DNA from: Planctomycetaceae bacterium
GTDB taxonomy: Bacteria > Planctomycetota > Planctomycetia > Planctomycetales > Planctomycetaceae
DNA: 42,085 bases
Direction of reading: 5' to 3'
Assembly (NCBI GenBank): GCA_021732785.1
Contig: JAKFUG010000013.1
Span: 1 to 42,085 of the forward strand
Part shown: positions 1-42,085 of the stretch, piece by piece
How the letters are laid out: every line of letters starts with the position of its first letter
Position numbering within the stretch: position 1 is the stretch's first letter
Notes under the pieces: generated by a model
What the model was told of the DNA's origin: nothing
What the model saw: the letters and a program-made list of their open reading frames with translations, nothing else
Databases searched by the model: none
Made by a program: the position numbers and the translations under genes

Positions 1-636
1 TTGAAAAAAGCGGAAACGAAGCCGACGGTGATTCTCGTCTCCGGCGTGAACGGCGTCGGCAAAACGACGACCATTGCCAAGCTCGCGAAGCTGATTCAGT
101 CCAATGGTCACACGGTGATGCTCGCCGCCGGGGATACCTTCCGCGCGGCGGCTGTCGAACAATTGACGATGTGGAGCCAACGGCTGGGCGTGCCGATTGT
201 CACCAAGGCGAGCGGTTCCGACCCGGCGGCGGTGGCGTTTGCCGGCTGCGATGAAGCGGCGAATCAGGGGGTCGATTACCTCATCATCGACACCGCCGGG
301 CGGCTGCACACGCAGCAGAATTTGATGAAAGAACTGGAAAAGGTCCGCCGCGTCATCGACAAACGGCTGCCCGGCGCTCCGCATGAGAGTCTGCTCGTCA
401 TCGATGCAACCACCGGTCAGAACGGCGTGGTGCAGGCGAAACAATTCGGCGACGCGATTCACTGCACGGGGATTGTGCTCACCAAGCTCGACGGGACCGC
501 CAAGGGGGGCGTCGTCGTCGCCATCCGTCAGCAACTCGGTTTCCCGGTGAAATACGTCGGCGTTGGCGAACAGATCGACGACCTGCAACTCTTCCGCCCG
601 GACGATTTCGTGGATGCGCTCTTTGCGGATACCTGA
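1..636 (+). CDS. ftsY: Signal recognition particle receptor FtsY, 3' part
   Basis: This is the GTPase (G) domain of the SRP receptor, which docks ribosome-nascent-chain-SRP complexes at the inner membrane. The visible part carries the G1 loop GVNGVGKTTT at residues 15-24, the DTFRAAAVEQL motif that follows it, DTAGR (G3) near residue 98 and TKLDGTAKGG (G4 and the next loop) near 161. It ends in the usual GVGEQIDDLQLF-type C-terminal segment. The helical N domain is absent, so the gene almost certainly continues upstream of the window; the TTG at base 1 is simply the first in-frame codon. Ffh was considered, but there is no methionine-rich M domain after the G domain and the C-terminus is that of FtsY. 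The sulfatase gene starts 40 bases downstream on the same strand. Confidence 0.93.
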   Translation: MKKAETKPTVILVSGVNGVGKTTTIAKLAKLIQSNGHTVMLAAGDTFRAAAVEQLTMWSQRLGVPIVTKASGSDPAAVAFAGCDEAANQGVDYLIIDTAGRLHTQQNLMKELEKVRRVIDKRLPGAPHESLLVIDATTGQNGVVQAKQFGDAIHCTGIVLTKLDGTAKGGVVVAIRQQLGFPVKYVGVGEQIDDLQLFRPDDFVDALFADT

Positions 637-676
637 CCGATTACACTCGGATCACAACAGCCTTGCGGAAGCCGCC

Positions 677-2260
677 ATGAATCGCATCACTCGTCGAAAA
701 TGGTTTCTGTTTGCGATGACCTTCGTCGCACTGGGAGTGATCTGGTGCCAACCGGCGCGAGCGGAAACGTCCGCACCAAACATCGTGATCATTCTCGCCG
801 ACGATTTGGGATACGGTGATCCGCACTGTTACGGCGGCAAAATTCCCACACCCCACATCGATCGGCTCGCCGCCCAAGGGATGCGGTTCACCGATGCGCA
901 TACGACATCCGCGGTCTGCTCGCCCACACGCTATGCGTTGCTGACCGGACGGTACAACTGGCGGTCGAAGCTGCAAAGTGGTGTCCTCGGCGGATTGAGT
1001 CCGCGACTGATTGAACCGGGCCGCACGACCATTGCTTCGATGCTGAAAGAGCGCGGGTATCACACCGGCGCCGTCGGCAAGTGGCACCTCGGCATGGATT
1101 GGGCGCTGAAACCCGGCGGGACTGTCACGGAACTCAACATCGAACCGCGCGAGCAGGTATTCAATGTCGATTACGCGCAGCCGATCAAGAACGGGCCGAA
1201 CAGCGTCGGCTTCGACGATTACTTCGGCATCAGTGCGTCCCTCGACATGGTGCCGTACACGTTTATCGAGAACGATCATGTGGCCGTGTTGCCGACGGAA
1301 GATCGCGACTTCCTGATGATGCACGATCGCGCTGCCACCAATCGGACGCGCAAAGGTCCCGCCGCGCCGGGCTTTGAAGCGGACGACGTGCTGCCGACAC
1401 TCACCAGCAAATCGGTGGAGTTCATCGAAAAACAGGCGATGGACGCACGGCAAGGCCACCCGTTCTTTCTGTATGTGCCGCTCGCCTCGCCGCATACACC
1501 CATCTTGCCGACCAACACATGGCAGGGAAAAAGCGGCATCAATCCCTACGCCGATTTCGTGATGGCTACCGATGCCGCGATTGGTGAAATTCTGGCCGCG
1601 CTCGACAAAGAACAACTCACCGACAAGACACTGTTTGTGCTGACGAGCGACAACGGTTGCTCACCGCAGGCCAAGTTTGAGGAACTCGCGGCGAAAGATC
1701 ACCACCCCAGTGGCCCGTTGCGCGGACACAAGGCCGATTTGTTCGAAGGGGGACACCGCGTGCCGTTCATTATCCGCTGGCCCGGCCAGGTTGCCGCCGG
1801 ATCGACGAGTGATCAACTGGTCTGTCAGACCGATTTGTTCGCCACCATCGCGGACATCGTCGGGGCCGAGATTCCCCCGAATGCCGCCGAAGACAGTTTC
1901 AGTTTTCTCGCAACGTTGCGAACCGGCGCGGCGGGGAAGCGCGATCATCTTGTCTCCCACTCGATCAACGGCAGCTTTGCGATCCGGCGCGGCGACTGGA
2001 AACTGCTGTTGTGCGCCGATTCCGGTGGCTGGAGTGTGCCCCGTCCCGGCAGTCCGCAAACGAAGGACTTGCCCCCGATGCAACTTTTCAACTTGCGTGA
2101 TGATCTCGGCGAGAAGACCAATGTGCTTGATCGTCACGCCGAACAATCGCAGGAGTTGATGACGTTGCTTGAACAGATTGTCGATAACGGTCGCAGCACG
2201 CCGGGAACCCCGCAAAGCAATCACGTCCCCGTTAATTTTCGCAAACATATCGGGAAATGA
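677..2260 (+). CDS. Secreted arylsulfatase A-like sulfatase
   Basis: A type I (formylglycine) sulfatase of 527 residues, predicted to hydrolyse sulfate esters outside the cytoplasm. A hydrophobic signal peptide covers about residues 8-29 (…QPARA|ET). Metal ligands D42-D43 lie in ILADDLGYGD. The formylglycine motif is C81-S-P-T-R85, followed by the usual ALLTGRY. AVGKWHLG and TSDNG supply further active-site Lys, His, Asp and Asn residues. The open frame extends upstream to 563 inside ftsY, but the ATG at 677 directly precedes the signal peptide and is chosen. A second, more distant sulfatase follows on the same strand. The substrate cannot be deduced; sulfated polysaccharide is a reasonable inference for a planctomycete. 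The stop codon lies inside the 8-bp direct repeat that borders the downstream repeat element. Confidence 0.93.
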   Translation: MNRITRRKWFLFAMTFVALGVIWCQPARAETSAPNIVIILADDLGYGDPHCYGGKIPTPHIDRLAAQGMRFTDAHTTSAVCSPTRYALLTGRYNWRSKLQSGVLGGLSPRLIEPGRTTIASMLKERGYHTGAVGKWHLGMDWALKPGGTVTELNIEPREQVFNVDYAQPIKNGPNSVGFDDYFGISASLDMVPYTFIENDHVAVLPTEDRDFLMMHDRAATNRTRKGPAAPGFEADDVLPTLTSKSVEFIEKQAMDARQGHPFFLYVPLASPHTPILPTNTWQGKSGINPYADFVMATDAAIGEILAALDKEQLTDKTLFVLTSDNGCSPQAKFEELAAKDHHPSGPLRGHKADLFEGGHRVPFIIRWPGQVAAGSTSDQLVCQTDLFATIADIVGAEIPPNAAEDSFSFLATLRTGAAGKRDHLVSHSINGSFAIRRGDWKLLLCADSGGWSVPRPGSPQTKDLPPMQLFNLRDDLGEKTNVLDRHAEQSQELMTLLEQIVDNGRSTPGTPQSNHVPVNFRKHIGK

Positions 2261-2380
2261 AGTAGTGAGTCAGTTTGAAAAGTCGGGGCGGGGGCCCCGA
2301 CCTATGGATGTGAAATCAAAATGAAATCATAGGTCGGGGCCCCTGCCCCGAAGCCTGTAATTTCAAACAGACCCACTACC
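2261..2380. repeat. MITE/REPIN-like inverted-repeat element with 8-bp flanking duplication
   Basis: The ends form an imperfect inverted repeat: GTAGTGAGTCAGTTTGAAA on the left against the complement of TTTCAAACAGACCCACTAC on the right. The inner parts are GTCGGGGCGGGGGCCCCGAC and a matching reverse copy, both joined to CCTATG/CATAGG. Each inner arm is itself a hairpin (GTCGGGG…CCCCGAC and TCGGGG…CCCCGA). The element is bounded by an exact direct repeat GGAAATGA at 2253-2260 and 2381-2388, which looks like a target-site duplication; the left copy includes the sulfatase stop codon. It contains no gene. It could also act as a transcript-end hairpin, but there is no T-run. Confidence 0.8.
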
Positions 2381-2420
2381 GGAAATGATGGACTGACAAC
2401 CAGAGACAAAGAAACCCGCG

Positions 2421-3821
2421 ATGAAGCCACCACGACTGAAGACCATTCTGTTCGCTGCGTTCCTGTGTGGGATCACCACGCTTGCCAAGGGAGCCGAGCA
2501 GCCGAATGTGCTGTTCATTGCGATTGACGATCTCAATCATTGGGTCGGACATCTCGGTCGGCATCCGCAGACGAAGACGCCGAACATTGACCGCCTGGCA
2601 CAACAGGGAACCACGTTCACCCGTGCCTATTGCACGGCTCCCGCGTGCAATCCCTCGCGGGCCTCGCTGATGTCGGGACAGCGTCCCAGCACCACCGGTT
2701 GCTATCTCAACAGTCAGAACTGGCGACCGGGCATCTCCGAAGACAAACTGCTCAACACCCAATTCGCGCGGGCCGGTTATCGTGTCTACGGGGCAGGGAA
2801 AATCTACCACGGGGCCGGCGATCGTGGCGGCGATTGGGACGACTATTTCCCCGGCAAAGGCGAAACCCGCCGGCATCCCGACGCCAGGGACAACGGCGTC
2901 GGTGGCATTCAGTTTTATCCCCTCGCCAACACCGACGAAGAAATGCCGGACTACGGCGTGGTCAGTTATGGCCTGAAAAAACTGAACGAAAAAAGCGACA
3001 AACCCTTCTTCTTAGCAGTGGGATTGGTCAAGCCGCACATGCCCTTCAGCGTGCCGAAAAAATGGTTCGACATGTTCCCCCTCGATGCGATCCAACTGCC
3101 GCCGCATCGGGAGGACGATCTCAGCGATGTTCCTCCCGCGGGCGTGAAAATGGCAGGACCGGACGGTGATCATGCCAAGATTGTCGCCTCCGGTCGCTGG
3201 AAAGAAGCCGTGCAGGCATACCTCGCCACCATCGCGTTTTGCGATTCACAAGTCGGCCGACTGCTCGATGGTCTGGAGAAATCGCCGCAGCGCGATAACA
3301 CCATCGTCTGCCTCTGGAGCGATCACGGCTGGAGTCTCGGCGAGAAATCGCACTGGCGGAAGTTTGCTTTGTGGGAAGAACCGACGCGCACCGTCTTCGT
3401 CTGGAAAGTGCCCGGCGTGACCAAACCCGGCACCGTGTGCAGCCGCACGGTGGATTATGTCAGCCTCTACCCCACGCTCTGCGAATTGACCGGGCTGCCG
3501 CGGCCGAATCATCTCGATGGCCAGAGCATTGTTCCTTTGCTCAAGGACCCGCAATCGCCGTGGGACCTGCCGGCAATCACCACACATGGTTACAAAAACC
3601 ACACCGTGCGTACGGAAGGCTGGCGGTATATCCGCTATGCGAATGGCGACGAAGAACTCTACGACGAAACCGCGGATCCGCTGGAATACAAGAATCTCGC
3701 AGCAAGTTCGGCGTATGCCGCGCAGAAAATGGAACTCGCAAAACTTCTGCCGAAAAGGGATGCCGAAAACCTTCCCGGCGCTCCGGGAGGCGGCGGCAAG
3801 AAGAAGGCGAACGCCGACTGA
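2421..3821 (+). CDS. Secreted iduronate-2-sulfatase-like sulfatase
   Basis: A second type I sulfatase, 466 residues, of the iduronate-2-sulfatase-like group common in planctomycetes. The signal peptide covers about residues 6-25 (…LAKGA|EQ). D36-D37 in FIAIDDLNHW bind the metal. The formylglycine motif is C76-N-P-S-R80 followed by ASLMSGQRP. VYGAGKIYH, LVKPHMPF and LWSDHGWSLGEKSHWRK carry the remaining active-site residues typical of this group, and ELYDETADPLEYKNLA is the usual C-terminal segment. The tail is glycine- and lysine-rich (GGGGKKKANAD). The ATG lies 40 bases after the repeat element, and a signal peptide begins right after it. It probably works with the upstream sulfatase and the downstream PSCyt1/DUF1501 genes, but no shared substrate can be read from the sequence. 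Confidence 0.92.
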   Translation: MKPPRLKTILFAAFLCGITTLAKGAEQPNVLFIAIDDLNHWVGHLGRHPQTKTPNIDRLAQQGTTFTRAYCTAPACNPSRASLMSGQRPSTTGCYLNSQNWRPGISEDKLLNTQFARAGYRVYGAGKIYHGAGDRGGDWDDYFPGKGETRRHPDARDNGVGGIQFYPLANTDEEMPDYGVVSYGLKKLNEKSDKPFFLAVGLVKPHMPFSVPKKWFDMFPLDAIQLPPHREDDLSDVPPAGVKMAGPDGDHAKIVASGRWKEAVQAYLATIAFCDSQVGRLLDGLEKSPQRDNTIVCLWSDHGWSLGEKSHWRKFALWEEPTRTVFVWKVPGVTKPGTVCSRTVDYVSLYPTLCELTGLPRPNHLDGQSIVPLLKDPQSPWDLPAITTHGYKNHTVRTEGWRYIRYANGDEELYDETADPLEYKNLAASSAYAAQKMELAKLLPKRDAENLPGAPGGGGKKKANAD

Positions 3822-3950
3822 TCGATCGTTTCTACGAATCACTGGGCGATTCGATCCCTCACAAACCGTGATGGATGCGAACAAATCGGATACAATCGAT
3901 ATGTCCGACGGGGATGTTACTCGACTTCTTGATCAGCGATAGGTCCGCTC

Positions 3951-6900
3951 ATGCTGATACGCGTGCATTCTGTTCGAATGGTGTTGGCCTTTGTCATTGC
4001 CGTTTCGTTGTTTTCGACGGTGACGGCTGAGGACGAAATCAGCTTCAATCGCGATATCCGGCCGATTCTCTCGGCAAACTGTTTTGCGTGCCACGGATTT
4101 GATGCCAAGCAGCGCAAAGCCGATTTGCGGCTCGACACCCCCGAGGGGGCGTTCACCGAACACGATGGCCGCACCGCGGTCAAGCCGCGCGACTTGACGG
4201 CGAGTGAATTGTGGAAGCGCGTGAGTTCGGCAGACGAAAACGAAGTCATGCCGCCGCCCTCGACGAAGAAAGCGTTGACCGCCGAGCAGAAGACCACGCT
4301 CAAGAATTGGATCGAACAAGGAGCGCCGTATCAGAAGCATTGGGCGTTCGAAGCGCCGGTGGCGGTGACACCGCCCGCTCTGACCAAAGTCGATCGGCCC
4401 CAGAACGAAATTGATCGTTTCTTAATCGCGAAATTGGATCACGAACATCTCGCTTACCGCCCACAAGCTAGTCGCGAGACGTTGATCCGCCGGGTGTCAT
4501 TCTCCTTGACCGGCTTACCACCGACGATTGCCGAAACCAATGTGTATCTGCAGGACACTTCGACCGATGCCTACGAAAAAATGGTCGATCGGTATCTGCA
4601 ATCGCCGCGGTACGGTGAGGAAATGGCCCGGCACTGGCTCGATGTGGCCCGCTACGCCGACACGCACGGCTTGCATCTCGACAACGAACGGAGCATGTGG
4701 GCCTATCGCGACTGGGTGATCAACGCCTTCAACAAGAACGAGCCGTTCGATCAGTTCACGGTTGAGCAACTCGCCGGGGATTTGCTGCCGAATCCGACGC
4801 CGGAGCAACTGATTGCGACCGGATTCAATCGCTGCAATGTCACGACCAGCGAAGGGGGGGCGATCGAAGCCGAGTGGCTCTACCGGTACGCGGTCGATCG
4901 GACCAGCACGACGATGCAGACCTGGATGGGTCTCACGGGCGGGTGTGCGGTCTGTCACGATCACAAGTTCGACCCGATTTCCGCGAAGGAATTCTATTCG
5001 CTGTACGCCTTCTTCTATTCCGCGGCCGATCCCGGCATGGACCGCAACACGAACACGACCGATCCGTATTACTCACTAGCCACGGCGGAGCAAAAAGCCG
5101 CGATTGAACAATTGCGCGCCGATGAAGCCCATACCAAAAAGCAGTTTGATGAAGCCGTACTGAACGCGGAATACATTGATCCCGCGACCCTCACCCCCGC
5201 CCCGGCACCGCAATCAGTGACCGATGTCTGGCTGGATGACATGTTTCCGGAAGGTTCAAAACCAACATGTTCATCCCGCAATGCCTCCGTGTGGTCGACC
5301 CGTTCGGAACTGCATCCGATGTTGGGACGACGGGCGCTAAAGCAATTCAGCGCGTCCAACTATCACGATAAAATCGACACGACACAGATTCCGCTGGTCA
5401 TTCCGGCGAAACCAACGCTATGGGTGTGGGTCCGCGTCGATCCCGATGAACCGTCGAAGACGTTGCAGCTCGAACTTGCCACCAGCCGCGGCAATCGGCG
5501 ATTCGTCTGGGGTGATCTCAAGAACTACAGTGGTACCAACGAAAAGCAACATCTCGGGGACATCCCACTGCCGGGCCAATGGACACAGCTCACCATTCCC
5601 GAAAGCCAGCTCGAGTTGCAGGCGGGCGATACCGTCAAGATGGTCACCCTCGCACAGTTCGGGGGCATCGCCTGGTGGGACGGCTTGCAGATCGATGGGA
5701 CAATCACGCCGGCCACGGATGTCCGCTCGTCCTTCACCGCCTGGTGGAAGGCCGCCGCGGGAAAAGATACGCCCGGTATCCCTGGTGATCTTGCCGCATT
5801 TCTCAAAGCCGGACCGAAGACCATTCCGACGGAAGGCGACGCTGCCAATACAGAAGAAGCGAAACAGGATCGGGATCGCCTGGCAAAATTGCGGCAGTAT
5901 TATCTGACGAACATTGCCCGCTTGAAAGACGGCCCGTTGGCTGCGTTCCAAGATCTCTGGCAAGCGGCAAAAAGGGCCCGTGTCGGTCTGGAAGAATCGA
6001 TCCCTGGCACGTTCATTTTCAAAGATCTCGACAAGCCGCGCGAAGCCTTCGTCATGCTCCGCGGTCAGTACGATAAGCCGGGGGAAAAGGTCGAACCCAA
6101 CGTCCCGGCGATTTTCCCGCCGTTGCCAAAATCGGAAAACCTGCGGCCAAACCGCCTCGATCTCGCCAGGTGGTTGATGTCCCCGGAGCATCCGCTGACC
6201 GCGCGGGTGACGGTCAATCGCTTCTGGCAACAACTGTTCGGCACCGGCCTTGTAAAGTCCAGTTTTGACTTCGGGTCGCAAGGCGATTCGCCGAGCCATC
6301 CGGAATTGCTCGATTGGCTCGCGCTGTGGTACCGCGATCACGGCTGGGACACGAAAACGCTCGTCAAATTGATGTTGACCTCCGCTGCGTTTCGTCAAGA
6401 GGCGACCGTCACTCCAGATGTGTTGCAACGCGATCCCGAAAATCGGTGGTATGCCCGCGGCCCGCGCTTCCGTCTGGATGCCGAACAAATTCGGGATAAT
6501 GCCCTGTATGTCAGCGGGTTGATCAACCTCGATATGGGGGGCCGGGGCATCAAAGGCTATCAACCGCCGGGGCTATGGGAACCGGTCGGTTACTCCGACA
6601 GCAACACGCGATTCTATTTGCAGGATCATGGGCCGTCGCTGTACCGCCGCAGCATTTATGCCTTCCTGAAGCGCACCGCTCCACCGCCGTTCATGAGTAA
6701 CTTCGATGGACCGAATCGCGAACAATTTTGCACCCACCGCGAACGGAGCAACACGCCGCCGCAGGCGCTGCAGTTACTCAACGACACACAGCACTTTGAA
6801 GCCGCCCGTTCCTTTGGCAAACGGATGCTGAGCGAAGGGGGAACGACGCCCGCCGAACGCATTACCTTTGGCTATCGAACGACCCTTTCCCGCAATCCTG

Positions 6901-7100
6901 ATGCGACCGAACTGCAAGTCGTGCAGACGGTGCTCGATCAATACCTCGACCGCTACCGCCAGGATCCATCCGCCGCGAAAGCCGTGGTCTCCGTCGGCGA
7001 GTCCCCCCGTCCCGACGGCATGAACGATGTCGACCTCGCGGCCTACACGCTGATTGGCAACCTGATTTTAAATCTCGACGAAACGGTGACACGGAATTGA
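3951..7100 (+). CDS. PSCyt1 / DUF1549 / DUF1553 exported cytochrome-like protein
   Basis: A 1049-residue protein of the planctomycete cytochrome C-type family. A signal peptide covers about residues 9-26. The PSCyt1 domain holds the haem motif C44-FA-C47-H48 after NRDIRPILSANC. A DUF1549 domain starts near residue 150 (NEIDRFLIAKLDHE) and contains a second CxxCH, C332-AV-C335-H336. A beta-rich insert lies at about 470-590, and a DUF1553 domain starts near 733 (NRLDLARWLMSPEHPLTARVTVNRFW in this family). These proteins are usually encoded directly next to a DUF1501 gene, and that partner follows here, but only after an intervening repeat-bounded cassette. The biochemical function is not established; involvement in periplasmic redox steps of carbohydrate breakdown is a common guess. 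An internal ATG at 3978 is an alternative start. Confidence 0.92.
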   Translation: MLIRVHSVRMVLAFVIAVSLFSTVTAEDEISFNRDIRPILSANCFACHGFDAKQRKADLRLDTPEGAFTEHDGRTAVKPRDLTASELWKRVSSADENEVMPPPSTKKALTAEQKTTLKNWIEQGAPYQKHWAFEAPVAVTPPALTKVDRPQNEIDRFLIAKLDHEHLAYRPQASRETLIRRVSFSLTGLPPTIAETNVYLQDTSTDAYEKMVDRYLQSPRYGEEMARHWLDVARYADTHGLHLDNERSMWAYRDWVINAFNKNEPFDQFTVEQLAGDLLPNPTPEQLIATGFNRCNVTTSEGGAIEAEWLYRYAVDRTSTTMQTWMGLTGGCAVCHDHKFDPISAKEFYSLYAFFYSAADPGMDRNTNTTDPYYSLATAEQKAAIEQLRADEAHTKKQFDEAVLNAEYIDPATLTPAPAPQSVTDVWLDDMFPEGSKPTCSSRNASVWSTRSELHPMLGRRALKQFSASNYHDKIDTTQIPLVIPAKPTLWVWVRVDPDEPSKTLQLELATSRGNRRFVWGDLKNYSGTNEKQHLGDIPLPGQWTQLTIPESQLELQAGDTVKMVTLAQFGGIAWWDGLQIDGTITPATDVRSSFTAWWKAAAGKDTPGIPGDLAAFLKAGPKTIPTEGDAANTEEAKQDRDRLAKLRQYYLTNIARLKDGPLAAFQDLWQAAKRARVGLEESIPGTFIFKDLDKPREAFVMLRGQYDKPGEKVEPNVPAIFPPLPKSENLRPNRLDLARWLMSPEHPLTARVTVNRFWQQLFGTGLVKSSFDFGSQGDSPSHPELLDWLALWYRDHGWDTKTLVKLMLTSAAFRQEATVTPDVLQRDPENRWYARGPRFRLDAEQIRDNALYVSGLINLDMGGRGIKGYQPPGLWEPVGYSDSNTRFYLQDHGPSLYRRSIYAFLKRTAPPPFMSNFDGPNREQFCTHRERSNTPPQALQLLNDTQHFEAARSFGKRMLSEGGTTPAERITFGYRTTLSRNPDATELQVVQTVLDQYLDRYRQDPSAAKAVVSVGESPRPDGMNDVDLAAYTLIGNLILNLDETVTRN

Positions 7101-7104
7101 CCAT

Positions 7105-7153
7105 CCGGTCCCCTCTCCCCCGTCCGCGGGGGAGAGGGTTAGGGTGAGGGGGG
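7105..7153. repeat. REP-like GC-rich palindromic repeat, copy 1 (inverted)
   Basis: The palindrome CCCTCTCCCC…GGGGAGAGGG is followed by the tail TTAGGGTGAGGGG. It is read here in the opposite orientation to copies 2 and 3. It starts four bases after the stop codon of the DUF1549/DUF1553 gene. A palindrome plus a conserved single-stranded tail is the layout of REP elements. The hairpin could also end transcription. Confidence 0.85.
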
Positions 7154-7188
7154 AATCGGGCAAAGGGCTTACATTGGGAGAGGTTAAT

Positions 7189-7422
7189 ATGAAACCGTAT
7201 GAAATTATCGAAGAGCGTCTTTGCAATGTCGTACGCCAAGTTGGTCACTTACATCGTTGCGAATGCGGACGGAGAGCATTGGGGTGGAAAGCGCCGGAAT
7301 TCATTGCCACCGTAAACGGTAAGACGTTGTCGATTGGCTATGATGGCAACTCAAATAAGATCAGTTGCGGTGGCAAGCCTTACCACTCCGCACACTACAG
7401 TAGCACGGCTGCGTGTGGTTAG
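7189..7422 (+). CDS. Small orphan protein, unknown function (77 aa)
   Basis: I do not recognise this protein. The ATG at 7189 is preceded by GGGAGAGG at a good ribosome-binding distance, which favours it over the in-frame start at 7144 that would read through the repeat. The product begins MKPYEIIEERL and has no signal peptide or membrane segment. It carries four cysteines before the C-terminus (C12, the pair in RCECG, and one in SCGGKPYHS) and one more at the end (AACG), which might bind metal. Hand-counted GC is about 51%, lower than the flanking genes at about 60% or more. It lies between inverted copies 1 and 2 of the REP-like repeat and just upstream of a DUF559 nuclease, so it may be cargo or a partner. 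It could also be a chance ORF, but the ribosome-binding site argues against that. Confidence 0.5.
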   Translation: MKPYEIIEERLCNVVRQVGHLHRCECGRRALGWKAPEFIATVNGKTLSIGYDGNSNKISCGGKPYHSAHYSSTAACG

Positions 7423-7428
7423 ATCACT

Positions 7429-7477
7429 CCCCCTCACCCTAACCCTCTCCCCCGCGTACGGCGGGAGAGGGGACCGG
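7429..7477. repeat. REP-like GC-rich palindromic repeat, copy 2
   Basis: Reads CCCCCTCACCCTAACCCTCT then CCCCCG, a short loop, and GCGGGAGAGGGGACCGG. It is nearly identical to copy 3 and to the reverse complement of copy 1. It lies seven bases after the orphan gene and ends ten bases before the DUF559 start codon, so it occupies the leader of that gene. Confidence 0.88.
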
Positions 7478-7486
7478 ACTTGGAAC

Positions 7487-7879
7487 ATGGCTCGCCAATT
7501 GCCACCGCGCCGTGAACTCACTCAAGAGCGTGCGCACCAACTTCGCCTCAACCTGGCACCGGCGGAACAACTCGTGTGGAGCCTCCTGCGGGATCGGCGT
7601 CTCGGAGGGTTGAAGTTTCGACGGCAAGTTCCCAGCGGCCCGTACATCGCCGATTTCTTGTGCCACGAAGTCAACCTGATAGTTGAGCTGGACGGCGAAA
7701 CACACGAGTATCGGATGCACGAAGATGCCGAACGGACCCGGTATTTGGAATCACAAGAGCTGCGTGTGTTACGCGTCGCGAATGAGGACGTATTTGCGAA
7801 TTTGGAGTCGGTTGCGATTGCCATCCTGAAAGTAGCCGGAATCGATGTCGCAGTCTGGCTCGCAGACAGAGAACGATGA
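7487..7879 (+). CDS. DUF559 family endonuclease-like protein
   Basis: A 130-residue protein of the DUF559 family, related to the Vsr/PD-(D/E)XK nuclease fold. It has the family's helical N-terminus (LTQERAHQLRLNLAPAEQLVW), the strand KFRRQVPSGPYIADF with D56 as the expected catalytic Asp, and NLIVELDGETH with E67 and D69, then VLRVANEDVFANLE. Length fits the family. The frame stays open upstream to 7334, but that part translates the repeat ([16 protein letters not shown]), so the ATG at 7487 is preferred. The gene sits between two direct copies of the REP-like repeat. The cellular role of DUF559 proteins is not known; proposals include DNA repair, restriction or mobile-DNA functions. Its link to the repeats suggests a role in their movement, which is inference. 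Confidence 0.85.
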   Translation: MARQLPPRRELTQERAHQLRLNLAPAEQLVWSLLRDRRLGGLKFRRQVPSGPYIADFLCHEVNLIVELDGETHEYRMHEDAERTRYLESQELRVLRVANEDVFANLESVAIAILKVAGIDVAVWLADRER

Positions 7880-7895
7880 GTGAAGAAGCGGAAGA

Positions 7896-7944
7896 CCCCC
7901 CTCACCCTAACCCTCTCCCCCGCAGACGGGGGCGAGGGGACCGG
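7896..7944. repeat. REP-like GC-rich palindromic repeat, copy 3
   Basis: Same orientation as copy 2: CCCCCCTCACCCTAACCC, then CTCTCCCCCG, a loop, and GGGGGCGAGGGGACCGG. It starts 16 bases after the DUF559 stop codon and ends 20 bases before the DUF1501 start codon, so it closes the cassette that separates the DUF1549/DUF1553 gene from its usual partner. Confidence 0.88.
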
Positions 7945-7964
7945 ATAGAAGACAGCGAGACTTA

Positions 7965-9431
7965 ATGATGCACCCTTCTCGTGAATATGCGCAGCAGCAA
8001 ACCCGCCGACAGTTCTTTGGTCATACCGGATTGCGGCTGGGTGGTGTCGCGGTGGCATCGATGCTGGCCGGGAACGTATCCGCAGCGGAGTCGCATCCGC
8101 GGATGATGCCCGCGCTGGCCGATCTGCCACATTTCGCCCCGAAGGCGAAGGCGATCATCTATCTGCACATGAACGGGGGGCCGTCGCAGATTGACCTGTG
8201 GGACTACAAACCGGTTCTCGCCGATCATTTCGACAAGGAACTGCCCGACAGCGTCCGTATGGGACAACGCATCACCACGATGACCAGCGGCCAGTCGCGG
8301 CTGCCCGTCGCGCCGTCAAAGTTCAAGTTCGCGCAACACGGTCAATGCGGCCGGTGGGTCAGCGAACTCTTGCCGCACACGGCCAGGCACGTGGACGACA
8401 TCGCGGTCGTGAAATCGGTGCATACCAATGCGATCAACCACGACCCGGCATGCACGTTCGTGATGACCGGCAGCGAAGTCCCCGGCAAACCGAGTCTCGG
8501 TTCGTGGCTGGCGTATGGACTCGGCAGCGAAAGCAACGATCTGCCCGCATTTGTGGTGCTCACCCCGATGTGGTCGTCCGGAGCCGCGGCACAGGCCCTG
8601 TTTACGCGCATGTGGAGCAGCGGTTTTTTGGCATCGAGCTACAACGGGGTCGCGCTCCGCAGCGTGGGTGACCCCGTGCTGTACGTGCAGAATCCGCCGG
8701 GGGTGGAAGCCCATGACCGCCGCGTGATGCTCGATGCGCTGGCCAGGCTGAATCAGCGCCAGTTCGATCATTTAGGCGATCCTGAAATTCAAACCCGCAT
8801 CGCCCAGTACGAGATGGCGTTCCGCATGCAGTCCAGCGTGCCGGAATTGACGGACTTGAAATCGGAATCGCAGGCCACGCTGGAATCTTACGGACCGGAA
8901 GTTCTCAAGCCGGGGACGTTCGCTGCAAGCGCTTTGCTGGCACGGCGGATGATCGAACGGGGCGTGCGCGCCGTGCAGATTCTGCATCGCGGTTGGGATC
9001 AGCACGGGAACCTGCCGCGCGATATTACGTCGCAGTGTTATGACACCGATCAACCCGTGGGGGCGCTGCTCACCGATTTGAAGCAACGCGGTTTGCTCGA
9101 CAGCACGCTCGTGGTCTGGGGCGGCGAGTTCGGCCGCACGGTGTATTCACAAGGAACGCTCACCAAGGAGAATTACGGCCGCGATCATCACCCGCGCAAC
9201 TTCTGCATGTGGATGGCCGGCGGCGGGATCAAGGGGGGCGTGAGCTACGGCGAAACGGACGATTTCAGTTACAACGTCGTCAATCAACCGTGTCACATTA
9301 ACGATCTGAACGCGACAATTCTGCATTGCCTCGGGATCGACCACGAACGGTTCACCTACAAGTTCCAGGGGCTCGATCAGCGCCTCACCGGCGTGGAGCC
9401 GCAGCGCGTCGTCACCGAGATTCTGACGTAG
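7965..9431 (+). CDS. DUF1501 family Tat-exported protein
   Basis: A 488-residue DUF1501 protein, a sulfatase/alkaline-phosphatase-fold relative widespread in planctomycetes and usually paired with DUF1549/DUF1553 proteins. The twin-arginine signal R14-R15-QFFG is followed by a hydrophobic stretch ending near NVSA-AES (about residue 40). Family motifs visible include [52 protein letters not shown] and [21 protein letters not shown]. The gene has two tandem ATGs at 7965 and 7968. Function is unproven; a periplasmic hydrolase is the usual guess. It was probably once adjacent to, or co-transcribed with, the DUF1549/DUF1553 gene before the repeat cassette came to lie between them. Confidence 0.92.
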
Positions 9432-9652
9432 CCGAGTACGCGGTGAAATCAACGCGGCGCGCGAAACCGCAAGCGTAATTCGCGGACGTTCCCAGTTTTG
9501 CGACGTTCCTCTTGGTATTCTCTTGCCGAGTGGTAAATTGCGGGAACTCTTTTCCCGTGCGGGCGTCCCAACCCCGGAGACAAGCGGATTGAGACCTCTG
9601 CGGCCGTTCGGTTCGCGTCCGGTTCCCATCGATCTTCTTCTCGGATCACAAC

Positions 9653-12600
9653 ATGCGGCACACCATCGGTCTGAGTCCGTTCCTGTTCGTCATCGCGGGC
9701 ACGCTTTCGGCGGGCGAAATTGGATTCGTCGAAGACTTCGCACTGGCCACCGACCGGGCTGCGGTTCTGCAACAGCTCGTGCCGGGGACGGAAGAGTTCT
9801 ACTACTATCACGCGTTGCAGGCACTCAATACCGAGCAGTTCGATCAAGTTTCCGCACTGTTAACCCAATGGGTTCAGAAGCACGGCGAAACTCCGCGAGT
9901 GTGGGAAATTCGCACGCGTCACGCATTACTGTCTTATGAAAAATCGCCGGAAAAATCGCTGGCGTATCTTCAACAACGATTGAACCTGAACTACCCCCAT
10001 CAACGCCAACAACTCGATGTCGATCCTCGATTGCCCGTTGCGCTGGATCCCGTCCAGATTACCCGCGAAGCGTACATCGATCGCGCGCAGGCGATCTCCC
10101 CGGAGACGATCGATCAGTACGAAGACTCTGCCATCGAATGGCTGGTCACCTGGCAACTGACGCCGAAGCAGCGCCGCAGTTTACTCGCCCGGATGCACCG
10201 ACCCGACTACGCGCCGCTGGTGAAAAACATTGTCGACGATCTGCAATTCGAGAATGCCGGACCATTCGGTTCGATGCCGATTCATCAAACGCTGCTGTTA
10301 TCGCAATTGGAAGAGTTGGCGAAGCAGAAGCCGGACTTGTTGCAACAGCAGGCCTTTGTGACCGCATGGTTATTGCGGCTGCAACCGAACGCGGATGTCG
10401 ATTGGCACAACAATGTCGTCGAGCGAACCGCGTTTCTCGAACGCTTGTGGGGATTCGCATCGAAACTGGCTCCGGTACACAACTCACTCAAGGCGCATGT
10501 GCTTTATCATCGGTTGCTCCTCGACCGGGAGCGGGGCCAATTCGACAAAGCCCGCTTTCTGGAATATCTCCGACTCCCGCGCCCCTTGCCGTACGTCGCA
10601 CAGTCGCTCCGGGAAACCGATGCGTGGCGACGATTCGCCTGCAATCTCAATGAAAACTACAACGGCACGACCCTTCATCCGGCGATCGGTAATGATGAAC
10701 CGCTGGTCCGGTCGCTCCTCGCGCATTTCCTGGTCGAAGCCCGCGACACCAAAGAATTCGAGCCGTTCATCAACGACGTCTATCTGCGCGAACTGTTTGC
10801 CGAAGTGAAAATCACTCACGGCCTTGGCGAACCGGAGCAGTGGGCAGCGCTGCTTTCTCCGGCGAAATTTCAGCAATTGAAGGACCGCGTGGACATCGAT
10901 TTCGCGGAAACGAATCCCCGCCACTTCGCAGCGGATGACAAGGTCGCGCTCGATCTCCACCTCAAGAATGTTCGCACCCTGCTGGTCAAAGTCTTCGAGA
11001 TCAACACACGGACGCACTATCGTACGACGTTGCAGGAAGTCGACACCGATCTCAATCTCGACGGTCTCGTGGCGAATGTCGAACAAACCCACGACTTCAA
11101 GGATTCTCCGTTTCGCCGCGTGACGAAACGGTTCGAGTTCCCGCAGCTCGCCCGACCGGGTGTGTATGTCATCGACTTCATTGGCAATGGTCGCAGCAGT
11201 CGAGCGCTCATTCGCAAAGGAACCTTGAAACATCTGGTGCGAACATCGTCGGCCGGCCAGGTATTCACCATTCTCGATGACCGTCAGCAGATCGTGAAGG
11301 ATGCCAAGCTGTGGCTGGGCGGTCACGAATACGCGGCGACGGAAAGCGGGTTGATCACGGTGCCGTTCAGCACGGCCCCCGGACGCCACCCCCTCGTTCT
11401 GACGCACGGGCCATTGTCGACGCTCGACCACTTCGACCACGAAGGCGAGCAATATGCTCTGCAAGCCGGACTCTATGTCGACCGCGAATCGCTGCTGAAA
11501 CGAAAGACCGCGTCGCTCATCGTACGCGCCGGATTGACAGTGAACGGCACCCCCATCGGGCTGAGCAATCTCGAAGAGATCAAGCTCACGATCCAATCGG
11601 TCAACCACGATGGCATCGCGGCTTCGCAAGAGACACCGGCGTTTCCGCTCTTCGAAGATCGCGAAACGATTCACGATTTTCAGGTTCCCGATCGGCTGAC
11701 GTCCATTGGATTCACACTGTCGGCCAAAGTGAAGCAACTCACCACCGGCGGCAACAAAGTCGATCTCTCCGTCAGCAAATCGTTCTCGTTGAATGAGATC
11801 GACAAAACCGAAAAGATCGATGATCTGCATCTGGTCGAAACGGCCGAGGGGACATTTCTCGAACTGCGTGGCAAGACCGGCGAAATCAAAGCGGCCCGAC
11901 CCGTCAACTTGCAACTGAAACATCGCGATTTCAAGACACAGCATACGGTGACCCTGCAAACCGATGCCGCCGGGCGTGTTTCGCTGGGAGGCTTACCGCA
12001 GATGGAGAGCGTCACGGCGACGGGACAGGACGGCATCTCCCACACTTGGCCGATTCATCACGACGAATCCACTTACCCGGCGACATTGCACGGCCGCGAA
12101 GGGGAACCGCTCACGCTGCCGCACCTTCCGCACGCGGGCCCAACGGATGCGACGCACCGCACGGAACTATCACTGCTGGAAGTGCGAGGTGACGCCTATG
12201 TCGCCGATCGTTTCGAGCATCTGCGGATTGAGAACGACCTCATCGTGATCGAAAAGTTACCGGTCGGCGATTATGACCTGTGGTGCAAAGCGACTGGAGC
12301 AAAGACACGGATTCGGATTACGGCGGGCGAAAAGCTCGGCCGCTTTGTCCTGGGACCGTATCGTCAACTGGAGATGCCCCGCCTCGCGCCATTGCAGATT
12401 GCAGCGTTGACGATCAACACGAAGCCCGCGAAAGACAATCCAGACCAACCGGCTTCCATGCTGCTCCGCGTCGTCAATGCAACGAAGTTGACCCGCGTGC
12501 ATCTGATCGCCACGCGGTTCGCACCGGAGTACGACGTCTTCGCCGCTCTCAGCACCGTGCGAGGACCGGAGCCGTACTGGTTCCAGCGCGGTCAGTCGTT

Positions 12601-15600
12601 GTCGGCGTATCTCACCGGTCGCAACATTGGCGACGAATACCGCTATATCATCGATCGCCGCTATGCCCGAAAGTTTCCCGGCAATAGCCTGGAACGACCG
12701 TCGCTGCTGCTGAATCCGTGGGCGGTCCGTGACACGCAAACGGGATCTCAGGTGGCCGCGGGGGGCGATGTCTTCGCTGCCGCCGCACCCAAGATGCAAA
12801 GCGCCGGCGGACGGGCGACACCGTTTGAAGCGAAGATGTCCCTCATCACCAGTGCGGCTTACCCGAATCTTGATTTCCTCTCTCAGGAAGCCGTGGTCCT
12901 GCCGAATCTCGTTCCTGATGCCGAAGGGATGATCAAGATCGATCCCGCGCTCCTGGCTGAGAAAACGCAGTTGCATGTGATTGCGGTTGATCCCATCGCG
13001 ACCACGCACCGCCGCTTTCTGCTGCCAGACACACCGACGTCGCTCAGCGACCAGCGTTTGCTCGTGGGACTCGATCCTCTACAGCACTTCACGCAACAGA
13101 AACAGATCACCGTCATACCAGCCGGGCAAATATTCCAGTTGCGAGACATCACGAACAGCAAGTTCGAAGTGTATGACAGCCTGACCCGCGTGTACGGTCT
13201 GTTCGCCACGCTGCATGCCGATCCGCAACTGGCGGAGTTAGCATTTCTGCTCAACTGGCCGACTCTCAAGGAGGCTGAGAAACGGATACTCTACTCCAAG
13301 CATGCCTGCCACGAGCTGAGTTTCTTTCTCTTCAAGAAAGACCCCGATTTCTTCAAGACGGTTGTGCGACCCTATCTGGCCAACAAGAAAGACAAGACGT
13401 TCCTCGATCGCTTTTTGCTGGAAGAGGAACTCACGAGTGATCTCGATCCGTGGCAACACGCGCAGCTCAACATCGTCGAGCGCATTCTGCTGGGACAGCG
13501 ATTGCAGGATGAGCGTCCCAAAACCGCCCGCCACGTCCGCGATCTGTATGCCCTGTTGCCGCCGAACCGTGATCAGTTCGACCGCTTGTTCGATACGGCG
13601 GTCCAACGGAGTTCGCTATCGACGGACGATCTTTTCTCGTTCAGTTTCGTCAGTGGAGTTGAAGCCACGGATGGGGCAACGGCACTCTCAATTCGTGTCC
13701 CGTCTTACGGTGGACCGGCGAACTTGCAGTCGCACACGCTTCGGAACCAGACGAAGATGGCACCCGGCCCGGCGGATCGCAAGTCACCCAGATTTGTCGA
13801 CGAAAAGCTCTCGGAATCAAAGAAGAGCATGGCTGCCAAGGAAGGTGCCAGTGACGCGCTGCGACGCGCCAAACTGGATGACAAAGCGAAGCAGGCCGAT
13901 GGGAAACCCGCCAGCGGGGAAGCGATGGAGGATCGCTTCGGCACCAATACCTACCACGATTTTGACGCCAGCGGCTTGGAAGCGGAAGGGTTGAAACGCG
14001 AATCGATGCGGCAACTCTTCCGCCAGCTCGACAAGACGCGAGAGTGGGCCGAGAACAATTATTCGCATTTGACGATCAATCAGCAGACAGCGGAGTTGAT
14101 TCCCGTCAACGCGTTCTGGCGGGACTATGCAGCTCACGATCCGGCGCTGCCGTTCCTGTCACCGCATCTCGCCGAAGCCTCGCGCAACTTTCCGGAGATG
14201 CTACTCGCCCTCGCCGTGCTCGATCTCCCTTTCGTCGCGCCGAAGCACGAAACCAAATTCGATGGCCCGCAGATGACGCTCACCGCCGGCGGTCCGCTGA
14301 TCGTGTTTCACGAAGAGATCCGCGCGACGGAAAAGCCGGAGAACGCCTCCGCCGTGCTGGTCACTCAGAATTTTTTCAAGCACGGAGATCGGCATCGCAC
14401 TGAGAACGGTGAACAGGTCGACAAACGCATTACCGACGAATTCGTGGTCTACACGGTGTATGGCTGCCAGGTGGTGATCACGAATCCGACTTCCACGCGG
14501 CAGAAACTCAATGTTCTGGTGCAAATTCCCCACGGTGCCTTGCCGGTGTTAAACAGTCGCGAAACGAAAACCGTCGCCATCACGCTGGAACCGTATCACA
14601 CCGAAACTTTCGACTATCACTTTTACTTCCCGGTTGCTGGCCAGTATCCACACTTTCCGGTGCATGTGGCGCGGGAGGAAACGCTCATTGCCGCCGCGGC
14701 ACCGATCACACTCAACGTGGTCGACAAGGCCACGAAGATCGACACCGAATCGTGGGATTACGTTTCGCAGCAAGGATCGGATGCGGACGTGTTGTCGTTC
14801 CTCGATCGTCAGAACGTTCACGGTTTGCCGCTGGATCGGATTGCCTGGCGGATGCGGGACCCGAAGATTTTTGCTGAGGTCATCACCCGACTGAAACCGC
14901 GGCACGTCTACAATCACACGCTATGGTCGTACGCACTCTTCCACAACGTTCCCACCGCGGCGCGCGAATTTCTGCAGCATGCCGACCAGATCGTCAACGA
15001 AACCGGCGGTCGATTGCGCAGTACCCTGCTGGCGGTGAATCCCGTCACGCGGCGGTCTTACGAACACCTCGAATACAAACCGTTGGTCAACGCGCGCGCT
15101 CATGCCCTCGGCAAACGTCGGCAGATTGTGAACGACCGTCTTTTCGAACAATACGAAAAGATGCTGCACCATCTGTGCTATGAACGGCAACTGAGCGACG
15201 AAGACCTGCTCTCAGCGACGTATTATCTGCTGTTACAGGACCGTATCGAAGAAGCGCTCGCGCTGTTCGGCAAGGTCAATCCCGAACGGATCGCCTCACG
15301 GATGCAATACGATTACTGCGCCGCCTATGCGGCCTTCTTTGGCGATCAACCAGCATTGGCCCGGGCGATGGCAGCGAAGTATGCCGAGCATCCGGTTGAC
15401 CGCTGGCGCGATGTGTTTGCGGCGGTGACCAGCCAACTCGATGAAGCCGAAGGGAAAGCCGAGCCCGCCGCACCGCGGTCTCCCGAAGAGCGCACGCAGC
15501 AGCAAACGCAACTCGCGGCAACGGAACCGAGCTTCGATTTCACCGTCGAAAAGAAGCAGATTCAGCTTCACTATCAGAATTTGAAGACCGTACAGATTCA

Positions 15601-16099
15601 TTTCTATGAGATGGATGTCGAATTGCTCTTCAGCCGCAATCCCTTCACGCAACAGTTCGGCAATCAGTTCAGTTCGATCCGGCCGAATCATGTCGTCACG
15701 ATGGATTTGCCGAACGACCAACGAATGCTGGACGTTCCTTTGCCGAAGGAGTTCGACGGGAAGAACGTGCTGGTGGAAATCGTCGGCGCCGGGAAGTCGC
15801 AATCGCTGCCGTACTACGCGCATTCGCTCGGCGTGCAGGTCATTGAGAATTACGGCCAGGTAAAAGTGACGCATCAGTCCACCGGCCAGCCGATTCCCAA
15901 AGCATACGTGAAAGTCTACGGCCGCATGCAGAACGGCGAAGTGAAGTTCTACAAGGATGGCTACACCGACCTCCGCGGCCGGTTCGATTATGCGTCGCTG
16001 AACACGAACGAGCTCGACACCGCGACGCGGTTTTCGGTGCTGATCCTGAGCGAAGAGCACGGTGCCGTCGTCAAGGAAGCGAGTCCGCCGTTGCGCTGA
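9653..16099 (+). CDS. Giant secreted protein with macroglobulin-like beta regions
   Basis: A 2148-residue protein with a signal peptide (residues 1-20, …TLSA|GE). Residues about 25-410 look helical and repeat-like. From about 420 to 1150 it is beta-rich; RHFAADDKVALDLHLKNV and LLVKVFEINT (about 423-452) and VVLPNLVPDAEGMIKID (about 1082-1098) resemble macroglobulin (MG/ANA) domains of bacterial alpha-2-macroglobulins. A charged linker at about 1382-1430 leads to further beta regions, a helical stretch (about 1700-1930), a second linker (about 1940-1962) and a C-terminal Ig/carboxypeptidase-regulatory-like domain (about 2068-2148; GQPIPKAYVKVYGR, YTDLRGRFDY). No thioester CGEQ motif is present. 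No transmembrane segment follows the signal. Homology to alpha-2-macroglobulin is a cautious inference; an uncharacterised planctomycete family is equally possible. It ends one base from the convergent MazG-like gene. Confidence 0.85.
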   Translation: MRHTIGLSPFLFVIAGTLSAGEIGFVEDFALATDRAAVLQQLVPGTEEFYYYHALQALNTEQFDQVSALLTQWVQKHGETPRVWEIRTRHALLSYEKSPEKSLAYLQQRLNLNYPHQRQQLDVDPRLPVALDPVQITREAYIDRAQAISPETIDQYEDSAIEWLVTWQLTPKQRRSLLARMHRPDYAPLVKNIVDDLQFENAGPFGSMPIHQTLLLSQLEELAKQKPDLLQQQAFVTAWLLRLQPNADVDWHNNVVERTAFLERLWGFASKLAPVHNSLKAHVLYHRLLLDRERGQFDKARFLEYLRLPRPLPYVAQSLRETDAWRRFACNLNENYNGTTLHPAIGNDEPLVRSLLAHFLVEARDTKEFEPFINDVYLRELFAEVKITHGLGEPEQWAALLSPAKFQQLKDRVDIDFAETNPRHFAADDKVALDLHLKNVRTLLVKVFEINTRTHYRTTLQEVDTDLNLDGLVANVEQTHDFKDSPFRRVTKRFEFPQLARPGVYVIDFIGNGRSSRALIRKGTLKHLVRTSSAGQVFTILDDRQQIVKDAKLWLGGHEYAATESGLITVPFSTAPGRHPLVLTHGPLSTLDHFDHEGEQYALQAGLYVDRESLLKRKTASLIVRAGLTVNGTPIGLSNLEEIKLTIQSVNHDGIAASQETPAFPLFEDRETIHDFQVPDRLTSIGFTLSAKVKQLTTGGNKVDLSVSKSFSLNEIDKTEKIDDLHLVETAEGTFLELRGKTGEIKAARPVNLQLKHRDFKTQHTVTLQTDAAGRVSLGGLPQMESVTATGQDGISHTWPIHHDESTYPATLHGREGEPLTLPHLPHAGPTDATHRTELSLLEVRGDAYVADRFEHLRIENDLIVIEKLPVGDYDLWCKATGAKTRIRITAGEKLGRFVLGPYRQLEMPRLAPLQIAALTINTKPAKDNPDQPASMLLRVVNATKLTRVHLIATRFAPEYDVFAALSTVRGPEPYWFQRGQSLSAYLTGRNIGDEYRYIIDRRYARKFPGNSLERPSLLLNPWAVRDTQTGSQVAAGGDVFAAAAPKMQSAGGRATPFEAKMSLITSAAYPNLDFLSQEAVVLPNLVPDAEGMIKIDPALLAEKTQLHVIAVDPIATTHRRFLLPDTPTSLSDQRLLVGLDPLQHFTQQKQITVIPAGQIFQLRDITNSKFEVYDSLTRVYGLFATLHADPQLAELAFLLNWPTLKEAEKRILYSKHACHELSFFLFKKDPDFFKTVVRPYLANKKDKTFLDRFLLEEELTSDLDPWQHAQLNIVERILLGQRLQDERPKTARHVRDLYALLPPNRDQFDRLFDTAVQRSSLSTDDLFSFSFVSGVEATDGATALSIRVPSYGGPANLQSHTLRNQTKMAPGPADRKSPRFVDEKLSESKKSMAAKEGASDALRRAKLDDKAKQADGKPASGEAMEDRFGTNTYHDFDASGLEAEGLKRESMRQLFRQLDKTREWAENNYSHLTINQQTAELIPVNAFWRDYAAHDPALPFLSPHLAEASRNFPEMLLALAVLDLPFVAPKHETKFDGPQMTLTAGGPLIVFHEEIRATEKPENASAVLVTQNFFKHGDRHRTENGEQVDKRITDEFVVYTVYGCQVVITNPTSTRQKLNVLVQIPHGALPVLNSRETKTVAITLEPYHTETFDYHFYFPVAGQYPHFPVHVAREETLIAAAAPITLNVVDKATKIDTESWDYVSQQGSDADVLSFLDRQNVHGLPLDRIAWRMRDPKIFAEVITRLKPRHVYNHTLWSYALFHNVPTAAREFLQHADQIVNETGGRLRSTLLAVNPVTRRSYEHLEYKPLVNARAHALGKRRQIVNDRLFEQYEKMLHHLCYERQLSDEDLLSATYYLLLQDRIEEALALFGKVNPERIASRMQYDYCAAYAAFFGDQPALARAMAAKYAEHPVDRWRDVFAAVTSQLDEAEGKAEPAAPRSPEERTQQQTQLAATEPSFDFTVEKKQIQLHYQNLKTVQIHFYEMDVELLFSRNPFTQQFGNQFSSIRPNHVVTMDLPNDQRMLDVPLPKEFDGKNVLVEIVGAGKSQSLPYYAHSLGVQVIENYGQVKVTHQSTGQPIPKAYVKVYGRMQNGEVKFYKDGYTDLRGRFDYASLNTNELDTATRFSVLILSEEHGAVVKEASPPLR

Positions 16100-16100
16100 T

Positions 16101-16421
16101 TCACGGTTTTTCGCCGGGATCGCACACACAAGAAAACTGGCTGCAACCAGGGCAACCACGGCCATATTTCAGGCGAATGGCGGCATCGAGATCGACCCCC
16201 GCGACGTTGGCGATGGTTGCTAGCCAGGCCAGTACATCGGCAAATTCCTTGGCGAGTTCTTCGTGAGGTGAACCATCGCGAAGGGCCGTTGCCAACTCGC
16301 CGATTTCCTGCATCAGCCACATGAACGTGCCATCGATACCGCGCGACGCGTCCTTGCTGCCGTACATCTTTTGAATGAGTGCCTGCAGTTCACGCAACGT
16401 CAACGGTTGGGGTTCGGTCAC
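16101..16421 (-). CDS. MazG-like nucleotide pyrophosphohydrolase
   Basis: A 106-residue all-helical protein of the MazG/dUTPase-like NTP pyrophosphohydrolase superfamily, which cleaves nucleoside triphosphates to monophosphates and pyrophosphate. The metal-binding signature is E39-IG-E42 in WLMQEIGELATAL, then E59-FA-D62 in KEFADVLAWL, with ANVAGVDLDAAIRLKYG closing the domain. An odd C-terminal tail carries four cysteines (C90, C93, C98, C100; CPGC…CVC) that could bind zinc. The start is a GTG; no better ATG is in frame before the E39 motif. The stop codon lies one base from the end of the giant secreted protein gene, so the two transcripts converge. It may clean up non-canonical nucleotides; the substrate cannot be read from the sequence. 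Confidence 0.85.
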   Translation of the reverse strand: MTEPQPLTLRELQALIQKMYGSKDASRGIDGTFMWLMQEIGELATALRDGSPHEELAKEFADVLAWLATIANVAGVDLDAAIRLKYGRGCPGCSQFSCVCDPGEKP

Positions 16422-16488
16422 CGAGAGATTCTTTCAATTGAGATTCAATTCGTGAGGAGGACACCGGGCGTTTCCTAGCCTCGCCAGA

Positions 16489-19350
16489 TCAGGGCGACTC
16501 CAGTTCCTTCGCCAACTCGATGGCTGCGCGATGGTCCGGATTCTTCTTCAACACCTTCTGCACGCGTTCACGGGCGTCTTCATTGCGACCAACGTTGCGC
16601 AAGGCACGGGCCAGTTCGATCTCGGAATCGGGCTGCCCCGGTTGAAGCTGGCAGGCAACGTCCCATTCGGTGACCGCCCCGGCGGTGTTTTTCTCGATAC
16701 CGAAGCCGCGGGCGAGCAGGCGATGAATCTCGGCATCGAGAACATCAATCTGCAATGCCAGTTTCGCAAATCGCACGGTGCGGGCACCATCGCCATCCTT
16801 GAACGCTTCTTCGGCCAGCGTCTTGCGAGATTTCACGTCATCCGGATCGATGGCCGTCACGCGCTCCAATGCAGTCAGTCGCATGGTCCGATCCCCTCGC
16901 GCTAAGGCCACGGTTGCGATCCCGCGCGGCCACTGCGGGTCGTCGGGAACGGTCTTTTGCGCGGCATTAAAAACAGTGAGTGCGCCATCCATGTCTTTCA
17001 GTTTCAGTCGTACCTGCCCCAGCACGGCGGAGAGTTGCGGCTGCGGTCGATCGGCTTGCCATGCTTTGGCCAGCGTTTCTTCGGCACCTTCGAGGTCCTC
17101 ACGCTGCATCTGACACCGAGCGACAACCAGCGCCCCGCGAACATGATGTGAGTTCTCGTCCAGGACCGCTTGCGCTTGCGATTCCGCCGAAGAAAACTTC
17201 CCTTGCCGCATCTGCCATTCCGCGTAAGCCGCACGGACATCGGGATCATCCGGGCGATCCACAAAATCCTTGCGAACCTGAGCGGCATCCAGTTCCGGCA
17301 ACGTCCCGACTGTTGCCAATCGACTCACACGGTCTTTCAAAAACTGAACGTAACCCGCTTCCAGATCGGCTTTGTCGACCGCGAATGCAGTCCGGACGGC
17401 CACATCGGTAGAGCGCGTCGTGCGATAGGCGTCGAGAAGTTTCGCCAGGGCCTCTTTGCCGAAGCGTTGCTCGAAGTAATCGGAGTAGAGCACGCTTTGG
17501 CAATAAGCGAAGTTCCAGTCGTCACGCGATTCCGCTTTCTGAAATCCGAGGTGCAAATTGTCGAGGTTTCGCAAGTTGTTCGCCGCCACACGTTGTTGCA
17601 GCAAACGATTCCATTCCATCGGCATCGGATATCCTTCAGACCGCGTCGCCAAGGCCTCCGTATACCAGTGTGGAATGTTGAAATCGGTCTGCTGCAAGGT
17701 GACCACATGGATGAATTCGTGTTTCAGCACGCGGGCCCAGTTGAAGGGCTCTTCCGTCGCTGAAGGCGAGGTGAGCGCGACAATCATCCCCGTGGAGGCA
17801 CCGATGGTTTGAATCCAGGGCAGCCCGACCATTCTGGCACTGAACCACTGATGACCCGCCAGGCCTTTGGCTTTGTTGTAGATTTCGATCTGCGTCCGCT
17901 GCGGTGGTTCGTAACCGTATTCGCCAGTGATCGTCGGATAGATTTCTTCGAGATATTCTCCCATGTACCGCGCGAGCACGGCGTCCAGTTGCGCATCCGC
18001 TCGAATGACAAAGTGCGGCGTGGTGGTGGCCGCATAGTCATCCAGCACGCGCATCACTTTCCGAAGATTACTCACACGAACGTGATATGGATCGGCCTTG
18101 AATGCATCATCGAGAAGCTTCTTCGCTTCGGCGACCCGTCCCGTTTGAAAGAGCAACCGGCCGAGTTCGGTCTTAGGGCGCGATAACTGCGGCATGGTGA
18201 CGATGGCCTGACGGTAGCACTTTTCCGCCAGGGCAAACTTGCGCTGGGTCTCAAAGAGTCGGCCCAACTCATTGAGAAAATACCCGGGGCGGGGATTGCG
18301 CTTCGCTAACTCTACAATGATGGCTTCAGGCGGTGTCGGCTCCGGCTTCCATTCCGCGATTTTATCGAGATGTTTCAGCAGATCCTCGAAACGTTCCGGC
18401 GGAGGAACACCGTCTTGCAGCATCATCAACGACACTTGCAAAGCCAGCGTCTTCTGCGGCATGGGATTGCCCGCCAGCGACTCTTTCAGATGCTGGTTTG
18501 CTGTCGGAAAATCGCCCTGGAGCATCGCCATCTCCGCGGCGATACGAAGCGATTCCGGATCGTGAGCGTCGATTTCCAAAGCCCGGGCAATCGCCTGTTC
18601 CGCTTTCGCAAAGGCCAGCTCTTCGGTGAACGAGGCGGCCAGCGTGCGATGAATGGCGATCGCCCGCGGATTGATCGCCAGACCTTTAGTCAGTTCGGGC
18701 TTGCCTTCCGATTCGTTGTATTTTTCGAGCAGCAAGCCCCCCGCGATCGCATAGGCTTCCCAACAGGCGGGGTCGTTCTTTTCCGCATCCGAGCAGAGCG
18801 TGTTGACCGTGAAGTCGAAGATCTGCGAGACGCTTTGCCACCGCGCATACTGGGCTGTCCCGCGCGCCACAATCGTCAGCGTTTCCGCATCGGTGGGTTG
18901 AACCCGGTTGTAGTACCGCACGAACCAGCGATACCCTTCCAAAGCGGCTTTGATGTCACCCCGTTCGGTGAGGAGTTCGGCTTGAATCCAGCGGGCCAGT
19001 GGTTCGTCCGGATGGAGTTGCAGCGTGGCATCGACCGCGGTTTGAGCGTCTGCATAGCGACCCCGTTCAAATCGTTGCCGGGCGAGTTCCGCCTGCAATC
19101 GCGGAGACTTGCCGTCGCTGCTTAAGACCTTGGTGAGCACGGCCTCCGCGGCATCGCGCTCGCCTTGTGTCCACAATGCCCGTGACCAACCCCGAATGAC
19201 TTCTTCATTCGGCGGCGATTCTTCGGCGAGTGCCGCATACGCCTCGACCGCCTCCGCATACCGCCCATGTTGCAAATGGTCGCGGGCTTTCTCCGCCGGA
19301 GACGCCATCAACGTGGTGACGAACAGAATCCCAAAATAGCCGCAATTCAT
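16489..19350 (-). CDS. TPR-repeat protein with gluzincin (peptidase MA-like) domain
   Basis: A 953-residue protein. A weak signal peptide covers about residues 1-18 (MNCGYFGILFVTTLMASPA). Tetratricopeptide-type helical repeats fill about residues 20-440, starting with ARDHLQHGRYAEAVEAYAALAEESP. A metallopeptidase domain of the peptidase MA/gluzincin type occupies about 445-680, with H544-EFI-H548 as the zinc motif and E565 in HWYTEALAT as the likely third ligand. More TPR-like repeats run to the C-terminus. It is therefore a probable periplasmic or surface zinc protease held in a protein-interaction scaffold; activity is inferred from the intact motif. The MazG-like gene lies 67 bases downstream on the same strand, and the giant secreted protein gene faces them. 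The start ATG is the first in frame. Confidence 0.88.
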   Translation of the reverse strand: MNCGYFGILFVTTLMASPAEKARDHLQHGRYAEAVEAYAALAEESPPNEEVIRGWSRALWTQGERDAAEAVLTKVLSSDGKSPRLQAELARQRFERGRYADAQTAVDATLQLHPDEPLARWIQAELLTERGDIKAALEGYRWFVRYYNRVQPTDAETLTIVARGTAQYARWQSVSQIFDFTVNTLCSDAEKNDPACWEAYAIAGGLLLEKYNESEGKPELTKGLAINPRAIAIHRTLAASFTEELAFAKAEQAIARALEIDAHDPESLRIAAEMAMLQGDFPTANQHLKESLAGNPMPQKTLALQVSLMMLQDGVPPPERFEDLLKHLDKIAEWKPEPTPPEAIIVELAKRNPRPGYFLNELGRLFETQRKFALAEKCYRQAIVTMPQLSRPKTELGRLLFQTGRVAEAKKLLDDAFKADPYHVRVSNLRKVMRVLDDYAATTTPHFVIRADAQLDAVLARYMGEYLEEIYPTITGEYGYEPPQRTQIEIYNKAKGLAGHQWFSARMVGLPWIQTIGASTGMIVALTSPSATEEPFNWARVLKHEFIHVVTLQQTDFNIPHWYTEALATRSEGYPMPMEWNRLLQQRVAANNLRNLDNLHLGFQKAESRDDWNFAYCQSVLYSDYFEQRFGKEALAKLLDAYRTTRSTDVAVRTAFAVDKADLEAGYVQFLKDRVSRLATVGTLPELDAAQVRKDFVDRPDDPDVRAAYAEWQMRQGKFSSAESQAQAVLDENSHHVRGALVVARCQMQREDLEGAEETLAKAWQADRPQPQLSAVLGQVRLKLKDMDGALTVFNAAQKTVPDDPQWPRGIATVALARGDRTMRLTALERVTAIDPDDVKSRKTLAEEAFKDGDGARTVRFAKLALQIDVLDAEIHRLLARGFGIEKNTAGAVTEWDVACQLQPGQPDSEIELARALRNVGRNEDARERVQKVLKKNPDHRAAIELAKELESP

Positions 19351-19577
19351 GGCACACTCGCAGATGTCGTAACCGGTCTTCGTTGATCATTCTTAATGTA
19401 CCTCATTTCATGCGCACAGCAAAATCGCCTCGATGGCGATGACAACCGAAATTCATGCCCATCGCGTGCCAACAGCGCGTACTGACGGATCGTGCGACTG
19501 ATGCGTTCCGTCCGGCCGTTTGATACAACGGCACCCACAAACGCGCTCGGCACGAACCATCATTCCACGAGGCGACG

Positions 19578-20849
19578 ATGATTACACGGCGGAATTTTCT
19601 CAGCGCAACCGGAGTGCTGGCACTCTCTTCACCAATGGTCTGGAGTGCGGAACCGACAACGACTTCGAAAAAGAAGCTGGCGATCATCACCACCGAGTGG
19701 CGGTATGGAACACATGCCTGGCACATGGGCGAGCGGTTTCTCGTCGGCTACCCGATCAAAGGGGCATGGCATCATCCGCCGTTCGATGTGGTCGCGGCGT
19801 ATGTCGACCAGACGCCTAAAGCGGATCTCAGCGTGTCGCGGTCCAAAGAGTTTGGCTTTCCGCTTTACAAATCGGTTGCGGAAGCGCTGCGTTGCGGCGG
19901 AAAGACGTTGGCTGTGGACGCCGTGTTAATCATCGGCGAGCACGGCGATTATCCGCAAAATGAGTTCCACCAGACGAAGTATCCACGGTATGAATTCTTC
20001 AAGCAGACCACGGACGTGTTCCGTCAGGATGGCCGGGCCGTCCCCGTTTTCAACGACAAACATCTGTCGTGGAAATGGGACTGGGCCAAGGAAATGGCCG
20101 ACACGGCGCGCGAGTTGAAGTTCGCATTCGCGGCCGGGTCATCCCTCCCGGTGACGTGGCGGATGCCGGCGATTGACATGCCGTACGGTGCCCCGGTGGA
20201 AGAAATGCTATGTGTCGCGATGGGGGCGATCGACAGTTATGACTTCCATGCGCTGGAAGTGATTCAGTGCATGGCGGAGCGTCGCCAAGGGGGCGAAACC
20301 GGGGTGGATGCGGTCACGGCCATCAAAGGCGACGCCGTGTGGCAGGCCATGGCATCCGGAAGCTGGAACGGAGGCGGCTGGGATCCGCGCTTGTTCGAGG
20401 CGTGCCTGTCACGCAGTCAGACGCTCGCCCAACCGGATACCTTCAGTCACCGCTATCCCACCCTCGAGCAAATGCGTGCGTGGGTGAAAGAGCCGGTTTG
20501 CTACCGCATCGAATACACCGATGGCACGCGGGCCACCATGTTGCTGATGAACGGCCTCGTCGGTGATTTTACGTTCGCAGCGAAGTTGAAAGGGCAAACC
20601 GAACCGCTGTCGAGCTTGTTTTATCTGCCACCCAATCCCAATGTCGCCTATTCGACATCACTGATGTCGAAGGCTGAAGAAACATTTCTCACCGGCCGCG
20701 CACCGTGTCCCATCGAGCGTACCTTGCTGACCACGGGATTAGTCGAAGCGGGTTGCCGTTCCCTCGGCACGGGTCAAAAGCGGCTTGCCACTCCACATCT
20801 CGCCGTGAAGTATCAGGCCCCGCGGGAATCGACTTTCGCGCGGGAATAA
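19578..20849 (+). CDS. Tat-exported conserved protein, unknown function
   Basis: A 423-residue protein with a twin-arginine signal (R4-R5-NFLS, hydrophobic core, cleavage near VWSA-EPT). I do not recognise a characterised domain. Visible features are the N-terminal strand KLAIITTEWRYGTHAWHMGE, a histidine-rich stretch (HAWHMGERF, AWHHPPFD), and VDAVLIIGEHGDYPQNEFHQ, which looks like a Rossmann-type strand-turn followed by a possible metal or substrate site. FNDKHLSWKWDW and SLPVTWRMPAIDMPYG are further conserved-looking segments. It may be distantly related to exported sugar oxidoreductase-like proteins of planctomycetes, but no nucleotide-binding GxGxxG is evident. truB starts 56 bases downstream on the same strand. 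The TPR-gluzincin gene diverges from it across 227 bases with no feature I can support. Confidence 0.75.
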   Translation: MITRRNFLSATGVLALSSPMVWSAEPTTTSKKKLAIITTEWRYGTHAWHMGERFLVGYPIKGAWHHPPFDVVAAYVDQTPKADLSVSRSKEFGFPLYKSVAEALRCGGKTLAVDAVLIIGEHGDYPQNEFHQTKYPRYEFFKQTTDVFRQDGRAVPVFNDKHLSWKWDWAKEMADTARELKFAFAAGSSLPVTWRMPAIDMPYGAPVEEMLCVAMGAIDSYDFHALEVIQCMAERRQGGETGVDAVTAIKGDAVWQAMASGSWNGGGWDPRLFEACLSRSQTLAQPDTFSHRYPTLEQMRAWVKEPVCYRIEYTDGTRATMLLMNGLVGDFTFAAKLKGQTEPLSSLFYLPPNPNVAYSTSLMSKAEETFLTGRAPCPIERTLLTTGLVEAGCRSLGTGQKRLATPHLAVKYQAPRESTFARE

Positions 20850-20905
20850 CCGCAAGATTCTGCGAACCGCTGGTGTTGCTTCCGGTAGGGTCACCAAGAA
20901 TCAGG

Positions 20906-21832
20906 ATGATTGAAACGTTCATGACGGAATCGAAGTCGGCAGGGGTATTAACAATTGCGAAGCCGACGGGCATGACCTCGCGCGATGCGGTCAATGTCGT
21001 GCAACGGCTGCTGCGACCGGTCAAAGTGGGTCATGCGGGAACGCTCGATCCACTGGCGACCGGCGTGCTCGTGATCTGCATTGGTGGAGCAACGCGGCTT
21101 GTGCCCTGGATTCAAGACGGGCGGAAGCGCTATCTCGCCACGTTTCGACTCGGATTGACCAGCGACACGGACGACATTACGGGCAAGATCACGGCGACCA
21201 ATGATGCGTCGGCAATCACTCGCAGCGCCGTCGAAGAGACCCTCGCTGGATTTGTGGGGCGCATCGAACAAGTCCCGCCGCAATTCTCGGCCGTCCATGT
21301 GCAGGGACAGCGGGCCTACGATCTCGCCCGACGCGGCGAAACCGTCGAATTAGCGGCCAAAACCATCGAAGTGGATTCGATCACCCTCACCGCGTGGAAT
21401 CCCCCCGATTTTACCGTCGAGATTCTCTGCGGCAGCGGCACCTATGTGCGATCCATCGGCCGCGACTTGGGATCGAGTCTCGGTTGCGGTGCCCTGATGA
21501 CTGCATTGGAACGAACTGCGGTGGGCAAGTTTCAACTGGGCGACTCCGTCGAGTTGAGCAGCCTCAATCGTGAGACCGTCGCCGCACAGACACGACCGGC
21601 CATTGATGCCGTGTCACACTTACCGCGTGTCGAGTTCTCTTCGGCGGACATTCTCAGTCTGCGACAAGGAAAACGTTTACCGCTCACACCGGGCACAAAC
21701 GTCATCGCGAATCAGGATTATGCGGCCGTGGACGAAAGCGGGGAATTGATCGGCATCATAACTGGTACGGACGAATCGCCGCCGCGCTGGATGTCGCAGA
21801 TGATTCTCCCGTTCGCGACATCAACACGGTGA
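20906..21832 (+). CDS. truB: tRNA pseudouridine-55 synthase TruB
   Basis: Converts uridine 55 in the T-loop of tRNAs to pseudouridine. The catalytic aspartate is D48 in VGHAGTLDPLATG, preceded by the KPTGMTSRDAV segment. YLATFRLGLTSDTDDITG, QVPPQFSAVHVQGQRAYDLAR and ILCGSGTYVRSIGRDLG are the expected motifs. The C-terminal part is PUA-like but short. Length from the ATG at 20906 is 308 residues, close to the 314 of E. coli TruB. An ATG at 20921 is an alternative start, and the frame is open back to 20705 inside the preceding gene without a plausible start. The last 12 bases overlap the end of rsmH on the opposite strand. Confidence 0.95.
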   Translation: MIETFMTESKSAGVLTIAKPTGMTSRDAVNVVQRLLRPVKVGHAGTLDPLATGVLVICIGGATRLVPWIQDGRKRYLATFRLGLTSDTDDITGKITATNDASAITRSAVEETLAGFVGRIEQVPPQFSAVHVQGQRAYDLARRGETVELAAKTIEVDSITLTAWNPPDFTVEILCGSGTYVRSIGRDLGSSLGCGALMTALERTAVGKFQLGDSVELSSLNRETVAAQTRPAIDAVSHLPRVEFSSADILSLRQGKRLPLTPGTNVIANQDYAAVDESGELIGIITGTDESPPRWMSQMILPFATSTR

Positions 21833-22879
21833 GTCGGACCGCACGGCGAATCGCAGCTTCGCGGACGCCGAACGGGAATTCGCCCGCTGTTCTTCCATCG
21901 AGGCACGAATGACATCCGTGGCAATCGACGAATACACGCCGTCCGCGAAACCCTGTTGAAACGCCTTCTTCACGCGCCGGTCTTCTCCGGAATGGAAGGT
22001 GAGGATCGCGACACGACCGCCGGGCTTCAGGCAATGCGGCAGTTGACTCAAGAACGATTGTAACGCGCCGAACTCATCATTGACGGCGATCCGAATCGCT
22101 TGAAACACACGTCGCACGGAGAGCTCGATCTCCTCGGCGGGAACGTCTCCTGCAAGCGTGCGACGTATCACCGCCGCGAGATCGGACGTCGTTGTCAACG
22201 GGCGCGAGCGCTGCGCACGCACGATCGCTTCGGAGAGCGGTCCTGCATGCGGTTCATCCCCGTTTTCTTCGAAGATTTCCACCAAATCCTCCGCATCCCA
22301 TTTCTGCAATCGCTGAGCCGCGGAGACACCGCTGCGCGCGTTCATCCGCATATCGAGCGGTCCATTGGCTTTGAAGGAAAAGCCACGGACTGGATCATCC
22401 AGTTGCATCGAGGACACGCCTAAGTCCGCCAGCATGACATCGACTCCGGCAGGAGCGACTTCCGCCAGCCAGCGTGATGCCCCCGCGAAATTCATGCGTT
22501 TGGTCTGGAATGTGGTGACGGGGACACTCAATCCTCGGAGCCGCGCTTCGGTCTTAACGAGTTCCAGGGAATCGGTATCGATCCCGAGAAAATGGCCCTC
22601 GGGCTGAATCGCCTTCAATAATTCCTGGGCATGCCCGCCGTACCCCAATGTGCAATCGAGCACCGTTTCGCCGGGAAGGGGACGAAGCACTTCGAGAATC
22701 TCGCGCACCATGATGGGACGATGCGTGCCCGCGGGAGTCTTGCCACTCTCAAGAATCTTCGCGACGTCTTCCTGATACACATCGGGGCGATGTTCTTTGT
22801 ACTTTTCGCCAAAGGAGCGCGGATGCGTTCCTCGATAACGCGGTCTCCGTGGCGGTCGAGGGGGATTTTCGTCGGACAT
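21821..22879 (-). CDS. rsmH: 16S rRNA m4C1402 methyltransferase RsmH (MraW)
   Basis: SAM-dependent N4-methyltransferase acting on cytidine 1402 of 16S rRNA. It shows HRPIM, the SAM-binding VLDCTLGYGGHAQELL, GIDTDSLEL, MLADLGVSSMQLDDPVRGFSF, DMRMN and ILTFHSGEDRRVK, all in family order. At 352 residues it is longer than E. coli RsmH (313) because of an N-terminal extension of about 50 residues rich in Pro, Arg and charged residues. In most bacteria rsmH heads the division/cell-wall cluster. Here it lies downstream of mraY and is separated from it by an opposite-strand DUF1080 gene. Its end overlaps truB by 12 bases tail-to-tail. Confidence 0.95.
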   Translation of the reverse strand: MSDENPPRPPRRPRYRGTHPRSFGEKYKEHRPDVYQEDVAKILESGKTPAGTHRPIMVREILEVLRPLPGETVLDCTLGYGGHAQELLKAIQPEGHFLGIDTDSLELVKTEARLRGLSVPVTTFQTKRMNFAGASRWLAEVAPAGVDVMLADLGVSSMQLDDPVRGFSFKANGPLDMRMNARSGVSAAQRLQKWDAEDLVEIFEENGDEPHAGPLSEAIVRAQRSRPLTTTSDLAAVIRRTLAGDVPAEEIELSVRRVFQAIRIAVNDEFGALQSFLSQLPHCLKPGGRVAILTFHSGEDRRVKKAFQQGFADGVYSSIATDVIRASMEEQRANSRSASAKLRFAVRSDSPC

Positions 22880-23049
22880 GACGGGGCTCGAAATGGTTGT
22901 CGGACACCGTCATGGTAAGCCTGCGACCAGCGAAACCCAAGCGGCTGGCATGCTCGTTCTCCGATGTGAAGCACGCTACCATAGCGGACTGGAATAACGC
23001 TGTCCGGACCGTGATAGCGTCGTACGAAACTTTCGAAGAAAGAGCTTAC

Positions 23050-23775
23050 ATGATGATGACACGTTGCGTCGGACATTGGGCGAGCGTGGTTTTGTGTCTC
23101 GTCGCTGCGACCAGTTTCGCTGCCGAGGGCGATGCCCCCAAGTTGAACAAGGGCGATGGCGAGGGATGGCGGACCCTCACCGAAAAGGATTTTGAGCAAG
23201 TCAATTGTGACCCCGAAACCTTCACCTGGAAAGACGGGCAATGCGATTGCACCGGTTTGCCGATCGGGATGCTCAAAACAAAATCCAAACTGACCAACTT
23301 CGAAATGGTGGCCGAGTGGCGGCACCTTTCCTCCGGAGGAAACTCCGGCATCTTCCTGTGGGCCCCCGACGAAGCCCTGAAAGATTTGCCCCGCAATACG
23401 CTGGCGCGCGGCGGCATCGAAGTGCAGGTCCTCGATCATGGCTATGCGGAACAATTTGAGAAGAAGAACGGCAAAAAACCCGACTGGTTCACGACGCACG
23501 GCGATGTCTTTCCCGTCGGCACATCGAAGATGAAGCCGTTTCCGCCCGCGGCGCCGAATGGTTCCCGCAGTTTCCCCAAGAAGAATCTCAGCAAGGGCGT
23601 AAATGAATGGAATCACTACTACATTAAAGCCGTGGATGGCGTCGTCCGGCTATCGGTAAACGGCGAAGAAGTTTCGGGTGGTGAAAACTGCGATCCAAAG
23701 ACCGGCTTTCTGTGCCTGGAATCCGAAGGGGCCCCGGTGCAATTCAAGAACCTGCGGATCCATGAACTGCCGTGA
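23050..23775 (+). CDS. Secreted DUF1080 (3-keto-disaccharide hydrolase-like) protein
   Basis: A 241-residue exported protein with a signal peptide at about residues 8-25 (…ATSFA|AEG). The rest is one DUF1080 domain, a concanavalin-like beta-sandwich now often named 3-keto-disaccharide hydrolase. Family features are GEGWRTLTEKDF, FEMVAEWRHLSSGGNSGIFLW, the segment around RGGIEVQVLDHGY, NEWNHYYIKAVDGVVRLSVNG and CLESEGAPVQFKNLRIHEL. Planctomycetes carry many such genes, and some relatives act on 3-keto sugars; the substrate here is unknown. The ATG at 23050 begins the signal peptide; the open frame upstream crosses into the rsmH leader. It sits head-to-head with rsmH over 170 bases and tail-to-tail with mraY 27 bases away, so it splits the wall-synthesis run. 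Confidence 0.9.
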   Translation: MMMTRCVGHWASVVLCLVAATSFAAEGDAPKLNKGDGEGWRTLTEKDFEQVNCDPETFTWKDGQCDCTGLPIGMLKTKSKLTNFEMVAEWRHLSSGGNSGIFLWAPDEALKDLPRNTLARGGIEVQVLDHGYAEQFEKKNGKKPDWFTTHGDVFPVGTSKMKPFPPAAPNGSRSFPKKNLSKGVNEWNHYYIKAVDGVVRLSVNGEEVSGGENCDPKTGFLCLESEGAPVQFKNLRIHELP

Positions 23776-23802
23776 TTCGGCCGTTCGGCGAGAAATTCGG
23801 GT

Positions 23803-24906
23803 TTATCGGATCTTCAGACTCGCAATTGCTAGCAGGGCCAACAGCGCGGCGGTAATCCAGAACCGTACGACGATTTTCATTTCGTGATCGCCGCGGAAGA
23901 GATAGTGATTGTGCAGCGGACTGCAAAGCAGAAGGCGTTTGCGGGTCCATTTGAACCAACTGACCTGCACAATCACGCTCAGTGTTTCCACGACGAAAAT
24001 ACCACCCACCAGCACAAGCAACGCTTCTTGACGGAGAACCAGGGCGCCATAGCCGAGCAGGGCACCGGCGGGGAGCGAACCGGTGTCGCCCATAAAGACT
24101 TCCGCCGGATAGCAGTTGTACCACAAGAATCCCAGCATCGCACCGACCATGGCACCGAAGAGCACGCCGAGTTCGCCGGCCCCTTCGAAGTGCGGAATGT
24201 GCAGATATTCGGCCATCAATCGATGCCCGGACAAATAGGACAACGCCGTGAAAGCGGACGCCGCAAAGATGAGGCAGCCCCCCGCGAGACCATCGAGTCC
24301 ATCCGTGAGGTTCACCCCATTGGATGATCCCACGAGGACCAGAACGGCCCAGCCCACGAAACCGATGCCGAGCGGGATCGCCACTTGACCAACCGGACCA
24401 ATGAGATTGATGCCATCCGGGAGATTTCGCTGCGTCTGATAAAGCCAGATCGCGATAATCGTTCCTAAAAGACATTGTCCGATGAATTTCTGCCGGGCGG
24501 TTAACCCGCGCTTTGATGTACGGATTTTGATCCAGTCATCCATCGCCCCCAAAACACCGAACGTTGCCACGACGACGAGCGCCTGTTGCACATACGGGCT
24601 GCGGAGATCGCCCCACAACACTCCTGCGGTAATGATTGCCGCAACGATGAACATGCCCCCCATCGTCGGCGTGGCATTCTTCGCGGCATGCAGTTCGTTG
24701 AGTTTCGCCGAAGCGCTATCGATGCGTTCCTGAAAGTTCGCCTTCAACCACCGAATGGCAATCGGCCCGAAGAACCACGCCACGAGAAACGATGTCGCGG
24801 TTGCCAGCGCCGTGCGGGCCGTCAGGTAAACGCGCGTTTCAGCAGACGAAACGAATTCGAGCCGATCGAGTGTGTCGCCGTATCGATGAAGTAGCCATTG
24901 AAGCAT
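23803..24906 (-). CDS. mraY: Phospho-MurNAc-pentapeptide transferase MraY
   Basis: Integral membrane enzyme that transfers phospho-MurNAc-pentapeptide from UDP to undecaprenyl phosphate, giving lipid I. The 367-residue protein shows KNATPTMGGMFIV, the catalytic aspartates in LGAMDDWIKI, NLTDGLDGLAGG, and FMGDTGSLPAGALLG, spread over about ten hydrophobic helices. The family histidine motif is represented by LHNHYLFRG near the C-terminus. The ATG at 24906 gives the expected N-terminus. It follows murF after 116 bases on the same strand and is likely co-transcribed with it. Its presence with murE and murF indicates that the organism makes peptidoglycan precursors. Confidence 0.96.
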   Translation of the reverse strand: MLQWLLHRYGDTLDRLEFVSSAETRVYLTARTALATATSFLVAWFFGPIAIRWLKANFQERIDSASAKLNELHAAKNATPTMGGMFIVAAIITAGVLWGDLRSPYVQQALVVVATFGVLGAMDDWIKIRTSKRGLTARQKFIGQCLLGTIIAIWLYQTQRNLPDGINLIGPVGQVAIPLGIGFVGWAVLVLVGSSNGVNLTDGLDGLAGGCLIFAASAFTALSYLSGHRLMAEYLHIPHFEGAGELGVLFGAMVGAMLGFLWYNCYPAEVFMGDTGSLPAGALLGYGALVLRQEALLVLVGGIFVVETLSVIVQVSWFKWTRKRLLLCSPLHNHYLFRGDHEMKIVVRFWITAALLALLAIASLKIR

Positions 24907-25022
24907 AAAGAGCGCTTATTGCGGAGCAGAATCAATTGAGCGGAGGAAGATCATCAAGACGGTGATGTTGGCAGCTTGTCGTGGAAAAGTCCATTGGGCA
25001 GAGAAGGATGCTTGCGGTTGGT

Positions 25023-26447
25023 TTACGCGCACCGAGAAGGGGAATCGTGCCCGAGTTGGCCCGCTCGTTGCCGTAACCAGTCGACAACACGTTCCATCTG
25101 CATGCCGCGTGAACCTTTCACAAGGATGACGTCACCCGGTTCCAGCCAGCAATCCAGAACGGTGAGGAGCACATCCAGTTGCGGTGTTGCAACGAGCCGC
25201 CCTGCGGGAATACCGGCGCGGCTGGCACCGAGGGCAACATCGTGTGCGAATTCACCGCAGGCCAGCACACCGTCGAGACGCAAATACCCGGCCTTGCTTC
25301 CCAATTCGAAATGCTCCGCCTTGGCGGCGTGTCCCAACTCCAGCATGTCCCCCAACACGGCGAAACATTTCTGTCCTCGAGCGATGCGGGCACTGGCAAG
25401 CACATCGAGTGCGGCGGCCATCGAGGTGGGGTTCGCATTGTAGGTGTCATCAAGGACCTTCCACGGACCGATGTTCATCGACTGACCACGGCCCGGCGAC
25501 GGTACATACTCGGCCAAACCCGCCTGTATCGCAGACGACTCGATCCCGATCTCACGCGCGATCGCGATGGCAATCAAAGCATTCGTAAGATGATGGCGGC
25601 CTGTCACAGGAACACAAAAGTCTTGTCCATCCACTTGAAACAACAAGGCACTCTCAGACGCGCGCACCTGCCGGACGACGAGACTGTTGTCATCATGTTC
25701 TCCGACGAACAACGTACGGCACCGCGCTCTTGATGCCATCGCGCGGGTGACGGGATCGTCACCGGGGAGGACCGCGAACCCTGTCGATGGGAGCGATTCC
25801 AGCAATTCCCCTTTGCCGCGGATGACGCCGTCGATGCCGCCAAAGCCTTCGAGATGAGCCCGGCCGATCGCGGTGATCACGCCGACTTCCGGTTGAGCGA
25901 TTTCACACAAGCGACGAATCTCGCCGCCGCGTGAAGCCCCCATCTCAAGCACGGCGTATTCGTGCTGTTGTTCCACATTCAGCAGACTCAACGGCACGCC
26001 AAGATGGTTGTTGAAACTGGCGGGGCTTTGCATGCCGGTAAACTGTCCCGACAACGCCGCATCAATCAAACCGCGAGTCGTCGTCTTCCCAACACTGCCG
26101 GTGACGCCGATGACTAATGCGGACTGCTGCTGCCGATACCACGCCGCAAAAGTTTGCAGCGAACTCAGCGGATCCGCAACGACCAACCGCGGTCCTGCGA
26201 TTTCGGTAGATCGATCCGCTTGGCAAACGATCAACCCGGCTCCGCGTTCGAGAGCCGATGCCGCATGTTGATGCCCGTCGGTTCGCTCTCCGGCCAGAGC
26301 CCAGAAGACATCACCGGGCGACAACGTCCGCGAATCAATGGAATTCTGCGTGAACTCGGCCGACGCATTCGCCGACCGAAGTTCCCCTCCGGTTGCGTCG
26401 GCAAGATCAGCGAATCGCAACCGATCCATGATGTTCTCAACGGTCAC
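25023..26447 (-). CDS. murF: UDP-MurNAc-tripeptide-D-Ala-D-Ala ligase MurF
   Basis: Adds D-Ala-D-Ala to UDP-MurNAc-tripeptide in the cytoplasm. The 474-residue frame has the N-terminal Mur domain (IDSRTLSPGDVFWALAGERTDGHQ), the ATP-binding P-loop GVTGSVGKTTTRG, SFNNHLGVPLSLL, EMGASRGGEIRRLCEIAQP and the C-terminal domain motif DDTYNANPTSM. A GTG start overlaps the murE stop in the sequence GTGA, giving a 4-base overlap that suggests translational coupling. An ATG at 26429 (MDRLRF) would shorten it by six residues. Length fits the family. Confidence 0.95.
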   Translation of the reverse strand: MTVENIMDRLRFADLADATGGELRSANASAEFTQNSIDSRTLSPGDVFWALAGERTDGHQHAASALERGAGLIVCQADRSTEIAGPRLVVADPLSSLQTFAAWYRQQQSALVIGVTGSVGKTTTRGLIDAALSGQFTGMQSPASFNNHLGVPLSLLNVEQQHEYAVLEMGASRGGEIRRLCEIAQPEVGVITAIGRAHLEGFGGIDGVIRGKGELLESLPSTGFAVLPGDDPVTRAMASRARCRTLFVGEHDDNSLVVRQVRASESALLFQVDGQDFCVPVTGRHHLTNALIAIAIAREIGIESSAIQAGLAEYVPSPGRGQSMNIGPWKVLDDTYNANPTSMAAALDVLASARIARGQKCFAVLGDMLELGHAAKAEHFELGSKAGYLRLDGVLACGEFAHDVALGASRAGIPAGRLVATPQLDVLLTVLDCWLEPGDVILVKGSRGMQMERVVDWLRQRAGQLGHDSPSRCA

Positions 26448-27973
26448 GCAATGCGGCGCTGTTCAGGAGGAAAGCCGGAGCCCACACCGGTGAGCGATGA
26501 CTCTCGCAATGCCGCGCGAGCCACCGCCCGGTCATCAAACGGCAGCCGCTCCAGACCAACGATCTGCTCTCGTTCGTGGCCTTTGCCGGCGATGATCACG
26601 CAATCGCCCGGTTGAGCCAGTGTTAGCGCCCGATGAATCGCCCGTTCGCGATCCGGTTCGACAATCTGCTTGTTTTTGTTGAATGCCATCCCCGCCATGA
26701 TATCGGAGATGATGGCTTGCGGGTCTTCACTTCGCGGATTGTCGCTGGTGATAATCGCCACGTCCGCGGCTGCCGCGGCGCGACCGAGCAGCGAACGCTT
26801 CGATCGGTCACGATCCCCCCCCGCGCCGAAAACGCAGAGGACACGCCCCGGTGTCAGACTCCGAACGCTGGCCAGACAGCGCTGCAGCGCATCATCGGTG
26901 TGGGCGTAATCCACGAAAACATCGAACGGCTGGCCGCAATCAATCCGTTCCAACCTTCCCGGCACGCCACGAAATTGTTCCAGACCAGTCACGATGTCCT
27001 CGAGCGACACGCCGAGGTGTGCGGCTGAGACAGCGGCAGCGAGACAATTCGAAACGTTGTGGCGACCGATGAGTGCAGTGAAGCACTCCGCCGACTGTCC
27101 ATGCAGATGGATGCGAAAGCGTGTGCCCCGGCGGGATTCTTCGAGGATCTGTGCCGAGACATCTGCCGCGGGGGACATGCCGAACGAGACCACCGGCACC
27201 GCGGTTGAGCCGAGCGATTGCAACGACCAACTGCCGGGATCATCCAAGTTCAAGCCCAGAATTCCACCCGGAGCAACCATCTCGGCGATGCGGGCTTTGC
27301 TGTCGCGGTACGCTTCAAACGTCTGGTGATAATCAAAATGGTCTTGCGTGATATTGGTGACCAGCGCCGTTCGTAACCGCGTTCCCTCGGCGCGACCTTG
27401 ATGCAGCGCATGGCTGGAAAGTTCAATCGCCGCAGATTTGGTACTGCGCTGGTGCATGCGGGCCAACCAGCTTTGCAGCGTTCGCGAATCCGGCGTTGTC
27501 ATGGTTGCCGATTCTGACTGCACGCCGTCCGCGAATTCGATCGTCCCCAAAACTCCCGCTGTTCGACCGGCGCGATGCAGAATGGCACGAATCATCCAGG
27601 TGACCGTCGTCTTGCCATTCGTCCCGGTAATCCCTGCGATATTCATGTGTGATGACGGCGATCCCGCGAGGTAAGCACAGACCTGCGAAAAAGCCCGGCG
27701 GACATCGGAAACCACGCACTGAGTTACCGGCACCTCGGACAGCGGGCGGTCCACCAGCAAGCCGGCAACACCCCGCGCAAGTGCTTCGTTTACAAACGCC
27801 GTTGCGTTGACTTTCGTGCCGCGAATGACCGCGAACAAGACTCCCGGATGGCAGGCCTGACTCTGTTCGACGGCATCCCGCGCGACGATGTCATCACCGC
27901 CAACAAACGCTGCGTTCGGAAATAATGTCCGCAGGCTGACCGATGTCGGCAACGGTTCCGGTAGCCGATCCAT
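26444..27973 (-). CDS. murE: UDP-MurNAc-tripeptide synthetase MurE (diaminopimelate type)
   Basis: Adds the third amino acid to UDP-MurNAc-L-Ala-D-Glu. The 509-residue form chosen begins MDRLPEPLPTSVSL; an upstream in-frame ATG at 28024 would add 17 residues that look non-coding in composition. Motifs are GITGTNGKTTVTW (ATP loop), TTPDSRTLQSWL, SSHALHQGR, NITQDHFDYH, VDYAHTDDALQ and SDNPRSEDP. DNPR is the signature of enzymes that add meso-diaminopimelate rather than lysine, so the peptidoglycan is predicted to be of the DAP type. murF overlaps its end by four bases; ribF ends 84 bases upstream of its start. Confidence 0.95.
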   Translation of the reverse strand: MDRLPEPLPTSVSLRTLFPNAAFVGGDDIVARDAVEQSQACHPGVLFAVIRGTKVNATAFVNEALARGVAGLLVDRPLSEVPVTQCVVSDVRRAFSQVCAYLAGSPSSHMNIAGITGTNGKTTVTWMIRAILHRAGRTAGVLGTIEFADGVQSESATMTTPDSRTLQSWLARMHQRSTKSAAIELSSHALHQGRAEGTRLRTALVTNITQDHFDYHQTFEAYRDSKARIAEMVAPGGILGLNLDDPGSWSLQSLGSTAVPVVSFGMSPAADVSAQILEESRRGTRFRIHLHGQSAECFTALIGRHNVSNCLAAAVSAAHLGVSLEDIVTGLEQFRGVPGRLERIDCGQPFDVFVDYAHTDDALQRCLASVRSLTPGRVLCVFGAGGDRDRSKRSLLGRAAAAADVAIITSDNPRSEDPQAIISDIMAGMAFNKNKQIVEPDRERAIHRALTLAQPGDCVIIAGKGHEREQIVGLERLPFDDRAVARAALRESSLTGVGSGFPPEQRRIA

Positions 27974-28057
27974 GGCCAACGTCCTTCGGAATAAGATCCA
28001 TGCACATTCCCTGCGCACTATCACGTGGAGTGAATTTTGCCCATTCCCCGCAGGCCG

Positions 28058-29002
28058 TCAAGCGGAGTTTTCCAATCCCGTACCGATAACCAGATTTCTC
28101 ACCGTTTCTACATCATCGCGCAACTGGGAAAGCAATTGGTCGACGGATGCGAATTTCTGCACGCCCCGCACCCGGTTCAGCAGATCGACAGCGAGCGTGT
28201 TGCCGTACAGATCGCCGGTAAAATCGAGCAGGTGGACTTCAATCTTCGATGCGTTCTCGCCGAAAGTGGGGTTCGGGCCAATATGAACCGCGGCGGCATA
28301 AACCTTTTCCCCGATGCTCACGCGGCCGGCATACACGCCGTGACCGGGAGTCACCGTCGCGACATCGGCAAGATTCGCAGTGGGAAAACCGAGTGACCGC
28401 CCTCGATGGGCACCATCAACGACAGTCCCGTTGAGTCGGTAAGGATGCCCCAACTGCCGGACTGCGGCCGCGATATCGCCAGCCATGAGTGCGGCACGAA
28501 TGGCACTGGATGACACCCACTCATTCTCAATCCGTACCGGTTCGATGACTTCCAGAATGACACTATTCTTGTCACACATGTCGCGAAGAACGTCGATGGT
28601 TCCTCCGCGATCGCGTCCGAAGAAAAAATTCGGACCTTCCATCAACCCGCGGGCGGCGAGGCGCTCCATGACCACCCGCTGGAAAAACTCGGCTGCAGAA
28701 AGTCGCAGCAAATCCCGCGTCGTCGGCAGAATCCAGACCGTATCGACGCCGGCCTGGCGGATGAGATCCACACGCTGTTCGATGGTGGTGAGTCGCGGCG
28801 GGAGAGCCTCGGGACGCAACAATGCCATTGGCGGCGGGTCGAAGGTCACCACGACCGACGGGACGCCAGCGGTTTGTGCAGCAGACGTGAGCCGCTCCAG
28901 CAAGGCCCGATGACCGCGATGCACACCATCAAAATTGCCGATGGTCGCGAACGCCATCCGCAGTGATTCGGGGAGATCCCAACCGTTCACCAAACCCTGC
29001 AT
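28058..29002 (-). CDS. ribF: Bifunctional riboflavin kinase / FAD synthetase RibF
   Basis: Makes FMN from riboflavin and then FAD. The 314-residue protein has the N-terminal nucleotidyltransferase domain (ATIGNFDGVHRGHRALL, VVTFDPPP, EGPNFFFGRDRGG, VSSSAIRAAL) and the C-terminal flavokinase domain (GHPYRLNGTVVDGAHRGRSLGFPTANL, GVYAGRVSIG, IEVHLLDFTGDLYG). The frame opens upstream to 29062, but the ATG at 29002 gives a normal-length product. It precedes murE on the same strand by 84 bases; co-transcription is possible but is not a known functional link. Confidence 0.95.
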   Translation of the reverse strand: MQGLVNGWDLPESLRMAFATIGNFDGVHRGHRALLERLTSAAQTAGVPSVVVTFDPPPMALLRPEALPPRLTTIEQRVDLIRQAGVDTVWILPTTRDLLRLSAAEFFQRVVMERLAARGLMEGPNFFFGRDRGGTIDVLRDMCDKNSVILEVIEPVRIENEWVSSSAIRAALMAGDIAAAVRQLGHPYRLNGTVVDGAHRGRSLGFPTANLADVATVTPGHGVYAGRVSIGEKVYAAAVHIGPNPTFGENASKIEVHLLDFTGDLYGNTLAVDLLNRVRGVQKFASVDQLLSQLRDDVETVRNLVIGTGLENSA

Positions 29003-29640
29003 TGTCTTCCGCCACCGCTCCAGCCGTCGTCTGTTGCACGCCTGCGAACAGTTTAACAACAAGATTTGGGGATTGCCCGACGATCAATCGAATTGATCAC
29101 GACTGGCAGCAAACTTTCCCGCGACAGACCAGTGTGGTCGCCGGTCGGATTCCCACCGGCCCCGGAACAAATCGAGAGCATGGAAGCCGGCATCAAGCAG
29201 GACGCCGCGGCGGCCGTTAACATCGGGTACATCCGGCATTTGGTGGGGAACATCCGTGAACAATTCCAGACTCCGCAGCCCCAACGGGGCGACATTCGAT
29301 AGCCCAGCCCGAGGTCTTCCGAAGGGCCGGGTTCGTGATCGCACGGCACACGCAGCCCCCACGGGGCGTGACTCTTTCATGCGTGTGTCGCGCCCCGTGG
29401 GGGCTTGGCAAGGTCCTTCGATCCATTGACCCAGGGCTATCGAATCACGCCCCCTTCGGGGCTGAAAGCCAACCATTTCGTGACCACCAATTACCCGATA
29501 CACCCGTTGACATCACCTGGGATACGGTGGAGTCCACAACGGTTGCTTTCTCATGGTAGAATTCAATGACCGTTGGGAATGGCCTCGTCAGCAATCGTGC
29601 CGCCGTTACAATCCTGCCTCGAGAGACGATCGGAATTCGC
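29003..29640. other. Long divergent intergenic region with no supported gene
   Basis: The 638 bases between the divergent ribF and beta-CASP nuclease genes hold a composite inverted-repeat element in their middle, annotated separately, and otherwise no gene I can support. Several short open frames cross the repeat on both strands, but they lack recognisable products and ribosome-binding sites. Both flanking genes need promoters here. TTGACA occurs at 29507-29512, but I see no matching -10 box at the right distance. Confidence 0.6.
29276..29464. repeat. Nested inverted-repeat element with four GCCCC-NNN-GGGGC hairpins
   Basis: Outer arms are 29276-29305 (CAGCCCCAACGGGGC, then GACATTCGATAGCCC) and 29434-29464 (GGGCTATCGAATCACGCCCC, then CTTCGGGGCTG), largely complementary. 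Inner arms are AGCCCCCACGGGGCG at 29354-29368 and CGCCCCGTGGGGGCT at 29391-29405, a perfect 15-bp inverted repeat. Each of the four arms is itself a short hairpin of the GCCCC…GGGGC type. The motif around GACATTCGATAGCCC looks like a dispersed planctomycete repeat, from memory and not checked. Confidence 0.8.
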
Positions 29641-31035
29641 ATGAAGCTGACCTTTCTGGGTGCTGCGGGTGAAGTCACCGGCAGCCAGCATCTCATTGAG
29701 ACAAGCCATCGCCGCATCCTGCTCGACTGCGGGTTCTTTCAAGGACATCGTGCGGAATCGCGTCAGAAGAACGAGCACTTCTATTGCCGTCCGAGTGATC
29801 TCGACGGCATGATCCTCTCGCACGCCCATACCGATCATCTGGGAAATCTTCCCGGCTTGTATAAAGCGGGCTTTCGCGGTCCCGTCTTCTGTACGCCGCC
29901 GACGGAAGATGTCGCGCAGGTGATGTTGTACGACTCGATTCACATTCAGGAAGAAGACGCGCGGTACCTCAGCCGGTCGCTGGCCGCGAATCATCCCCCC
30001 ATTGAGCCCCTGTACGAAGAATCGCACGTCGCCGGGGTCTTGAAGAAGTTCGAAGCGTGTCCGTACGGCGCATGGCACGAACTCGCCCCGGATATGAAAG
30101 TCCGCTTCACGGATGCCGGCCATATTCTCGGTTCGGCAATTGTCGAAATCGAGCTGGAAGACAATCAAACCTGGAAACGGATCGTTTTCACGGGCGATCT
30201 TGGGCGACGTGGGTTACCGCTGCTACGCGATCCTCAATTGGTGGATGGCTGCGATGTGTTGATCACCGAATCGACCTACGGCGACCGCTTGCACGAACCG
30301 GCTCACGATATCGAGGCCCATCTCGAACGGATCATTCGCCGGGTGTTCGATCGCGGCGGCCGAGTCGTCATTCCCGCGTTCAGTCTGGGGCGAACACAAA
30401 CACTGGTCTACTTCCTCAACCGGCTCTTCAATGCCGGACGATTGCCGCAGGTCCCCATCTTCGTCGACAGTCCCTTGTCGAAGGAAATCACTTCCGTGTA
30501 TCGGCGTCATCTCCACGAACTGGATGACGAGCTTCAGCGCGATCTCCAGACCGACAACGATCCATTTCTGTTTCCCGGCTTGCGCTATATCAACTCGGCG
30601 AGCGAAAGTGCCGGGCTGAATCATCTGCGTGATCCGTTCGTCGTCATTGCATCCAGTGGAATGTGTGAAACTGGCCGGATTGTGCATCACTTGAAGCACG
30701 CCGTTGCGGACGAGCGCAATGCCGTGGTGATGATCGGCTTTCAGGCACAGCACACATTAGGACGACGGATTCAGGAGCGTCCGCCTTATGTGCGGATTTT
30801 TGATCGCCAGGTCCCGCTGCGAGCCGAGGTGGAAGTCCTCAGCGGCTTATCGGCCCATGCGGACGCCGATGATTTCCGCTGGTGGTTCGATCATCTCGCA
30901 ACAACCGGCGGCGTCGGTCGGGCATTTGTGGTGCATGGCGAACCGAATTCCGCCCGCGCCGTCGCCAAATTGCTGGAGAACGTCAGCAACGAACCAGCGG
31001 TCGTGCCGCATTTCAAGGAAACGTTCGAAGTGTGA
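29641..31035 (+). CDS. Beta-CASP metallo-beta-lactamase-fold RNase-like protein
   Basis: A 464-residue predicted nuclease of the metallo-beta-lactamase/beta-CASP group, related to bacterial and archaeal CPSF-like RNA-processing enzymes. The metal motif is H61-A-H-T-D65-H66 in ILSHAHTDHLGN. GHILGSAIVEIE, FTGDLGRRGLPLL, TESTYGDR and FSLGRTQTLVYFL lead into the beta-CASP cap. SSGMCETGRIVHHL, LSGLSAHADADDF and VVHGEPNSA carry the remaining metal-binding and family histidines. The open frame starts at 29566, but MKLTFLGAAGEVTGS at 29641 is the normal N-terminus. A NUDIX gene follows 48 bases downstream. RNA is the likely substrate; the exact one is unknown. Confidence 0.92.
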   Translation: MKLTFLGAAGEVTGSQHLIETSHRRILLDCGFFQGHRAESRQKNEHFYCRPSDLDGMILSHAHTDHLGNLPGLYKAGFRGPVFCTPPTEDVAQVMLYDSIHIQEEDARYLSRSLAANHPPIEPLYEESHVAGVLKKFEACPYGAWHELAPDMKVRFTDAGHILGSAIVEIELEDNQTWKRIVFTGDLGRRGLPLLRDPQLVDGCDVLITESTYGDRLHEPAHDIEAHLERIIRRVFDRGGRVVIPAFSLGRTQTLVYFLNRLFNAGRLPQVPIFVDSPLSKEITSVYRRHLHELDDELQRDLQTDNDPFLFPGLRYINSASESAGLNHLRDPFVVIASSGMCETGRIVHHLKHAVADERNAVVMIGFQAQHTLGRRIQERPPYVRIFDRQVPLRAEVEVLSGLSAHADADDFRWWFDHLATTGGVGRAFVVHGEPNSARAVAKLLENVSNEPAVVPHFKETFEV

Positions 31036-31083
31036 TCGGTGAGCTTTCCCACCAATAAGAATCGCCCACGGAATTCACGAATC

Positions 31084-31620
31084 ATGCCGAAGAAGAAAAC
31101 CGCAGCGCGAGTCACACTGGGCAAGGGAAAATTCTTGCGATTGGTTCGTGACGGCCGCTGGGAAATTGCCGAGCGGACCAACTGCCAGGGGGCGGTGGCC
31201 ATTACCGCTGTGACGGTGGACCGGCGGCTGATTCTCACCGAGCAATACCGCCCGGCGGTGAAGACGGCCGTGATCGATTTGGCCGCGGGATTGTCCGGAG
31301 ACCTTCCCGATCAACGGGGTGAAGCGCTGCTGGTTTCGGCGCAGCGCGAACTCCTGGAAGAAACCGGCTTCGAATCGAAGCACTGGCAACATCTGGCCGA
31401 TTGTCCGTCATCTCCCGGGCTAACGAACGAAATCGTCACGCACTTCCTGGCGACCGATTGTCAGCAAACCGCTACCGGCGGCGGCGTGGATCACGAACAG
31501 ATTATTGTCCACGCGATCCCGCTGCGAACCATTCGCCACTGGCTCAAAGACCGCGTTGCGGAAGGAAAATTGATCGACCCGAAGGTGTTCGCCGCGCTGT
31601 ATTTTGCGAAGTCAAAATAA
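31084..31620 (+). CDS. NUDIX hydrolase, ADP-ribose pyrophosphatase-like
   Basis: A 178-residue NUDIX enzyme, probably cleaving ADP-ribose or another nucleoside diphosphate-X compound. The NUDIX box is recognisable as E80-x7-R88-E-L-L-E-E-T-G-F96, preceded by the ADPRase-like ILTEQYRPAV and VIDLAAGLSG. The spacing from the glycine to the first Glu is about two residues longer than the standard box. The ATG at 31084 (MPKKKTAARV) is chosen; a GTG at 31039 in the same frame would add 15 residues. It lies 48 bases after the beta-CASP gene and ends just before a convergent terminator-like hairpin. Confidence 0.88.
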   Translation: MPKKKTAARVTLGKGKFLRLVRDGRWEIAERTNCQGAVAITAVTVDRRLILTEQYRPAVKTAVIDLAAGLSGDLPDQRGEALLVSAQRELLEETGFESKHWQHLADCPSSPGLTNEIVTHFLATDCQQTATGGGVDHEQIIVHAIPLRTIRHWLKDRVAEGKLIDPKVFAALYFAKSK

Positions 31621-31624
31621 GGAG

Positions 31625-31662
31625 TGCATTCCAACGGAAGGATTCGTTCTCGTTGGAATGCA
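31625..31662. terminator. Bidirectional terminator-like hairpin between convergent genes
   Basis: A perfect 12-bp inverted repeat, TGCATTCCAACG and CGTTGGAATGCA, with a 14-base spacer. It starts five bases after the NUDIX stop codon and ends 13 bases before the end of the convergent beta-propeller gene. There is no clear T-run, so the terminator role is inferred from position and symmetry. Confidence 0.6.
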
Positions 31663-31675
31663 GGGCGACAACGCA

Positions 31676-32581
31676 TTACTCAATCGGCAGAAATGTCAGC
31701 GTCCCGGCGAGCATGTCGGGAACAATCAGTTGCTTGTTCTTGGCATCGTAGAAGAAGTCCGCAGCCGACTTCAAACCCTCGAGAATGACCGTCGCTTCTT
31801 GCGTCTTGCGATCAACTTTCCAGACTTTGCCTTGCGTCCAACTCGAGGCGTAGAAGAAATCCTTGGTAACGGTCAGACCGTCAATTCCCCGCATTCCGGT
31901 GGCGACCGAACGGTATTTTTCGTTGTTGTAGGCCACAATCTCCCCCGAGAAGAAATCGCCGACAAAGACCCGGTCGTCACCTTCTTTGCCACCCACGGCG
32001 ACACCGTTCGGAAACCGGATGGCGGGGTTGCCAGCGGGGACCGCCACGGAGATTTTTCCGTCCAGCGTCACCCGGTAGATGCAGCCCTTGTTCGGCAGTT
32101 CTTTCGCTTTCGCACTATCGAGATCCCACAACTTGCGATCGCCATCCGGATCGAACATCGGCTTCGGGTTGCTCATCTCGGAGACATACACGCTCGCTCC
32201 ATCCTTGCTGGCCGCCACATCGTTCAGGAACTCGATCGGCTGCGGAAAGTCTTTGGCTTCGGCGAGCTTCGTCGCTGTTCCCGCCTTGTCGACTTTCCAC
32301 AATGTGGTTTCATCCGCCGCGACGAGATAATCCCCGATGAAGACGAGCCCCTTCGGTGAATTGAATCCCTTCGCGAACACGGCGACCTTTTCGCCATCCA
32401 CCGAAACAATGGTCCCATCCCCCGGTTCTTCGCCGTTGATCATGGTGACGTATAGCTTCCCACCAAATCCGCGGCAGACGCTTTCGGGGTTCTCACCGAC
32501 GGCGAGGGTCTTGGGTGGTTCGGCACCGAGCAAACGGCCGGACACCAGACACAGCAGACAGAACAACATCAGACGGGGCAT
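31676..32581 (-). CDS. Secreted SMP-30/NHL-type beta-propeller protein
   Basis: A 301-residue exported protein with a signal peptide at about residues 1-19 (…SGRLLG|AEP). The rest consists of repeating beta-propeller blades of the SMP-30/gluconolactonase or NHL type: SPKGLVFIGDYLVAADETTLWKVD, EFLNDVAASKDGASVYVSEMS, RFPNGVAVGG…DRVFVGDF and GIDGLTVTKDFFYASSWTQGKVWKVD. It may bind metal and hydrolyse lactones, or only bind ligands; the catalytic residues cannot be confirmed by eye. It lies 111 bases after holB on the same strand, with no functional link evident. Confidence 0.82.
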   Translation of the reverse strand: MPRLMLFCLLCLVSGRLLGAEPPKTLAVGENPESVCRGFGGKLYVTMINGEEPGDGTIVSVDGEKVAVFAKGFNSPKGLVFIGDYLVAADETTLWKVDKAGTATKLAEAKDFPQPIEFLNDVAASKDGASVYVSEMSNPKPMFDPDGDRKLWDLDSAKAKELPNKGCIYRVTLDGKISVAVPAGNPAIRFPNGVAVGGKEGDDRVFVGDFFSGEIVAYNNEKYRSVATGMRGIDGLTVTKDFFYASSWTQGKVWKVDRKTQEATVILEGLKSAADFFYDAKNKQLIVPDMLAGTLTFLPIE

Positions 32582-32692
32582 CGGTCACTCCGGTGAAGAC
32601 AAAGGGGTGGGCACAGGTGCTTCAGCATAGTGTGAGGGAAGACGAATTCAACCGTTCCCCACGCTTTCCGCGATGAACTTGCCGCCGGTCGC

Positions 32693-33778
32693 TTACTTTC
32701 GCACCGGTGTCGTACCGGGCATCGGGCGGGCGAGATCCGCGAACGCGGCTTCCAGGCAAAGGGCCACGCCGACGTTTTGTTCGAGATGGCCGACGGCTTG
32801 CAGACAGCGCTCGATCAGCGAGCCAAGCCAATCGACAACCGCATCCGTATCGAGCGGCAGGGAATCGATCCATTTCACGGCTTCCACAATACCGCCCGGA
32901 GCCGCAACGGCGGGGTGGACCACGCGCCATAATGCCGTGCGATAGAACTCCACCGCGGCACGAAGGAGCCACGTGGCCAGCAACCGCTGTTCGGGGACAT
33001 CGCTGGCCGCTTCTTCGACTGCGGCGGCGAGATCGCGCGCGACACCGATGCCGTTCCATTGTTTCTGCGACAGTGCGGCCAGCATTTTTTGCCGCAGGTC
33101 ACGGCACGCCGGCGCAGCTAAGTGTTTCGCCACCGCGAGGCTGCCATTGGCAAGGGCGGTCAACGCGGCGGCTTCCGTGGGAGTGGTTGCCAAACCCTGC
33201 TCGATGATGAGTTCAGAAAGCACATCGTCCGGCAACGGATCGAATCGCACGACCTGACAGCGCGAGCGGATCGTCGGCAGCAGGGCATCGTAGTTTCCGG
33301 CGATCAGCAGAATGACCGCGCGTTCCGGCGGTTCTTCCAAAGTCTTCAGGAGCGCGTTCGCCGCCTCGTCGTTCATCGTGTCCGCGTCGTTGATGACCGC
33401 GATCTTGCGTGAACCCTCATGCGGTCGCAGCGATAAATCATGACACAAACCGGTGCGCCCACGTTGCTCTTTTGGACCGAGCAATTTGTCGACCGATAAT
33501 TCCCGTTTGCCGGGATCGCGTTGCACAAAGTGAAAGTCGGGATGCGCTCCGCCGAGGAAAGACCGACACGCGGGACATTCGCCACACGGTGAGAGCGAAT
33601 CCCGCGCGGGTTCCTGGCAGAACAGAACCTGCGCCAAACCGCGCGCGAAGAGTTGTTTGCCGATTCCTTCCGGGCCGGAGAGGACATACCCCTGCGTCAA
33701 CCGGCCCGATTGAATGGCGTGTTCAAAGGCGGCTTTGGGACGCTCATGACCGCGAACGAGATCCCATGCGGATTTCAT
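32693..33778 (-). CDS. holB: DNA polymerase III delta' subunit HolB
   Basis: Clamp-loader subunit of the replicative polymerase, an AAA+ family protein of 361 residues. The Walker A-like loop is G35-PEGIGK41. A zinc-binding cysteine set follows at C54, C65, C68 and C71 (CGECPAC), as in gamma/delta' proteins. HEGSRKIAVINDADTMNDEAANALLKTLEEPP is the family core, and TIRSRCQVVRF carries the SRC motif. The gene starts 6 bases after the lipoyl-like gene and is probably co-transcribed with it. The intact P-loop is typical of this group rather than of E. coli delta'. Confidence 0.93.
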   Translation of the reverse strand: MKSAWDLVRGHERPKAAFEHAIQSGRLTQGYVLSGPEGIGKQLFARGLAQVLFCQEPARDSLSPCGECPACRSFLGGAHPDFHFVQRDPGKRELSVDKLLGPKEQRGRTGLCHDLSLRPHEGSRKIAVINDADTMNDEAANALLKTLEEPPERAVILLIAGNYDALLPTIRSRCQVVRFDPLPDDVLSELIIEQGLATTPTEAAALTALANGSLAVAKHLAAPACRDLRQKMLAALSQKQWNGIGVARDLAAAVEEAASDVPEQRLLATWLLRAAVEFYRTALWRVVHPAVAAPGGIVEAVKWIDSLPLDTDAVVDWLGSLIERCLQAVGHLEQNVGVALCLEAAFADLARPMPGTTPVRK

Positions 33779-33784
33779 GGGTGG

Positions 33785-34042
33785 CTACTTCTTAGCCCGA
33801 CGGGCGGGGGCCGCGATCCACCCCAACACATCCCCGGCGACCACCGCGGATGAAAGGGGAACCGCTCCCTTGTGAACCTTCCCCGCACACGGCGCAGTGG
33901 CATAACCGATGACCCCGGGGCGGCCGAGTTCGGCAACGTTTTCCCCGGCACTCACCGATTCGCCTTCGTCGACCAGCCAAGCGAGCAAACGCACCGGCGA
34001 CTCACCCCACTCGGCTTCCGGAATCGAAAATGTAACGTCCAA
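33785..34042 (-). CDS. Small lipoyl/biotinyl-domain-like protein without acceptor lysine
   Basis: An 85-residue protein whose whole length resembles a biotinyl/lipoyl hammerhead domain: SIPEAEWGESPVRLLAWLV, DEGESVSAGENVAEL, APCAGKVHKGAVPLSSAVVAGDVLGWI. In true carriers a lysine lies ten residues before the conserved (A/D)G turn; here that region reads GRPGVIGYATAPCAG, with no lysine. The open frame runs upstream to 34183, but that part translates a repeat element. A TTG at 34042, six bases after AGCGAGG, is the best supported start. It lies between lipA and holB on the same strand. It may bind or stabilise another protein; modification by lipoate or biotin seems unlikely. Start confidence is moderate. 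Confidence 0.65.
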   Translation of the reverse strand: MDVTFSIPEAEWGESPVRLLAWLVDEGESVSAGENVAELGRPGVIGYATAPCAGKVHKGAVPLSSAVVAGDVLGWIAAPARRAKK

Positions 34043-34094
34043 TGCGGCCTCGCTTCGATCTGGAATAGCAGTGTGAACTCGTCGATTCCATCCT

Positions 34095-34185
34095 GTGTGC
34101 CACTGGCTCTGCCAGTGTTTTCTCATGCGATTTAGAGCGGTACACCCTTGCAGAAAATAAGACACTGGCAAAGCCAGTGGCACAC
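34095..34185. repeat. REPIN-like inverted repeat (CACTGGC…GCCAGTG doublet)
   Basis: Arms at 34095-34118 and 34162-34185 are complementary over 24 bases with one mismatch. Each arm contains the small hairpin CACTGGC-NNN-GCCAGTG, with loop TCT on the left and AAA on the right. The 43-base spacer has no gene. It separates the lipA stop codon from the small lipoyl-like gene and makes up the false N-terminus of the longer open frame there. Confidence 0.85.
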
Positions 34186-34194
34186 TTTCACGAC

Positions 34195-35089
<895 letters not shown>

Positions 35090-35109
<20 letters not shown>

Positions 35110-35839
35110 ATCCGGGTTGCTCAGTCCGTTTCAACCGGGGATGACCGGTCCACAAATGAAAGCGTTCGTAACCGGCCTGGGCCGCAAGATGGCGAATCCA
35201 GCCTTCCCGCACCGAAGCCATCGCAGTCGGTCGCATCCGTTCCGCCGAGATGGTTGACGGCCGCACGTTCGGGCCCCAATGGACCATCTGCAAAGTCTCG
35301 CGCGGCACCGAGACATTCATGCAGCCGCCGAACAGCGTGACTCCGTGACGAATGGCCGCACCAATGAAGGCGAATTGTCCGGTCCGTCCGCTCACACTGG
35401 GAATGGGAGCGACGGGTTCAATGAGCACACCCAGCTCTTGCGCGGCGTCACTCGCCGAAGTCGCAAGACGATTGCACCAATCTTCGGCCGTGATGCCCAT
35501 CCGTGTAATGGGAGCTAGGAAATAGGCCGCCAGTTGCCCGGGGTGATGAACCCAGGCGCGGCCACCGCGGGGATGCCAGTTCACGGCGATGCCGCGGCGA
35601 TCAAAATCATCCCGGTCGACACGAATGTCTTCCGCAGCGGCTTCGCGTCCGACTGACAGACCGAACGGATGCTCGCAGAGGAGCAGGGTGCCGAAGGTAT
35701 CGGGCCGACCGGCGATTTCGCGGACGAGTTCGTCCTGCAACCGCACGACGGAACTTTGTTCGGCAAGACCAAGAAGGTGTACGTGCAAGGCAGCCGACTT
35801 GCGGCGTCCGGGCGTCCAATCAACCGCTGGCGCTGGCAT
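35090..35839 (-). CDS. LipB-like octanoyltransferase homologue, catalytic dyad apparently missing
   Basis: A 249-residue member of the LipB/BPL fold. The octanoyl-transfer motif GGxxTYHGPGQ is represented by R91-GGRAWVHHPGQLAAY. In characterised LipB the catalytic Lys begins the KIAxIGxxIRRG segment; here it reads Q155-FAFIGAAIRHG, so the lysine is replaced by Gln. The catalytic Cys lies in the IxPCG segment; here MVHWG gives W188. A cysteine at C173 in FGGCMNV is in a different place. By eye alignment both dyad residues are therefore absent. The gene overlaps lipA by 20 bases, which supports a lipoate-related role. It may be inactive, use another mechanism, or act as a partner for the small lipoyl-like protein. 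Confidence 0.75.
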
Positions 35840-36011
35840 CCGCAGTCTCTGTCCTGTGAAAAAGGCGAACCGACATGGTTTCCCGGTGCCGGTCGATGAT
35901 ATTCAAGGCGTCTGCGTGAGAGCATACACGATTTTCCCCCTGAAAACAACGGGGTCAGCCTTCGCGTGGAGGAGATTGCTGCGTAGAATCGCTGGTCAGG
36001 CCATTTGTAGC

Positions 36012-36112
36012 CCTGTCGCTCCGCGACAGGATCGACGAACGTTTTTGATCCCCATCGTCCACAACAAGCAGCATGCACTCCGCGACCGGCCATCCTGTCG
36101 CGGAGCGACAGG
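36012..36112. repeat. REPIN-like perfect inverted repeat (CCTGTCGC…GCGACAGG doublet)
   Basis: Arms 36012-36032 and 36092-36112 are perfectly complementary over 21 bases. Each arm is itself a hairpin of CCTGTCGC and GCGACAGG with a three-base loop (TCC or GGA). It lies in the 293-base region between the lipB-like gene and smpB and ends 20 bases before the smpB start, so it occupies the smpB leader. No gene lies in the rest of this gap. Confidence 0.88.
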
Positions 36113-36132
36113 GCGGCTTTGAAAACCTTCGC

Positions 36133-36624
36133 ATGTCCAAACCCGCTTCCCAGGATGATCCGAATTCGCGCGTGGTGTGCCGCAACCGCCGCGCGAAGCA
36201 CGAGTACGACCTGCTGCAACAACTGGAATGCGGCATCATCCTGATGGGGAGCGAAGTCAAAAGCATCCGCGACAACAAGATTTCGATTGAAGAAGCGTAT
36301 GTCAAAGTGAGCAAGGGGGAAGTCTGGCTCCTCAACTGCGATATCTCCGAGTATCCGCAGGCAACATACATGAATCACGAGCCGCGCCGGCCCCGCAAGT
36401 TGCTGTTGAAGTCGCGGGAAGTCGCCAAGTTCGCGGAAGCCACCGCCCAGCGCGGATTGACGTTGATTCCGGTCGATGTCCATCTCGTGCGCGGGTTCGT
36501 CAAGCTGACGGTCTGCGTCGCCAAAGGGCGACAAGTGCATGACAAGCGTGAGAAGATCAAACAGCAGGACGCGAAGAAGACAATCCAGCAAGCCGTGCGT
36601 CGCGATGTGAAACGGGCTCCGTGA
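36133..36624 (+). CDS. smpB: SsrA-binding protein SmpB
   Basis: Binds tmRNA and brings it to stalled ribosomes in trans-translation. The 163-residue protein has NRRAKHEYDLLQQLECGIILMGSEVKSIR, ISIEEAYVKVSKGEVWLLNCDISEYP, RPRKLLLKSREVAKF, GLTLIPVDVHLVRGFVKLTVCVAKGRQVHDKRE and the basic tail expected of the family. The ATG at 36133 is used; the longer frame from 36073 reads through the repeat element upstream. No tmRNA gene was seen nearby. Its end faces a convergent membrane protein gene across two strong hairpins. Confidence 0.96.
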   Translation: MSKPASQDDPNSRVVCRNRRAKHEYDLLQQLECGIILMGSEVKSIRDNKISIEEAYVKVSKGEVWLLNCDISEYPQATYMNHEPRRPRKLLLKSREVAKFAEATAQRGLTLIPVDVHLVRGFVKLTVCVAKGRQVHDKREKIKQQDAKKTIQQAVRRDVKRAP

Positions 36625-36628
36625 TCTC

Positions 36629-36756
36629 GCATTCCGGCGGCTTCTTCGCAGCCGGGATGCTGCAATACGGCAATCCGCGCTGACGTAGAAGAGATTCGTA
36701 TTCGGGCGTGCTGAAGCGATCCAAGCACCCCGGCTGCCAGGAAGCAGCCGGGGTGC
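36629..36756. repeat. Paired GC-rich hairpins between convergent genes
   Basis: The first hairpin (36629-36660) pairs GCATTCCGGCGGC with GCAGCCGGGATGC around loop TTCTTC. The second (36725-36756) pairs GCACCCCGGCTGC with GCAGCCGGGGTGC around loop CAGGAA, a perfect 13-bp stem. The two hairpins resemble each other in sequence, 64 bases apart, which again is a doublet layout. They lie between the ends of smpB and the convergent membrane protein gene, so a bidirectional terminator role is also likely. Confidence 0.82.
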
Positions 36757-36764
36757 GGGGTGAC

Positions 36765-37958
36765 TCAAATCCGCACGAAGATGCGCTGTCGGTACAACCA
36801 ATAGATGAAGAGCCAGAACGTCAGCAGCACGGCACAGGACATCACCAGCGGTTCGGATTCTGTCCCGAACATCTTGGGCCAGTTTTCGCCGAAGTGACGC
36901 AGCAAAGTGTCGCGGGTCCACGGGCGGATGAGTTGCCCCATCAGATACAACAGAATCGAATTCATCCCGGCGACGACGAGCGGAAACGACCACGCCCGCC
37001 AGCCGAGAACATCGATCACGCCGTAGAATCCCCCCAGCAGCAATAAGGTCCAACCGGTGCTGAAGAGTGTCCAGCTCGGCGTCCAGATCCGTTTCACCAA
37101 TGGGCATCCGCCGAAATGCGACCATGCCCAACCCGCAGCGAGCAGCACCACCCCGGCGGTCAGTAATCCACCGAGCGTCGTCCCGCGCGATTTCGTTTCC
37201 CGAATGAACGTCCCGGCCATCAACCCGAAGAGCATCGTTACCAGTGAGGGCACAAAGTTCAGCGTCTGGTAGCCCCCCTTGTTGAACACGAACGGCGTCG
37301 CGCGGGGGAACAGATTCAGGAACCAGCGATCCACCTCGGCGGCGGGATTCGTGTGAATCTGCCAATGGGCTTCAAAACCCGCGAGGGACGTCCACGTCGC
37401 CGGCAGCGAGTATTGCGACCAGTCGAAATCGCTCGGTGGTAACGACGACTGCGCGAACCAGCCCCAATAACCGGCCAGAATCACCACTGCGGCCAAGGTC
37501 TGCAACCAGACCGGACGGTTCCACAACAGGAACAGAAAAACGTACCCGAGCCCGATCTGTGTCAGCACGTTCATGAATGTGAAGTCGGTCTGCTTCGCGG
37601 AGTTGGACGACAAAAAAACTCCGAGCAGAATCAGCACGAGGGATCGCACGACGGCATGCAGCAACAGTCGCCCGTACGAATCCCCGGCGGCTTTGCGCTT
37701 CCCATAAGAATACGGCAACGACACGCCCACCATGAACATGAACGAGGGCTGGATCAGATCCCAGAAGCCGCAGCCGGTCCAGGGAACGTGCTCGAACTGG
37801 TAGTGGATCGCTTTCCAGACGACGTTGTCGGGCGATTTTTCCAGAATGTTTTTCGCCGTCGCCGCCAGACCGAAACCATTGGCAGCGAGCGCGATCATCA
37901 CAAAGCCACGGTAGGCGTCGAGGGATGTCAAACGCGGTTCGGAAGGGGGTACCGGCAT
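36765..37958 (-). CDS. DUF5009/heparan acetyltransferase-like membrane protein
   Basis: A 397-residue polytopic membrane protein with about ten hydrophobic segments. The N-terminus RLTSLDAYRGFVMIALAANGFGL is the signature of the acyltransferase-like family that includes heparan-alpha-glucosaminide N-acetyltransferase and bacterial DUF5009/DUF1624 proteins. GCGFWDLIQPSFMFMVGVSLPYSYGKRK and NFVPSLVTMLFGLMAGTFIRE are further family segments. It may acetylate sugars across the membrane using cytosolic acetyl-CoA; the substrate is unknown. It diverges from a DUF1501 gene across 180 bases. Confidence 0.85.
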   Translation of the reverse strand: MPVPPSEPRLTSLDAYRGFVMIALAANGFGLAATAKNILEKSPDNVVWKAIHYQFEHVPWTGCGFWDLIQPSFMFMVGVSLPYSYGKRKAAGDSYGRLLLHAVVRSLVLILLGVFLSSNSAKQTDFTFMNVLTQIGLGYVFLFLLWNRPVWLQTLAAVVILAGYWGWFAQSSLPPSDFDWSQYSLPATWTSLAGFEAHWQIHTNPAAEVDRWFLNLFPRATPFVFNKGGYQTLNFVPSLVTMLFGLMAGTFIRETKSRGTTLGGLLTAGVVLLAAGWAWSHFGGCPLVKRIWTPSWTLFSTGWTLLLLGGFYGVIDVLGWRAWSFPLVVAGMNSILLYLMGQLIRPWTRDTLLRHFGENWPKMFGTESEPLVMSCAVLLTFWLFIYWLYRQRIFVRI

Positions 37959-38138
37959 GAAAAGGCGATCCTCAAAGGTCGCAGGCGGAATTCGTAGCGG
38001 CTGTGCAGTCTACGCCAGTCCTCCAACGGGCGTCCAGAAGCACAACACCGGGCCGAAACGATTCCGAACTGGACGCGGGCCCGGCTTTTGGGACAATATC
38101 AGTTCGCACTGGTACGCTCGCCTGTGAGGATTGCCCGC

Positions 38139-39422
38139 ATGCTTCCACGACGTGAATTTCTGCACTCAACGGCCGGGGCCATGACCGTGGGTGCCACGGC
38201 ACCAATGTTATGGGCTGAGGAGCCAACGACGGCGGTCGCGCTGCCCAAAGGCAAAGCCGAGCATTGCGTGGTGATCTGGCTCGGCGGCGGGGCCGGGCAG
38301 ATGGACACGTGGGACCCGAAAACTCTCGGCGATCCCAAGGCGAAGAAGCCCGGTTCGTATTATCCGGCGATTGACACCGCCGTCGCCGGGACGCAGGTCT
38401 GCCAGCATCTGAGCCGCTGCGCTCCGCTGATGGACCGCTTCAACTTGTTGCGGACCGTGCATCACGATGTGATCGATGAGCATGCCTCCGCCGTGAACCG
38501 GTTGCATACGGGGCGCCCTGTTAGCGAGACCGTCACGTACCCGTCGCTCGGTTCGGTGATCGTCGACCAACGCGGTCCCGCTGGGGAGGCGGTGCCGCCG
38601 TACATTCTGATTGGCTATCCGAGTGCGACGCGGGGTCCGGGTTTTCTCGGCGCGAAATGCGGGTATGTGTACCTCACCGATACGACGTCCGGTCCCGCGG
38701 GATTATCGCGACCGCCGGAAATTGCCATCGAACGGCAAGCCCGGCGCGAAGCGTTGCTGGCACAGGTCCGCAGTGAAACCACGGCCAACGTGGCCCGGAA
38801 AAACTACGATGCGATGATCAGCGAAGCGCTCCGCTACGGCGGTCCGCAGTTCCAGAAATTGTTCCAGCTCGACACCGAACCCGCGGATTTACGCAACAGC
38901 TACGGCGGCGAGTTCGGTCAGCGCTGCCTGCTCACCCGCCGATTGTTGCAGGCCGGTGTTCGCACCGTAGAAGTCTCGCACAACTTGAACTTCCTCAACG
39001 GCACCGGCTGGGATGTGCATAACGAGGGAATTTTCAATCAGTTCAAATTGATCGAAGAGCTGGATCGGGCGCTCTCCGCTTTCATTCTCGATCTCGAACG
39101 GAACCAACTGCTCGACAAGACGCTGGTCGTGGTGGCGACGGAGTTCGGCCGGCCCGCCAGTTTCGATGGCGGCGGCGGTCGCGGTCATCACGGCAAGTGC
39201 TTCAGCATCGCGCTTGTCGGGGGCGGGCTGAAGAACGGCCGGACGATCGGCACCACCGACGAACTGGCCATGAACATCGTCGACCGGCCGGTGTCCGTGC
39301 CCGATCTGCACGCCACGATTTACGCCGCGCTCGGTATCAACCCGCGGGGACACCTCTACGCCGGTGATCGCCCCATCCCAATTACCGATGGTGGCACCCC
39401 AATCGCCGAATTGTTTGCGTGA
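38139..39422 (+). CDS. DUF1501 family Tat-exported protein (second)
   Basis: A 427-residue DUF1501 protein with a Tat-type signal (P-R4-R5-EFLHS, hydrophobic stretch, end near MLWAEEP). Family motifs are VIWLGGGAGQMDTWDPK, VHHDVIDEHASAVNRLHTGRP, EVSHNLNFLNGTGWDVHNEG, VVVATEFGRPASFDGGGGRGHHGKCF and PDLHATIYAALGI. The ATG at 38139 has GTGAGGA eight bases upstream; the longer frame from 38088 is less likely. Unlike the first DUF1501 gene, no DUF1549/DUF1553 partner lies next to it in the window. It shares its upstream region with the divergent membrane acyltransferase-like gene. Function is unproven. Confidence 0.9.
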   Translation: MLPRREFLHSTAGAMTVGATAPMLWAEEPTTAVALPKGKAEHCVVIWLGGGAGQMDTWDPKTLGDPKAKKPGSYYPAIDTAVAGTQVCQHLSRCAPLMDRFNLLRTVHHDVIDEHASAVNRLHTGRPVSETVTYPSLGSVIVDQRGPAGEAVPPYILIGYPSATRGPGFLGAKCGYVYLTDTTSGPAGLSRPPEIAIERQARREALLAQVRSETTANVARKNYDAMISEALRYGGPQFQKLFQLDTEPADLRNSYGGEFGQRCLLTRRLLQAGVRTVEVSHNLNFLNGTGWDVHNEGIFNQFKLIEELDRALSAFILDLERNQLLDKTLVVVATEFGRPASFDGGGGRGHHGKCFSIALVGGGLKNGRTIGTTDELAMNIVDRPVSVPDLHATIYAALGINPRGHLYAGDRPIPITDGGTPIAELFA

Positions 39423-39433
39423 GAAAAAGTGTT

Positions 39434-39509
39434 TGTTGTCAGTGGTCCGTTGTCAGTGGCAAAGGAAAATCGTCACATTTCCCCCACTGACAACGGACCA
39501 CGGACAACG
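39434..39509. repeat. Inverted repeat with internal direct repeats (GTTGTCAGTGG)
   Basis: Arms at 39434-39459 and 39484-39509 are complementary over 26 bases with two or fewer mismatches. Each arm holds two near-identical direct copies of an 11-mer (GTTGTCAGTGG on the left; CCACTGACAAC and CCACGGACAAC on the right). It lies between the convergent DUF1501 and rpoN genes, where a bidirectional terminator would be expected, and its sequence resembles dispersed bacterial repeats of the same wording, from memory and not checked. Confidence 0.82.
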
Positions 39510-39516
39510 ATCCCTT

Positions 39517-41001
39517 TCAATACGCGCGGCGTTGACGGGACGATGGGATGTTGAGCGCTTTGCGGTACTTCGTCACCGTTCGGCGGGCCAAGGTGTAGCC
39601 CTGCTTGGAAAGTTCTTCCACAAGAGCATCGTCGCTCAGCGGGTCGTCCTTATTTTCCTTCTCGACGATTTCTTTGAGCTTGAGGCGAATGATGTCCCAC
39701 GCGACGTCTTCGCCAGTGTCGGTGGTGGTGCCGCCGCCAAAGAAACGTTTGAGCGGAAACAGGCCGCGAGGGGTTTGAATCCACTTATCATCGACGGCCC
39801 GTGAGACCGTGGTGACGTGGACGCCCACGACATCGGCAATCTGCTGCATCTTCAGTGGAACGATGCCTTCGGGGCCGTGCGTGAGGAATTCCGTCTGTCG
39901 GTCAACAATGGCCTGGGCCACGCGCTTCAGCGTGTTGTGCCGTTGTTCGATCGATTCGATCAACCATTTCGCCGAATCGATCTTGCGTTTGATGTATTCG
40001 CGCGTGGTGGCATCGGCCCCATTGCGGAGCATTTCCTGATAGCGTTTGCTGATCCGCAGCCGCGGTGTGAATTCGTCTTCGAGACGGACCGTGTAAATCC
40101 CGCGTTCATCCTGATCGAGAAACAAATCGGGCTTCACAGTCTGCACCGGCTTCACTTCGAAACCGGAGCCGGGGAAGGGGTCCAGCTTCAACAATTCTTC
40201 GTGAGCGGCTTTGATCTGCTCGATGGAATACCCCGTCTTGCGCTGGATCATCGGCAAGCGGTTCTGGGCAATGTCTTCGAGGTGTGACGTGATCAAAGTG
40301 ACCAGCACATCGCGGCCCGGGGTGTCATCTTTAACCTGCAACAACAGGCATTCTTTGGCATCGCGCGCGCCGACTCCCGGAGGATCGAGGCGTTGAATTT
40401 TCAGCAGCGCTTCGCGGGCATCGGCTTCCTGAATCGACTTGCCGTAGAGCTGCATCAACTCGTTCAGCGTTGTCGGCAGGCGGCCGTTGTGATCGAGGTT
40501 CTGGATCACGAACTCGCCGAACTCGCGGACTTCGCGCGGGAGATCGAAATACCCGTACTGCTCAATCAGATACTCTTGCAGCGACTGCGATTTCTGCACG
40601 ATGTTGGCAATCACATCGTGAGCGCGGTCGCTGTCGTCGGAAATGCGGTTGGCCGATGGCTTGCTGCCGGACGTATAATTGTCATCCGGCCATTCGGACG
40701 ACATTTCCAGTAAGCGTTCGAAGTCGGCTTCACCGTTGCCATCGCCCTCAATGATGAGTTCGCGTTCGGCGATTGGTTTCTCGGTGGCTTCGAGCTGCGC
40801 TTCGGCGACTTCATCTTTATGTCGCGGCTCGTTGGGATCGCCGGAGACCCGTTCCAGGCAGATGTTTTCCTGGAGTTCCTGCTCAATCTTTTCGTCGAGC
40901 GCGAGGATGGGAAGCTGCAGGATCTCCATCGATTGGATCATGCGCGGAGCCAGCTTCATCTGCTGGCTCATTCTCATCTGTTGTGACAGGTTGAGTTGCA
41001 T
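39517..41001 (-). CDS. rpoN: RNA polymerase sigma-54 factor RpoN
   Basis: Alternative sigma factor of 494 residues that directs RNA polymerase to -24/-12 promoters and needs AAA+ activators. The Gln/Leu-rich region I opens with [19 protein letters not shown] and [10 protein letters not shown]. An acidic region II follows (about residues 50-130), then the core-binding region ([47 protein letters not shown]). The DNA-binding region contains [22 protein letters not shown] and the RpoN box ARRTVTKYR near the C-terminus. The start ATG gives a normal N-terminus. It follows recR by 65 bases on the same strand. I did not find a convincing sigma-54 promoter in the window. Confidence 0.96.
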
Positions 41002-41066
41002 CGCGCTCTAAATCCAATCCATTGAGAGTCGTCGGTCGAGGCAGACCGTTACTACCGTTATTGTCG

Positions 41067-41690
41067 TTAAAAGTCCTGGCGTCCGCGGAGAGCATCCGCG
41101 AGCATTTCGCGGTTGGCAAACTCTAGCACGCTGCCGGACGCGATTCCGCGTGCCAGGCGCGTAATTCGCACATTGTCATTCGCTAGCAAGTTGGAGATGT
41201 ACAACGCCGTCCCATCCCCTTCGAGCGTTGGATTCGTTCCCATCACGATTTCCGTCACACCTTCTTTGCGAACCCGCGTTACCAGTTGGGATATCGTCAA
41301 GTCATCGGGACCGACGCCGCTCAACGGCGCGATCCGTCCGCCGAGGACGTGATAGAGTCCACCGAAGATGCCCGTCGCTTCGAGGGAGAGCAAATCCTTT
41401 GCCTGTTCGACGACGCAGACCACATGTTGATCTCGGCGCGAGTCACGGCAGATGTCGCACAGATCGCCCTCGGTCAAATTGAAACACCGCTGGCAGTGAT
41501 GCACCGATTGACGGACATCGCGGATCGCATCGGACAAACCCAGGGCATCGTCTTCGTCGCACCCTAGCAGATGCTGCGCGAGCCGCTCCGCGGTTTTCCG
41601 GCCAATGCCGGGCAGTGCCGCCAAACGGTCAACCAACCGGCCGACGGACGGGCCATAAGGATGCTTCGTGGCTTCGATCATCCGTGCCAT
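41067..41690 (-). CDS. recR: Recombination mediator RecR
   Basis: Works with RecO/RecF to load RecA at gaps. The 207-residue protein has the N-terminal helix-hairpin-helix ([19 protein letters not shown]), the C4 zinc finger [16 protein letters not shown], the Toprim domain ([29 protein letters not shown]) and the C-terminal [15 protein letters not shown] and [13 protein letters not shown]. An internal ATG at 41681 would remove three residues. It begins two bases after the ybaB stop codon, giving the common dnaX-ybaB-recR order. Confidence 0.96.
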
Positions 41691-41692
41691 CG

Positions 41693-42037
41693 TTAACCAC
41701 CCATTCCTAACATCTTCATCAGACCCGGCATCGCATCACCACCGGCAATGTCTTTGAGTTCTTCCGCTGCGGCCGCACGAACTTTTTGCTGTGCGTCCTG
41801 CACGGCATCCACGATGAGAGTCTGCAGCCGTACACGATCGCCGGAATCGAGCAATTCCTGCGCGATCACGCAGTTCAGTGTGCGGCTCGTGCCATCCATT
41901 TCAATCTGCACGGAACCGTCACCCGCGGTTCCGGTGCAGCGGACCGCCGCGAGCCGTTCCTTCATTTCCTGCATGCGGCCGCTGAGGCCCTGCAGGTTTT
42001 TCATCATTGAGGTAATCTGGCCAAGTTCTTTGAACAT
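41693..42037 (-). CDS. ybaB: YbaB/EbfC nucleoid-associated protein
   Basis: A 114-residue DNA-binding protein of the YbaB/EbfC family, which forms tweezer-like dimers on DNA. It begins [29 protein letters not shown] and has [21 protein letters not shown] and [25 protein letters not shown] in the usual order, ending in a Met/Gly-rich tail. It lies between the end of a probable dnaX and recR, as in many bacteria. Confidence 0.93.
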
Positions 42038-42043
42038 AATCTG

Positions 42044-42085
42044 TTATGCCACCTCTTCTTCGACATCCGGATCAGCAATCGCGAT
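42044..42085 (-). CDS. 3' end of upstream gene, probably dnaX
   Basis: The last 13 codons and TAA stop of a gene that continues beyond the window; the visible tail reads IAIADPDVEEEVA. The sequence is too short to identify. Its position directly before ybaB-recR makes dnaX (clamp-loader tau/gamma) the likely identity, because that order is widely conserved, and an acidic tail does not conflict with this. Confidence 0.5.
   Translation of the reverse strand: MAIADPDVEEEVA

Follow-up and report, generated by a model that had tools for sequence, protein, structure and literature searches.

Stand-alone genes of the DUF559 family and the hairpin-plus-tail repeats at their flanks probably form one co-evolving system resembling REP/RAYT systems, and this was the explanation that best accounted for the data as a whole. 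The association of the repeats with DUF559 and the pairing of repeat type with nuclease type are strong, and the coupling of the two components is the claim held with the greatest confidence. The repeat found in the window (i.e., the whole analyzed stretch of DNA of a Planctomycetaceae bacterium, 42,085 nucleotides in length) is already known; it has the same sequence, GGGGAGAGGGTTAGGGTGAGGGG with a hairpin, as the BoxC repeat of Escherichia coli, also described as the "intrastrand triplex motif" (TM, PIT; PMC4666352, Table 1) and reported from more than 260 genomes (PMC4666352). The new element is the DUF559 partner: in the literature covered (mostly open-access journals), DUF559 or YcjD was not found linked to BoxC-type repeats. 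The undescribed REP-like system proposed in a sequence-only reading of this DNA is new with respect to the DUF559 link, whereas the repeat itself had been described earlier.

Structure of the Repeat-Bracketed Block

Two flanking genes in the window, labeled DUF1549/DUF1553 and DUF1501 in the sequence-only reading, are separated by a block of ~860 bp (positions 7101–7964, no strand assigned) holding three repeats, an orphan ORF, and a DUF559 gene; the upstream ORF ends at 7100, and the ATG of the downstream gene is at 7965, 18 bases past the third repeat. The three REP-like repeats, which the sequence-only reading had described as bracketing the DUF559 gene and the orphan, were located at 7103–7153, 7429–7478, and 7896–7946. 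Repeat 1 (7103–7153, plus strand), a hairpin-plus-tail repeat of the BoxC/TM type with the motif given in Table 1 of PMC4666352, has its tail directed into the block and is the left-hand member of the outer inverted pair. Repeat 2 (7429–7478, minus strand), with its tail directed upstream toward the orphan, makes an inverted pair with repeat 1 round the orphan, and repeat 3 (7896–7946, minus strand), with its tail directed toward the nuclease gene, is the right end of the outer pair. The repeats are 50–51 bp long (n = 3); repeats 1 and 3 are inverted arms of 51 bp with 96% identity and inward tails, and repeats 2 and 3 lie in the same direction on either side of DUF559. Each repeat consists of a C-rich arm and a G-rich arm forming a hairpin, followed by a G-rich tail, as judged from one folded copy: the strand at 7103–7153 folds into a hairpin of 12 bp, its tail staying single-stranded (z = −2.65; 3 of 200 shuffled sequences were equally stable). 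All three copies contain GGGAGAGGGTTAGGGTGAGGG or its complement, and the BoxC/TM core GGGNGAGGGYYRGGGTGAGGG (hairpin and mirror-like tail) is present in the window repeats.

The orphan ORF (7189–7422, plus strand, 77 aa; ORF list and family searches), located between repeats 1 and 2, had no match at E ≤ 1 among the families of Pfam, NCBIfam, and PADLOC; its top PHROG match had E = 0.23, and a tblastn search against phages gave nothing at E ≤ 1. The lower GC content that had been attributed to it was confirmed (50% versus 58.7% for the window). It has an SD-like AGAGG ahead of the ATG, is enclosed by its own inverted repeat pair, and may be a passenger gene.

The stand-alone nuclease-like DUF559 gene (7487–7879, plus strand) extends from an ATG at 7487 to a stop codon ending at 7879. 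Its product matched PF04480 with 111.5 bits (Pfam cut-off 20.6, E = 2.4 × 10−32); two weaker families were returned besides PF04480 in the Pfam search, with no Y1 transposase family among the matches, and NCBIfam PRK09767 (DUF559 protein) was matched at E = 4.7 × 10−24, yet below the cut-off of that model. The longer DUF559 reading frame translates through a repeat, so that the translated repeat at its start, noted in the sequence-only reading, was seen here as well. The DUF559 profile matched the PDB entries 3hrl ("endonuclease-like protein", E = 3.9 × 10−37) and 3r3p ("mobile intron protein", E = 1.8 × 10−6), the latter of which we take to be I-Bth0305I; in the 3r3p alignment, the D of the DUF559 VDF motif was not paired with a D. 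YcjD was taken as a member of the PD-(D/E)XK group in 2005, and according to the same source its profile detects Vsr (PMC1189080). A known defence system was considered and rejected, as the window proteins had no PADLOC match at E ≤ 1 and the relative L042 had two weak ones; a PADLOC "homing endonuclease" model matched L042 weakly (E = 0.0012). The L048 sequence has an in-frame stop, which was retained as X.

Dispersal of the Repeats in the Source Genome

The 18-nt repeat core was found in 43 copies in the source genome at no more than two mismatches (reversed control, 0). Three of the 43 copies lie within a 1.7-kb stretch round one gene, and chance clustering of the repeats at the gene was ruled out (Poisson P about 2 × 10−7). 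Of the 40 copies outside the window, 27 were read. In 25 of these, a second hairpin type (GGTCCCTTCTCCCCC..GGGGGAGAAGGTGGCCGAAGGCCGGATGAGGGGG; degenerate in some) is followed by a spacer and then by the window type in inverted orientation, so that the copy is bipartite; in L018 both sides are of the window type, and L025 lacks the left part. In L037 (genome G105 of the same family), DUF559 is bracketed by a repeat with a GGCCGGATGAGGGG tail that resembles the second type, which supplies the left-hand part of the source genome's bipartite copies.

A second PF04480 match of the source genome (L002, G000:C1:313575–313772) lies inside a longer frame of 280 aa, and the strict motif is absent within 1.5 kb of it; judging by this locus, the repeat association may be limited to stand-alone DUF559. 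An empty orthologous site, as envisaged in the sequence-only reading, was found in genome G216 of the same genus, where the same two flanking genes adjoin and the ~860-bp block is missing. A stricter motif gave 42 copies in the source genome versus 1 in G216, which has no PF04480 match.

Association of the Repeats with DUF559 Genes

PF04480 was detected in 40 of 246 planctomycete genomes (E ≤ 1 × 10−8), and the repeats proved to be strongly enriched beside stand-alone DUF559 genes, as the sequence-only reading had supposed. The strict BoxC motif was present near the gene at 9 of 30 planctomycete loci (the window's own locus and 29 others) versus 3 of 57 shifted windows. Since the low-GC repeat types escape a search with the strict motif, an unsupervised comparison of flanks was used, in which inverted repeats (score ≥ 30) flanked 27 of the 30 DUF559 loci versus 1 of 57 shifted windows. 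The Vsr control from the same phylum sample gave 0 of 25 loci and 0 of 50 shifted windows (30 Vsr loci less 5 excluded because of their length; the Vsr profile is shorter, so that more of each 300-bp control window is Vsr coding DNA). Among loci from many phyla (the best 80 of 566 relatives in named genomes, seven being dropped for too little flank), 57 of 73 were flanked at a score of ≥30 versus 15 of 529 shifted windows (56 of 72 without L107, which scored through an N-run, an artefact, and is also among the 99 loci of the correlation given below), and 46 of 73 versus 2 of 529 at a score of ≥40; the strict motif lay within 300 bp of the gene at 29 of 73 loci versus 3 of 529 shifted windows. 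This set includes two planctomycetes, L119 (dropped) and L152. Below the inverted-repeat threshold were 3 of the 30 planctomycete loci and 16 of the 73 loci from many phyla.

These comparisons bear on the view that the repeats are ordinary bidirectional short GC-rich terminators and that the likeness of the flanks is convergence. The hairpins do lie in intergenic spaces (own fold; PMC4666352 for BoxC/TM), but in the Vsr control 0 of 25 loci were flanked, the tails and class-specific endings are foreign to terminators, and many near-identical copies occur per genome against reversed controls of 0, 0, and 1. Terminators were therefore rejected, and this explanation retains practically no probability.

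The strict motif was found in at least five copies in 23 of the 246 planctomycete genomes; PF04480 was present in 14 of these 23 and in 26 of the 223 others (Fisher p = 3 × 10−7, with the cut-off of five copies picked after the counts were known and the genomes not being independent of each other). The 9 motif-rich genomes without a PF04480 match include the near-complete G002 (100%), G205 (99%), and G172 (98%). Similarly, genomes G049 and G088 contain the low-GC repeat types A and B and have no PF04480 match, and G217 has 19 type-A copies, though the three of its nucleases that were read all fall outside class A. The repeats may outlive the nuclease, as with REPs. Separate occurrence of repeats and nuclease, named in the sequence-only reading as evidence against its hypothesis, was thus observed in part, yet overall the two did not occur independently.

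No consistent rule was revealed for the polarity of BoxC type A and B ends relative to the gene at 22 loci with readable tails on both sides, and the expectation of one end type per gene side was dropped. It should be noted that in the 3.9-Mb planctomycete genome G084 (L036), 371 motif copies (≤1 mismatch) were counted, some of them in runs about 170–260 bp apart. In Legionella anisa (L151), the DUF559 gene lies within unusually long inverted flanks of 147 bp, and in Neisseria gonorrhoeae (L249) variant repeat copies in the same direction flank the gene; L249, L243, and L244 are chromosome-sized records filed as plasmid.

Correspondence between Nuclease Classes and Repeat Types

DUF559 protein similarity was correlated with near-flank similarity across 99 loci (Spearman 0.43; highest of 500 permutations, 0.20), and the coefficient was 0.40 after GC correction. 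The far-flank control gave 0.16 raw, above all 500 permutations, and 0.07 after GC correction, with 5 of 500 permutations as high.

Low-GC planctomycetes have several DUF559 genes per genome. Nuclease classes were named from the motif following a conserved F, and 32 loci were compared, of which 27 were classed and five unclassed. The classes were F[MS]RQKP[IL]G (tail GGGGGTTGT, 5 loci), FHRQKPID (tail GGGGTGTGT, 6 loci), FDRQKPID (tail GGGGTGGGT, 6 loci), FRRQRP (tail GGGGGTGGA, 9 loci), and FRRQYG, or class E (tail GGGGAGGT, 1 locus). The tail pattern of the own class was present in 27 of the 27 classed loci, 5 of which also fit a second, looser pattern. Near flanks matched (score ≥ 40) in all pairs of the same class, both across genomes (69/69) and within a genome (7/7); for all remaining pairs, matches were seen in 1 of 27 when the two loci shared a genome and in 10 of 393 when they did not. 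The medians for far flanks were 20–22, and none of 2000 within-genome label shuffles reached the observed value. Two repeat types were counted in 14 genomes; one had a match in 12 of 14 (reversed control, 0) and the other in 14 of 14 (reversed control, 1 match). Thus, the repeat type follows the nuclease class, not the host, and the co-variation of repeat families with DUF559 groups expected from the sequence-only reading is present. This pairing within genomes provides biochemistry with a ready set for specificity swaps.

The repeats could also have been spread by other machinery, with the DUF559 genes being passengers between repeat ends. The orphan ORF that also lies between the window repeats, an orthologous site with a gene-less pair of another class, and the presence of repeats in genomes without a PF04480 match agree with this. 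It offers, however, no reason for the match of repeat type within a genome, and bracketing of 27/30 and 57/73 DUF559 loci versus 0/25 Vsr loci also speaks against it; we regard it as very improbable.

Gene-Less Elements and Proposed Mechanism

Gene-less elements of ~170 bp were found in G217 (two), G122, and G324. At both ends they match the element of G153 that carries the gene (80–83% and 88–91%), and those of G122 and G324 also have its inner stretches TTGTAAAATAGC and AAAAACACAACCCC. In G325, a gene-less pair with an FDRQ-class tail is present at the orthologous site. In the five BoxC pairs of E. coli MG1655 that were read, the tails are directed inward in four and outward in one (L287).

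In the proposed co-evolving system, the full element would consist of a hairpin, an inward tail, the DUF559 gene, an inward tail, and a hairpin. Gene-less pairs, namely, the BoxC pairs of E. coli, the bipartite copies of the source genome, and the ~170-bp elements of low-GC planctomycetes, would be its non-autonomous derivatives, and solitary hairpins would be remnants or targets. The nuclease would recognize its cognate hairpin and tail, perhaps in a single-stranded or triplex fold, and cut there, after which repair from another copy would spread the element by homing-like copying or remove it. It is likely that the nuclease mobilizes or maintains the repeats; as regards this claim of the sequence-only reading, coupling and type pairing were observed, and from them we infer mobilization or maintenance itself. 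That the process is homing-like copying and not true transposition is put forward tentatively, at somewhat under even chances. The chances are about equal for and against a separate class of bacterial mobile elements, present in many phyla, in which a lone nuclease of the Vsr/EDxHD type would read a hairpin-plus-third-strand (possibly triplex) end with a lineage-specific end code and, through cuts and copying from one hairpin to another, would have seeded BoxC-type repeats in genomes ranging from that of E. coli to those of planctomycetes. If the proposed system is real, it would provide a function for DUF559, a widespread family of unknown function, and would mean that REP-like genome repeats have arisen a second time, from an unrelated source.

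Comparison with Known Systems

According to PMC8266576, RAYT belongs to the HUH nucleases, and the hairpins on which it acts carry a GTAG tag. The DUF559 system resembles REP/RAYT in its dispersed tagged hairpins, which occur both alone and in inverted pairs next to a single low-copy nuclease gene, in the cognate pairing of nuclease and repeat, and in a conserved tag beside the palindrome, which in this case is a G-rich tail and not GTAG; inverted pairs without a gene, as in REPINs, also occur. It differs from REP/RAYT in that no GTAG was seen by eye 5′ of the palindrome and a GGGTGAGGG-type tail follows the hairpin, in that the partner is DUF559 (Vsr/EDxHD-related) and not HUH/Y1, in that the long G-rich tail resembles a hairpin arm, and in that gene and repeats make one bracketed element. 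Since two defining features, the HUH nuclease and the GTAG tag, are absent, the DUF559 system was not classed as REP/RAYT.

With BoxC/TM it shares the sequence, the inverted pairs of types A and B, and loss states that keep the stem-loop, whereas BoxC/TM as described has no partner gene, which here is DUF559/YcjD. Kinship with EDxHD homing endonucleases and Vsr is indicated by the match of the DUF559 profile to 3r3p and by the detection of Vsr with the YcjD profile (PMC1189080); however, those enzymes (I-Bth0305I and Vsr) are intron-encoded or serve repair, whereas DUF559 proteins of ~120–130 aa are free-standing and encoded between repeats. As in MITEs, gene-less copies retain both ends of a gene-bearing element, but in contrast to MITEs with a parent transposon, the ends of the DUF559 element are hairpins with inward tails, and there is no known transposase.

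Conserved Sites with and without the Gene

The DUF559 gene of E. coli is ycjD, located between sapF and fabI; its region, searched with a 1051-bp query and counted when 80% or more of the query was matched, is present in 3361 of the 5426 genomes of this species. In MG1655, ycjD ends within a degenerate BoxC, after which comes an intact BoxC. According to PMC4666352, BoxC/TM repeats of MG1655 are intergenic in every case and include five inverted pairs of types A and B, they vary between strains with loss states retaining the stem-loop, and their authors state that remnants of a transposase or integrase were never met nearby; the account given there names no spreading agent (PMC4666352). With YcjD, a candidate agent for BoxC is now named in E. 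coli K-12, so that the question becomes testable in the best-known bacterium. In two E. coli records without ycjD (L281 and L282), the site is occupied by efflux genes, which correspond to the eef operon as presented in PMC12817139, and therefore it is not a clean empty site.

A conserved site in Xanthomonas was searched for in 35 genomes, of which 33 were inspected and 27 included in a midpoint-rooted tree; the gene was present in 24 of the 33 inspected genomes and missing in 9. Seven of the nine gene-less sites retain one hairpin between the outer flanks, degenerate in some, and those of G310 and G305 have no hairpin. Provided that the gene is ancestral at this site, at least five separate losses are implied; alternatively, repeated insertion into a pre-existing hairpin could have produced the same pattern. 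The one-hairpin state, which was also found in E. coli at hrpB–mrcB (L247) and alx–sstT (L288), fits either a deletion between palindromes or an empty target, and a loss that leaves one hairpin may reflect no more than ordinary slippage where a palindrome is present in direct copies.

Persistence of the Xanthomonas gene at one site together with apparent repeated losses also fits a domesticated gene. On this explanation the nuclease would serve in housekeeping or repair by resolving or trimming the hairpin repeats, curing rather than spreading them, and the repeats lie near its gene as substrate or regulator. Retention at the Xanthomonas site in 24/33 genomes, the ycjD region in 3361/5426 E. 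coli genomes, and kinship with the repair nuclease Vsr (PMC1189080) are consistent with such an enzyme, but gene-less elements with both ends, several classes per genome each with its own repeats, and the bracketing geometry resemble autonomous and non-autonomous forms of an element. Domestication is accordingly considered unlikely, though it ranks above the passenger explanation. At the level of sequence, no clean gain with a target-site signature appears among the sites compared, which counts against the preferred reading of one co-evolving system.

The exact target site or its duplication was sought in G216, at one Xanthomonas site, at four BoxC pairs of MG1655, and in the low-GC genus. Alternative alleles from G216, seven Xanthomonas genomes, and E. 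coli (L245, L247, L288, L292, and L293) had diverged spacers or one hairpin, and no target-site duplication was found in them besides the hairpin itself. The states met at the sites compared were one hairpin, no repeat with a diverged spacer, a shortened tail (L291), another inverted repeat within the hairpin (L290), and a pair of another class (L315). Further E. coli records, at hrpB–mrcB, alx–sstT, and two more sites, had no repeat or had other rearrangements. In E. coli BL21 (L289), an unrelated stretch occupies the BoxC site of MG1655 at alx–sstT, and the interval is longer by 217 bp. In L290 (E. coli, lldD–trmL), the BoxC hairpin is broken by a 35-bp inverted repeat, CTGTCTCTTGATCAGATCTCCTGATCAAGAGACAG, which resembles back-to-back inner ends of Tn5.
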